Shown in pieces: positions 1 to 43,308 of a DNA stretch of 43,308 bases (positions are counted from its first letter, which is position 1; each line of letters begins with the position of its first letter). Origin of the DNA: Candidatus Aridivita willemsiae (GTDB taxonomy: Bacteria; Actinomycetota; CADDZG01; WHSQ01); the NCBI GenBank assembly GCA_013695835.1, contig JACCZU010000103.1, positions 1 through 43,308 on the forward strand, given 5' to 3'. The notes below the pieces were generated by a model. That model worked only from the letters and a program-made list of their open reading frames with translations, made no database searches and had not been told where the DNA came from. Position numbers and translations under genes: made by a program.

Positions 1-353
1 TGCAGATAGATCGCCTCGCTCACCCCGTGGTCGGCCATGCCGTCGAGCGGCACGTCGTGGTCGAGGATGCGCTTGACTGCACGAGCAAGCTCGAGCCTGT
101 TCGGCACGAGGATCGCGAAGTGGAAGAGCCCGGTCGAGCGGGCCGGAGATGGGGGCCCCCCTTTGCTCTGCCACGTGTTGAGCCCGATGTGATGGTGATA
201 GCCGCCTGCCGACAGGAACGAGGCCTCGGCCCCGTAGCGAGCCATAACCTCGAAGCCGAACACGTCGCGATAGAAGGCCTCGGCGCGCGCCAGGTCCGAG
301 ACCTTGAGATGTATGTGACCGATGCTGGTTGCCGAATCGATGATGCCCTCCAC
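1..353 (-). CDS. VOC-family (glyoxalase/bleomycin-resistance fold) protein, C-terminus cut by window edge
   Basis: Reading the minus strand from a GTG at 351-353 gives about 117 residues that run off the left edge with no stop. The start IGHIHLKVSDLARAEAFYRD is the classic first strand and helix of a vicinal-oxygen-chelate module, followed by FGFEVMARYG, a GGYHHHIGLNTW segment and LFHFAILVP. The spaced histidines fit the metal ligands of extradiol dioxygenase/CatE-like members. The TTG codon just upstream (354-356) is an alternative start. It begins 10 bases after the stop of thpR, so it is probably the last gene of that run. The substrate cannot be told from the sequence. I am confident of the family, not of the function. 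Confidence 0.8.
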   Translation of the reverse strand, partial: MEGIIDSATSIGHIHLKVSDLARAEAFYRDVFGFEVMARYGAEASFLSAGGYHHHIGLNTWQSKGGPPSPARSTGLFHFAILVPNRLELARAVKRILDHDVPLDGMADHGVSEAIYL

Positions 354-363
354 CAATGGACGG

Positions 364-927
364 TTACCGGTCTTTGAGGCTAAACGTCTTGAGCAGCTCG
401 TAGCGCGCCCCCCTCGACGACAGGTGACTCCGGTAGAGGCCTGCCCCCTCGACCTCGAAGCCCTCGAGCCCATCGAGCGCCGGCAGCGCCCCCTCGATCG
501 CCGCCGGCGCCTTGAAGCGCGCGACGGTCACATGCGGCGAATAAGGGCGCTTCTCGGCTGCATAGCCGAGCGGCCGGAAGGCACGATTGAGCCCGTTCGC
601 GAGATCACCCAGGGCCGAGCGCGGATCGTCGGCCCCGGCCCACAGCACTCGTGCCCTCGAGACGCTTGGGAACGCGTCCATGCCGGCCAGCCGCACCCGG
701 GCCTTGGGCTGAGCGGCCGCAACCGCACGCACGACCTCCTCGACACCAGGGAGCCCCTCCGCTGCTGTGGCGCCGAGGAACTTGAGCGTCAGGTGCTGAC
801 TCGACGGCTCCATCCATCGGGCGCCGTGGAAACGGCGATGGAGTGGCGCCGTGGCCTCCTCGAGGGCGTCGAGCACTTCCTTGGGCACCGCAACCGCGAT
901 GAAGAGGCGGAGGCTCGGCCCGGTCAC
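364..927 (-). CDS. thpR: RNA 2',3'-cyclic phosphodiesterase (2'-5' RNA ligase family)
   Basis: A 187-residue member of the 2H phosphoesterase family, which opens 2',3'-cyclic phosphates at RNA ends and in vitro joins tRNA halves by 2'-5' bonds. Both HxTx catalytic motifs are visible: HLTL around residues 45-48 and HVTV around 132-135. The fold-typical opening LRLFIAVAVP is at the N-terminus. The length is normal for the family. I chose the GTG at 925-927, two bases after the cinA stop. A CTG overlapping that stop is possible but less likely. No clear ribosome-binding site is seen, so translation is probably coupled to cinA. The pairing of cinA with thpR is common in bacteria. Confidence 0.88.
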   Translation of the reverse strand: MTGPSLRLFIAVAVPKEVLDALEEATAPLHRRFHGARWMEPSSQHLTLKFLGATAAEGLPGVEEVVRAVAAAQPKARVRLAGMDAFPSVSRARVLWAGADDPRSALGDLANGLNRAFRPLGYAAEKRPYSPHVTVARFKAPAAIEGALPALDGLEGFEVEGAGLYRSHLSSRGARYELLKTFSLKDR

Positions 928-929
928 GG

Positions 930-2162
930 TCAGCGCGCGTGAAGGAGGCGCAGGCCAAGGTCCATGGCGTAGGTGGCGGCAAAGCCGCGGACGTTGGTCC
1001 TGTCCCCGTAACCCCGTAGAGCGCGGACCTCGGTGGCCGCAGCGGTCGCCGCCCCAACGAAGATCGTGCCGGCGGGGTGACCCTCCTGGGTAGCGGGACC
1101 CGCCACGCCTGTGGCTGAGAGGCCGAGCGTCGTGCCGAGCACCTCCCTCGCACCCTCGGCGAGAGCGGCGGCGCACTCCTCGCTGATAGCGCCGGGGCCG
1201 TCGAGGATCTCCGAAGGCACCCTTGCGACGGCGTGCTTCGCGTCATTCGAGTAGCAGACGAGCGCGCCCGCGAAGTAATCGCTCGAGCCTGGAAGCGCGG
1301 TGAGCTCGACCCCGATGAGGCCCCCCGTGAGCGACTCGGCGGTACCCACCGTTGCGCCCGAGCCCCGAAGGAGCTCGGCGAGGGCCGGCGCCACGGTGGC
1401 GTGATTCCCGGGGAGCGCGGACGCGCCGAGTCTGGCCCTGACCTCGGCCTCCACCGGCTCGATCAAAGACAGCGCAGCGGCCTCGGTCGCAGCCTTGGCG
1501 CTGATTCTGATCCTCACCTGGCCCATCCCGGCGAGATAAGCGATCGTGGGATTGGCCTGTCGCTCGACGAGGTCGGCGATCTTGGAGTGGGTCAGCGATT
1601 CGCCGAGCCCGAGCACAAGCACCTGACGGCTGATGGTCGCAGCGTCGCCGGCGCGCATGCGCAGCTCGGGAACGACCGTCTTGTGAAGCATCGCTGCCAT
1701 CTCCCACGGAACGCCGGGCAGGGCGAAGACGATCCCTTGCTTGGAATCGAGCATGAAGCCGGGGGCGGTGCCTTCGGGTTCGATGGGCACAGCGCCCTCA
1801 GGAAGATCGGCCTGCTGAAGGTTGGCCTCCGGCATGTCGCGCCCCATTGCGGCGAAGATCGCGGTGACGCGCGCAACGAGCTCGGGGCTGCGTTCCAGCC
1901 GGCGTCCCAACGCAAGCGCAACTCCCTCGCGGGTGATGTCATCCGGCGTCGGGCCGAGGCCCCCTGTGATAACAACCGCATCGGCCCGGCTCAGGGCTTG
2001 GGAGATGGCGGGCGCCATACGCGTGAGGTTGTCTCCCACCACCGTGTGGTAGTAGACATCCACCCCGATGCCCGCAAGGGTGTCGGAGATGCGCTGGGCG
2101 TTCGTGTTTGCGATCTGGCCCAAGAGGAGCTCGGTGCCGACCCCGACTATCTCTGCGTTCAA
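930..2162 (-). CDS. cinA: CinA-family protein (competence/damage-inducible; NMN deamidase)
   Basis: A full-length 410-residue protein. Residues 1-170 form the MoaB/MogA-like COG1058 domain (VGTELLLGQ near 8-16, ITGGLGPTPDD near 65-75). Residues about 255-410 form the PncC-type domain, with the catalytic serine in GTAESLTGG (Ser277) and the ATGVAGP motif. The family recycles nicotinamide mononucleotide by deamidation and has a C-terminal link to competence. The start is a TTG that shares four bases with the rimO stop (TTGA), so the two genes are translationally coupled. In many actinobacteria pgsA lies between rimO and cinA; here there is no room for it. Confidence 0.93.
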   Translation of the reverse strand: MNAEIVGVGTELLLGQIANTNAQRISDTLAGIGVDVYYHTVVGDNLTRMAPAISQALSRADAVVITGGLGPTPDDITREGVALALGRRLERSPELVARVTAIFAAMGRDMPEANLQQADLPEGAVPIEPEGTAPGFMLDSKQGIVFALPGVPWEMAAMLHKTVVPELRMRAGDAATISRQVLVLGLGESLTHSKIADLVERQANPTIAYLAGMGQVRIRISAKAATEAAALSLIEPVEAEVRARLGASALPGNHATVAPALAELLRGSGATVGTAESLTGGLIGVELTALPGSSDYFAGALVCYSNDAKHAVARVPSEILDGPGAISEECAAALAEGAREVLGTTLGLSATGVAGPATQEGHPAGTIFVGAATAAATEVRALRGYGDRTNVRGFAATYAMDLGLRLLHAR

Positions 2163-3598
2163 GGCCGGGTCCGCACCCCGCCTGAGGCCACGGCTCGCGC
2201 GCCCGGCCCCCGAGCCGAGCCGGGCAAAGCCGGCGCTTCGGCCCGGCCGATGAGATCGGCGCCGTCGTTGTCTGTGATCGTGACGTCGACGTAGTCTCCG
2301 ACGCTCACTTCATGTGCGGCCTCGAAACGGACCTCACCGTCGATCTCGGGTGCTTCCCGTGGCGAGCGCCCCGACCACGTGCCCGCGCGGATATCGAAGA
2401 CCTCGGCGAGGACCTCGAGGCGCTCGCCGACCAGGGACCGCGCCCTGCGCTCCATAGCGATCTCTGCGGCCCCAGCCACGCCGGCTGCCCGCGCTCGGGC
2501 GGTGGCGTCGTCGACCTGACCCGCCATGTCGTGTGATCTCGTTCCCGACTCGCGCGAATAGGTGAAGGTCCCGACCCAGTCGAGGTCAGAGGTGGCGACG
2601 AACGACTCGACCTCGGCCGCGTCCTCGTCGGACTCGCCGGGAAAGCCCATGATGAAAGTCGAGCGCACGCCGGCGAGCGGATCCCCAGCCCTGATGCGGT
2701 CGATCAGACGGTGGAAGCGGTCTCTTGACCCCCACCTGCCCATACGCTTCAGGACCTGCGGGGCGACGTGCTGAAGCGAGAGGTCGAAGTAGGAAACGAC
2801 AATCTCGCTTCCGAGCATCGCGTCGATGAGCTCGTCGGTGACGCCGTGCGGATGGAGGTACATGAGGCGCAGCCGGTGCAGGCCCTCGACGCCTTCGAGC
2901 GCTTTGATCAAGGTCACGAGATCGCTCGGGCCCCCACCGCCGGCCTCGAGATCCCGGCCGTACATGACCGAGTCCTGGCTCACGAGCGAGAGCTCGGAGA
3001 CCCCCTGGGCAACGAGACGGCGCGCCTCGTCCTGCACCGTGGCCGGGGACCGGGACCGGAACTTGCCCCTCATGAGCGGTATGGAGCAAAACGTGCACGC
3101 CCGGTTGCAGCCTTCGGCGATCTTGAGGTAGGCCCACGGAGCGCGCCCAAAGCGAAGCCTCGGGCCTGCCGCGATGGTGGCGTCCCACCAGGCAGGATCG
3201 AAGCGGGTCCCCGGCCGGCCGAAGATCCGTGACCCGAGCGTCCCGGCGGCAGCGCCCGAGACGATCTCGGCGACCCTCGAGTAGGCAGCAAAGTCCACGA
3301 GCGCATCGACCTCGGGCAACGCCTCGGCAAGATCACCGGCGGAGCGCGCCACGAGGCACCCGGCAAGGACGAGGGCCTTGACTCCGCCCTCCCCCTTGAG
3401 CTCGGCGAGGTCGAGGACTTCCTCGACCGTCTCGCGGCGCGCCGGCTCTATGAACCCACAGGTGTTGACGAGCACGACCTCGGCGTCTTGGGGGCCCTCT
3501 ATGACCTCATGTCCGGCAGCGGCGAGCATGCCCCCGAGCCCTTCGGAGTCGATGCTGTTCTTGGGGCACCCCAGAGTCACGATAGCGACGCGCGCCAT
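2159..3598 (-). CDS. rimO: Ribosomal protein uS12 (Asp) methylthiotransferase RimO
   Basis: A 479-residue radical-SAM enzyme that adds a methylthio group to the conserved aspartate of ribosomal protein S12. The N-terminal domain has the three cysteines for the auxiliary cluster (Cys11 in LGCPKN, Cys47 in NTCGF, Cys81 in AGC). The radical-SAM cluster motif is EGCNRACTFCS (Cys164, 168, 171). LGCPKNSIDSE and the KFRSRSP segment favour RimO over MiaB. A TRAM-like domain ends near residue 450, followed by a Gly/Ala/Arg-rich tail of roughly 30 residues not typical of the family. The tail overlaps the start of cinA. A weak site GGAAGG lies upstream of the ATG. Confidence 0.93.
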   Translation of the reverse strand: MARVAIVTLGCPKNSIDSEGLGGMLAAAGHEVIEGPQDAEVVLVNTCGFIEPARRETVEEVLDLAELKGEGGVKALVLAGCLVARSAGDLAEALPEVDALVDFAAYSRVAEIVSGAAAGTLGSRIFGRPGTRFDPAWWDATIAAGPRLRFGRAPWAYLKIAEGCNRACTFCSIPLMRGKFRSRSPATVQDEARRLVAQGVSELSLVSQDSVMYGRDLEAGGGGPSDLVTLIKALEGVEGLHRLRLMYLHPHGVTDELIDAMLGSEIVVSYFDLSLQHVAPQVLKRMGRWGSRDRFHRLIDRIRAGDPLAGVRSTFIMGFPGESDEDAAEVESFVATSDLDWVGTFTYSRESGTRSHDMAGQVDDATARARAAGVAGAAEIAMERRARSLVGERLEVLAEVFDIRAGTWSGRSPREAPEIDGEVRFEAAHEVSVGDYVDVTITDNDGADLIGRAEAPALPGSARGPGARAVASGGVRTRP

Positions 3599-3628
3599 TG
3601 CCTCGGTTGATCCTTCCGGTCGATTGAA

Positions 3629-3643
3629 AAGCCCAGGGGGCTT
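3629..3643 (-). terminator. Candidate intrinsic terminator after the RodZ-like gene
   Basis: On the minus strand AAGCCC, loop CCT, GGGCTT forms a 6-bp stem that runs straight into TTCAATC, giving four Ts at the 3' edge. It lies about 55 bases past the stop of the RodZ-like gene and about 30 bases before the rimO start. It would separate the ftsK/rodZ transcript from rimO-cinA-thpR. The stem is short, so termination may be partial. Confidence 0.5.
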
Positions 3644-3696
3644 CGAGGCACAGCTTACTAGGGAAGCCCGTCCCAGGCCCGTTCGGCGCGAGCCGG

Positions 3697-4581
3697 CTAG
3701 ATCAGCGCTCTGACGTCCTCGGGAAGGTCAAGCGTGTAGACGGTTGCGCCCGGCGCCCACGGGGGCGGCACGCGCTTGCCGTTAACGGCCAGCTCCACTC
3801 CGCTTGCGTAGCCGAGAAGGATGACCATGTCCTTCTCGGCGCTAAAGCTCGCCCTTTGGCCCACTGCTAGGATCTGTCCCTGTCCCGCCACGCCGTCACT
3901 TTCGACCAAGACCCAGCATTCCGCCTTGGAGGCGACTATCTCGACGTTGATGCCCTCGCTGAGCGCAAGGGCTTCCCGGGACGGTCGGTTGTTCTTGCGT
4001 CTCTCCTCGGTCCCGTCCTCCAGCGCCGCTGCGCCGTCCGGCGCGGCCCCAGCTTGTTGTGCACCCTCTTCGGTGGGCGCCTCGGCGGTTGAGGGAGAGC
4101 TCGGCGCCTGGTTCGCGGCTTGTTGGCGATCGCTTAGCAGCCCGACCACGCTGAGCGCGGCGAGGATTACGAACGCAAAGACCGCGGCGTAGGCCCAGCT
4201 GCCCCCCCTTCGCTTATCTCCCCTTGTGCCGGATCTCGAGCTTGGGGTGCTTCTCCTCGAGCCTTGAGAGGCGCGGCGGGCAGCCGCAGACTGGGGGGGC
4301 CCGTTGACCGCAAGGATCCGATGGGTGTCGACCCGGCTGCCCCCGTAGCGTCTGTCGAACTCGCTAAGGAGGGGCTCTGGGTTGACTTTGAGGAAGCGAG
4401 CGTAGTTGCGCAAGAACCCGCGAACATAGGCGGGAGCGAGGAAGTCGAACTCGTCGGCCTCCATCCGCATGAGGTGCTCGCGGCGGATCCTGGTCTCTTC
4501 CGCAGCCCTCTCGATGCTGACGCGACGCTTGCGCCGGGCGGCTCCGAGATAAGAGCCAAGGGTGGTGGTTTCTTCAGTCAC
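3697..4581 (-). CDS. RodZ-like helix-turn-helix membrane protein (HTH, TM, DUF4115)
   Basis: A 294-residue protein with the RodZ layout. It has an Xre-like helix-turn-helix domain at residues 8-75 (LGSYLGAARRKRRVSIE, then FLAPAYVRGFLRNYA), a basic Ser/Arg linker, one membrane span near 129-149, an acidic Ala/Pro/Glu linker and a C-terminal DUF4115 domain from about 205. Family members link cell-shape machinery to the membrane. I chose the GTG at 4579-4581 because the conserved HTH starts right after it, GGAG lies four bases upstream, and the upstream ATG at 4630-4632 overlaps a perfect TATAAT. That ATG, or one further upstream, would add residues unlike the family. It lies 175 bases after ftsK. 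Confidence 0.8.
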   Translation of the reverse strand: MTEETTTLGSYLGAARRKRRVSIERAAEETRIRREHLMRMEADEFDFLAPAYVRGFLRNYARFLKVNPEPLLSEFDRRYGGSRVDTHRILAVNGPPQSAAARRASQGSRRSTPSSRSGTRGDKRRGGSWAYAAVFAFVILAALSVVGLLSDRQQAANQAPSSPSTAEAPTEEGAQQAGAAPDGAAALEDGTEERRKNNRPSREALALSEGINVEIVASKAECWVLVESDGVAGQGQILAVGQRASFSAEKDMVILLGYASGVELAVNGKRVPPPWAPGATVYTLDLPEDVRALI

Positions 4582-4630
4582 GGCGCTCCGAGATTGATCT
4601 TGATGAAGGTTTTCCTTGGGCTGTTGATTC

Positions 4631-4636
4631 ATTATA
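4631..4636 (-). promoter_or_regulatory. Candidate -10 box (TATAAT) for the RodZ-like gene
   Basis: The minus strand reads CCCTATAATGAATC, a perfect consensus -10 hexamer, rare in DNA this GC-rich. A start site about seven bases downstream would give a leader of some 40 bases before the GTG at 4581, with GGAG in front of it. No good -35 box is seen at 16-18 bases. Confidence 0.42.
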
Positions 4637-4756
4637 GGGAAACGTACCCGACCTGTACGAGCAGACACATCAAGTCTTGGGTTTGATGCGCCTATGACCA
4701 CTGAGCGTGCAGGTTTTATTTCGGCTTATCGAAGGCCGACTTGAAGCGAAACGCCA

Positions 4757-7192
4757 CTAATTGGACGCTTGAGCCTCGTGCAAGGTTGCTTCGAGCTCCT
4801 CAGTCGTCATGAGAACGTCTCGGGGCTTGGAGCCCTGGGAGGGGCCGACAACGCCTCGCTGCTCGAGCAGGTCCATCAAACGGCCGGCGCGCGCGAACCC
4901 CACCTGCAACTTGCGTTGCAGCATCGATGTCGACCCCAGACCCGAGCGAACGACGAGCTCGAGCGCCTCCTGGAGAAGATCGTCCTCGCCGCCCCTGGCG
5001 TCCCCCGTCCCCAGAGACGCCTCTTCGGCCGTGACGCCCTCTGCATAGTCGGGATTGCCCTGTCTGCGGGCGTGGGCGACGACCGCAGCGACCTCTCTCT
5101 CCGTGACCCAGGCGCCCTGGAGCCGCACCGGTTTCGAGGAATTTGCGTGCAAGAACAACATGTCCCCTCGCCCGACCAGCTTGTCGGCACCACCCTGGTC
5201 GAGAATGACGCGGGAGTCTTGCTGTGAGGCCACGCTGAAGGCCAGCCTCGAAGGCACGTTTGCCTTGATGACCCCCGTCACGACGTTCACAGAAGGGCGC
5301 TGCGTCGCGATCACGAGGTGAATGCCAACCGCCCGCGCCATCTGCGCGATCCTGCAGATCGCGCCCTCGACATCCCTGGGCGCAACCATCATGAGATCCG
5401 ACAACTCGTCGACGACAACCAGGATGTAAGGATAAGGCTGGGGTTCCGGGTCGTCGTCCGAGCGCTTGCCAACCTCACCGCGCGCCAGCGCTTCGTTATA
5501 GAAGTCGAGGTTCCTTGCGCCGGAATGCGCAAGGGTCTCGTATCGCATCTCCATCTCCCGCACGACCCAGTTGAGAGCAGACGCCGCCTTCTTGGGCACC
5601 GTCACCACGGGTGAGAGCAGGTGAGGCACACCGGCAAAATGATTGAGCTCTACCCTCTTCGGGTCGATGAGGAGCAAGCGCACCTGATCGGGCCGCGCCT
5701 TGAGCAGGATCGAAGTGATCATCGAGTTGATGCACGACGACTTGCCGGAGTTGGTGGCGCCGGCGATCAGCAGATGGGGCATACCGGCGAGGTTGCCGAG
5801 GATCGGGTCGCCTGAGATGTCGGCCCCGAGGGCAACCGCAAGGGGGTGGTCGTCTCTGCGAGCGGCCTGGGAGCGCAGGACGTCTCCAAGCGTCACAACT
5901 TGCCGGCTCCGGTTGGGCACTTCAACGCCGATGGCCGAGCGGCCGGGTATGGGAGCGAGGAACCGCAGCTCGCCCGATGCGAGGGCGTACTTCATCTCGT
6001 TTGAAAGACTAAGGACGCTGTTTACCTTTACCCCTGCCCCGAGCTCGACCTCTAACCGCGTGACGGTCGGTCCTGTCGTATAACCGGTCACCGAGGCGTC
6101 GACCTTGAACTCCTCGAGTGTCGACTCGAGCACAGTGATCGTCTCCTGCACAGAACGGGCCGAGATCGCAAGCTCGTCGCTGAGGGCGAGCAGCTCGAGC
6201 GGAGGCAGGCGATACGACTTCGTGCTCCCCACCGGCATGGCGAGCTGGACGGCCTCGACGACCGGCTGCGCGGCCCGGCCGGCGGCCTCGGGGCCTTCGG
6301 CCTCGGGAAGCGAAGCACCTCGCCGACGGGAAGCAGGGTCACGTGAGCTTGATTCGCCGGGCGCTGTCGCCCCGGCCTCGAGGTCTCCCCCGGGGCCCAC
6401 AACGAGCGCTTTGCCGAACGCGTAGGCACCCGATGCAGCCGAGGTTGCCCAAGCCGCCACCCTGCTTACGGGTGTCTTGGTCACGACCATGATGCCGATG
6501 CCGAAGACGCCAAGCAGGACCGGCGGCACAACGAGGCTCCCCGCCCACCCGGCGAGGTCGGTCAGCGGCCTTGCCATGAGCGCCCCACCGACGCCGGCTA
6601 TGTTCTGCAGCTTCTCGAGCGGGGCCGAAACGGCTCGGTTCCCGTGCAACAGGTGCCAGGCGCCGGCGGCGGCAAGGAGACACAGGGCCACCCCGCAGGC
6701 TACCCTCCCGGCCTCGGGGCGAAGCCGTGGGATCACGATCGCCATCCCCGCCGCTACCGCAATCACGGGAAGGAGCAGCGCGAGGTCGCCGACGAACAGC
6801 CTCACCACGCCCTCGACAGCGCGGCCCAGGGGACCCCCGGGGCCGGAATAGGCGCTGAGCCCCAAGGTGGCGCCGGCGAAGGCCACGAGCCAGCCCCACG
6901 CTGCGGGAATGCCCGCAACGCGCACAACGCCGCGACCTGCAACGGCAAGCCCCCTCCGGGCGCGCGCCAACCAGCGCCTCCAGGGCGAGCGCCGGCGTCG
7001 GGTCGCTGGGCGCCGGCTTCTCTTTGCAGGGGGCCGCCTTCGGTTTGCGGTGGAGCGTCGTTTGCCGGCAGGTGGACGTTTGCGCGCCCCGCCCCCAGCA
7101 CGCTTGGGCGCCGGGGTGCGCGCCGTCTTTGCGGCCGCAGACGACCGCTTCTTCTTGGAGCTTGCCTTGTCCCGGCGGGTCGGAGTCGCCAC
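4757..7192 (-). CDS. ftsK: DNA translocase FtsK/SpoIIIE
   Basis: An 811-residue chromosome translocase that clears DNA from the division septum. Residues 1-75 are an extremely Lys/Arg/Ala-rich tail. Several hydrophobic spans follow between about 95 and 240. After an Ala/Glu linker the motor starts near 315. Walker A is GATNSGKSS (478-486), Walker B is ILVVVDELSD (590-599), and IATQRPS is present. The last 80 residues are the winged-helix gamma domain that reads KOPS-type DNA sites (LQRKLQVGFARAGRLMDLLE). The start is a GTG with AGGAGG four bases upstream. It follows rnj by 237 bases, which carry a hairpin. Confidence 0.95.
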   Translation of the reverse strand: MATPTRRDKASSKKKRSSAAAKTARTPAPKRAGGGARKRPPAGKRRSTANRRRPPAKRSRRPATRRRRSPWRRWLARARRGLAVAGRGVVRVAGIPAAWGWLVAFAGATLGLSAYSGPGGPLGRAVEGVVRLFVGDLALLLPVIAVAAGMAIVIPRLRPEAGRVACGVALCLLAAAGAWHLLHGNRAVSAPLEKLQNIAGVGGALMARPLTDLAGWAGSLVVPPVLLGVFGIGIMVVTKTPVSRVAAWATSAASGAYAFGKALVVGPGGDLEAGATAPGESSSRDPASRRRGASLPEAEGPEAAGRAAQPVVEAVQLAMPVGSTKSYRLPPLELLALSDELAISARSVQETITVLESTLEEFKVDASVTGYTTGPTVTRLEVELGAGVKVNSVLSLSNEMKYALASGELRFLAPIPGRSAIGVEVPNRSRQVVTLGDVLRSQAARRDDHPLAVALGADISGDPILGNLAGMPHLLIAGATNSGKSSCINSMITSILLKARPDQVRLLLIDPKRVELNHFAGVPHLLSPVVTVPKKAASALNWVVREMEMRYETLAHSGARNLDFYNEALARGEVGKRSDDDPEPQPYPYILVVVDELSDLMMVAPRDVEGAICRIAQMARAVGIHLVIATQRPSVNVVTGVIKANVPSRLAFSVASQQDSRVILDQGGADKLVGRGDMLFLHANSSKPVRLQGAWVTEREVAAVVAHARRQGNPDYAEGVTAEEASLGTGDARGGEDDLLQEALELVVRSGLGSTSMLQRKLQVGFARAGRLMDLLEQRGVVGPSQGSKPRDVLMTTEELEATLHEAQASN

Positions 7193-7253
7193 TTGACCTC
7201 CTACTCAAGATTTCCCACAACAGTAACAGGAGCACACAAGAGCAACACGGAGC

Positions 7254-7271
7254 CTCCCCGGGACCGGGGAG
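7254..7271 (-). terminator. GC-rich hairpin between rnj and ftsK, possible terminator
   Basis: CTCCCCGG and CCGGGGAG are perfect inverted copies separated by two bases; a 7-bp stem with a 4-base loop is the realistic fold. It lies about 160 bases past the rnj stop and about 60 bases before the ftsK start. No T run follows on the minus strand, so it would be a tail-less terminator or just a structured leader. I see nothing else in the 7193-7429 gap. Confidence 0.35.
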
Positions 7272-7429
7272 CTGGACCGTGACTCCAACCAGGGCAAGCC
7301 AGGCCACCGTTGGGGCAAGGCGGAGTGCCTAGCCGGCCCGGTCTGCTACCCGGGGCCGTTACTAGGGGGCGTGAATCTCGGTGTGCTGCAGATCCGTTGC
7401 ACAAGGCTGTGTCGGAGCGACTTGACCGG

Positions 7430-9091
7430 CTAGATCTCCATGACGATCGGCAGGATCATGGGGCGGCGCCTAGTGCGCTTCCACACGATCTCGCCGAGCG
7501 AGTTCCGGCACGCTTTCTTGATCGACGACCACTCCCTGACCTGGTCGTCTCCGAGCTCGTCGAGGGCGTCGGCGACCCTGTCCCCGGCCTCCTGCAGGAA
7601 CTCCTGCGACTCTCCGTGATAGACGAACCCCCGGCTGATGAGGTCGGGCCCCGCGAGGATGGCGCCGTCCTGGGAGTCGATCGTGACTACGCAGATGAGG
7701 ATGCCGTCACCCGCAAGCGTCTTTCGATCCCTGAGCACGACGGGGCCGACGTCGCCGACCCCGAGGCCGTCGACCAGGACCGTGCCCGCCCTCACCCTGC
7801 CGTCGGAGCGCACATGCCCTCCCTCGAGCACCAAGACGTCACCGTCTTCTATGACCGTGATGTCCGAGCGAGCGATACCCGAGCGTTCGGCTATGCGCGC
7901 GTGGTGAGCGAGGTGACGATATTCGCCGTGGACGGGAACAAAGTGTTTCGGCTTCACGAGCGTCACCATCTCGGCGAGCTCGTCGGCCGCCGCATGCCCA
8001 GAGACGTGAACATTGCTGTTCTCCGAGTGACACACCTCGGCGCCGGCCCTGTAGAGACCGTTGATGACGCGATGGACGGCGGCCTCGTTGCCGGGAATCG
8101 GGCTGGCGGAAAGCACCACCATGTCGCCGGGCTCGATGGAGATCGACCTGTGCTCGCCGGCCGCTATCAAGGTCAGCGCGGACAGCGGCTCGCCCTGGGA
8201 GCCGGTACAGATGACGGCCACCTCCTCTGGACGGTAGTTGGACAGCTCGCCGACGTCGATCAGCGTGTCGTCTGACACTTCGAGATAACCGAGCTCCCTC
8301 CCGACTTCGACGTTGGCGACCATCGAACGACCGATGAAGGCCACCTTGCGCCCCGTAGCCTCGGCAACCGTGCACACGCCCTGAATGCGGTGCAGGTTGG
8401 AGGCGAAGCACGCCACGATCACCCGGCGCTCCGAGGAGGAGAAGATCTCGCGCATGGCGACGCCGACCACTGCCTCGGAGGGAGTCCGTCCGGGCCGCTC
8501 TGCGTTGGTCGAGTCCGAGAGCATCAGATCCACCCCTTGGCGCCCAAGCTCGCCGAAAGACTCCACATAAGACGCCGGCGCGGCGTCTCCATCGGCCAGC
8601 TTGAAGTCCGATGTGTAGAGAATCCGCCCTTCGGGAGTGTCGATCACCACAGACACCGCATCGGGAATCGAATGCGACACCGCCAGGAGCCGGCACTTGA
8701 AAGGACCGATGGAGGCCTCCCCCGGCGCATTGATCTCGATGAAGCGAGCATCCACGTCAAATGAATCGAGCCTTCTCTTCGCCATACCAAGCGTGAGCGG
8801 CGTCCCGTAGACGGGGACGTCGACCTCGCGTAAGAACCACGACAGGGCCCCGACATGGTCCTCGTGGCCGTGGGTCAGCAGCACACCGTCGCAGCGGTCG
8901 GCGTTGGAGGACACATAGGAGAAGTCGGGGAGCACAAGATCGACGCCGAGCATCTCCTCGTTGGGAAAGGAAAGGCCGGCGTCGACGACCAGGATGCGGC
9001 CGTCCATCTCGACGGTCATCATGTTGCGACCGATCTCCCCGAGCCCCCCGAGGAAGATGATCCGTACGCCGGAGGGATTCCCTTGGCTCAC
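7430..9091 (-). CDS. rnj: Ribonuclease J (metallo-beta-lactamase/beta-CASP)
   Basis: A 553-residue RNase J, an endo- and 5'-3' exoribonuclease for mRNA turnover and rRNA maturation. The zinc motif HGHEDH is at residues 74-79 after the conserved LGGLGEIGRN. Later motifs are SHSIPDA, the aspartate in YTSDFK, the beta-CASP segment FASNLHRIQ, CTGSQGEP and the C-terminal PVHGEYRH. The frame is open far upstream, but I start at the GTG at 9089-9091: it overlaps the dapA stop as GTGA, and family homology begins a few residues later. The dapA-rnj pair is typical of actinobacteria. Confidence 0.94.
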   Translation of the reverse strand: MSQGNPSGVRIIFLGGLGEIGRNMMTVEMDGRILVVDAGLSFPNEEMLGVDLVLPDFSYVSSNADRCDGVLLTHGHEDHVGALSWFLREVDVPVYGTPLTLGMAKRRLDSFDVDARFIEINAPGEASIGPFKCRLLAVSHSIPDAVSVVIDTPEGRILYTSDFKLADGDAAPASYVESFGELGRQGVDLMLSDSTNAERPGRTPSEAVVGVAMREIFSSSERRVIVACFASNLHRIQGVCTVAEATGRKVAFIGRSMVANVEVGRELGYLEVSDDTLIDVGELSNYRPEEVAVICTGSQGEPLSALTLIAAGEHRSISIEPGDMVVLSASPIPGNEAAVHRVINGLYRAGAEVCHSENSNVHVSGHAAADELAEMVTLVKPKHFVPVHGEYRHLAHHARIAERSGIARSDITVIEDGDVLVLEGGHVRSDGRVRAGTVLVDGLGVGDVGPVVLRDRKTLAGDGILICVVTIDSQDGAILAGPDLISRGFVYHGESQEFLQEAGDRVADALDELGDDQVREWSSIKKACRNSLGEIVWKRTRRRPMILPIVMEI

Positions 9092-9990
9092 AGGAGTCCG
9101 ACACCCTCCATAGCGCTGCGGATCACGGCGAGCTCGCCGGGGGTCGCGGCCACGAGCGGCAGCTTGGGATCGCCGACGCCGAGGCCCATGAGGTTGCAAG
9201 CGGCCTTGATCGGAATGGGGCTTGCGGTCACGGTCATGATCGTGTTCAGAAGCGGCGTCAGCTCGATGAAGATGTGCCTGGCCTCGTCGATCTTGCCGTC
9301 GGCCCACGCCGCGAAGATCTGCTTGAAGTGCGGGCCCACGATGTGCGACGACACCGAGATGATCCCGATCGCCCCAGAAGCGAGAAGCGGGAGCAGCAGC
9401 ACGTCATCTCCGCAGTAGATCTCGAAATCGTGACGGCCGGCTGCGTCCAGGTCGGCTCTCAAGCGCGCCGTCTCCGAGGCATCGCCGACGGCGTCCTTGA
9501 CCGCAACGATCCGCTCGTGGCCGGCGAGCTCGACCATGGTCGGACGCTCGACCCTGCGACCCGTGCGGCCGGGAATGTCGTAGATGACGATCGGGACGGT
9601 GGACGCATCCGCCACGCTTGTGAAGTGAGCCAGCAAGCCAGGTTGAGGCGGCTTGGAGTAGTAGGGGGTGACGACCAGGCAAGCGTCGACGCCGATTCCT
9701 GAGGCCGTGCGCGTAAGTGCCATCGACTCGGCCGTGTCGTAGGTCCCCGTTCCCGCAATGACGTGGGCGCGATCGCCGACCTCTTCCACGACCGCCTCGA
9801 ACAGGGCGGGCTTGTCGTCGTGGGCCACGGTCGGCCCCTCCCCTGTGGTGCCGCACACGACAAGCCCATCGGAGCCGTGCTCGACGAGGTGGCGGGCCAG
9901 CGACCGCGCCGCGGAGAGATCGACAGATCCGTCATCTCGAAACGGCGTCACCATTGCAGTAATGACCTCGCCGAACCTTGTGCCTGGCAT
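9088..9990 (-). CDS. dapA: 4-hydroxy-tetrahydrodipicolinate synthase
   Basis: A 300-residue class I aldolase that condenses pyruvate with aspartate semialdehyde, the first committed step to diaminopimelate and lysine. The Schiff-base lysine is Lys165 in IVAVKDA. The catalytic tyrosine is Tyr137 in IVIYDIPGR, and the CGTTGEGPT loop is at 46-54. The ATG at 9988-9990 is preceded by GGAGGGAAAGCCA, an excellent ribosome-binding site that rules out the longer open frame. The stop overlaps the RNase J start. With dapB just upstream, separated by a small exported protein gene, this is a lysine/cell-wall gene pair. Confidence 0.96.
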   Translation of the reverse strand: MPGTRFGEVITAMVTPFRDDGSVDLSAARSLARHLVEHGSDGLVVCGTTGEGPTVAHDDKPALFEAVVEEVGDRAHVIAGTGTYDTAESMALTRTASGIGVDACLVVTPYYSKPPQPGLLAHFTSVADASTVPIVIYDIPGRTGRRVERPTMVELAGHERIVAVKDAVGDASETARLRADLDAAGRHDFEIYCGDDVLLLPLLASGAIGIISVSSHIVGPHFKQIFAAWADGKIDEARHIFIELTPLLNTIMTVTASPIPIKAACNLMGLGVGDPKLPLVAATPGELAVIRSAMEGVGLL

Positions 9991-10045
9991 TGGCTTTCCC
10001 TCCTCGAATGAGCTCGGCGGCGCGCCGACCACCATGCCCCTTACG

Positions 10046-10534
10046 TTACCGCTCGACCGTGGTTTCAAGCCGGACGCCCGCGGCGCGTTCAATATCGCTT
10101 CCGTCATACACCTGCACGGCGTTGGCTGCCGGCCCTGGATCGGCCGGCACCACAAGCTCGAAAGTGATCGAGGTCGAGGCGCCTTCTTCCAAACCCTGGA
10201 ATCTGTACACCACCCCATCCGAAGACACCCCCACCGGCTCAGGCCTGACTCCACTGACGGAGGGATTGTCTCCGCCGGCGCTCGCATCCACTATCGGCGC
10301 CGGCAACTCCGGGTCACCGGCCCGTGCAAACGCCACAACGAGGGAGTCCATGTCGGCCGGCCCGGGGTTGCTGACCTGCAGGACGGCGGTCTGAGTCGTC
10401 GCCGCCTTGGAATGCGGAGGGAAGTCGGCGCTCACCACAGGAATGCCCTCCCCTGAGCCGGTCAGCGGCGCGCCCGACACACATGCGCCGCCGAGCGCGG
10501 CGACGACGGCGAGCGCAGCTAGCCCCCGCCACAC
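10046..10534 (-). CDS. Small exported, probably lipid-anchored protein of unknown function
   Basis: About 162 residues. The start is short and hydrophobic with an early arginine (WRGLAALAVVAALGGAC), consistent with a signal peptide. Cys18 follows Gly-Gly-Ala, a lipobox-like site with Leu at -4 rather than -3. The rest looks like one beta-rich domain (TAVLQVSNPGPADMDSLVVAFA, then STSITFELVVPA), similar in pattern to secreted Ig-like or DUF4352-type modules. I do not recognise a family. The GTG (or TTG three bases earlier) starts right after the dapB stop, with GGAG 9 bases upstream, so it is co-translated with dapB and lies before dapA. Confidence 0.72.
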   Translation of the reverse strand: MWRGLAALAVVAALGGACVSGAPLTGSGEGIPVVSADFPPHSKAATTQTAVLQVSNPGPADMDSLVVAFARAGDPELPAPIVDASAGGDNPSVSGVRPEPVGVSSDGVVYRFQGLEEGASTSITFELVVPADPGPAANAVQVYDGSDIERAAGVRLETTVER

Positions 10535-10537
10535 CAA

Positions 10538-11263
10538 TCAAAGCTCCAGGAGGTGCTCGAGGCCGACGGTCAGTGCACCGAGTGAGGGCACCTTTTTGAT
10601 GGCCAGAATCACGCCCGGCATGAACGAGGCGCGATCGATGGAATCATGACGAATCGTCAGCGTCTCGCCGGCCGATCCGAGCACGACGTCCTGGTGCGCC
10701 ACGGAGCCCGGCACGCGCAGGCTGTGTATCCGTATCCCGGCCACGTCTGCGCCGCGCGCGCCCGCCTCATCGCCGGCGGGAGCGAGAGCCCATGCGCGCT
10801 CGCGCCGAGCGTTCATGAGCTCTGCCGTCCTGAGCGCCGTGCCGGAGGGCGCGTCGGCCTTGCGCTCGTGGTGACGCTCCACTATCTCAGCCGTGTCGAA
10901 GAAGGGGGCAGCGCGCGCCGCCAACACCATCATCAGAACCGCCCCGAGCGCGAAGTTGGGAGCCACAAAGACGTTGCGCCCCGACTCAGCGGCACGCTCC
11001 CTGAGGGCCTCGAGGTCGGCCGCAGGGACTCCGGTTGCCCCCACAACGACATGAATGCCGTTCGCCAAACACCAATGCCCATTGTGCGCGGCGACCCCGC
11101 CGTTCGTGAAGTCCACGGCGACCTCGACCGAACCATCGATCAGTGCGTCCAGTGGGTCCCCTCTGCCGAGGCGAGCGGCAAGCACGAGGTCGGCGTCCGA
11201 CTCGACGGCTCCGCATACGGCCGTGCCCATGCGGCCGCGTGCGCCGAGCACCCCGACGCGCAT
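10538..11263 (-). CDS. dapB: 4-hydroxy-tetrahydrodipicolinate reductase
   Basis: A 241-residue reductase for the second step of the diaminopimelate branch. It has the nucleotide-binding loop GARGRMG at 8-14, the substrate motif ERHHERKADAPSGTA with His131/132 and Lys135, and VDFTN near 50-54. I begin at the ATG at 11261-11263, where the Rossmann fold MRVGVLGARG starts. The longer open frame overlaps the M16 peptidase gene. The start is five bases from the peptidase stop, so expression is coupled. The length is at the short end of normal. Confidence 0.94.
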   Translation of the reverse strand: MRVGVLGARGRMGTAVCGAVESDADLVLAARLGRGDPLDALIDGSVEVAVDFTNGGVAAHNGHWCLANGIHVVVGATGVPAADLEALRERAAESGRNVFVAPNFALGAVLMMVLAARAAPFFDTAEIVERHHERKADAPSGTALRTAELMNARRERAWALAPAGDEAGARGADVAGIRIHSLRVPGSVAHQDVVLGSAGETLTIRHDSIDRASFMPGVILAIKKVPSLGALTVGLEHLLEL

Positions 11264-11267
11264 GGGC

Positions 11268-12521
11268 TCAGGCGGCGTAGCGATCGAATGCACCCTCATC
11301 GAAAGGGCCGAGGACCGTGACACCGAACTTGCCGCCACCGAGAACACGAGCTGCGACACGCCGGATGTCTTCCATCTCGATCCGGTCGTATCTGTCGATC
11401 AGCTCATCGATGGACAGGATCTCGCCGGTGGTGATCTGCTGGCGGCCCAACCTGTTCATGCGGCTTCCCGGGTCCTCCGCCGACAGCACCAGGGAGCCTT
11501 TGATGTGGCCCTTGGCACGTTTGAGCTCTTCTTCGGTAATGCCGTCGCTCAGAATCGAATCGATCTGGTCCTTGACGATGTCCATCACGGTGTCGGCGTT
11601 CTGAGGAGTGGTGCCGGCGTACACGGCGAAGGTCCCCGTTTCCGCGTAAAGAGCTCGGTAGGAAAAGACGGAATAGGCGAGCCCCCGCTTCTCGCGCACC
11701 TCTTGAAACAGACGCGAAGACATGCCGCCGCCGAGCACCGTGTCGATGACCCCGAGGGCGTGGCGATCGTCGTCGCCGCGCGACACGCCTTCGGTCCCGA
11801 ACACGATGTGAGCCTGCTCGGTCGGCCGGTTAAAGACGTGCGCCTTTGTACCGAGAGCCGGGAAAGGATCGTGGCGCGCCGTGCGTAGACCTTTCGTCGA
11901 TGGGAACAGAGAATCGACGCTGGCCACCAAAGCGTCGTGCTCGAGGTTTCCCGAAGCTGCGACCACCAGGTTCAGTGGCGAGTAGCGCTCGCGCCAGTAG
12001 CTCGTGATCAGCTCCCGTCCTACCGATGCGATCGTGTCTTCGTAGCCGAGCACGGGGCGGCCCAGCGGATGGTCCTGCCACACCCCCCGGTAGAAGAGAT
12101 CATGAACGAGCTCGTCGGGGGCATCCTCGTGCATTGCGATCTCCTCGAGGATGACCTTGCGCTCGGACTCGAGCTCGTCGCCTTTGATCATCGAGTTCGT
12201 GATCATGTCCGCCAGCACTTCGGTGGCCATCGGAAGATCTTGATCGAGAACCCTTGCGTAATAGCAGGTGTACTCCTTGCTGGTGAAGGCATTGACGTCG
12301 CCGCCCACAGCATCGAAGACGTTCGCAATGTCCTTGGCCGTGCGGGTAGGGGTCCCCTTGAACAACAGGTGCTCGAGAAAATGGGACGTCCCGGCGAGCT
12401 CGATGGGCTCATCACGCGAGCCAACGTCGAACCAGAACCCCACGGAGACCGAACGAACCTCCGACATGGTCTCGGTGACGACGGTTGCGCCGGACTCGAG
12501 CACACTGCGGTTGAACGGCAA
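11268..12521 (-). CDS. M16-family zinc peptidase (processing-peptidase type)
   Basis: A 417-residue inverzincin. The inverted zinc motif HxxEH is HFLEH at 47-51 and the distal glutamate is Glu127 in VILEEI, 76 residues later as in active members. The C-terminal half has the second M16 domain with FGTEGVSRGDDDR and the Arg/Tyr pair in SRLFQEVREKRGLAYS. In Gram-positive bacteria this gene (YmxG-like) usually follows pnp, as here. It starts at a TTG with AGGAGG eight bases upstream, 48 bases after pnp. The natural substrate is not known. Confidence 0.92.
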   Translation of the reverse strand: MPFNRSVLESGATVVTETMSEVRSVSVGFWFDVGSRDEPIELAGTSHFLEHLLFKGTPTRTAKDIANVFDAVGGDVNAFTSKEYTCYYARVLDQDLPMATEVLADMITNSMIKGDELESERKVILEEIAMHEDAPDELVHDLFYRGVWQDHPLGRPVLGYEDTIASVGRELITSYWRERYSPLNLVVAASGNLEHDALVASVDSLFPSTKGLRTARHDPFPALGTKAHVFNRPTEQAHIVFGTEGVSRGDDDRHALGVIDTVLGGGMSSRLFQEVREKRGLAYSVFSYRALYAETGTFAVYAGTTPQNADTVMDIVKDQIDSILSDGITEEELKRAKGHIKGSLVLSAEDPGSRMNRLGRQQITTGEILSIDELIDRYDRIEMEDIRRVAARVLGGGKFGVTVLGPFDEGAFDRYAA

Positions 12522-12569
12522 GTGGGCTACCTCCTCACTATCTGCGGCTTCGGAATGACGGGGGGCGTT

Positions 12570-14930
12570 CTACGAGTCTCCGTCGCTCCGGCGCGGCGCC
12601 CGCTCCCGCCGAGGTCCCGAGTCACGCCCGGGCCTTCCACCTGGCCGTCCGCGTCCACGGTCGCCGCCTTCACGGCGGGGTCTTTCACCGCCGCCACCCC
12701 CGACAGCAGCCGCGCGCGCCTCCTCTATTGTCTGGCCCTGGGCAACCTTGCGCTCGAGCCAAGCAACCGGCGTCAGTGAGACACGGCCCTGCCTGTCGAT
12801 ATCGGTGACCTCAACCTCGATCTGATCCCCTGCGTTCACAGCGTCCTCAACGCGCTCGATCCTGCCCTCGCCGAGCTTGGAGATGTGGGCAAGCCCGTCT
12901 CGGCCCGGTGCGATGTTGATGAAAGCGCCAAACGTCGTGGTCTTCACGACCATGCCGAGAACTCGCTCCCCAACCTCGGGCAGGCGGGGGTTCATGAGAT
13001 CGTCGATCATCTTGGCTGCCTGATTGGCCGACTCCTGATCACCGGAGCCGATACGCACGGTTCCATCATCATCGATGTCGATCTCGACCCCCGTGGATTC
13101 CGTTATCTGATTGATGTTCTTGCCCTTGGGCCCAATGAGCTCGCCGATCTTGTCAACCGGAATCTGAACCGACACGACGCGCGGAGCGTAGGGCGCAAGC
13201 TCAGCGCGCGGGTGCTCGATCACTTCGTTCATCTTCGAAATGATGTGCCTGCGCGCCTGCTTGGCGGCCTGCAGCGCTTTCCCGAGCACATCGGCCGGAA
13301 TGCCCGAGATCTTCGTGTCGAGCTGAAGCGCCGTCACAACATCTTCCGTGCCTGCAACCTTGAAGTCCATGTCACCAAAGGCATCCTCATCGCCGAGGAT
13401 GTCGGTCAGCGTGACATAGCTGTCGCCCTCGGCAATAAGGCCCATTGCAACGCCGCCGACGTGCTTGCCTGTGCGCAACGGAACGCCCGCGTCCATCAGC
13501 GACAACGACGATCCGCACACACTCGCCATCGAGGTCGAGCCGTTGGAGGACATGATCTCGGAGACAACGCGCAGCGCGTAGGGAAAGTCTTCGCGCGGCG
13601 GGATGACGGGTTCAAGGGCCTTTTCTGCGAGAGCTCCATGGCCGATGTCGCGGCGACGGGGGCCGCGCATGAACCCTGCCTCACCGGTCGAGTAGGGGGG
13701 GAAGTTGTAATGGTGCATGTAGCGCTTCCTGTCCTGGAGCGAGAGGTCGTCGATCATCTGCTCCATGCGCTGCATGCCAAGGGTCGTGACCGTCAGCGCT
13801 TGAGTCTCCCCGCGAGTGAACAGCCCGCTGCCGTGAACGCGGGGAAGAACCCCCACCTGTGACCAGATCGGTCGCACCTCATCGGCCGCGCGGCCGTCGA
13901 GGCGCACGTTGTCGTCGATAATCCGCCGCCGGACGAGCTTCTTTGTGAGCGAGCGGAACGCCGGCTTTACGCCGTCCCCCTGCTCGGGGAACTCCTCGGC
14001 AAGCCTTTCTTCGACGGCTGCACCTATCAGCTCGAGCCGGCCGCGGCGTTCGGCCTTGTCGGCCGTCGCAAGGGCCGCCTTGACCTCCTCGCCGGCCTCG
14101 CTCTCGACGCGTCCGTAAATCTCCTCCGTGTAATCGACGAACAACGGATAGTCGGGGGCGTCCCCGGAGGTTGAACCCTTCGGTGCACCGGCGAGCTCGA
14201 CGAGCTCCTCCTGGGCTGCGATGACGTCCGCGATGTAGCTCTTTGATGCCTCGATTCCCTCGGCAAGCAACTCCTCGTTTGGCGCAGGTGCGCCCTGCTC
14301 GACGAGGACGAAGCAGGCCTCTGAGGCGCCAGCCTCGATCATCATGATGTCGATTTCGCCGGCAGGGTTCTTGCGGCCGGCGATGACGAGCTCGATGGTC
14401 TCCTGGTCACGGTCTTCGATGGTGGGGTTGGCGACCCAGTTGCCGTCGATGTGAGAAAGCCTGACGGCGCCAACCGGGCCCTCGAAAGGCATGTCGGAAA
14501 GCGCAAGCGCAGCCGACACCGAGTTGATCGCCAGGATGTCGAACGGATTCGACGAGTCGAAGGCAAGCGTTGTTACGACACAATGCACCTCATGCCGGAA
14601 ACCGGCTACGAAAGCGGGGCGCATGGGCCGGTCGATGAGGCGGCAGAGAAGAGTCGCGCTCGTGGATGCCTTTCCTTCTCTGCGAAAGAACCCCCCGGGT
14701 ATCTTCCCGGCTGCATACATGCGCTCCTCGACGTCTACGGTTAGGGGAAAGAAGTCGCCTTCGCCCCTGGGGTCGGATGCCGTTGCAGTTGCAAGCACTG
14801 CGGTCTCGCCGGCGTAGCCGACAACCGCCCCGCCCGCCTGTCCGGCAAGCCGGCCTGTCTCGAATCTGAGTACCTGCTCGCCGACCTTCCTTTCGACAAC
14901 CTGGGGCTCGGGTTTCATAGTTCTTGTCAT
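12570..14930 (-). CDS. pnp: Polyribonucleotide nucleotidyltransferase (PNPase)
   Basis: A 786-residue phosphorolytic 3'-5' exoribonuclease. It has two RNase PH-like cores (FFPLTVDVEERMYAAGKIPGG motif split at about 62-82; SIMSSNGSTSMASVCG-type motif near 460-475). A KH domain follows near 590-645 (IGPKGKNINQI) and an S1 domain near 650-725. The tail is Gly/Arg-rich (RPRREGGDRGRGRPGG) and probably binds RNA. The ATG at 14928-14930 has AGGAGG 12 bases upstream. The leader carries a perfect hairpin at 14959-14978. rpsO lies upstream, the usual pair. Confidence 0.96.
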   Translation of the reverse strand: MTRTMKPEPQVVERKVGEQVLRFETGRLAGQAGGAVVGYAGETAVLATATASDPRGEGDFFPLTVDVEERMYAAGKIPGGFFRREGKASTSATLLCRLIDRPMRPAFVAGFRHEVHCVVTTLAFDSSNPFDILAINSVSAALALSDMPFEGPVGAVRLSHIDGNWVANPTIEDRDQETIELVIAGRKNPAGEIDIMMIEAGASEACFVLVEQGAPAPNEELLAEGIEASKSYIADVIAAQEELVELAGAPKGSTSGDAPDYPLFVDYTEEIYGRVESEAGEEVKAALATADKAERRGRLELIGAAVEERLAEEFPEQGDGVKPAFRSLTKKLVRRRIIDDNVRLDGRAADEVRPIWSQVGVLPRVHGSGLFTRGETQALTVTTLGMQRMEQMIDDLSLQDRKRYMHHYNFPPYSTGEAGFMRGPRRRDIGHGALAEKALEPVIPPREDFPYALRVVSEIMSSNGSTSMASVCGSSLSLMDAGVPLRTGKHVGGVAMGLIAEGDSYVTLTDILGDEDAFGDMDFKVAGTEDVVTALQLDTKISGIPADVLGKALQAAKQARRHIISKMNEVIEHPRAELAPYAPRVVSVQIPVDKIGELIGPKGKNINQITESTGVEIDIDDDGTVRIGSGDQESANQAAKMIDDLMNPRLPEVGERVLGMVVKTTTFGAFINIAPGRDGLAHISKLGEGRIERVEDAVNAGDQIEVEVTDIDRQGRVSLTPVAWLERKVAQGQTIEEARAAAVGGGGGERPRREGGDRGRGRPGGRPGRDSGPRRERAPRRSDGDS

Positions 14931-14958
14931 TTGGATCTAATCCCTCCTTGGGATCTGG

Positions 14959-14978
14959 GCGATCGCAACCGCGATCGC
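14959..14978 (-). promoter_or_regulatory. Perfect hairpin in the pnp leader
   Basis: GCGATCGC, a 4-base loop (GGTT on the minus strand) and GCGATCGC again give an 8-bp perfect stem, 29 bases before the pnp start and just upstream of its AGGAGG. In enterobacteria pnp controls itself through a processed leader stem; this could play a similar part, which is inference. The rest of the 14931-15180 gap has no gene and no clear terminator. Confidence 0.42.
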
Positions 14979-15180
14979 TGGTTGACATGAGGCCCACGTG
15001 GCGTTGCACCGGGCGCTCCAATCGGAGGAGAGCGACGACCAAGCCGATTCTCAGTGGTAAGGCCGCCTGCCGCGAGGCACGCGAGCTTGCGACTGATAAC
15101 CGACCTAGGGCGCCTCTCTCCCGCCATTGCGTGGCAGCGTTATTGGGCCCTGTGTTTCTCCTTTCGGTCGCCTGAGAGCG

Positions 15181-15450
15181 CTAGCGGCGCAAACCCAGCT
15201 TGCCGATGAGGGCGCGATATCTCTCGACGTCTTCCCCTCGCACGTACTTGAGGAGGCGGCGTCTGCGGCCGACCAGCCTCAAAAGCCCGTGCCGGGAGTG
15301 GTGATCCTTGGGATGAGTCCTCAGGTGCTCGGTTAGCTCGGAGATGCGCCGGGAGAGCACCGCCACCTGGACCTCGGGGGAACCCGTATCGCCCTCTGAA
15401 CGTGCATTACCGGTGATGATCTGCGTCTTTTCGTCCTTCAGCAATGCCAT
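15181..15450 (-). CDS. rpsO: 30S ribosomal protein S15 (uS15)
   Basis: An 89-residue ribosomal protein that binds 16S rRNA helix h22 and nucleates the platform. Recognisable signatures are [34 protein letters not shown] and [11 protein letters not shown] start at ATG 15448-15450 ([12 protein letters not shown]), which matches the family. The TTG 15 bases upstream sits directly against the ribosome-binding sequence and is unlikely. The AAGGAAGG element is about 15 bases before the ATG, rather far, and is duplicated (15467-15494). It is followed by pnp. Confidence 0.96.
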
Positions 15451-15466
15451 TACGCGCTGCGACAAC

Positions 15467-15494
15467 CTTCCTTAGACTGGCTTCCTTCGACTGG
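15467..15494 (-). repeat. 14-bp tandem duplication containing a Shine-Dalgarno-like motif
   Basis: On the minus strand CCAGTCGAAGGAAG is followed directly by CCAGTCTAAGGAAG, one mismatch in 14. Each copy ends in AAGGAAG, so the rpsO leader carries two candidate ribosome-binding sites 14 bases apart. The proximal one is about 15 bases before the ATG. Confidence 0.8.
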
Positions 15495-15529
15495 CTTGGT
15501 CTGCGGCGAAGGCCACATGACCAGTTAGT

Positions 15530-16462
15530 CTAGCAGGTCAACGACCGTGTGGCCTCGACATCCTTTTTGATCTGGATGATTAGCTCTTCGGCCGAGGCGA
15601 ATCTTGTCTCGTCCCTCAACCGGGTAATCAGCTCGATCCGCAGCGGCCGGCTGTAGAGGTCTCCGGTCCAATCCAGGAGATGCGCCTCAAGCCGCGGCCT
15701 CGCGGCCTTGTCGTGAGTAAAAGTCGGATTCACCCCCACGTTGACTGCCGCCGGGTAGCGGCCCTCCTTCGTCTGCGCACAGCCCCCATAGACGCCGTTG
15801 GGCACTCTTGCCATGCCCTCCCCAAGGGGGAGATTGGCGGTCGGGTAGCCCAGGGCAGCCCCGCGCGCGTCCCCGCGCACGACTTCCGCCTCGACCTCGA
15901 ACGGCCTACCGAGCAGATCGGCGGCGAGCTCGAGGTCGCCGGCGGCGACGGCACGGCGCACTCTGGTGCTCGATACCGGCTCGCCTCCTGCTTCGAAAAG
16001 GGGGGCCGCCTCCGCGGCGAAGCCGAGCCAACGGCCTAGCTGCTGCAATGTGGCGATGTCGCCTGCAGCCTTGTGACCAAAGCGGAACCCTGATCCGACG
16101 AACACCGACCGGGCGCCGAGGCCGCCGGCAAGCACGTCCTCGACGAAACGCCGTGGCGGCCATTTCGTAAAGGCGTCGTCAAACTCGAGCACCGCAACGA
16201 TATCCAGCCCCGTGGCGGCAAGCAGCTCCATTTTCCTTTCGAGGGTAGTCAGAAGCGGCGGGGTCTTGGACGGGGCAAGGGTCTCGGTGGGATGGCGATC
16301 CCAGGTAACACACACGGACCGGCGGGCATGCTCGTTCGCATCATCGACGGCGCGCCCTATGAGCGCATGATGCCCTCTGTGCACCCCGTCGAACGTGCCG
16401 ATGACGACCGAGCTTCCCCCCGGCGGCGGGGCCAGAGCGTCGAGCCCTTCGATCACCCTCAT
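15530..16462 (-). CDS. ribF: Bifunctional riboflavin kinase/FAD synthetase
   Basis: A 310-residue enzyme that turns riboflavin into FMN and then FAD. The N-terminal nucleotidyltransferase half has GTFDGVHRGHH at 22-32 and the VGSGFRFGHKAAGD segment. SSTRVRRAVAAGD is the end of that domain. The C-terminal kinase half has GYPTANLPLG and PNGVYGG, with NVGVNPTF near residue 240. The start ATG overlaps the truB stop by four bases (ATGA), so the two are coupled. The truB-ribF-rpsO order is widely conserved. Confidence 0.95.
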   Translation of the reverse strand: MRVIEGLDALAPPPGGSSVVIGTFDGVHRGHHALIGRAVDDANEHARRSVCVTWDRHPTETLAPSKTPPLLTTLERKMELLAATGLDIVAVLEFDDAFTKWPPRRFVEDVLAGGLGARSVFVGSGFRFGHKAAGDIATLQQLGRWLGFAAEAAPLFEAGGEPVSSTRVRRAVAAGDLELAADLLGRPFEVEAEVVRGDARGAALGYPTANLPLGEGMARVPNGVYGGCAQTKEGRYPAAVNVGVNPTFTHDKAARPRLEAHLLDWTGDLYSRPLRIELITRLRDETRFASAEELIIQIKKDVEATRSLTC

Positions 16463-17388
16463 GCCGAAGAACCGCCCGTTGGTGCACCGTCCCGCCGAGG
16501 CGGCACGGGTGTGTCGTCGTCCCGCCGAGGCGGCACGATGCGGTCGGCCAGGAGGAGGTCGCCTTTACGCCTGTACACCCCGAGAAGCCGGCCCCCGATG
16601 GTCATCGCGACAAGCCGGCCCTCAGCGGGTGAACTCCCCACCTCCCCGACGGGCAGCGGCCGTCCGTGAGTCACCGTACGAGCGGTTGACTCGTCGACCT
16701 CGATGCCCGGAAGCACCCTTACGACATCGCCAAGCGGGCGCAGGCTTGCCGGCTCGACGGAGCTCGGGGGCACGGCCTCAGCCTCGGTGAACCCTCCCGC
16801 CTCGGTGCGCCGCAGCCACGCGCAGTGCGCCCCGCAGCCAAGCGCGGCACCGAGGTCGCTCACCAGCGTGCGCACGTAGGTTCCCGCCGAGCAGTGAACG
16901 GAGATCGTCGCTTGGTGACCGCGATCATCGGCTTCGACGACGTCCAGGGAGTAAACGGAGACCGATCTCGCCGGCCTCTCGACCTCCTCGCCGCGCCGCG
17001 CCTTCTTGTAAAGGCGCTCACCCCCGACCTTGACGGCGGAGACCATCGGCGGCACCTGCATGATGTCGCCGGTGAGGCTGCGCACCGCGGCATCAAGCTC
17101 CGCCCTAGTGAAGGCCACCGGGCGGCGCTGCAAGATGGCGCCCGATGCATCTCCGGTAGAAGTGGTGACGCCGAAGACGGCGGTTGCAAGGTAGCGCTTG
17201 GGAGCGGACTGCGCATAGGACAAGAATCTGGTCGCTGCCCCTACGCCGAGAAGGAGCACACCGGTCGCGTCGGGATCGAGTGTGCCTGCATGGCCCACCT
17301 TTCTGGTGCCGAGACGCCGTCTGACCTCGTCGACGACATCGTGCGAGGTGACACCGGCAGGCTTGTCTGCGACGACCACGCCGTCCAA
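16459..17388 (-). CDS. truB: tRNA pseudouridine(55) synthase
   Basis: A 309-residue enzyme that makes pseudouridine 55 in the T loop of tRNAs. The catalytic aspartate is Asp38 in GHAGTLDPDATGVLL. Other motifs are DKPAGVTSHDVV (8-19), KRYLA and SAGTYVRTLVSDLG (near 188-201). The PUA-like C-terminal domain runs to about residue 285. The last roughly 25 residues are a tail with two copies of PPRRD, made by a 30-base DNA repeat also found in nrnA (see 16489-16538). The start is 44 bases after the nrnA stop. Confidence 0.95.
   Translation of the reverse strand: MDGVVVADKPAGVTSHDVVDEVRRRLGTRKVGHAGTLDPDATGVLLLGVGAATRFLSYAQSAPKRYLATAVFGVTTSTGDASGAILQRRPVAFTRAELDAAVRSLTGDIMQVPPMVSAVKVGGERLYKKARRGEEVERPARSVSVYSLDVVEADDRGHQATISVHCSAGTYVRTLVSDLGAALGCGAHCAWLRRTEAGGFTEAEAVPPSSVEPASLRPLGDVVRVLPGIEVDESTARTVTHGRPLPVGEVGSSPAEGRLVAMTIGGRLLGVYRRKGDLLLADRIVPPRRDDDTPVPPRRDGAPTGGSSA
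16489..16538 (-). repeat. Two copies of a palindromic 30-base-period repeat in the truB 3' end
   Basis: The plus-strand 20-mer CGTCCCGCCGAGGCGGCACG occurs at 16489-16508 and 16519-16538, exactly 30 bases apart. Its core CCGCCGAGGCGG can fold on itself. Sixteen bases (GTCCCGCCGAGGCGGC) are identical to the repeat in nrnA, but here the frame reads PPRRD rather than RLGGT. Confidence 0.85.
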
Positions 17389-17432
17389 GCCGGAGGGCTC
17401 GCCGCGCCGTGAACGGTCGCGCTTGAGTGCGA

Positions 17433-18587
17433 TCAGGACCGCCGGGAGGTTGCTTCCGAAGCCCCAGCCTCGAGCGCCGTCGTCTTCCGGTCGAGTCGCC
17501 GGCCCCCTTGTTCCGAGGTCCCGCCGAGGCGGCCCCCTTGTTCCGAGGTCCCGCCGAGGCGGCCCCCTTTTTCCGAGGTCCCGCCGAGGCGGCCCCCTTT
17601 TTCCGAGGTCCCGCCGAGGCGGCCCCTTAACGCCGTACGGATGTCGTATACGGCCTCGTCCATGTCTTCGGCGGTGAAACCCGCCGCGAGCTCGTGACCC
17701 CCTCCGCCCTTGTCACGCGCTATCGCTGCGACGCTCACGGGGCCCTTCGACCGCATGCTTGCGCGGTAGGTGCCGTCGGGCTGCTCCTTGAACATCGCCG
17801 CAACGTCGGCTGCGCGCGTGGATCGCACGAGATCTATCAGCGTCTCGGTCGCGTCGAGGTCGACGCCGGTTGCCTCGAGATCCTCCAGCGTTATCCACGA
17901 GTAAACGAACCGTTCGGAGGGAAAGAGAGTGGCCCGCCCGAGCATGCGGCCCATCAGCTTGAGATAGCCGAAGGGCACGGACTCCCATATCTCCGAGGCT
18001 ATTGCAGGCGCAGGAACACCAAGGGCGAGAAGGTCCGCCCCCAAGCGCAGGGCTTCTGGCGAAGCGCTCGCGTACTGGAAACGTCCCGTATCGGTCACAA
18101 GTCCCGTGTAGAGGCAGGTTGCGATGTCACGATCGAGGTCGATGCCCACATCCTGGAGCAAGCGGACGACAAGCTCGGCCGTGGACGAGGCGCCGGGCAC
18201 CACCACATTGAACGTCCCAAAGTTGTCGTTGCCAGGGTGGTGGTCGATGTTGATGAGGCACTCACTTGCACGCGCTTGGTCCTCGAGACTGCCGAGCCGG
18301 TCTCCCGCCCCGCAGTCAAGGGCAAGCCACACCGGGGCCCGGGGGACCTCAGACGCTTGTACCAAAGTCTCCGCTCCCGGCAGAAATGCGTAGCTATCAG
18401 GAAGGCCGACGTCGTCTGAACCCCAGCTTGGCCAGGTCCTGGCACCGCTCTTGGCAAGCGCAAGCGAAGCCCCAAGAAGCGAGCCAAGGGCATCGCCATC
18501 GGGGTTCACATGGCAGACGATGGCAACTTCCGCAGGATCTCGGAGAACGGCAACGACGTCGTCCCAATCCTCAGCGTTGTAGCGCAT
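17433..18587 (-). CDS. nrnA: DHH/DHHA1 phosphoesterase, NrnA-like (oligoribonuclease/pAp phosphatase)
   Basis: A 384-residue DHH-family phosphoesterase that clears nano-RNA and dephosphorylates pAp. Metal-binding motifs are HVNPDGDALGS (His26, Asp30, Asp32), Asp91 in LALDCGAGD, and DHH at 115-117. The DHHA1 domain ends with GGGGHELAAGF. After it comes a tail of four 10-residue repeats (GRLGGTSEKG or GRLGGTSEQG) and about 20 more residues, unknown in the family and encoded by a 30-base tandem repeat. The ATG overlaps the rbfA stop by one base (TAATG). The nusA-infB-rbfA-nrnA-truB order is conserved. Confidence 0.93.
   Translation of the reverse strand: MRYNAEDWDDVVAVLRDPAEVAIVCHVNPDGDALGSLLGASLALAKSGARTWPSWGSDDVGLPDSYAFLPGAETLVQASEVPRAPVWLALDCGAGDRLGSLEDQARASECLINIDHHPGNDNFGTFNVVVPGASSTAELVVRLLQDVGIDLDRDIATCLYTGLVTDTGRFQYASASPEALRLGADLLALGVPAPAIASEIWESVPFGYLKLMGRMLGRATLFPSERFVYSWITLEDLEATGVDLDATETLIDLVRSTRAADVAAMFKEQPDGTYRASMRSKGPVSVAAIARDKGGGGHELAAGFTAEDMDEAVYDIRTALRGRLGGTSEKGGRLGGTSEKGGRLGGTSEQGGRLGGTSEQGGRRLDRKTTALEAGASEATSRRS
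17501..17636 (-). repeat. 30-bp tandem repeat in the nrnA 3' end (four full copies plus a part)
   Basis: The unit on the plus strand runs CCGCCGAGGCGGCCCCCTTG then TTCCGAGGTC. Copies begin at 17521, 17551, 17581 and 17611 (the last one cut at about 17630), with a partial copy before 17521. Copies differ only by G/T in the CTTGTTCC/CTTTTTCC segment, which changes Gln to Lys in the protein. Near-perfect identity points to recent expansion. Confidence 0.92.
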
Positions 18588-18961
18588 TACTCCTCCACAC
18601 CCTCGGCTGCGGCTTCCTGTGCCTCTTCGGCGTGGATCTTTCTCAGCAGCTCGTCGATCCGCTCAGCGGTGTCGGCGCCGCGGTCGAGATCGAATATGAG
18701 CTCGGGCGTGTACCTCAGACGCACTTGCTGCCCTAGCTCGGTACGCAGGTGAGGTGCTGCACTGGCGAGGCCTGCCATGGTCTGCTCCTTGTCTTCCGCC
18801 GTGCCCAATACCGAGACGAACACGCGCGCTTGCTGCAGGTCGGGCGTCATCCGCACCGCCGTCACCGTGGTGAAGCCGACACGTGGGTCCTTGAGTCTTT
18901 GAATCGACTCTCCGAGGACTTCACGCGTCAGCTCTTGTGCCTTGGCAATGCGCTGGCTCAA
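18587..18961 (-). CDS. rbfA: Ribosome-binding factor A
   Basis: A 124-residue KH-fold protein needed for 16S rRNA maturation and 30S assembly in the cold. Family features are the opening RIAKAQELTREVLGESIQRLKDPRVG, then VTAVRMTPDLQQARVFVSVLG and LRYTPELIFDLDRG. The tail is acidic (EEAQEAAAEGVEE). The start is a TTG with GAGCGGA close upstream. It lies between DUF503 and nrnA, 47 bases after the former. Confidence 0.93.
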   Translation of the reverse strand: MSQRIAKAQELTREVLGESIQRLKDPRVGFTTVTAVRMTPDLQQARVFVSVLGTAEDKEQTMAGLASAAPHLRTELGQQVRLRYTPELIFDLDRGADTAERIDELLRKIHAEEAQEAAAEGVEE

Positions 18962-19008
18962 GTCCGCTCACCTTGCCCTGGTTCTGAGGGTCCCCACAGC
19001 AATTCTCT

Positions 19009-19317
19009 TCATAGGTCATCCATCGCGACGATCTCGATGGATCGCTCGACTATCTCGGCGCCGTCGACGGCCGCCGACCCAATCGCCTTCTCGACCTCTT
19101 GCAGGACCTTCCGGCAATGCCCCGTGGATTCGGACACGCAACTGACTCCAAGAGCCGCGCGCTGCCACAGGTTCTGATACGCGACCTCGGCGATTGACAC
19201 GTTGAACCTATTCTGCACCCCAGCAACCACCCGCCGGAGCACCTGCCGCTTTGCCTTGAGTGACCTGCTCGCTGGGATGAACAGCTCGAAGCGGGCGAGG
19301 CCGACGAACATCCCCAT
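19009..19317 (-). CDS. DUF503 family protein (YlxP-like)
   Basis: A 102-residue protein of the DUF503 family, found between infB and rbfA in many Gram-positive bacteria and suspected to act in ribosome or RNA metabolism. Signatures are SLKAKRQVLRRVVAGVQNRFNVSIAEV near residues 19-45 and the alanine-glycine segment ALGVSCVS. The ATG has GAGGTGACTG just upstream and lies 21 bases after the infB stop. No catalytic motif is apparent. Confidence 0.88.
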   Translation of the reverse strand: MGMFVGLARFELFIPASRSLKAKRQVLRRVVAGVQNRFNVSIAEVAYQNLWQRAALGVSCVSESTGHCRKVLQEVEKAIGSAAVDGAEIVERSIEIVAMDDL

Positions 19318-19338
19318 CAGTCACCTCGCCGGCCGGAG

Positions 19339-21465
19339 TTAGCGACTTACCTCTTGGACATCGAAGGCTTGGATGATGTCGCCTTCCTTGATGTCCTGAA
19401 AGCCCTCGAGTCCGATGCCGCATTCGAATCCCGCAGCCACTTCACGAGCATCGTCTTTGAAGCGCTTGAGCGACGAGATGTTCGTTTCATAGATGATCGT
19501 CCCGTCGCGCACAAGCCGGGCACGGCCGTTCCTGCGAATAAGCCCTTCGAGCACCATGCACCCTGCGATGACGCCGCTTCGGGGAACCCTGAAGATGGCG
19601 CGGACCTCAGCTTGGCCAAGCGGCACCTCCTGCGTCTCTGGGCCGAGCAGGCCGCGGGCCGCGTTCTCGATGTCCTGAACCGCCTGATAGATCACTCGAT
19701 AAGTGCGGATGTCGACGCCCCCGGCCTCGGCCAGAGCCCGAGCGGCTGCATTGGCGACGACGTTGAATCCGATCACGATTGCATCGGAAGCCTGGGCGAG
19801 CGTGACGTCGTTCTCGGTGATACCCCCTACGCCCTTTCGGATCACGCTCAGCTTCACAAGGCTCTGATCCATCTTGGAGAGCTGATCGTCGAGCGCCCCA
19901 AGCGAACCCTGCACGTCGGCTTTGACCAGAAGGTTGAGCTCGGGAATCTCACCCTCTCTTGTCGCGGCAAGCAGCGTCGTAAGCGATGCCCGCCGGCTCG
20001 AAACGAGCTCGGCCGCGCGCCATTGCTGCTCGCGTTCACCCGCGATCGCACGCGCCTCACGCTCATCGGCGAGGGACTGGAACTCATCGCCTGCCGCAGG
20101 AATCGATTGCCACCCGAGCACCTGAACCGGCTGGCCCGGCGTGGCTTGCTCGACCCTGTCCCCGTTCTCATCCAACATGGCGCGCACCCTGCCCCACACG
20201 GCTCCGGCGACCACGGGATCGCCCAGATAAAGGGTCCCCCTCCTGACCAGGACGGTCGCGACCGGACCTCGGCCTCTGTCGAGATGGGCCTCTATGACCA
20301 CGCCGCGGGCATCGGTGTTGGGGTTGGCCCTGAGATCGAGCCGGACATCCGCGGTGAGGAGAATGTTCTCGAGAAGGCTGTCGAGGTTCGTGCGCTCCCT
20401 AGCAGAGACGTCGACAAAGATCGTGTCGCCGCCCCACTCCTCAGGGAGGAGCCCTCGGTCGGAGAGTTGCTGGCGCACCCTGGCGGGATCAGCCTCAGGG
20501 CGGTCGATCTTGTTGACTGCGACGACTATCGGTACCCTCGCGGCGCGCGCGTGGTCGATGGCTTCGATCGTTTGGGGCATGACTCCGTCGTCCGCTGCGA
20601 CAACGAGCACGGCGATGTCCGTGACCTGGGCGCCGCGCGCCCTCATGGCCGTGAATGCCTCGTGGCCGGGCGTGTCTATGAAAGTCAGCTCGCGGCCTTC
20701 AAAGTTGATCTGATAGGCGCCGATGTGTTGCGTGATCCCGCCCGCCTCGCCAGCGGCGACGTCCGTTTCACGAATCGCATCGAGGATGGCCGTCTTGCCG
20801 TGATCGACGTGGCCCATGACCGTGACGACGGGAGCTCGGGGAACGAGCTCGCCCTCATCGCCGGCGGGCTCGGGGACATCTTCGTCCTTGAGGACCTCGG
20901 CTTCGCCGGGGTCGACCACCTGCAGCGGTATGCCGAACTCGACGCCGAGGAGCTCTACTGCCTCATCGCTCATCGACTGCGTAACCGTGACCATCTCACC
21001 AAGCCCCAACAGGATCTTGACGATCTCGGCGGGAGGACGGCCGATCTTTTCGGACAGGTCTCTGACCGTGATACCTCGGTTGATCCTGAGGGCAGCCACG
21101 GCGGACGCCGGTTCGCTCTGGGTCCCGGGCGCGACCGGATCGAAACCGGGCTCGGCGGCGGGGGCAGCCGCGGCCTGCTCCTCGCTCCCGGGCGGCTCGG
21201 CGACGACGACCTCAGCGATATCGCGGTCCTCCGGCGCCCCCGCATGCTCTTCTGATCCGGCGGGAGTTTCGGCAGGGGCATCCGTCGCACCGGCGGCCGG
21301 AGCCAACCCGTTCCCGAGCTCGTGGCGCACACGGTCGGCGAGCGACTCGTCGATCGTCGATGAGTGGCTCTTGGCCGGCTCGCCGATGGACTCGAGATGC
21401 GAAAGGACTTCCTTGGAAGTCAACCCAAGCTCTTTGGCGACCTCATGGACCCTTGGCCTAGCCAT
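19339..21465 (-). CDS. infB: Translation initiation factor IF-2
   Basis: A 708-residue GTPase that places initiator tRNA on the ribosome. The N-terminal helical module [20 protein letters not shown] is at 5-24, followed by an acidic Ala/Glu linker and the IF2-N domain near 125-175. The G domain has GHVDHGKT (218-225), DTPGHEAF and NKIDRPEA. Domains II to IV run to the C-terminus. It is shorter than in Streptomyces or mycobacteria because the linker is brief. The ATG has AGGAAGCA in front. The usual ylxR gene between nusA and infB is absent; the 135-base gap has no gene. Confidence 0.96.
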
Positions 21466-21600
21466 TGCTTCCTTTCTTCAGAATGCGCTCTTGTATTTGG
21501 GGTGATGCGCCTCCCGTTCGGCCCGATCGGATTGGCTCCCTGAGCCGTCCTGCAGGGCGAGTAGTGAGCGCGCTAATAACACTCGATCTTAGTCGCGGCG

Positions 21601-22806
21601 CTACCCTCCCACGCCCGGCGTCGCCGAGGCCTCGGTTGGGGCGGTGGGGCGCTCGGCCTCCGGCCCTTGGGCGTCGGGTTCGGAGGCGTCGGGTTCGGAG
21701 GCGTCGGGTTCGGAGGCGTCGGGTTCGGAGGTGTCGGGTTCGGAGGTGTCGGGTTGAGGGGCGTCGGGTTCGGGGGCGTCGGCCGCAGCGGCAGCAGCAG
21801 CCTCCTGGGCCTCCCTGCGAACCTGCGTCTCGGACTTTATGTCGACCCTCAAGCCCGTGAGCCTCGCCGACAGCCTTGCGTTTTGCCCCTCCTTGCCGAT
21901 GGCAAGAGAGAGCTGATAGTCGGGCACGATCACGAGCGCCGTCCCCCCCTCGGCCACGACCTTCACCTGCTTGACTTTGGCAGGAGACAGGGCATTTGCG
22001 ACGAACTCCTCGACTCCCTCAGTCCACTTGATGATGTCGATCTTTTCGCCCCTCAGCTCGTTCATCACCATGCGCACGCGCGAGCCCTTGGCGCCGACAC
22101 AGGCCCCCACCGGGTCCACGTTTCTGTCGTTCGAGGCGACTGCGATCTTCGTCCTGTGCCCCGGCTCGCGTGCGACCGCCTTGATCTCGACGATCGAATC
22201 AAGGATCTCGGGGACCTCGAGCTCGAACAGGCGCTTTATCAGGCCAGGATGAGTTCGAGACACGATGATCTGGGGGCCCCTGATGGACTTCCTGACCTCG
22301 ACGATGTAGGCCTTGAGGCGAGCCCCGTGCTCATAGCGCTCGTGGGGGATCTGCTCGGACGGTGGCATCAGCGCTTCGGTCTTGCCGAGATCCAGGATCG
22401 TGTAGCGATGATCATGCTGCTGAACGATGCCGGTGACGATGTCGCCCTCGCGCCCTGCATACTCACCGAAGGTGATATCGCGCTCTGCCTCCCTAAGTCT
22501 TTGGAGGATGACCTGCTTCGCCGTCTGCGCAGCTATTCGCCCGAAATCGGCGGGCGTGTCCACCCACTCCTTCGTGACGCTCGTCTCCTCGGTGTCGTAA
22601 TCGAACTCGAGCTCCTGCGCGTAGAGGGTGACCTCGCCGGTCTCTCTTGCCAAGGTCGCGCGCGCACCCCTAGTCGGATCCTCCTGCAGATTCAAGACGC
22701 GCAGATAGGCCTGCGCCAGAGCACCCTCGATCGCTCCGACTACCGTGTCGAAGGACACGCCTCTCTCGCGCTCGAGCTGGCGCAGGGACTCCATGTCAAT
22801 GTTCAT
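21601..22806 (-). CDS. nusA: Transcription termination/antitermination protein NusA
   Basis: A 401-residue RNA polymerase partner that modulates pausing, termination and antitermination. An N-terminal RNAP-binding domain (1-125), an S1 domain near 130-200 (REGDIVTGIVQQHDHRYTILDLG) and two KH domains near 200-340 (GACVGAKGSRVRMVMNELRGE; LAIGKEGQNARLSARL) are all present. The last 60 residues are a low-complexity acidic tail built of EPDAS/EPDTS units from a 15-base repeat. rimP precedes it by 26 bases. Confidence 0.95.
   Translation of the reverse strand: MNIDMESLRQLERERGVSFDTVVGAIEGALAQAYLRVLNLQEDPTRGARATLARETGEVTLYAQELEFDYDTEETSVTKEWVDTPADFGRIAAQTAKQVILQRLREAERDITFGEYAGREGDIVTGIVQQHDHRYTILDLGKTEALMPPSEQIPHERYEHGARLKAYIVEVRKSIRGPQIIVSRTHPGLIKRLFELEVPEILDSIVEIKAVAREPGHRTKIAVASNDRNVDPVGACVGAKGSRVRMVMNELRGEKIDIIKWTEGVEEFVANALSPAKVKQVKVVAEGGTALVIVPDYQLSLAIGKEGQNARLSARLTGLRVDIKSETQVRREAQEAAAAAAADAPEPDAPQPDTSEPDTSEPDASEPDASEPDASEPDAQGPEAERPTAPTEASATPGVGG
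21669..21782 (-). repeat. 15-bp tandem repeat coding the NusA acidic tail
   Basis: The plus-strand unit GGCGTCGGGTTCGGA recurs about seven times with few changes. On the coding strand it yields repeated SEPDA or SEPDT pentapeptides. The first copies are nearly identical and the outer ones diverged (QP, AP variants), typical of slippage-driven growth of a disordered tail. Confidence 0.85.
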
Positions 22807-22832
22807 CGCAAAGGCCTTTCCTCTTTGTCACG

Positions 22833-23297
22833 CTATCGATTCCACTCGAAGATCGTCCTCGCCGACTTGATCTCGCCGTAGGAGACCTCGATCTGGCCCG
22901 CTTCGGCGTCCAGCTTGACGGTCTCGCCGGTGGCCTCTTTCACAACGCCGTCAATCCTGTGGCTTCCAGCGACCAGCCGCTGTTTGGTCTTGACCGTCAC
23001 CTTCTTGCCGACGGACGAAGCGAAGTGCTCCGGCCTCCTCAGGGACCGTTCGAGCCCCGGTGACGACACCTCAAGCGTGTAACGTCCCGCAATCGGATCC
23101 CTGAGGTCGAGCCCGCGCGAGATCTCCTCGGCAACCTCGGTCACGGTGTCTAGATCGATCCCGCCCTCGGTCGCATCGACCATCACTCGCACCACGCCGC
23201 TGCCGCTCCCCGAGGCCATCTCGACGTCCCACAACCGCAGCGACCGGCGCCGGACGACAGCCTCGGCAAGGTCCCTGACCTCATCGAGCCCGCCCAT
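22833..23297 (-). CDS. rimP: Ribosome maturation factor RimP
   Basis: A 154-residue protein for 30S maturation. The N-terminal domain has LRLWDVEMASGSGSGVVRVMVDATEGGIDLDTVTEVAEEIS-type sequence ending at the signature YTLEVSSPGLERSLRRPEHF. The C-terminal SH3-like half has KVTVKTKQR and GEIKSARTIFEW. The ATG at 23295-23297 has GAGGAG seven bases upstream; the GTG one codon earlier is an alternative. It heads the rimP-nusA-infB block and diverges from the bL37 gene. Confidence 0.94.
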   Translation of the reverse strand: MGGLDEVRDLAEAVVRRRSLRLWDVEMASGSGSGVVRVMVDATEGGIDLDTVTEVAEEISRGLDLRDPIAGRYTLEVSSPGLERSLRRPEHFASSVGKKVTVKTKQRLVAGSHRIDGVVKEATGETVKLDAEAGQIEVSYGEIKSARTIFEWNR

Positions 23298-23351
23298 CAC
23301 CCTCCTCCTCGAGTCTCGGCCTGCGCCCTTGGCTACCCGCTGTTCACAAGT

Positions 23352-23374
23352 AAGCCCCTCGGGTCGAGGGGCTT
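23352..23374. promoter_or_regulatory. Perfect 10-bp inverted repeat between rimP and the bL37 gene
   Basis: AAGCCCCTCG, loop GGT, CGAGGGGCTT. It lies 55 bases upstream of the rimP start and 160 bases upstream of the plus-strand bL37 gene. No T run follows on either strand, so it is more likely a leader hairpin of rimP or an operator than a terminator. A second weaker inverted repeat, CCTTTT/AAAAGG, is at 23423-23443 in the AT-richer part, where promoters probably lie. Confidence 0.5.
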
Positions 23375-23534
23375 GGTCTTTCAGGACCTCCGGTTCTTGG
23401 CTCCCGCATCCAAAACTTCGTGCCTTTTATCGAGTCCAAAAGGATATCACGCCGGTTGCTCCGCCCCTGGGCGCCGGTCGGTCATGATGGGGGGCACCTC
23501 GACGCCCGCTCGACACCCGGAGGGATCACCCGAC

Positions 23535-23618
23535 ATGGCTAAGAAGGCACGGAAGCGGCGTAATCGCCGCAAGAACAAGGCGAACCACGGCAAGCGACCC
23601 AACGCCGGCCGGGGCTGA
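23535..23618 (+). CDS. 50S ribosomal protein bL37 (27 residues)
   Basis: A very short, highly basic protein, MAKKARKRRNRRKNKANHG followed by KRPNAGRG. The NHGKRPN ending matches what I recall of the tiny actinobacterial large-subunit protein bL37 seen in mycobacterial ribosome structures. The ATG has GGAGG 11 bases upstream. It is the only plus-strand gene between 1 and 36 kb, lying back to back with rimP. A strong hairpin (23628-23651) follows the stop. The longer open frame upstream is not supported. I am sure of the gene and fairly sure of the name. Confidence 0.85.
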   Translation: MAKKARKRRNRRKNKANHGKRPNAGRG

Positions 23619-23627
23619 TAACCAATG

Positions 23628-23651
23628 GGCGCTGGACGGGAGTCCGGCGCC
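23628..23651. terminator. Hairpin between converging genes, probable two-way terminator
   Basis: GGCGCTGGAC, loop GGGA, GTCCGGCGCC: a 10-bp stem with one G-T pair. It sits nine bases past the bL37 stop and 21 bases past the end of the converging minus-strand gene at 23673. No T tract follows on either side, common for GC-rich actinobacterial hairpins. Confidence 0.55.
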
Positions 23652-23672
23652 GGGCTTAACGCCGTGGCCTCG

Positions 23673-24278
23673 CTAGATGCTGGTTGAAGCCACTTCGAAG
23701 GAATTGATGACCTCACGCATTGCCGGGAGATCGTCCGCCGTGTCATCGAGCGTCCTGAAAGCGATCACTGCGTAGTTTCGATCCGAACCCTCCACCGTGG
23801 CGGCAACGAAAACCAGCTCAACGCCCTCGTCGTTGGTCGCAGTCCCCCGGCGAACCAGGGACTTGACGCCGCCGAGCTCCCTGAAGCCTGCGCCCAACAG
23901 CTCGACGTTGTCGTAACTCTTGGACAAAAGCTCAAGGAGCCGGTCCCTGCGGGCGGTTAGTCTGGACGACCCGTACCCGAACGTGACGCGCACGTCGCCT
24001 TCGGGATTGACAACATAGGACACCGCCCCGTCGTGGTTGACATCCCAGTCGGGGGGGAAATGGAAGCCGTAGTCGGCTTCGGCGTTGGTGGCGCTCTCGG
24101 TAGCGTGAAGGTAGCTTGGTTCGGGGGCGGCGGAGGGCTCGTCGGTCGGTGGTGTCTGAGCGCTCGGTCCAACGAGGCCACCCAACAGAACGCCCGCACC
24201 CACCGCGGTTCCCACCACGAGGCCGACCGCGACGAGGCTCCCGATCACCTTCGCCCATCGTCTAAGCAGGCGCCCCAT
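23673..24278 (-). CDS. Membrane-anchored protein of unknown function
   Basis: About 201 residues from the ATG at 24276-24278, which has AGGAAGG eight bases upstream. A GTG 39 bases earlier is possible. The N-terminus is GRLLRRWAKVIG then a Gly/Val-rich membrane span (about 10-38), so the C-terminal part is outside the membrane. A Pro/Thr/Ser/Glu linker leads to a domain starting at DYGFHFPPDWDVNHDG, containing VNPEGDVRVTFGYG and ending INSFEV. That pattern resembles small exported domains such as PsbP-like or DUF1795 folds (weak guess). It follows ispG and converges on the bL37 gene. Confidence 0.72.
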   Translation of the reverse strand: MGRLLRRWAKVIGSLVAVGLVVGTAVGAGVLLGGLVGPSAQTPPTDEPSAAPEPSYLHATESATNAEADYGFHFPPDWDVNHDGAVSYVVNPEGDVRVTFGYGSSRLTARRDRLLELLSKSYDNVELLGAGFRELGGVKSLVRRGTATNDEGVELVFVAATVEGSDRNYAVIAFRTLDDTADDLPAMREVINSFEVASTSI

Positions 24279-24336
24279 GCCCCCCGCCTTCCTTTCTTTC
24301 TGTCCAGAATTTACCACAGGAGCAATGCTAGACGGC

Positions 24337-25530
24337 TTAGGAGGTCTTCGGCGGGCCCATGCCTATCGACATCGTCGGAGCACGCCTGCCGGCACCGACG
24401 ACGACGGTGGCCGCACCGTTGCCCCCGGTCGCTCCGTCCTCGACGGCGTCGCTTCGTATCTCAGCCGCAACGCGCTCGGCCTCTGCCAGAAGGGACTCGA
24501 CGAGCTTGTCGTGGGGCACCCAACCGATCTGCTTGCCCTTCGAGAAAAGCAGCCCGCGCCCAGGGCCGGCCGCTATCCCGATGTCGGCATCGCGCGCTTC
24601 GCCGGGCCCGTTGACCTCGCATCCCATGACTGCGATCTGCATCGGAGGCAGATCCATCTTCTCGATGGCGCTTTCGACCTCGTTGGCGAGCGCGAACACG
24701 TCGAGCTCGGCGCGCCCGCACGAGGGGCAGGCGACGAGGTCGAAGCCTTCGTTGCGCAGTCCGAGTGTCTTCAGGATCTGCTTGCCGACTTTGACCTCTT
24801 CAACCGGGTCCGCAGTCAACGACACTCTGATCGTGTCGCCGATCCCCTCGGCCAGGAGGGTCCCGATGCCGATGGCCGACTTCACGATGCCCTGTTTGGG
24901 CGTGCCGGCCTCCGTCACGCCGAGGTGAAGGGGCGCGTCGGTTTCGTTTGCGAGCAGCCTGTACGCGGAGATCATCTCGGCCACGTTTTGGTGCTTGACC
25001 GAGATCTTGATGTCCCTGAAGCCGTGTTCTTCGAGCAACCCGATCTCGTGCCGCGCGCTCTCGACGAGGGCCTCCGCGGTCGGCCGTCCGTGCTTGGCGA
25101 TCAGCTTCTTGTCGAGGGAACCGGCATTGACACCGATTCGGATCGGGATGTTTCGCTCTCGCGCTGCGTCTGCCACCTCTTTGATGTGCTTCGGGTTACG
25201 CATGTTGCCGGGATTGAGCCGCAGGCCGTGCACGCCGGCCTCGAGCGCCATCATGGCGAGCCTCACGGAGAAGTGAATGTCGGCGATTATCGGGACGCCG
25301 CCTTCCTTCACGATGAGAGGAAGGGCGAGCGCGTCGCCCTCGTGGGGAACCGCAACTCGCACTATGTCGGCGCCCTGAGTGGCAAGCTCGTGAACCTGAA
25401 TGAGCGTCGCCTGAACATCGTCGGTCTTCGTAGTCGTCATGGACTGTATCGAGACCGGCGCGCCGCCCCCAACGGGCACGGAGCCAACAGAGATCCTGCG
25501 AGTCGCCCTCCGTTCAAATGCCGCTTGCAT
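24337..25530 (-). CDS. ispG: (E)-4-hydroxy-3-methylbut-2-enyl-diphosphate synthase
   Basis: A 397-residue iron-sulfur enzyme (GcpE) of the MEP isoprenoid pathway. Signatures are VSIQSMTTTKTDDVQAT, ADIHFSVRLA, LRLNPGNM and the cluster cysteines in ACPSCGR plus GCEVNGPGEA near the C-terminus. It is 397 residues, the short bacterial form. The ATG is one base after the rseP stop. The tail ends in an Ala/Gly-rich segment. rseP-ispG is conserved, but dxr, usually just upstream of rseP, is not here. Confidence 0.95.
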   Translation of the reverse strand: MQAAFERRATRRISVGSVPVGGGAPVSIQSMTTTKTDDVQATLIQVHELATQGADIVRVAVPHEGDALALPLIVKEGGVPIIADIHFSVRLAMMALEAGVHGLRLNPGNMRNPKHIKEVADAARERNIPIRIGVNAGSLDKKLIAKHGRPTAEALVESARHEIGLLEEHGFRDIKISVKHQNVAEMISAYRLLANETDAPLHLGVTEAGTPKQGIVKSAIGIGTLLAEGIGDTIRVSLTADPVEEVKVGKQILKTLGLRNEGFDLVACPSCGRAELDVFALANEVESAIEKMDLPPMQIAVMGCEVNGPGEARDADIGIAAGPGRGLLFSKGKQIGWVPHDKLVESLLAEAERVAAEIRSDAVEDGATGGNGAATVVVGAGRRAPTMSIGMGPPKTS

Positions 25531-25531
25531 C

Positions 25532-26719
25532 TTAGAAGGGCACCCTAATTGGCCTGGCTAGGTCCAAGTAAAGCACCGCGAGGAACAGCAGGATGAAAAA
25601 CGAGATCACGGCTGCACTTATCGGTATGAGCTTGCGGATATCGACGTTCCTCCCAGTCACCGCCTCATATGCGACCACCGCGAGGTGTCCTCCGTCAAGC
25701 GGTGGGAGGGGAAGCAGGTTCATCATCCCAACGAAGACCGTGAAGCCGACGATGAGGGCAATGAACTGCAGATACTGGCCCCGCTCGATGGTGTCGTTTG
25801 CGAGTCGAGAGGCGCCGACCAGCCCCAGCGGCCCTTCGTTGAGCTCCCTGGCACCGTCTCCCGTGACGGCCCTGAGCAGCTCGCCGCCGAAGATCTGGCC
25901 CACGAGGTCCCCGAGCCCCCGCACGGAAAGAACCGTGACCTCAGCGGTGCGCCTGCCCGAATCCCCGACGGCGCCAATCAAGCCCTTTGTCTCGAATTCG
26001 GGCTCGGGCTCGACGCCGAGAAAGCCGCCCCTGGTCTCCCCAGCTTTGAGGGCGCGCAGGGGCTCATTCGGAGGCGCGTAAGCCACGGGTCTGCCGTTTC
26101 GAGAAAAGATGGCCTCGCCGAGCTCGACCTCAACCATGGCAGTGGCGCCGTCCTGCCGCTGGATCGCGAACTGGGCGGTGGCGCCGCCGTGCTCCCGTAT
26201 ATAGCTCGTGATCTGGCGCCACGACTCGGTCACCTCGTCCCCGACTCCCACGATGCGATCACCGGGACGCAGGCCAAGCTCGGTTGCTGCGGTTGGGTGG
26301 CCGTCGATCCTCGTGCTCACGGCGGCGACACGGCTTGTGGCTTCTCCCGTGGGAAAGCCAATGGTCATGCTCGTCCCGACCAGCAACAAGAAGGCCAGGA
26401 CCCAGTGGGTGGCAGAACCGGCCACAAGCAGCAGCGCACGCTGATAGGCGGGCTTGGCTCCGTAGGTGCGGGCTCTGTCCTCAGGAGCGATGTCCTCGTA
26501 TGGGTTCATCCCGAGAATCTTGACGAAGCCCCCAAGGGGCAAGGCCTTGACCCCATACTCGGTCTCGCCCCGCTTGAACGACCACACCGTGGGGCCGAAT
26601 CCAAGAAAGAACTGCGTTGCCTTGAAACCGAAGTGCTTGGCGACGAGGAAATGGCCCGATTCGTGGACCATCACCACGATCAAGATGGCAAGCACGAACA
26701 ACCAGATTCCGGGGCTCAT
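25532..26719 (-). CDS. rseP: Site-2 intramembrane zinc protease (RseP/RIP family)
   Basis: A 395-residue S2P-type protease that cuts membrane-bound regulators inside the bilayer. The zinc motif HESGH is at 19-23 in the first membrane span. GFGPTVWSFKRGETEYGVKALPLGGFVKI follows, then a PDZ domain near 150-240 (GLRPGDRIVGVGDEVT). NLLPLPPLDGGH, with the third zinc ligand, is near 330. The last span ends at LDLARPI. I start at the ATG at 26717-26719; the longer frame has no homology. The upstream ribosome-binding site is weak. No anti-sigma factor gene is nearby. Confidence 0.93.
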   Translation of the reverse strand: MSPGIWLFVLAILIVVMVHESGHFLVAKHFGFKATQFFLGFGPTVWSFKRGETEYGVKALPLGGFVKILGMNPYEDIAPEDRARTYGAKPAYQRALLLVAGSATHWVLAFLLLVGTSMTIGFPTGEATSRVAAVSTRIDGHPTAATELGLRPGDRIVGVGDEVTESWRQITSYIREHGGATAQFAIQRQDGATAMVEVELGEAIFSRNGRPVAYAPPNEPLRALKAGETRGGFLGVEPEPEFETKGLIGAVGDSGRRTAEVTVLSVRGLGDLVGQIFGGELLRAVTGDGARELNEGPLGLVGASRLANDTIERGQYLQFIALIVGFTVFVGMMNLLPLPPLDGGHLAVVAYEAVTGRNVDIRKLIPISAAVISFFILLFLAVLYLDLARPIRVPF

Positions 26720-26775
26720 GGAGCAATTCTCACACGGTCTCCCGGCAACTTTGGCGTCCGCCTGGGCCCCGGCGG

Positions 26776-27699
26776 TTATTGCGGCGAGGACCCCGTGATC
26801 AGATAGGCATAGGCGAGCACAAGCGGAGCGCAAAAGATCATTGCGTCGGTGCGGTCGAGAAAACCGCCATGGCCGGGCAGCAGACGCCCGGAGTCCTTGA
26901 TCCCGATCTCTCGCTTGACAAGCGACTCGATGACGTCACCGGCGGGCCCGAAGAGACCGCAGATCGCGCCGAGACCGGCTCCCTCAACAATCGAAAGAGG
27001 AGTCATGAAGGCGCCGAGGGCCGCCCCCCCGGCGAGCGCACATGCGAGGCCGCCCGCGTAGCCCTCCCACGACTTGCCCGGTGACACCGAAGGCGCCATC
27101 TTGTGGGCGCCGAAGCGGGTACCAGCGAAATATGCGCCGATGTCGCCGCCCGCTATGGCGGCGACGAAGGCGATCACGATCAACAGCCCGTCCTCGAGGA
27201 TCAGAATCGAAGTGGCGGCCGCGCCACCGCCGCCGATCCACGCCACCCCAAGGACGGTCCAAGCGGCGTCGCTGGCAGGACGCTCACCTCTGCCGGGGCG
27301 CAACGCGAGGAGGAACGAACCGGAGACCGTTGCTGCAATCACCACGGCGACGAGTGCAGGCCGGTGGAACCACGGGGCGAGCATCATCCCAAGCCCACAC
27401 GCCAGTCCGAAGGGCATGCTCGGGCGCCGGCCGCTTTGCACAAGCGCATCGAAGAGCTCGAATAGAGAGGTAAGCACGACGACACAGGCGAGCACGAAGA
27501 ACGCGGTGCGTCCTGCGACCGAGACGATCAGGGCGACGGAAGCAAGGGCGACCGCGGTGCGCACGGCTGCAGCGAGCGAGCGGCCGTGGGGGGGGCCGGG
27601 GCCGGTTTCCTCCCCCGCGCGGGCCAGGGGCTTTGACGGGGCCGGGGGGGCAGAGGTGCTCGCGTCCTTGACAACCCTGAGCCGGCGACGGTGGGACAT
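26776..27699 (-). CDS. cdsA: Phosphatidate cytidylyltransferase
   Basis: A 307-residue integral membrane enzyme that makes CDP-diacylglycerol. The C-terminal signature IGIKDSGRLLPGHGGFLDRTD is split around residues 265-285 (PGHGG, DRTDA). KMAPSVSPGKSWEG and the glycine-rich spans are present. The N-terminus has a 40-residue basic/Pro cytosolic stretch before the first span. The ATG has GAAGGC near it. It follows frr by 24 bases. The gap to rseP (56 bases) has no room for dxr, which many actinobacteria carry there. Confidence 0.93.
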   Translation of the reverse strand: MSHRRRLRVVKDASTSAPPAPSKPLARAGEETGPGPPHGRSLAAAVRTAVALASVALIVSVAGRTAFFVLACVVVLTSLFELFDALVQSGRRPSMPFGLACGLGMMLAPWFHRPALVAVVIAATVSGSFLLALRPGRGERPASDAAWTVLGVAWIGGGGAAATSILILEDGLLIVIAFVAAIAGGDIGAYFAGTRFGAHKMAPSVSPGKSWEGYAGGLACALAGGAALGAFMTPLSIVEGAGLGAICGLFGPAGDVIESLVKREIGIKDSGRLLPGHGGFLDRTDAMIFCAPLVLAYAYLITGSSPQ

Positions 27700-27723
27700 G
27701 CCTTCGTGCGTCTCGCCGGTCGA

Positions 27724-28290
27724 CTAGACCTCCGAGAGCTCCTGCTCCTTGCGTTTGAGGTTGTCGTCGACGTCGGCGACGTTCTTGTCGGTGAGCTTTT
27801 GCAGCCTTCCCTCCGCCGAGCGCTCCTCGTCTTGCGAGATCTCGCCGCCTTTCTTCATCTTCTCGAGCTCCTGCTTGGCGTGCCGGCGCGCGTTTCGAAC
27901 CGCAACGCGGCCCTCCTCTGCGCGCGTGTGCGCAAGCTTGATCAGCTCTTTGCGCCGCTCTCCGGTGAGCTCCGGCCACACAAGCCGCACGACCTGCCCG
28001 TCGTTGTTCGGGGTGATGCCGAGGTCGGAAGCCTGTACCGCCTTTTCTATCGCAGAAATCGAGCTCGGGTCATAAGGTGAGATTACGAGCAGGCGCGGCT
28101 CAGGCACAGACAGATTGGCGACTTGGTTAATGGGGACCTGCGAGCCGTAGTAGTCGACCGTGATGCGGTTGAGGAGTGCCGGGCTGGCGCGCCCTGAGCG
28201 GATCGACGCGAGCTCCTCGCGATTGAAGACCACGGCCTTGCTCATTCTCTCCTCCGCCTCGCTCAAGACGGAATCCTTGTTGTCGGCCAC
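27724..28290 (-). CDS. frr: Ribosome recycling factor
   Basis: A 188-residue factor that splits post-termination ribosomes with EF-G. The start at GTG 28288-28290 gives the family opening DSVLSEAEERMSKAV, and GGGAGG lies 10 bases upstream. ELASIRSGRASPALL, LLVISPYDPSSI, DGQVVRLVWPELTGERRKEL and the final KRKEQEL are all typical. The open frame extends 46 codons further but overlaps pyrH. It lies 20 bases after pyrH. Confidence 0.95.
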   Translation of the reverse strand: MADNKDSVLSEAEERMSKAVVFNREELASIRSGRASPALLNRITVDYYGSQVPINQVANLSVPEPRLLVISPYDPSSISAIEKAVQASDLGITPNNDGQVVRLVWPELTGERRKELIKLAHTRAEEGRVAVRNARRHAKQELEKMKKGGEISQDEERSAEGRLQKLTDKNVADVDDNLKRKEQELSEV

Positions 28291-28310
28291 CGCTGCCTTG
28301 CCTCCCTCGA

Positions 28311-29069
<759 letters not shown>

Positions 29070-29693
29070 CTATCCGCCTTTGGCGTCGCCGACCCGAATC
29101 CGGCAAAAGCGCCCAATCGAGACGTTTTCGCCCATGCTCGCCCTGGCGTCGTCGATCAAAGCAGCGATCGACTTCGACTTGTCCTGGATCCACTCCTGGT
29201 CCATGAGGACGTTGGTCTTGTAAAAGGACTCGAGCTTGCCCGTGACGATCTTGTCGATGACCTGCTCCGGCTTGCCTGAGTCCTTTGCCTGCTTGGCGTA
29301 GATGGCAGACTCCTCATCGATGACCGCCCGCGGCACTTCATCGCGCATGCTCCAGGTCGGATCGGCAAAGGAAATGTGCATGGCGACATCCTTCGCCAGC
29401 CGTTCGAACTGCTCGGTCTTTGCGACAAAATCCGTTTCGCAGTTGAGCTCCACGAGCACAGCCAGCTTCGGAGGATAGTTGGGGTCGGGCTTGTGCGAGT
29501 ACGAATAGACGATGCCCTCGCTTGCCTGCCTGCCTGCGCGCTTGGCGGAGTCCGCCAGACCCTTTTCTCTAAGGATGCGTTTGGCGGCGTCGGAGTCCCC
29601 GCCCGCCTCCTCGAGCGCCTTCTTCGCGTCCATCATCCCCGCGCCCGTTGCATCTCGCAGCGCCTTTACATCACGTGCGCTGAAATCGGCCAT
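29070..29693 (-). CDS. tsf: Elongation factor Ts, short form
   Basis: A 207-residue guanine-nucleotide exchange factor for EF-Tu. The N-terminal UBA-like module VKALRDATGAGMMDAKKALEEAGGD (9-33) and the TDFVAKTEQF loop that contacts EF-Tu are clear. The protein is far shorter than the roughly 270-290 residues usual in many bacteria. It resembles the one-core Thermus form, lacking the second core repeat. The ATG has AGGAG six bases upstream. It follows rpsB by 54 bases. Confidence 0.95.
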   Translation of the reverse strand: MADFSARDVKALRDATGAGMMDAKKALEEAGGDSDAAKRILREKGLADSAKRAGRQASEGIVYSYSHKPDPNYPPKLAVLVELNCETDFVAKTEQFERLAKDVAMHISFADPTWSMRDEVPRAVIDEESAIYAKQAKDSGKPEQVIDKIVTGKLESFYKTNVLMDQEWIQDKSKSIAALIDDARASMGENVSIGRFCRIRVGDAKGG

Positions 29694-29747
29694 CAGCTGC
29701 TCCTACCTTTCCTTCCTGTTCCCGTCTCAATCTTTGGTGGTTTGATC

Positions 29748-30722
29748 CTATGAACCTTGCGCCGCCTCGATGGGCGACCCCTCGTTTGATTCCGCGGGGG
29801 CCTCGGTGCGCCCGCCTTCTTCCTGAGGCTCGGCCTCCGGCTCGGACGCGGCGCCGGCATCGGTCACGACCGGCTCGGGCTGAGCCGGGGCCGCAGCCCC
29901 CTGCACGACCTCTTTCTCCGCCTCTTCCTCGGCTTCTAGCTGAAGCTCCCACTCGGCCTTTGGTTCTGCCGCAGCTCCGGGCAAGACCCCCGGCGGCGTC
30001 GTCGACGCCGGCTCCCCCGCATCTTCGCCGGTCTGTGGCCGCATCGACTTGCCTTCAATAACTGCATCCGCGATGACCCGGGTGAGCAACGCGCCCGACC
30101 GAATGGCGTCATCGTTTCCCGGGATCGCGTAGTCGACGTCATCCGGATCACAGTTGGTATCGAGGATCGCGACGATTGGGATCCCGAGTTTCTTGGCCTC
30201 GCGAACTGCGATCTCTTCCTTCTTGGTGTCCAGGACATAGATCGCATCCGGCGGCTTATCCATGTCCGTCAGCCCTCCGAGGTTGCGGCTGAGCTTCTCG
30301 TGCTCGCGGCTGAGAGCCAGCGCCTCTTTCTTGGGCAGCGCATCAAGGGACCCGGTGGCCACCATGTCCTCGAGCTCCCGCATTCTCTTTATGCGCTCGT
30401 GAATCGTGCGGAAATTCGTTAGCATGCCCCCGAGCCAGCGGAAGTTCACGAACGGCATCCCGCATCGCTTCGCCTGGTCCTCGACGGCGTCTTGCACCTG
30501 GCGCTTGGTGGCGACGAACAGCACGGTGCCGCCGCCGGCGACGAGGTCACGAATGAACTTGTAGGACCGTTCGATCCCACCCATTGTCTGTTGGAGGTCG
30601 AGGATGTAGATGCCGTTTCGCTCGGTGAAGATGAAACGCTTCATCTTGGGGTTCCATCGCCGAGTCTGATGGCCGAAATGCACCCCGGCCTCGAGCAGCT
30701 GCCGCATCGTTACGACGGGCAT
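29748..30722 (-). CDS. rpsB: 30S ribosomal protein S2 (uS2) with an acidic C-terminal extension
   Basis: A 324-residue S2. Family signatures are [22 protein letters not shown] (6-27), IDLQQT-like [16 protein letters not shown] and [17 protein letters not shown]. The ribosomal domain ends near residue 240. The remaining 80 or so residues are Glu/Ala/Pro-rich and disordered. I start at the ATG at 30720-30722, with GGAGGAGG 12 bases upstream; the longer frame has no homology. A perfect 16-base palindrome lies just before the ribosome-binding site. Confidence 0.95.
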
Positions 30723-30749
30723 GGTCTTGTTGGTCCTCCTCCGGTTTGG

Positions 30750-30765
30750 CCCGGCAGCTGCCGGG
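30750..30765 (-). promoter_or_regulatory. Perfect palindrome in the rpsB leader
   Basis: CCCGGCAGCTGCCGGG, 16 bases with no mismatch, eight bases upstream of the GGAGGAGG ribosome-binding site. It can form a hairpin in the mRNA, and S2 represses its own rpsB-tsf message in other bacteria, so a leader switch is plausible but unproven here. Confidence 0.4.
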
Positions 30766-30884
30766 TGTCCTCCGCCCGCAGGCCCGGGGCCTAAAAAGAT
30801 ACCGGGACCGAAGATCCCCGCACGTCGCGACGCGCCGGGAAAAGCGAGCGTGTGAATTTTGTGAAGCGAGCTAGAGGCTAACAC

Positions 30885-30958
30885 GAGGCGGCCCCGCCTG
30901 GCCCTGCGGTCCCCGAGGCGGGCCCCGGTTGTTCTTGCGGTCCCCGAGGCGGGCCCCG
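30885..30958. repeat. GC-rich 32-base-period repeats between whiG and rpsB
   Basis: TGCGGTCCCCGAGGCGGGCC followed by CC occurs at 30905-30926 and 30937-30958, 32 bases apart. A diverged copy (CGAGGCGGCCCCGCCT) is at 30885-30900. The cores resemble the repeats in nrnA and truB. The array starts seven bases past the whiG stop, so it would lie in the 3' end of the whiG transcript. The rest of 30723-30964 shows no gene. Confidence 0.75.
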
Positions 30959-30964
30959 CGCAGC

Positions 30965-31798
30965 TCAGTCGGAGTGGGTAACCTCGCTGATCATGCCCCG
31001 GAGCGCCAGCACCGCCTTGGTGTGCATCTGGCAGATACGGGACTCGGTCACCCCCAACACCTTGCCGATCTCGGCAAGCGTCAGCGCCTCGTAGTAATAG
31101 AGCGTCACCACCCATTTCTCGCGCTCGGGCAAGCGGTTGATCGCCCCCGAGAGGATCCCTTTCATCTCTTCTGACTCAAACGCCTCTATGGGACCGACCA
31201 TCTTCGTGTCCTCGAGGGTCTCGACCAGTGAGAGCTTGTCGCCCCTCTCTCCCTCAACCGACATGAGCTCGTCAAGGGCGACCAGTGAGACGCTCGAGAG
31301 CTGGCTGTAGGTGTGGTTGAGGTCGTCGAGCGATACGCCCATCTCGACGGCGAGCTCAGGGTCGGACGGCGGCCGCTTGAGCTTGTTCTCGAGGCTTGTG
31401 TAGGCCTTCTCCACCTCTCTGGCCTTGAACCTCACGGAACGCGGCACCCAGTCGATGGCCCTTAGCTCGTCGATGATGGACCCTCGGATGCGGCTGATCG
31501 CATAGGTCTCGAACTTGATGCCTCGCGACAGCTCGTACTTCTCGATGGCGTCGATGAGCCCAAAGATCCCGTATGAGATGAGGTCCGCCTGCTCGATGTT
31601 GGCCGGGAGGCCGGCGGCAACGCGGGCTGCCACGTACTTTACAAGCGGGGCGTAGTTGAGGATCAGCAGATCTCTGTCCTCGGGGCCCGGGTGCGACTTG
31701 TAGCGTTCCCAGGCTTCCTGAACGCTGTCGAGTCCGGCCTTGCCCGGGGACGAGCCGCTCACCGGACGCGCCCTAGGCTCTCGGGTGGCTTTGCTCAT
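30965..31798 (-). CDS. whiG: RNA polymerase sigma factor, WhiG/FliA family
   Basis: A 277-residue group 3 sigma-28-type factor. Region 2 has [31 protein letters not shown] and [18 protein letters not shown]. Region 3 has [14 protein letters not shown]. Region 4 has [44 protein letters not shown]. FliA drives flagellar genes and WhiG sporulation genes; no flagellar gene is in the window, so the regulon is open. Placement next to xerC and rpsB is the actinobacterial whiG position. It overlaps the end of xerC by 26 bases. Confidence 0.92.
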
Positions 31799-32690
31799 AT
31801 ACGGCTCTCAATCGCTCGGTCGAAACGTGGGTGTAGATCTGTGTGGTGGCAAGGCTCGTGTGCCCGAGCAGCTCCTGTACTGCCCTGAGATCTGCACCAC
31901 CGTCGAGGAGGTGCGTGGCGAAGGAGTGGCGCAGGGCGTGAGGCCCAACGGCCGGTGCTCCCTCCGCCCTGAGGTAGCCCCCGATCATCGCCCTCACGGT
32001 GCGCTGGCCAATCCGGTCGCCCCTGTGGTTTAGGAACAGGGCAGACCCGTCCCTGACGATGACACCCGCTCGCGCCAAGAACCATTCCCTTGCCTCCGTC
32101 ACATAGGAATGCAGCGCCTGCACCGCAGGCGCGCTCATCGGTACCAAGCGCTGCTTTCTGCCTTTTCCCGTCACGGTCACGGTCGCGGCGGCGAGGTCGG
32201 CGTCGTCGACATCGAGCCCGCACACCTCGGCAACCCTCAGCCCGGAGCCATAGAGCAGCTCGAGCAGGGCTCGGTCACGCACCCCTACCGGGCCGTCGAG
32301 CGGAGGAAGCTCGCACAGCCTGGCGGCCTCAGCCGCCTTTAGCACCCTGGGGAGCGGCCTATCGAGCCTCGGGGTGCCGACGGATTCGGCAGCGTTGGAG
32401 GCGGAGAGATCGTGAGCGACCGCCCATCTGAGCAGTGACCGGACGGCGCTCAGCTTGCGGGCAATCGAGCGACGGGCGTAGCCACGGCCCCCAAGCCACG
32501 CCACGTAGCGGCGAAGGAGCGCGCTGTCGATGCCCGAGAATGTTGTGATCCCGCCCCTTGCTGCCCACTCGGAAAACTGGTGCAGGTCACTCCGATAAGC
32601 CGACACGGTGTGCTCCGAGAGGTCGCGTTCGGAGCGAAGCGCGGACAAGAAAGCACTTGAGCTGACAGTTATTGACTCCTCACCCATCAT
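31773..32690 (-). CDS. xerC: Tyrosine recombinase XerC/XerD type
   Basis: A 305-residue site-specific recombinase that resolves chromosome dimers at dif, with FtsK as partner (ftsK is at 4757). All catalytic residues are seen: Arg152 (GSGLRVAEV), Lys176 (GKGRKQ), His251 and Arg254 (HALRHSFATHLL), His277 (GHTSLATTQ) and Tyr286 (IYTHV). The SAM-like core-binding domain covers 10-100. The start ATG (two in a row) is followed by MGEESI. A sequence-specific promoter was not found with confidence (see 32691-32945). Confidence 0.94.
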   Translation of the reverse strand: MMGEESITVSSSAFLSALRSERDLSEHTVSAYRSDLHQFSEWAARGGITTFSGIDSALLRRYVAWLGGRGYARRSIARKLSAVRSLLRWAVAHDLSASNAAESVGTPRLDRPLPRVLKAAEAARLCELPPLDGPVGVRDRALLELLYGSGLRVAEVCGLDVDDADLAAATVTVTGKGRKQRLVPMSAPAVQALHSYVTEAREWFLARAGVIVRDGSALFLNHRGDRIGQRTVRAMIGGYLRAEGAPAVGPHALRHSFATHLLDGGADLRAVQELLGHTSLATTQIYTHVSTERLRAVYEQSHPRA

Positions 32691-32945
32691 AATGTTCTAC
32701 CGTTCCTCATTGTGCGGCCGTGTGCAACCTTTGGTGTTGCGTGAGTTAACTAGAAATCACTAGAAGGGCTAAAGTGATAACGCAATGTCAATGCTCAGTC
32801 ACTATTCGTGAACAACGAGCGAGCCTACCGCCTGCTTCCCCGATTGTGGGGATCGACGGCCAAAACGGCGGGAGTCGAGTCAAGTCGGGGGATCCCCTGC
32901 CACCTCTGAAGTGGTAGCCGGGCCTGCCGATGCAATGGGTGCGGC
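32691..32945. other. Intergenic region between dprA and xerC, AT-richer, likely promoter and terminator
   Basis: No gene. The part near xerC (32700-32810) is the most AT-rich stretch of the neighbourhood. It has a perfect minus-strand TTGACA (32786-32791) but no good -10 at the right distance, an inverted repeat GCAAC/GTTGC (32724-32740) and a direct repeat CTAGAA. The part near dprA has stem-forming blocks, including GGGGATCCCC near 32890 and CCAC/GTGG just after. They could end the comM-dprA transcript. Confidence 0.5.
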
Positions 32946-33872
32946 TTAGGGGCGGCACCTTGCCCCAGCCGCAGTTATCACGTAGCCGCCTGAGCTGCGC
33001 ATCGCCAGTCCGCGCACCTCGAGCCGCGCCAAGGTCGCGGCCAAGGAGCCGGGGCTAAGCGCGACCATCGGGGCAAGCCTGTCGGCCGCGATGGGGGCGT
33101 CGTCAAGGGACTGCAGGACCGAGAGCTCGTCGGGGCCGACCACAGGGCGGTTCGCTTCAGTGAGTTGACGGGGTCGCGCCCACTCGAGCGCCGGCGCGAG
33201 ATCCTCCAGGATGTCCTCGTAGGACGTCACAAGCGCGGCCTGAGAGGTCCGGATGAGCTCGTTTGGTCCCGTGGCCATGCCGTTGCGGATGCTGCCTGGG
33301 ACTGCGTAGACGGTCCTGTTTGCGTCGAGGGCAAGGCGCGCCGTTACAAGCGCACCGCTCGTGATAGCGCCTTCGACCACAACCACGCCGAGAGACAACC
33401 CCGCGATGATGCGATTGCGAAGCGGGAAGTTGTGCCTCAGTGGCTGGGTCCCGGCCGGGTACTCACTCACGATCGTTCCCGTGGCGGCGATCCGCCGTCT
33501 GAGCGCGCGATTGCGGTGTGGGTAATCGACATCGAGCCCGCACCCGAGTACCGCAACGGTGTGGCCGCCGGCCTCGACGCAGGCGTGATGCGCGGCGGCA
33601 TCGACGCCGACGGCAAGGCCCGAGACGATGACGAAGCCTGCCTCTGCAAGCCCACGAGCGATCGTGTGCGCGGCTTCGATTCCCGCTGCGGTCGGGCGTC
33701 TGGTACCGACCACCGCGATCGAAGGCGTCTCGGGTTCGAGCCCCCGGCCCTGCGCGTAGAGGCGCTTGGGGCAAGACAGAGGCCCGATCTCGCCGAGGCG
33801 CGGGGGCCACTCGCCATCCCCGGGGACAACGACCCGGCCGTCGGGCAAGCCGGAACCCGCCGTCACGCTCAC
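32946..33872 (-). CDS. dprA: DNA-processing protein DprA (Smf)
   Basis: A 308-residue single-strand-DNA binder that loads RecA during transformation. The Rossmann-like core has IAVVGTRRPTAAG, IVSGLAVGVDAAAHHACVEAGG, VLGCGLDVDYPHRN, SEYPAGTQPLRHNFPLRNRIIAGLS and ITSGALVTARLALD. A winged helix occupies the last 70 residues. The N-terminal SAM domain is missing or very short. The GTG at 33870-33872 overlaps the comM stop (GTGA). The long open frame upstream is only a shadow of comM. Confidence 0.93.
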   Translation of the reverse strand: MSVTAGSGLPDGRVVVPGDGEWPPRLGEIGPLSCPKRLYAQGRGLEPETPSIAVVGTRRPTAAGIEAAHTIARGLAEAGFVIVSGLAVGVDAAAHHACVEAGGHTVAVLGCGLDVDYPHRNRALRRRIAATGTIVSEYPAGTQPLRHNFPLRNRIIAGLSLGVVVVEGAITSGALVTARLALDANRTVYAVPGSIRNGMATGPNELIRTSQAALVTSYEDILEDLAPALEWARPRQLTEANRPVVGPDELSVLQSLDDAPIAADRLAPMVALSPGSLAATLARLEVRGLAMRSSGGYVITAAGARCRP

Positions 33873-35407
33873 GCCGTCCGCCCTTCGCCCTCGAGGGCGC
33901 GATAGGTGACCGCCTCGGCAACGTGCTCGTCGGTCACGGCCTCGCTGCCGCCGAGATCGGCGAGGGTTCGCCCAACCCGCAGCACCCTGTCGACCCCGCG
34001 CCCCGAAAGCCCCAATGAGTCCACCGCTAGTCCGACCAGCGCGGTTGCGGCTCCCGAGAGGCGGACCACTTTCGCGAGCTGCGCCGAGGGCGCTGAGGCG
34101 TTGCTTGTGAGGGAGGAGCCGTACCTCGCCGCCTGCAGCTCTTTGGCCTTCCGCACGCGCTCCCCAACGACCGCAGAGCACTCGCCATCCGGCCCCGACA
34201 GCAGCTCGTCTTTGGTGAGGCGGGCCATCGCGACCTGAACGTCGAGGCGGTCGAGCAGCGGCCCCGACAGCTTTGTCCTGTAGTTGTCGAGCTGTCGCTC
34301 CGAGCAGCGACAGCGCCCGGACTCGCCCACATAGCCGCACGCACACGGGTTCATTGCCCCGATCAGTGAGAAGCGGCACGGATAGGAGATGGATCCTCCA
34401 CTGCGTGCGATGCGCACGACTCCATCCTCGAGCGGCGCGCGCAGCGATTCGAGCGCCTCGCCGCGATAGAGGGTCAGCTCGTCGAGGAACAACGCGCCGT
34501 GATGCGCCAGACTGGCCTCGCCGGGGCGAGCCAGCCCCGTTCCCCCCCCGATCAACCCGGCAAGCGAGATGTTGTGGTGCGGGGTCCGGAAGGGGCGCGT
34601 GCGCACAAGCGCAGCGCGCTCGGCCAGAAGCCCGGCGACCGAATGCACGCGGGTGACCTCGAGTGATTCCTCGATGGTCATCGGCGGCAGGATGCCGGGG
34701 AGCCTGCGGGCGAGCATTGTCTTGCCCGAGCCGGGCGGCCCGACGAGCAGCAGGTTGTGCCCGCCGGCGGCGGCGACCTCGAGGGCGCGCCGGGCCGCAG
34801 GATGGCCTCGCACCTCGGCAAGGTCCTCGGTGTAGCCGGTGTCGTCCTGAGCGGCGGCCCGAATGGGCGGCGGCGACCACGCCCCTTTGAGCCACGAGAT
34901 GCATTCGGCAAGGGTCTCGAGCGGGATCACCTCGATGCCCTCGACGAGGGCGGCCTCAGGTGCATTGGCCGCAGGACAGAGGAGGCCCCTATGGCCCGTC
35001 TCGCGGCACGCCATGGCGGCCGCAAGGGCGCCGCGCACCGGCCTGATCTTGCCGTCGAGCGCAAGCTCCCCGATCGCGATCCAGTCCCCGAGCGGCTCAT
35101 TGTCGATGCGCCCCGAGGCCGCAAGTATGCCGAGGGCGATCGCGAGGTCGAAATGCGTCCCCTCTTTCCGCAGGATGCCAGGGGCGAGATTGGCGACGAT
35201 GCGCCGTTTGGGCCACGCCTCGTCGGTCGAGACCAGCGCTGAGCGCGTGCGTTGCTCGGCCTCGCGCACGGACTTGGCCGGAAGGCCGACGATGGCGAAG
35301 TGACTGAGCCCCTGATCGGCGACGTGGACCTCGACCTCGACGATGCGGGCGTCGGTGCCGATGAGGGCAATCGATTTGGTTTTGGAAAGCACGGACTCCG
35401 GATCCAT
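33869..35407 (-). CDS. comM: YifB/ComM family Mg-chelatase-like AAA+ ATPase
   Basis: A 512-residue ATPase. ComM is a branch-migration helicase in natural transformation, and actinobacterial homologues precede dprA as here. The N-terminal Lon-like S5 fold has FAIVGLPAKSVREAEQRTRSAL and ANLAPGILRKEGTHFDLAIALGIL. Walker A is LLVGPPGSGKTMLARRLPGI near 218-237. The Mg-chelatase signatures RPFRTPHHNISLAGLIGG and ALFLDELTLY follow. The zinc-like pattern CACGYVG/CRCSERQL is in the C-terminal part. The start ATG is good by homology. Confidence 0.95.
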   Translation of the reverse strand: MDPESVLSKTKSIALIGTDARIVEVEVHVADQGLSHFAIVGLPAKSVREAEQRTRSALVSTDEAWPKRRIVANLAPGILRKEGTHFDLAIALGILAASGRIDNEPLGDWIAIGELALDGKIRPVRGALAAAMACRETGHRGLLCPAANAPEAALVEGIEVIPLETLAECISWLKGAWSPPPIRAAAQDDTGYTEDLAEVRGHPAARRALEVAAAGGHNLLLVGPPGSGKTMLARRLPGILPPMTIEESLEVTRVHSVAGLLAERAALVRTRPFRTPHHNISLAGLIGGGTGLARPGEASLAHHGALFLDELTLYRGEALESLRAPLEDGVVRIARSGGSISYPCRFSLIGAMNPCACGYVGESGRCRCSERQLDNYRTKLSGPLLDRLDVQVAMARLTKDELLSGPDGECSAVVGERVRKAKELQAARYGSSLTSNASAPSAQLAKVVRLSGAATALVGLAVDSLGLSGRGVDRVLRVGRTLADLGGSEAVTDEHVAEAVTYRALEGEGRTA

Positions 35408-35614
35408 TCCCGGCCCGAAAGCGCGACGAGGGCCATGGTAGAGGTCGCCTGCGACACCTAACCGAGGCAGGTCCGTCCGTCCCTCGCGGTCCCGCCCGCT
35501 GGGCGCCCTCCCCCACCGGGCGAATTTCTGTTCGTTGGGCTCAAGCCGCCGGGGGGCGAGACCTAAGAGGCCCTCCGGTCGCCGCTGACCTTCTTTCCGG
35601 TGGCCTTGGGACCG
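35408..35614. other. Intergenic gap between yraN and comM
   Basis: About 207 bases without a gene I can support. It is GC-rich and holds no clear terminator, promoter or repeat of note. Confidence 0.5.
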
Positions 35615-35968
35615 TCAGAAGGCGCCTGGAATGTGCTCGACCTCGGCGGTGGCGCCCTCAAGCACCACCGAAACTACGTCGAACCGGATCTCCACCGATC
35701 CCGGCCGGTTATCGCGAAGCCAGTGCCCGGCCAACCGCCGGATCCTTCTCTGCTTGGCCGAGCCGACGGCTTCCCAGGGATCGCCCCAACGGTTGGTCCG
35801 CCGGGTCTTGACCTCGCAAAAGACGAGCAGCGCGCCGCGCGCCGCCACGAGGTCGAGCTCCCCGATGGGACAGCGGTAGTTGCGAGCGACCACAGTGAAG
35901 CCTCGCTCAGAGTAATGGTCGGCGGCGATGTCCTCACCGGTGCGCCCAAGAACCGGTCTGGTGTCCAT
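35615..35968 (-). CDS. YraN family endonuclease-fold protein (UPF0102)
   Basis: A 117-residue protein of the UPF0102 family with a restriction-endonuclease-like (Holliday-junction-resolvase) fold. RTGEDIAADHYSERGFTVVARNYRCPIGELDLVAARGALLVFCEVKTRR covers the active-site pattern: Glu in IGELD and the E-x-K of CEVKTR. The family sits next to rnhB, comM and dprA in many bacteria. It starts at ATG 35966-35968; the exact biological role is unclear. Confidence 0.9.
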   Translation of the reverse strand: MDTRPVLGRTGEDIAADHYSERGFTVVARNYRCPIGELDLVAARGALLVFCEVKTRRTNRWGDPWEAVGSAKQRRIRRLAGHWLRDNRPGSVEIRFDVVSVVLEGATAEVEHIPGAF

Positions 35969-36114
35969 GGCATCGCATCATAGGCAGGGGGTGTGACACA
36001 AATGAGGGATGCAAATCTGAGCCGGCGACGACACGACTCCACGTTAGCGGGCCATTCTACTCTTGTGCCGGCGCCGAGAACCAGAGCCAATACGAGGGTA
36101 AGTGGTCTAAGTCT

Positions 36115-36191
36115 GCAAGCTCGAGCTTGCGACCGCTGCATAGCGCACAATCAAGTAGGGAACTTCATCAACCTGTAAGCGGTTTCCGCTT
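36115..36191. promoter_or_regulatory. Palindrome and short hairpin upstream of the exported protein gene
   Basis: GCAAGCTCGAGCTTGC (36115-36130) is a perfect 16-base palindrome. AAGCGG-TTT-CCGCTT (36177-36191) is a tight hairpin followed by CTTCTC. Both lie in the 289-base gap between yraN and the plus-strand gene at 36258, so they may be an operator and a leader hairpin or attenuator. No clear -10/-35 was found. Confidence 0.4.
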
Positions 36192-36257
36192 CTTCTCATC
36201 AACAATCTGTCTACCCTCGGAACAACCTGGCCAGCGCTCTCGAAAGGAGCTGAGAAT

Positions 36258-37514
36258 GTGAATGAACACAAACCCAATCCTCCCCTGAACGACCCGGTAA
36301 GACCGCGCTTACGGGTCCGACATGGCTCGTGGGTCGCGAGCATCTGCGTAGCAGTCGTTGCGCTCAGCGCAATCGTGCTGCCCTCGTTTGCCCAGACCAA
36401 CGAGCCGCCGCCTCCGCCTTCGACGGGGACCGACATCCCACAGACTTATTTCGGCCCCATGCCCTCTGAAAGCCTGGGTATGGACAACGAAAGGCTCGTG
36501 GGCCCGGTGCAGCTTCTCAAATCGGGCAAAGTCGATGCCAAGGCGGGAACCATCACCTTGCCCCTCTATGAGGGCCAGATGACCAACGGCACTCCTGTGT
36601 GGTTCATCCTCACGGACACAACCGACAAGGAGAATGCCACTGGTCTGGGACTCAACTTCTCATCCAAGCTCGCATTCGCCGACGTCGGGCGCGCCGCGCG
36701 TAACGCGACGCTCGAGCAAGACACCTCCTTGACCTTTGAGTCGGGCACCGTGGACTTCAGCCCGGCGCGCCGCCTGGTTCCGGGAGATGCGCCAAACGCC
36801 TTTCCGCCCAAGGTCGCCCGGCCGGGATCTGTGGGTGACGGCAACTACACCCCGCTGGTCCGCATCATCAACCAGCCGGGCACCCCGATATACAACGCCC
36901 CTGTCGTTTCCTTTGGAACGAGCGCAAAGGACATCTCGTTCTGCAAGGGCAAGGTGGATTACAGCAGGGTGCACGACCGCGTCGTAAAGATCTGTCCCAA
37001 TCCGCCCGGGAACGGACAAGGGACGGTCACGATCGATCTAACGACCATCTTCAGCTTCGCCAGGCCATCCCAATACATGAGCACGGAAGCGTCGGATCCG
37101 GTGGTTGCGACACTTGACTTTGGAACCTTTGCACCGGCCCTCGGAGACATCACGGTGGGCCGCGATGACAGCGCATTCAGCGCCGTCGAGCGCCTCTTCC
37201 CGATAGTCAACGGGCCGACCGGTAGGACCAACCCGCAACGCCAGGGACTCAACAGCGCGCTGCTTGACGGTCTCGATCCTCTCCACGTCATCGGCGGGCT
37301 ACCCACCATTGCCCTCGATTACAGCCCCTTGTGGGACCTAAATCTTGGGGAGTGGACGGACGAAGCGATCGCTAAAGGCTACCGCGCCAGAGTCATCGAT
37401 GAGTTTCAGTACCTCGACCTCGTAAGGGACGGCTGGATAACAGGCCCCGGCGGGGAGCCGTTCGGATCGACCGGCATAGTCGTGAACTGTCCAATCGTGA
37501 CACGGCTTCTGTAG
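36258..37514 (+). CDS. Exported protein of unknown function
   Basis: A 418-residue protein. The N-terminus has 20 or so polar residues, then a hydrophobic core SWVASICVAVVALSAIVLPS ending FAQT, a plausible signal peptide with cleavage after SFA (residue 44-46). A Pro-rich linker (EPPPPPS) is followed by a long domain without membrane spans. Motifs include ITLPLYEGQMTNGTPVWFIL, NGKV-like VDYSRVHDRVVKICP, and FGSTGIVVNCPI at the end. The two lone cysteine pairs may be disulfides. I do not recognise a family. It starts at GTG with AGGAGC seven bases upstream and lies alone on the plus strand among housekeeping genes. Confidence 0.8.
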   Translation: MNEHKPNPPLNDPVRPRLRVRHGSWVASICVAVVALSAIVLPSFAQTNEPPPPPSTGTDIPQTYFGPMPSESLGMDNERLVGPVQLLKSGKVDAKAGTITLPLYEGQMTNGTPVWFILTDTTDKENATGLGLNFSSKLAFADVGRAARNATLEQDTSLTFESGTVDFSPARRLVPGDAPNAFPPKVARPGSVGDGNYTPLVRIINQPGTPIYNAPVVSFGTSAKDISFCKGKVDYSRVHDRVVKICPNPPGNGQGTVTIDLTTIFSFARPSQYMSTEASDPVVATLDFGTFAPALGDITVGRDDSAFSAVERLFPIVNGPTGRTNPQRQGLNSALLDGLDPLHVIGGLPTIALDYSPLWDLNLGEWTDEAIAKGYRARVIDEFQYLDLVRDGWITGPGGEPFGSTGIVVNCPIVTRLL

Positions 37515-37601
37515 AAAGACGATCTGCTCTGCCCCGGTGGTGCGGCGAGTCGAGGTCAGGTCCTCGCCCGCACGCCGGGCAGAGAACCAAGGAGAGGGGG
37601 G

Positions 37602-37928
37602 CTAGTCGAGTGTCGGGGGTTGCGGGAGCAGGTCGCGTTCGCTCACCTGGGCCAGCTCTTCGACGTTTAGGTCCCTGAATGTGACGACCTTGACGTGGGA
37701 GACAAAGCGCGCCGGACGATGCATGTCCCACACCCACGCGTCATGCAGCTCGACTTCGAACCACACCTTGGTTCCCACGTGGCGCGTGTCGACCTTCACA
37801 TCGTTGCAGAGGTAGAAGCGTCGCTCGGTCTCGACGACGTACTTGAACATAGGCAAGACATCGCGGTACTCCTTGTAGAGTTGAAGCTCCATCTCGGCCT
37901 CGTATTTCTCGAGGTCTTCGACGCTCAT
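37602..37928 (-). CDS. DUF2469 family protein
   Basis: A 108-residue actinobacterial protein, typically following rnhB. Features: EDLEKYEAEMELQLYKEYRDVLPMFKYVVETERRFYLCN, then HDAWVWDMHRPARFVSHVKVVTFRDLNVEEL. The ATG shares one base with the rnhB stop. The longer open frame overlaps rnhB and is rejected. Function unknown. Confidence 0.93.
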   Translation of the reverse strand: MSVEDLEKYEAEMELQLYKEYRDVLPMFKYVVETERRFYLCNDVKVDTRHVGTKVWFEVELHDAWVWDMHRPARFVSHVKVVTFRDLNVEELAQVSERDLLPQPPTLD

Positions 37929-38656
37929 CACACCCCCTCCTTCAGCTTGGCCACGCGCCCCTTGGACTCCCCAAAGTGTCGCGCCTCGAGGGCGCCGAGG
38001 GCGACAACCTCGCTCGCCTCGCTTGAGCTCGCTCCCTTGTACTGCTCGGCAAATCCCGTGACGCCGAAGAAGGACCTCCTGTGGATTGGGGAGGGCCCGA
38101 AGCGGTCGAGCGCCCGCCAGTGCTCCGCAGTTCCGTAGCCGACGTTGGTCGCAAAGCCGTAGTGAGGGTGCCGCCTGTGGTAGCGGCGCATGGCCCGGTC
38201 CCTGTGGACCTTGGCGACGATCGAGGCGGCCGCCACGCTCTTTGAGACGGCGTCGGCCTTCTTGACGGCAAGGCCCGGCCACGCCAGGCGCCTCATCCTG
38301 AATGCGTCGATCAGGACGTAGTCGGGCACCACCTCGAGGCTCTTCAGCGCCCGGCGCAGCGCCTCGAGATTGCACCTCTGGAGCCCTGCTCTGTCGATCT
38401 TATCCGCCCTCACCCGCACGATCGACACGGCCACGGCCGTCTCTTTGATGGCCTCCGCCAGGCGCTCCCGCTGGAGGCGGGTGCACATCTTGGAGTCCCT
38501 CAAGCCTGCGATCACCGCCCCCTTGGGCAGGATCACGGCGGCGGCCACGAGCGGGCCTGCGAGGGCACCTCGTCCGACCTCGTCAACCCCGGCCACGTGC
38601 TCGAAGCCGGCCTCTGCCAGCCGCCTCTCGAGCAGCCCGGGTGCGTCGTCCACCAT
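37928..38656 (-). CDS. rnhB: Ribonuclease HII
   Basis: A 242-residue RNase HII that removes RNA from RNA-DNA hybrids and misincorporated ribonucleotides. It has the active-site motif AGVDEVGRGALAGPLVAAAV (Asp and Glu of DEVGRG near 22-27), LRDSKMCTR and SVAAASIVAKVHRDRAM. The C-terminal tail of about 40 residues after HRRSFFGV is a bit longer than usual. ATG start, 79 bases after the lepB stop. Confidence 0.95.
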   Translation of the reverse strand: MVDDAPGLLERRLAEAGFEHVAGVDEVGRGALAGPLVAAAVILPKGAVIAGLRDSKMCTRLQRERLAEAIKETAVAVSIVRVRADKIDRAGLQRCNLEALRRALKSLEVVPDYVLIDAFRMRRLAWPGLAVKKADAVSKSVAAASIVAKVHRDRAMRRYHRRHPHYGFATNVGYGTAEHWRALDRFGPSPIHRRSFFGVTGFAEQYKGASSSEASEVVALGALEARHFGESKGRVAKLKEGV

Positions 38657-38735
38657 GCGATGGACTCTATCGAGATGAGCGGGAGATGTGGGGGGTTCTG
38701 GGCGCGGAAGGCCGGGCGAAATTCGCGAGGCTCAG

Positions 38736-39449
38736 CTACAAACCCGAGGCGTCTGCCGGGGGCCACAGGACGACGAAGGCGTGGCCGACGATCTTGTCCA
38801 CCTTCACCGGCCCAATGACCCTCGAGTCCTCTGAGTTGCTGCGGTTGTCTCCCATCACGAAGACCTTTCCCCGGGGGACGCGGCAGCCCTCTGCCGCCCT
38901 TTTCATGCTCAGGCTCCCGCAGTCACGCGACGTGAGCGGGGGACTGTCGATATCCTCCGGGCCCTCCAGAAACGACTCTTCAATCGTGTCTCCGTTGACG
39001 ACGAGCCGGCGCGGCGTACCCGAGTAGCTCACGGTGTCGCCTCCAACGGCCACAATCCGCTTGATGTAGTCCTCCTCCCTCCCGTTGGGGAGGCCAAGGA
39101 GCTCTCGGGTGAAGTTCCTCACGTCCTCGTACCAGGGAACGTCGGGGGGAGCGGGGCCAAACACGGAACGTGCAAAAACGACGACATCCCCCCGGGCCGG
39201 TTCGCCGAGGACGTAGCTGAGCTTCTCGACCAGGACGCGATCGCCGATCTGCAGCGTCGGCAACATCGAACCGGAAGGGATGTAGAACGCCTGGACTAAG
39301 AAGGTCTTGATGAGGATGGCGATCCCAAAGGCGAACAGGATGAGAATCGGAAGCTCCGTCAGGTAAGCAATGATCCCAGAGCTCTTGGTCCTTGGGCGCC
39401 CGGGCCGGGGCGGAGCCTCGTCCCTGGTTGCTTCGTCGACTTTAGCCAT
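38736..39449 (-). CDS. lepB: Signal peptidase I
   Basis: A 237-residue membrane protease that cuts signal peptides. One span lies near 32-52. The catalytic serine is Ser61 in PSGSMLPTL and the lysine Lys130 in DYIKRIVAVGGD. GDNRSNSEDSR and the terminal domain are present. A cysteine pair (DCGSLSMKRAAEGC) may form a disulfide in the insert. Starts at ATG 39447-39449; a TTG 21 bases upstream is less likely. Between rplS and rnhB, the conserved position. Confidence 0.94.
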   Translation of the reverse strand: MAKVDEATRDEAPPRPGRPRTKSSGIIAYLTELPILILFAFGIAILIKTFLVQAFYIPSGSMLPTLQIGDRVLVEKLSYVLGEPARGDVVVFARSVFGPAPPDVPWYEDVRNFTRELLGLPNGREEDYIKRIVAVGGDTVSYSGTPRRLVVNGDTIEESFLEGPEDIDSPPLTSRDCGSLSMKRAAEGCRVPRGKVFVMGDNRSNSEDSRVIGPVKVDKIVGHAFVVLWPPADASGL

Positions 39450-39518
39450 GTGGAGCCAAGCGTAGGGCAAACGGCCGCAAACGCAGCGGCGGGGAGGAGA
39501 TGAGGTACGCCGGCCTGC

Positions 39519-39866
39519 TCAGACCGTCCGCCGCTCTTTGACCTTAGCCTTCTTGCCGACGCGGTCCCTGAGGTAGTAGAGCTTGGCGCGCCGCACCTGG
39601 CCGGGAGCCGCAATCTCGATTCTCGAGATCATCGGAGAATGCACGGGGAAGGTACGCTCGACTCCGATCCCGAAAGACACCTTGCGCACCGTGAAGGTCT
39701 CCGACAGCTTGCTCCCCCGCCGGCGGATGGTGATGCCCTCGAAGAGCTGGATGCGCTCTCTTTCGCCCTCCACAACGCGCACGTGAACTTTGATCCGGTC
39801 CCCCACCCGGAAATCGGGCAGATCGTCTCGCAGATAGGGCCGCTCGACCAGGTCGGTGGGGTTCAT
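39519..39866 (-). CDS. rplS: 50S ribosomal protein L19 (bL19)
   Basis: A 115-residue ribosomal protein at the subunit interface. [60 protein letters not shown] is diagnostic. The ATG at 39864-39866 has AAGGAG nine bases upstream. The longer open frame runs through the tRNA-Glu gene and is rejected. The usual trmD/rimM/rpsP neighbours are absent; the upstream genes are two tRNAs and gltX. Confidence 0.96.
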
Positions 39867-39946
39867 CGTCGAACTCTCCTTAAGTTGATTGGATCTTGGT
39901 CTCTTATCTGGAGCTTTCGCCCCCGCGGCCCTATCGGGTGGCACCG

Positions 39947-40021
39947 TAGCCCGGACGGGATTCGAACCCGTGATCTCCGCCTTGAGAGGGCGGCGTCCTC
40001 GGCCAACTAGACTACCGGGCC
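39947..40021 (-). tRNA. tRNA-Glu (CTC)
   Basis: The minus strand folds into a full cloverleaf of 75 bases: acceptor GGCCCGG with CCGGGCT (one G-T pair), D arm with AGTTGG, anticodon stem CCGCC/GGCGG with loop CTCTCAA (anticodon CTC), T arm ACGGG-TTCGAAT-CCCGT and discriminator A. The 3' CCA is not encoded. Confidence 0.95.
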
Positions 40022-40077
40022 AAGCTGCTTTAGGCGATTCGGCCGGATCCGGCATGTGCTGCCGGCCTCCTTGCCCG

Positions 40078-40150
40078 CTGGGGCGCCTGGATTCGAACCA
40101 GGACTAGCGGAACCAGAATCCGCCGGGCTGCCGGGTTACCCCACGCCCCA
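40078..40150 (-). tRNA. tRNA-Gln (CTG)
   Basis: The minus strand folds into a 73-base cloverleaf: acceptor TGGGGCG with CGCCCCA, anticodon stem GCGGA/TCCGC with loop TTCTGGT (anticodon CTG), T arm CCTGG-TTCGAAT-CCAGG and discriminator G. CCA is not encoded. It lies 56 bases from tRNA-Glu, same strand. Confidence 0.95.
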
Positions 40151-40165
40151 CAGTCGCAACAAGCC

Positions 40166-40171
40166 ATTCTA
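40166..40171 (-). promoter_or_regulatory. Candidate -10 box for the tRNA-Gln/tRNA-Glu unit
   Basis: TAGAAT on the minus strand, 15 bases before the tRNA-Gln 5' end, in an otherwise GC-rich gap downstream of gltX. The -35 region is a poor match. Confidence 0.35.
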
Positions 40172-40235
40172 TGCCGAGACCAAAGTCGCGGGCAGCGGCG
40201 GGGCCCGGGTACGCGACGCCAGCGGCGGCTCACGG

Positions 40236-41678
40236 TCAGGCCGTGGGCGCCTCCCTGAGACGCTCGATCGTCTCGGTCCGGCCGAGGATCTCGAGAGACT
40301 CGAACAACGGAGGGGACACGAGCGTTCCGGTCACGGCGGCCCGAATGGGCTGGAACGCGTGCTTGGGCTTCAGCCCCCGCTCGGCGGCAAGCCCGCGCAG
40401 CGACTCCTCGATGGCCGGCGCCGTCCACTTCTCGATGGCCTCGAGTCGTTCGGCGACCGCAGTCAGGTAGCTTCCCTGGCCCGCCAGCACAGCAGCGGCC
40501 TTGTCGTCCGGCGCGGCCCTTCCGAACAGAAAGCGCAGCATGGGCGGCGCCTCGGTCAAGCGCTTCATGCGCTCGGCGAGAAGTGGGGCGACGGCGGTCA
40601 GGATCCGCCGCCCCTCGACGGTGCCGGCGGGCAGACCGGCCTCGACGCACACGAGCTCGAGATCGGCTGCCAGGGCGGCGGGGCTCTTGGAGCGGATGTA
40701 GTGGCCGTTTACCCATTCCAGCTTGGCCACGTCGAATGCCGCTGGATTGCGCGCCACCCGCTCGAGCGAGAACCTGTCGATGAGCTCGTCGACGGTGAAG
40801 ATGTTGGTGCGGTCGTCGTAGGACCAACCAAGGAGGGCGAGGTAGTTGACCATCGCCTCTGGGAGAAAGCCCCCCTTCCTGTAGGCGCCGACCGAGACAT
40901 CGCCCCACCGTTTCGACAGCGGCTTGCCGTCCGGCTGAACAAGCAGCGGCAGGTGCGCGAACACAGGCACGTCTTCGATCGCCATGGCCTCGCGCAAGAG
41001 GAGCTGGCGCGGGGTAGCGGCGATGAGATCCTCGCCCCTGATGATGTGGGTGATGGCCATGAGCGCATCGTCGATCCCCGCCGCTAGCATGTAGGTCGGC
41101 GAGCCGTCGGACCGTTTGATCACGAAGTCGGGGATCTGACTCGTCGGGGTCGCAATGGTCCCCCTGATGACGTCGTCGAAGGTGATGGTCCGGCCCTCGG
41201 GAACGCGGAAACGCAGCGACCACGACCTCCCCTCAGCGTCAAAAGCGCTCCGCTGCCGTTCGGTCAGATCCCTGCACCGGCCGTCGTAACCGGGCGCGGC
41301 CTGGGAGCCGCGCGCGGCCTTGCGCCGCTCTGCGAGCTCGGCCGGCGTGCAGTAGCAGCGGTAGGCATGCCCGGCGTCAACGAGGCTCAGCGCGGCGGCA
41401 TCGTAGCGGTCGCTCCTGAGGCTCTGGCGGTAGGGCCCGAACTCACCTCCGGCCTCCGGCCCCTCGTCCCAGGCGAGCCCGAGCCAGCGCATGTCTTCGA
41501 GGACCGCCTGGTAGGACTCCTCGCTCACGCGGCTCTGGTCGGTGTCTTCGACGCGCAGGACGAAGACTCCACCCTGCCCGCGTGCGAAGAGCCAGTTGTA
41601 GAGAGCGGTGCGCGCGTTGCCGACGTGGATCGAGCCGCTGGGGGCCGGCGCGATCCGAGTCCTCACAGAAGCCGCCAT
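40236..41678 (-). CDS. gltX: Glutamyl-tRNA synthetase
   Basis: A 480-residue class I synthetase. It has the HIGH-type motif APSGSIHVGNARTALYNWLFA (near 8-28) and the KMSKS-type motif KPLSKRWGD. VEDTDQSR, YCTPAEL and IIRGEDLIAATPRQ are family signatures. In actinobacteria this enzyme is usually non-discriminating and also charges tRNA-Gln, which GatCAB then amidates; its position just before tRNA-Gln and tRNA-Glu fits. I start at ATG 41676-41678 by homology; a GTG 30 bases upstream is possible. Confidence 0.95.
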   Translation of the reverse strand: MAASVRTRIAPAPSGSIHVGNARTALYNWLFARGQGGVFVLRVEDTDQSRVSEESYQAVLEDMRWLGLAWDEGPEAGGEFGPYRQSLRSDRYDAAALSLVDAGHAYRCYCTPAELAERRKAARGSQAAPGYDGRCRDLTERQRSAFDAEGRSWSLRFRVPEGRTITFDDVIRGTIATPTSQIPDFVIKRSDGSPTYMLAAGIDDALMAITHIIRGEDLIAATPRQLLLREAMAIEDVPVFAHLPLLVQPDGKPLSKRWGDVSVGAYRKGGFLPEAMVNYLALLGWSYDDRTNIFTVDELIDRFSLERVARNPAAFDVAKLEWVNGHYIRSKSPAALAADLELVCVEAGLPAGTVEGRRILTAVAPLLAERMKRLTEAPPMLRFLFGRAAPDDKAAAVLAGQGSYLTAVAERLEAIEKWTAPAIEESLRGLAAERGLKPKHAFQPIRAAVTGTLVSPPLFESLEILGRTETIERLREAPTA

Positions 41679-41761
41679 CGACCCAGGGTACGACCCGCCA
41701 TCAGACACTGCGTCCGGTCAAGTGCGGTGCCTCGACGCGCAACCTTGGCCGGAGCTCGGCC

Positions 41762-42400
41762 TCATGCCTCGAACGGGCCGCCGTCGAAGGTGTCACGAAA
41801 AGCGATCTCACTTACATCACGCCGGGAGATCTTGCTCGGCCTGCGATCCTCGTCCGCGTAGCCGACCGCGAGTAGGCATGCCATGGCGTACTCCGGGGGG
41901 ATGGCGAGGAGGTCCTTAACCTCGGGCTCCCTGCGGCACAGCATCGTCGTGATCGCAGCGCCGAGGCCCTCATTCCTGCAGCCGAGCAGGATGTTCTGCA
42001 CGAAGGGGTAGATGGAAGCGCCGCCGACGATGCTCGGCCGGCCGAGCTCATCGTCGGTGATCGTGAGCGCCCCAACGTCGACGCACACGACCAGGTGCAC
42101 CGGAACGTCGTGGAGGTGCTCCGCGAACTCGTCGGAACGCTCGAGCGAGCGACTCCGCCTGCCGCCCGCCCGGGCCACGAGGCGTTCAACATACTCTCGC
42201 CATGGGGGCAGATAGAGATCGCGCAGCTTCCTGCGAAGTGCAGCGTCGGTGACAACCACGACCCGCCAGCCCTGCCGGTTCCCTCCGCTCGGGGCATGGC
42301 GCGCCGCGTCGAGGATCCTGTGCAGGACCTCAGAGGGGACGGGGTCGGGCCTGTAGAACCTCGTCGTTGGGGTCGTGGTCATGGCGGCGTAAAGCTCCAT
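41762..42400 (-). CDS. Nitroreductase-family FMN protein
   Basis: A 212-residue flavin oxidoreductase. TTTPTTRFYRPDPVPSEVLHRILDAARHAPSGGNRQGWRVVVV is the FMN-binding opening. SIYPFVQNILLGCRNEGLGAAITTMLCRREPEVKDLLAIPPEYAMACLLAVGYADED completes the fold. Substrate unknown. ATG 42398-42400 is preceded by GAAGGGC; a GTG nine bases upstream is an alternative. It diverges from the MNT-HEPN gene with a 112-base gap. Confidence 0.9.
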   Translation of the reverse strand: MELYAAMTTTPTTRFYRPDPVPSEVLHRILDAARHAPSGGNRQGWRVVVVTDAALRRKLRDLYLPPWREYVERLVARAGGRRSRSLERSDEFAEHLHDVPVHLVVCVDVGALTITDDELGRPSIVGGASIYPFVQNILLGCRNEGLGAAITTMLCRREPEVKDLLAIPPEYAMACLLAVGYADEDRRPSKISRRDVSEIAFRDTFDGGPFEA

Positions 42401-42482
42401 GCCCTTCACCCTAAGAGCTAATCGAGGCCAAGCGCCGGCAACGAAACCGCCGGTGACGCACGCCTCCGATGAACGGCAGTGA

Positions 42483-42510
42483 GGGCGGGCCCGCCCGTAC
42501 ACTGAGCTCA
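42483..42510. promoter_or_regulatory. Two palindromes just upstream of the MNT-HEPN gene
   Basis: GGGCGGGCCCGCCC (42483-42496) is a perfect 14-base palindrome and TGAGCTCA (42503-42510) a perfect 8-base one, ending two bases before the GTG start. Toxin-antitoxin genes often repress themselves through such sites, but this is inference; they could equally be a terminator of the nitroreductase side. Confidence 0.35.
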
Positions 42511-42512
42511 CT

Positions 42513-43308
42513 GTGAGACACGATGATGTGGTGGCCCCTCTGCGCGAATGTCTGGCCCCCGAAGACGACGTGGTGTTGGCCTACGTCTTTGGTTCCGTTG
42601 CCCGAGGGCGCGCAGGTCCGCTGTCGGACCTCGACGTCGCCGTCCTGCTGGCCGACGACGCCGACATCGGGCGCCGGCATCTCGAGCTGATCGCCGCGCT
42701 CACTTCCTCAATCAAAAGCTCAGAGGTCGACGTGGTGATACTCAACGATGCCCCGGTCGCGTTGGCCTACCGGGTTCTGAGGGACGGTCGTCCAATCGTG
42801 AACCGCAACGAGCGGGTACGTGTCGGCCACTGGGTCGCAACCGTCGACCGTTACTTAGATATGGAGCCGATGCGCCGAACGCTCGCCGCAGGCTTGCAGC
42901 ACAGGCTCGAGGAGGGCCGGTTGGTCGACCCTGATGCCGTTCGGCGCCGGCTTCGCGAGATCGACCGGCGGGTCGCAAGACTTGGACGAATTCAAGCGAC
43001 GGGTCGAGGCGCCTTCGTCGCCGATCCCGGCCTGCAAACACAAGCCGAGCGGCACCTTCAGCTTGCGATACAAAGCGCGATCGATATTGCCCTTCACATC
43101 GTGGCCGAGGATTCTGCGGCCACCCCAGAAGATTACGGCTCGTCGTTTTCGGCGCTGGCGGGCCTGGATGTGATCGGTCGGCCCCTGGCCCAGCGCCTGC
43201 GAGTTGCGGTGGGCCTCCGTAATGTCCTGGTGCACGCCTACCTCGATGTGGATCCTGAGCGAATATGGGATCAGCTCTCGGGCCTTACAGACCTGGAGGA
43301 GTTCAGCG
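42513..43308 (+). CDS. MNT nucleotidyltransferase-HEPN fusion (MntA-HepT-like), open at window edge
   Basis: One open frame of 265 codons with no stop to the window end. Residues 1-115 are a minimal nucleotidyltransferase: FGSVARGRAGPLSDLDVAVL contains GSx10DxD exactly (Gly27-Ser28, Asp39, Asp41), and VDVVIL supplies the third acidic residue. Residues about 137-265 are a HEPN (DUF86/HepT) domain: DPDAVRRRLREIDRRVARL at its start, and RNVLVHAY, the Rx4HxY RNase signature with Arg236, His241 and Tyr243. In two-gene systems MntA blocks HepT by adding AMP to that tyrosine. Here both are one chain. I checked the codons through the junction and saw no frameshift. Start GTG is my best guess; no strong ribosome-binding site precedes it. 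Confidence 0.85.
   Translation, partial: MRHDDVVAPLRECLAPEDDVVLAYVFGSVARGRAGPLSDLDVAVLLADDADIGRRHLELIAALTSSIKSSEVDVVILNDAPVALAYRVLRDGRPIVNRNERVRVGHWVATVDRYLDMEPMRRTLAAGLQHRLEEGRLVDPDAVRRRLREIDRRVARLGRIQATGRGAFVADPGLQTQAERHLQLAIQSAIDIALHIVAEDSAATPEDYGSSFSALAGLDVIGRPLAQRLRVAVGLRNVLVHAYLDVDPERIWDQLSGLTDLEEFS
42910..42923 (+). promoter_or_regulatory. Possible internal ribosome-binding site and TTG at the MNT/HEPN junction
   Basis: AGGAGG (42910-42915), five bases, then TTG (42921-42923), in frame at codon 137, exactly where free HepT proteins start (LVDPDAVRRRL). It could start a separate HEPN product. The same bases code EEGR, so it may be chance or a relic of separate genes. Confidence 0.4.

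Follow-up and report, generated by a model that had tools for sequence, protein, structure and literature searches.

A REP-like tagged palindromic repeat within and between genes in a family of uncultivated Actinomycetota

Two kinds of small palindromic repeat come closest to the element described here, which behaves like both and has the sequence of neither. GTAG REPs are palindromes of 20 to 40 bp, which occur in tens of copies, carry a tag beside the hairpin and go together with the transposase RAYT/TnpAREP; passages of the same paper report REPs within the genes for tRNA pseudouridine synthase B, DNA polymerase I and DnaE2 of other bacteria (PMC3733652). The CGTC REPs are assigned no dedicated transposase in these passages, and CGTC families have A-T pairs at the base of the stem and a CCA tail (PMC3733652). 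A second paper ascribes imperfect, bulged palindromes to one REP group (PMC8266576). The phyla listed for REPs in the passages of the first paper do not include Actinobacteria, and the string 'Actinobacter' has no occurrence in its text (PMC3733652); our literature search, which covered open-licence papers, returned no report of such repeats in Actinomycetota. The second kind are the Rickettsia palindromic elements (RPE), which are 105 to 146 bp long and form in-frame fusions, and the same passages describe NEMIS, RUP and ERIC, which are MITE-like small mobile repeats, as non-autonomous, structured and sometimes fused to ORFs (PMC2229807).

Arrays in truB, in nrnA and at a third site

The window, i.e. 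the whole stretch of 43,308 nucleotides that was analysed, contains six exact copies of the 16-mer GTCCCGCCGAGGCGGC. Two of them start at positions 16489 and 16519 in the C-terminus of truB and four at 17518, 17548, 17578 and 17608 in the C-terminus of nrnA, with a spacing of 30 bases, exactly as a sequence-only reading of this DNA had claimed. With up to two mismatches allowed, 0.33 matches are expected in the window by chance, and none of 100 shuffles gave more than two. In truB (16459..17388, minus strand), two units at 16477..16538 (minus strand), whose cores at 16489-16504 and 16519-16534 lie 30 bp apart, make up a C-terminal tail of around 23 residues at the 3' end of the gene, and the sense strand of the element, on which the hairpin precedes the tag, is the coding strand. 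The nrnA-type gene (17433..18587, minus strand) ends in a tail of around 60 residues, in which four units and a partial unit with a period of 30 (17500..17627, minus strand) encode (R)LGGTSE(K/Q)GG repeats. The translated tails contain RLGGTSEKGGRLGGTSEKGG in nrnA and VPPRRDDDTPVPPRRD in truB, and the core is read as RLGGT in the former and PPRRD in the latter, which are the two frames named by the earlier reading. Directly downstream of truB lies a gene that is presumably of the ribF type (15530..16462, minus strand); as it starts within the last codons of truB, the truB array is also the upstream region of the ribF-type gene.

The earlier reading was correct about these two arrays but overlooked a third, diverged one, which is located in an intergenic region (30883..30958, minus strand), has a period of 31, which is not a multiple of three, and reaches weak covariance-model scores of 24 and 20 bits. 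It is flanked by a gene at 30965-31762, which we take to encode a WhiG/FliA-type sigma factor, and a gene at 29748-30722, which looks like rpsB. The 16-mer itself is real, but the full unit, of which it is just the core, is longer and includes a conserved flank. In our view, with a probability of about 0.8, this unit is a REP-like repeat, an imperfect palindrome with a tag, that inserts and multiplies as DNA. A CRISPR array was considered and rejected, since adjacent units mostly share the spacer and the period is 28-37 bp throughout. Near the 3' end of a nusA-type gene (21670-21782), there is a 15-bp repeat, GGCGTCGGGTTCGGA, with 7.5 copies; it is a different repeat and was rejected as a copy of the element.

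A hairpin with variable stems and a constant tag

The sense strand of a unit forms an imperfect hairpin with a CUCG loop, which is followed by the conserved tag AGAACAA, and has the general form GC-N4/5-CGY-CTCG-RCG-N4/5-GC-AGAACAA. Units are around 30-39 bp long (22-39 bp for the units in the REP size test). They read about TTTGTTCTGCGGTCCCGCCGAG(G/C)CGGCCCCG in G000, the genome of the window, and TTGTTCTGCGTCCCGCCGAGGCGGCCCGCTTCTG in the sister genus g9, represented by G008 and G014. The outer stem pairs change jointly between these two genera, and entire stems of G014 differ yet still pair (GCGATTCGT/ACGAATCGC, GCCGTTCGT/ACGAACGGC, GCGGATCGT/ACGATCCGC and GCCGGTCGT/ACGACCGGC). The covariation score of alignment A1 is 0.286 compared to 0.069 in shuffles; for alignment A2, which consists of 26 sister-genus sequences, it is 0.260 compared to 0.120, a value reached by 0 of 500 shuffles, and both sides have changed at six of the nine stem pairs. 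The tag AGAACA and a flanking A are kept around these variable stems, with the upstream A present in 62 of 65. The tag continues into a purine-rich stretch, and the position that follows is a G in 54 of 67 copies, in every context; the element may therefore bring its own Shine-Dalgarno-like sequence. A mid-stem GG/GA mismatch is kept in many copies, and the two pairs concerned are unpaired in 19 and 20 of the 26 sister-genus sequences. The conservation of a mismatch would be hard to explain if the site were recognised as an ordinary double strand, and it suggests the recognition of a folded single strand.

With the GTAG REPs, the element shares its small size, its dispersal and its many copies, the conserved tag at the hairpin, conserved mismatches in some stems and, in the sister genus, a mostly intergenic location with some copies in genes. 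However, its foot reads GC-AGAACAA (TTGTTCT-GC on the other strand) and contains neither GTAG nor GTGG, and its arrays are head-to-tail tandems, whereas REPs form head-to-head dimers. Unlike for the GTAG REPs, a Y1 transposase does not accompany it: the RAYT/IS200 type (PF01797) was found in 0 of the 16 genomes of the family and in 5 of 14 control genomes. The sister-genus antisense strand, which reads GCGTC-stem-CGAG loop-stem-CC, resembles the CGTC REPs, but CGTC is not kept in G000, where GGTC prevails, or in G010, and the element has neither A-T pairs at the stem foot nor a CCA tail. As with the RPE, palindromic DNA sits in frame in conserved genes (truB, nrnA, hisF, dnaE2 and a nuoF-type gene), where it is read as peptide, and is also found between genes. 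The unit of around 30-39 bp is, however, much shorter than an RPE, unrelated in sequence and hosted by actinobacteria, and the RPE passages mention no tandem arrays of 30-33 bp (PMC2229807). The analogy to Rickettsia drawn by the earlier reading thus holds for the behaviour and not for membership of the same family. NEMIS, RUP and ERIC are likewise structured, non-autonomous and sometimes fused to ORFs, but measure around 100-200 bp and have terminal inverted repeats, while the element is one hairpin with a tag.

Genome-wide, G000 (2.5 Mb in 302 contigs) contains 17 exact copies of the 16-mer and none of the reversed control pattern, so that its frequency, a point raised by the earlier reading, is above that of the control; with up to two mismatches, 95 matches, which include the sister variant GTCCCGCCGAGCCGGC, stand against 22 for the reversed control. 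Covariance model R1 has at least 90 matches in G000, and model matches number at least 40 in G008 and at least 63 in G014; these copy numbers are lower bounds, since the scans scored a limited number of candidates at the first-look stage, which was 150 out of about 6,600-8,400 per genome for R1. Model R2, which was built from the sister genus g9 (G008 and G014) only, has at E<=0.05 at least 41 matches in G000, at least 19 in G002 and at least two each in G010, G012 and G015, and a single weak match in six of 45 genomes outside the family. At E<=0.001, among the candidates scored, at least six of the 16 genomes in the family have a match, and none of 280 from elsewhere in the phylum has one. 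Nine (E<=0.05) or ten (E<=0.001) of the 16 family genomes were without an R2 match among the candidates scored, of which there were 118 per genome in the E<=0.05 scan and 24 in the scan of 280 phylum genomes, and absence from these is no proof of absence.

Units of G002, G012 and G015 match those of G000 over the hairpin and GCAGAA (GCGGGGCCGGCTCGGCGGGACCGCAGAA) and are found at other loci. Two further genomes carry cousin repeats: GCGATCC-GCTGGA-GGATCGC with GTGAATAAA in G011 (24 copies) and GCGATCGT-CTCG-ACGATCGC with GCAGAACAA in G010 (at least seven copies). At the G010 loci L244-L249, the palindrome GATCGTCTCGACGATCGCG occurs in dispersed single copies with GCAGAACAA-like tags behind it, mostly between genes and on the sense strand. 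The element belongs to a superfamily in one family of uncultivated Actinomycetota. G030, G032 and G057 have one exact 16-mer each, with no tag beside it, and we regard these as chance matches; a search of viral contigs with three element patterns gave no match.

This distribution bears on two simpler accounts. An assembly artefact or the contamination of one metagenome-derived genome might be suspected from the 302 contigs of G000 and from an array at the end of one of them (C63), but the element is also present in independent genomes of other genera (G002, G008, G012, G014 and G015) and at orthologous places in G008 and G014, which makes this hardly conceivable. Low-complexity slippage, by which similar GC-rich 30-mers would have grown independently in each gene in the manner of microsatellites, would agree with tandem, GC-rich arrays that often end in partial units. 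It is nevertheless very improbable: the same sequence of 16 to 28 bases is met again in other genera and at loci that have nothing in common, with no hit for the reversed control, the stems covary, and copies in the sister genus are mostly single.

Insertion into genes and use of reading frames

The sequence-only reading had called for a comparison with truB and nrnA homologues without the tails, and the tails begin where nearly all homologues of the family stop. In 14 of 15 genomes of the same family, TruB ends 1-4 residues past query residue 285-287, at which the window tail starts; the match to the fifteenth (L188) breaks off early. NrnA ends 0-6 residues past residue 316-331 in 13 of 15, the exceptions being L185 with 17 and L193 with 44 more residues. 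The NrnA tail of L193, from G011, is that genome's own palindrome, with a period of 30/33. At this locus, the palindrome GCGATCC-GCTSGA-GGATCGC forms in-frame tails of both nrnA and an rbfA-type gene (1337-1436 and 2428-2497); these tails occupy the same operon place as in the window, in another genus.

Other copies lie within genes. In an alignment to HisF-LUCA (4evz), residues 1-132 and 169-286 of the G000 HisF are matched and it has an excess of 33 residues, while the seven family homologues displayed, out of 12, have at most 13 extra residues at the insertion place (G011). In DnaE2, one particular loop contains a unit in both G008 and G014 and, in G002, four units in tandem (GAGSAGPQTNG), so that this loop is occupied in three genomes in two different frames; it is filled in none of eight others, and in G012 and G003 it is extended by other sequence. 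The dnaE2 gene of G002 (L387) has, besides the four tandem units in one loop, a unit in another loop and, at a further place, a weak one. In a gene that is of the nuoF type by inspection, two species of genus g13 have three and two in-frame units, respectively. Units are also present in polA and in undecaprenyl-diphosphatase-type, hybrid kinase and acyl-CoA dehydrogenase-type genes, which were named by inspection; the names of PolA and HisF are supported by database matches as well. It is striking that truB, polA and dnaE2 also host repeats in unrelated bacteria.

Within genes, units are translated in each of the six possible frames, three of them sense and three antisense. The period of in-gene arrays of at least two units is divisible by three in 18 of 18 cases, compared to 10 of 21 arrays that are not wholly inside a gene (Fisher p=2.3e-4); gene or intergenic status rests here on a simple gene caller made for this analysis, and L058, scored as intergenic, looks like an N-terminal extension. 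Of 28 units, 25 contain no stop in any of the six frames, compared to a fraction of 0.57 of shuffles, and the same is true for 23 of 26 units, compared to 0.40; as the units are related to each other, this excess is weak evidence. A unit can therefore usually be read as different peptides in different genes.

It is conceivable that the peptide is what is selected, i.e. that tails such as RLGGTAEQ or GAGSAGPQ spread as protein by gene fusion or domain shuffling. One sense frame, the GAGSAGPQ-like one, is commoner than others in G000 (11 of 21 sense in-gene arrays), and some peptides may thus be better tolerated. However, the use of all six frames, the homologues without tails and the many arrays outside of genes (19 of 45 in G000 and 53 of 68 in G008 and G014) leave this idea very little credence. 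The claim of the earlier reading that the sequence is conserved or spread as nucleic acid and not as peptide is borne out by the six frames, the compensated stems and the intergenic copies.

Copies between genes and a possible mechanism

In total, 123 arrays were mapped. R1 matches below around 26 bits, which include L087-L091, the second match in L071 and the third array of the window (30883-30958), stand outside this set, as does the R2 match in L097, and two nrnA units and one L057 unit were entered from an earlier R1 search or from the sequence. After removal of duplicates, 89 arrays with clear gene context comprise 69 in sense and 20 in antisense orientation (p=1.8e-7), with L281, a duplicate of L280, and L328 excluded from the orientation counts. 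The bias persists between genes: 31 sense and 13 antisense copies lie between co-directional genes (p=0.0096), or 30 and 13 after duplicate removal (p=0.014). Among intergenic sense copies of G008 and G014, the tag ends 6-14 nt from the start codon in 11 of 23 (expected 3.8, P=0.0001), a figure that may be sharpened by the gene caller, which favours starts with a Shine-Dalgarno motif; among antisense copies of these genomes, the tag end coincides with the upstream stop codon in five of eight (expected 1.4, P=0.005). In 26 of 28 units, and likewise in 24 of 26, the sense strand gives the more stable RNA hairpin. Several copies adjoin tRNA genes, in both orientations (L280, with the tRNA identified by Rfam, and L098, L286, L333 and L347, with tRNAs recognised by eye).

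GC-rich hairpins close to gene ends are reminiscent of intrinsic terminators or attenuators. This assignment is highly unlikely, given that the sense hairpin is followed not by a T run but by AGAACARR and then G, and that many copies are positioned within genes or just upstream of starts.

Six element sites were compared between G008 and G014, a sample that is biased as loci were chosen for carrying elements, and five of the six have the element in both genomes. The hairpin is wholly conserved within diverged spacers at two of these sites; at a third, the stem has been replaced with compensation, and at a fourth, two units correspond to one unit and a second one that appears decayed by eye. 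The dnaE2 site also has the element in both. At the sixth (L324 1850-2150 compared with L341 673-960), G014 has a unit upstream of the gene, and the corresponding gap in G008 is occupied by a small hairpin that is unrelated, with the structure judged by eye. None of the six is a clean empty site at the DNA level. Some orthologous copies are perfectly identical although their spacers have diverged, for which selection for a function is no worse an explanation than selfish DNA.

These data raise the question of whether the element is primarily a cis-acting RNA motif or the site of an RNA-binding protein, which is kept by selection in 5' untranslated and intercistronic regions, with in-gene copies as a spill-over of tandem expansion. 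The sense bias between genes, the position of the tag near start codons, the stability of the sense hairpin and the preservation or compensated replacement of orthologous stems all speak in its favour. On the other hand, copies are located deep within polA, hisF, dnaE2 and acyl-CoA dehydrogenase-type genes, 20 arrays are antisense, the downstream genes have no obvious common function, R2 has no match among the candidates scored in nine or ten of the 16 family genomes, and Rfam at the gathering score found two tRNAs and nothing else in 11 loci. We therefore consider an RNA motif somewhat doubtful as the main explanation and rate a role at the mRNA level higher as a secondary effect. Sense bias, near-start position, the stabler sense hairpin and conserved orthologous copies together suggest such an added role between genes.

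According to our preferred reading, a REP-like repeat that inserts and multiplies as DNA, single units would spread in the form of DNA and come to lie at the borders of genes and in loops that tolerate them. The dispersal itself is seen across loci and genomes; it would probably proceed via a folded single strand, as for REPs, a step that is inferred because the known REP transposase is absent. Units would then multiply locally by slippage or recombination to give head-to-tail arrays with a period of 28-37 bp, which is suggested by the near-identity of neighbouring units and by copy numbers that differ between species. Within genes, the survivors would be those insertions and expansions that keep the frame at termini or in surface loops, as the pattern of in-gene arrays indicates. 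Intergenic sense copies would fold as hairpins in the mRNA, often just upstream of starts, and may have been co-opted there.

It is tempting to speculate that the element represents a third superfamily of tagged palindromic repeats, with an AGAACAA tag, a CUCG loop and a frequent GG/GA mismatch, in which the stem is genus-specific and the tag constant. Such a repeat might be moved by a non-Y1 mobiliser and might combine a hairpin with a ribosome-binding site in one module, serving as a leader upstream of starts and as a six-frame peptide inside genes; we put this proposal forward tentatively.

Taken together, these findings add a group of Actinomycetota, for which our search found no previous report, to the hosts of REP-like repeats and of palindromic elements inserted in frame, and the absence of the Y1 transposase points to a mobiliser of another kind. 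The same short DNA enters conserved genes in six frames, with clear marks of frame selection. With a DnaE2 loop that is filled in three genomes of two genera and a nuoF-type gene in which the number of units differs, the idea that selfish DNA supplies new protein sequence becomes directly testable.

Follow-up and report, generated by a model that had tools for sequence, protein, structure and literature searches.

Candidatus Aridivita willemsiae carries, at the very end of a 43,308-nucleotide contig, a reading frame that joins an MntA-type antitoxin to a HepT-type toxin. This arrangement raises the question of whether a toxin made in one chain with its antidote has become a self-controlled enzyme, or whether the frames of an ordinary overlapping toxin-antitoxin pair have been merged. 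The analysed stretch, here called the window, is the entire contig (C106) of a draft genome in 302 contigs.

Domains, motifs and extent of the fused frame

Inspection of the forward strand revealed a single open frame from GTG 42513 to the window end at 43308 that encodes 265 amino acids and is stop-free within the window, which confirmed the claim of an earlier note on this DNA that an MntA and a HepT domain share one frame, the arrangement that marks fused MNT-HEPN proteins. Extending the contig in search of the stop, as had been proposed there, located it on contig C34, whose start is identical to the last 127 bases of the window, with no further copy elsewhere in the genome, and which adds AAIEAYLSR and a stop to give a total of 274 aa. 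The C106-C34 join, and hence the predicted 274-aa end, rests on this exact 127-base overlap. The parts of the frame are as follows.

42513..42920, + strand: MntA part (minimal nucleotidyltransferase, adenylyltransferase antitoxin), residues 1-136; from NF047752, Polbeta and Foldseek
42591..42635, + strand: GSx10DxD catalytic motif, residues 27-41 (Asp39, Asp41); from the sequence and a 9-row alignment
42729-42731, + strand: third acid, Asp73; from the 9-row alignment
42921..43308, + strand: HepT part (HEPN RNase toxin), residues 137-265, running on into C34; from NF047751, PF01934 and Foldseek
43218..43241, + strand: RX4HXY motif RNVLVHAY, residues 236-243 (Arg236, His241, Tyr243); from the sequence
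43182..43308, + strand: exact 127-base overlap with the start of C34 (assembly join); from a sequence match within the same genome

The MntA half scored 83.1 bits against NCBIfam NF047752 (MntA) and the HepT half 97.8 bits against NF047751 (HepT), each with a curated cut-off of 60, and Pfam returned HepT-like PF01934 at 2e-22, Polbeta at 1.6e-17 and PF01909 at 3.6e-12, above its cut-off; chance is excluded as the source of both domain matches. Residues 27-41 read GSVARGRAGPLSDLD, with G27, S28, D39, D41 and D73 invariant across the 9-row alignment, and both motifs proved complete and correctly numbered in the earlier note (Asp39, His241, Tyr243). Foldseek matched the MntA half to MntA chains 7bxo_A and 6m6u_A, and the HepT half to HepT 5yep_C at 30% identity with a TM-score of 0.87. 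Both catalytic sites thus appear intact, as the required residues are present and activity is predicted. Class I HEPN/MNT modules are marked by RX4HXY in a HEPN part from PF01934 (or PF08780) and by GSx10DxD in an MNT part from PF01909, and the locus has both. Two neighbouring genes giving two proteins, also expected of the class, are replaced in the consensus by one frame, and the module was therefore filed as a fused form of the family rather than its canonical two-gene form. Judged by its encoded domains, the locus is a class I (type VII) MntA-HepT toxin-antitoxin module with merged frames; family scores and complete active sites bear out the earlier identification of the pair.

A domesticated, non-toxic nucleotidyltransferase, in which the HEPN part merely binds substrate or dimerises, would be in keeping with the ANT/KNTase enzymes found as distant structural neighbours. 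However, such KNTase/ANT-like proteins have HEPN domains without RNase residues, while here Arg236 and His241 are present, RX4HXY is complete in the fused protein, and the HEPN part shares 51-65% identity with split HepTs from the same clade whose motifs are complete, so that we consider this reading extremely unlikely.

Right after the fused gene, C34 (L003) carries at 249-957 a small gene in the position of a vapB, on which a Pfam search gave no match, followed by a PIN-domain VapC-like gene, and beyond these, on the opposite strand, a gene for a class IV aminotransferase. As the vapB-placed and VapC-like genes adjoin the fused gene, the unit lies within a small toxin-antitoxin cluster of two units.

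The junction and its two-gene relatives

Comparison of the window with the junctions of its ten nearest relatives (L064-L066, L068-L072, L075 and L076) placed the following elements at the domain boundary.

42910..42915, + strand: Shine-Dalgarno AGGAGG of hepT, 5 nt before TTG, within the 3' end of the mntA coding region; from 16S pairing
42920..42921, + strand: missing-base site, before the TTG/ATG of hepT and after an Arg/Ser/Thr codon in two-gene relatives; from the junction comparison
42921..42923, + strand: TTG start codon of hepT, now Leu 137 of the fused frame; same place in relatives
42921..42934, + strand: 14-nt overlap kept from the ancestral gene pair, TTGGTCGACCCTGA; same bases in L045/L068 and L046
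42932-42934, + strand: old mntA stop TGA, in the +1 frame; from the junction comparison

All ten relatives are two-gene mntA-hepT loci whose overlap is exactly 14 nt long, counted from the first base of hepT to the last base of the mntA stop codon, with hepT in the +1 frame. The hepT start at the equivalent position is TTG in eight of them and ATG in two, and the mntA tail is of the type EG-R-F-G-R-P-stop throughout. The junction reads CGAGGAGGGCCGG-TTGGTCGACCCTGATG in the window and GGAGGAGGGCCGTTTTGGTCGACCCTGAGG in L068 (= L045); the two differ in length by one base, the 14 overlap bases being identical and one base being absent in front of the overlap in the window. Among these relatives, the HepT of the Actinomycetota two-gene pairs from Euzebyales MGR_bin271 (L045/L068), 0707_bin13 (L065) and Pseudonocardiales (L064, L066) is up to 65% and their MntA ~50-60% identical: they share overlap position, Shine-Dalgarno and TTG start with the window, but have the extra base before TTG, which lets mntA end at TGA and puts hepT in the +1 frame. 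In the wider set, 59/67 scorable two-gene loci overlap and 58 of these 59 overlaps have hepT in the +1 frame; because this frame is nearly universal, loss of a single base here fuses both genes. A programmed +1 frameshift at CCC-TGA in the relatives was also considered and rejected, as the pre-stop codon is not conserved (CCC, CGC, CCG, TCG, CTC).

A tree built from 69 MntA+HepT sequences places the window within a clade with nine split pairs (support 100/98), and its fusion is thus derived; on this tree the fused state requires six changes, of which well supported branches force at least three. We therefore read the fusion as a derived loss of one base, either recent or an assembly slip. A frameshift or stop at the junction in the reads had been named in advance as speaking against the fusion, and this came true in part: a one-base event does lie at the junction, as seen from the consensus sequence alone. 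Both the old TGA, which is kept by a CCT codon, and the TTG survive, although in the window's genes CCT makes up 12.9% of Pro and TTG 8.2% of Leu codons; that both uncommon codons were kept would follow from a recent event, from an internal start still in use, or from a base missing in the assembly only.

Close relatives holding both domains are two-gene pairs without exception. A class-level search of 23 other genomes gave a match at 1e-15 or better in only one, at 31% identity, whereas other classes of the phylum have domains of up to 65% identity. The pattern is most simply read as horizontal acquisition, by which an actinobacterium probably gained the module. A contig scan of genomes with the lone protein as query found no match, while an alignment query did give relatives. 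Matches in a plasmid search were two-gene or HepT-only, with none fused, and the search for a phage link found no match in phage records or viral contigs.

Several relatives depart from the intact pair. L058 (G032:C61, 1456-1890) encodes a HepT that has the complete motif and shares 63-65% identity with that of the window, with no MntA matched in front; it is apparently an orphan toxin, and its genome has several further MntA/HepT units. In L049 (G152:C16, ~960-1023), mntA is followed directly by hepT scraps joined across an internal deletion, apparently an antitoxin left without its toxin. L076 (2907-3326, Chloroflexota KatS3mg065) has a stop near the first third of HepT, with mntA and the 14-nt overlap intact.

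The retained hepT start and the missing base

The duplex of AGGAGG with the 16S rRNA tail has an energy of -12.1 kcal/mol, a strength equalled at none of the 353 internal start-like codons in sixteen conserved window genes and exceeded at just one of the sixteen starts of these genes. As hepT retains its start codon together with a very strong Shine-Dalgarno, a separate HepT is expected, and free HepT is probably made from TTG 42921 beside the fusion. What the fusion loses, going by the frame, is free MntA, as a separate MntA is not coded. The suggestion that the toxin would always be born with its antidote finds no support, given the kept TTG and AGGAGG and closest relatives that are all two overlapping genes.

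The same evidence bears on the related proposal of an established self-controlled RNase, a chain always made with its antidote that would act as a sensor and not as an addiction module. In its favour are the single frame with two intact active sites and the existence of other single-frame fusions with both sites intact, e.g. Hakubella L067/L050, G211:C210 and G093:C5. Nevertheless, the closest relatives are all split, the start and Shine-Dalgarno of hepT are kept, the survival of the old stop and start in uncommon codons suggests that the fusion has no long history, and no linker or sensor domain has been added; we found the proposal unsupported and regard it as very unlikely.

At the other end of the gene, the window shows TACACT ~10 nt before the GTG (42498-42513) and no Shine-Dalgarno (-1.9 kcal/mol), and the mntA mRNA may be leaderless; a consensus promoter scan found no promoter upstream of the fused gene.

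The missing base rests on one consensus sequence, from one genome of the species, and the organism could instead hold an ordinary overlapping mntA-hepT pair whose consensus is short by one base through a slip in assembly or sequencing. Overlap, stop, start and Shine-Dalgarno of the old pair are all still complete, as if only one base had been lost, and the assembly breaks 387 bases past the junction, within the fused gene itself; another fused case (L077, below) also resembles a frame merge by indel. Against a slip, twenty conserved window genes match their families over ~25 kb without a frame break, from which we infer an indel error rate of at most roughly one per 8 kb (95% bound). In addition, the exact 127-base overlap suggests a short-read assembly, and indel errors are rare in short-read assemblies; the T run at the site is just two bases long. 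On balance, we hold a slip to be rather unlikely and a real, recent loss of the base to be the better account.

Other fusions, mechanism and meaning

That other MNT-HEPN fusions exist, and that novelty had to be checked, was rightly anticipated in the earlier note. A HEPN-MNT fusion was named on pAgK84 (Makarova 2009, PMC2701414), which is likened to the window here by its description alone, and the HEPN-M family was described as 'occasionally fused to MNT', with MNT-fused HEPNs typically without RNase residues (Anantharaman 2013, PMC3710099). Our census of named genomes gave single-frame fusions at 4 of ~72 loci with both domains (L067, L073, L077, L079), and the phylum sample gave G211:C210 and G093:C5 as further ones, where G275:C5 and L067 are one and the same Hakubella case. 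L067, L073, L077, G211:C210 and G093:C5 have both motifs complete; L079 is truncated at the start. Single-frame MntA-HepT fusions thus occur in at least six other genomes, with repeated origins, and may include assembly slips themselves. The concern that this domain order might be widespread and ordinary applies in part, since the literature mentions such fusions as occasional (PMC2701414, PMC3710099): the arrangement is uncommon, has arisen repeatedly and was known before, and the new details are its one-base origin and the retained toxin start.

The fusions of Hakubella (L067), G211:C210, G093:C5 and Bacteroidetes QS_8_64_10 (L073) have the same MNT-HEPN order and complete motifs as the window, but lie elsewhere in the tree, with several separate origins, and among the fusions compared only the window preserves the out-of-frame 14-nt overlap. 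L067 (~2880-2900, Candidatus Hakubella thermalkaliphila) has a longer linker with an internal AAGGAG and then ATG at the HepT start, and may also make free HepT. In L077 (~2860-2900, Candidatus Roseilinea sp. SKYG71), a single-frame MntA-HepT, the HepT N-terminus MVKPEVIR lies in the neighbouring frame, which looks like a second frame merge by indel.

Our preferred reading, to which we give a probability of about 60%, is a class I MntA-HepT module whose overlapping genes were put in one frame by a real, recent one-base loss before the 14-nt overlap, whose gene makes both the 274-aa chain and free HepT from TTG 42921, and whose locus is still an ordinary toxin-antitoxin. In this model, the MNT part would add AMP to Tyr243 of HEPN parts, be it its own, its partner's or that of free HepT, and AMP on Tyr243 would block the mRNA-cutting HEPN toxin. 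The tethered MntA would thereby keep its catalytic role and the locus would behave as an ordinary toxin-antitoxin module.

Comparison with Shewanella oneidensis SO_3165/SO_3166 MntA-HepT (PMC7641770; PDB 5yep, 6m6u, 7bxo) revealed the same domains and folds, GSx10DxD with the third Asp, and RX4HXY with the AMP-accepting Tyr, at ~25-31% identity in structural matches, but there as two separate proteins. Tyr104 of the Shewanella HepT receives three AMPs from MntA, catalysis counting above binding, and the complex consists of six HepT and two MntA, with the bound nucleotide not near the tyrosine (PMC7641770). In Legionella pneumophila, where the RX4HXY common to both marks a toxin AMPylated by its MNT partner, the HEPN and MNT are separate proteins in transient contact, and the MNT, unlike that of the window, has no helix alpha4 (PMC11586414). 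Nothing in this known AMP-transfer chemistry forbids a tethered MntA. The proposed check of whether the NTase site reaches Tyr243 was run with AlphaFold, which returned two well folded domains (pLDDT 91) whose relative placing is unsure (pTM 0.58).

More tentatively, and with less than even odds in our estimate, both products may coexist in vivo, free HepT beside a tethered chain whose two sites are active, with antitoxin present only in the toxin chain, and merges of the +1 overlap may be recurrent and tolerated in type VII modules. If this is true, such loci would offer natural tests of AMP transfer within versus between chains. Fusions with complete active sites also qualify the 2013 remark on MNT-fused HEPNs as typically inactive, and the window is a warning that a single base can lie behind such a fusion in a draft genome and that a toxin read in one frame with its antidote need not be made only together with it. 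For a very common toxin-antitoxin system, the locus shows a route to single-chain forms: one lost base, with the enzymes and the toxin start intact.
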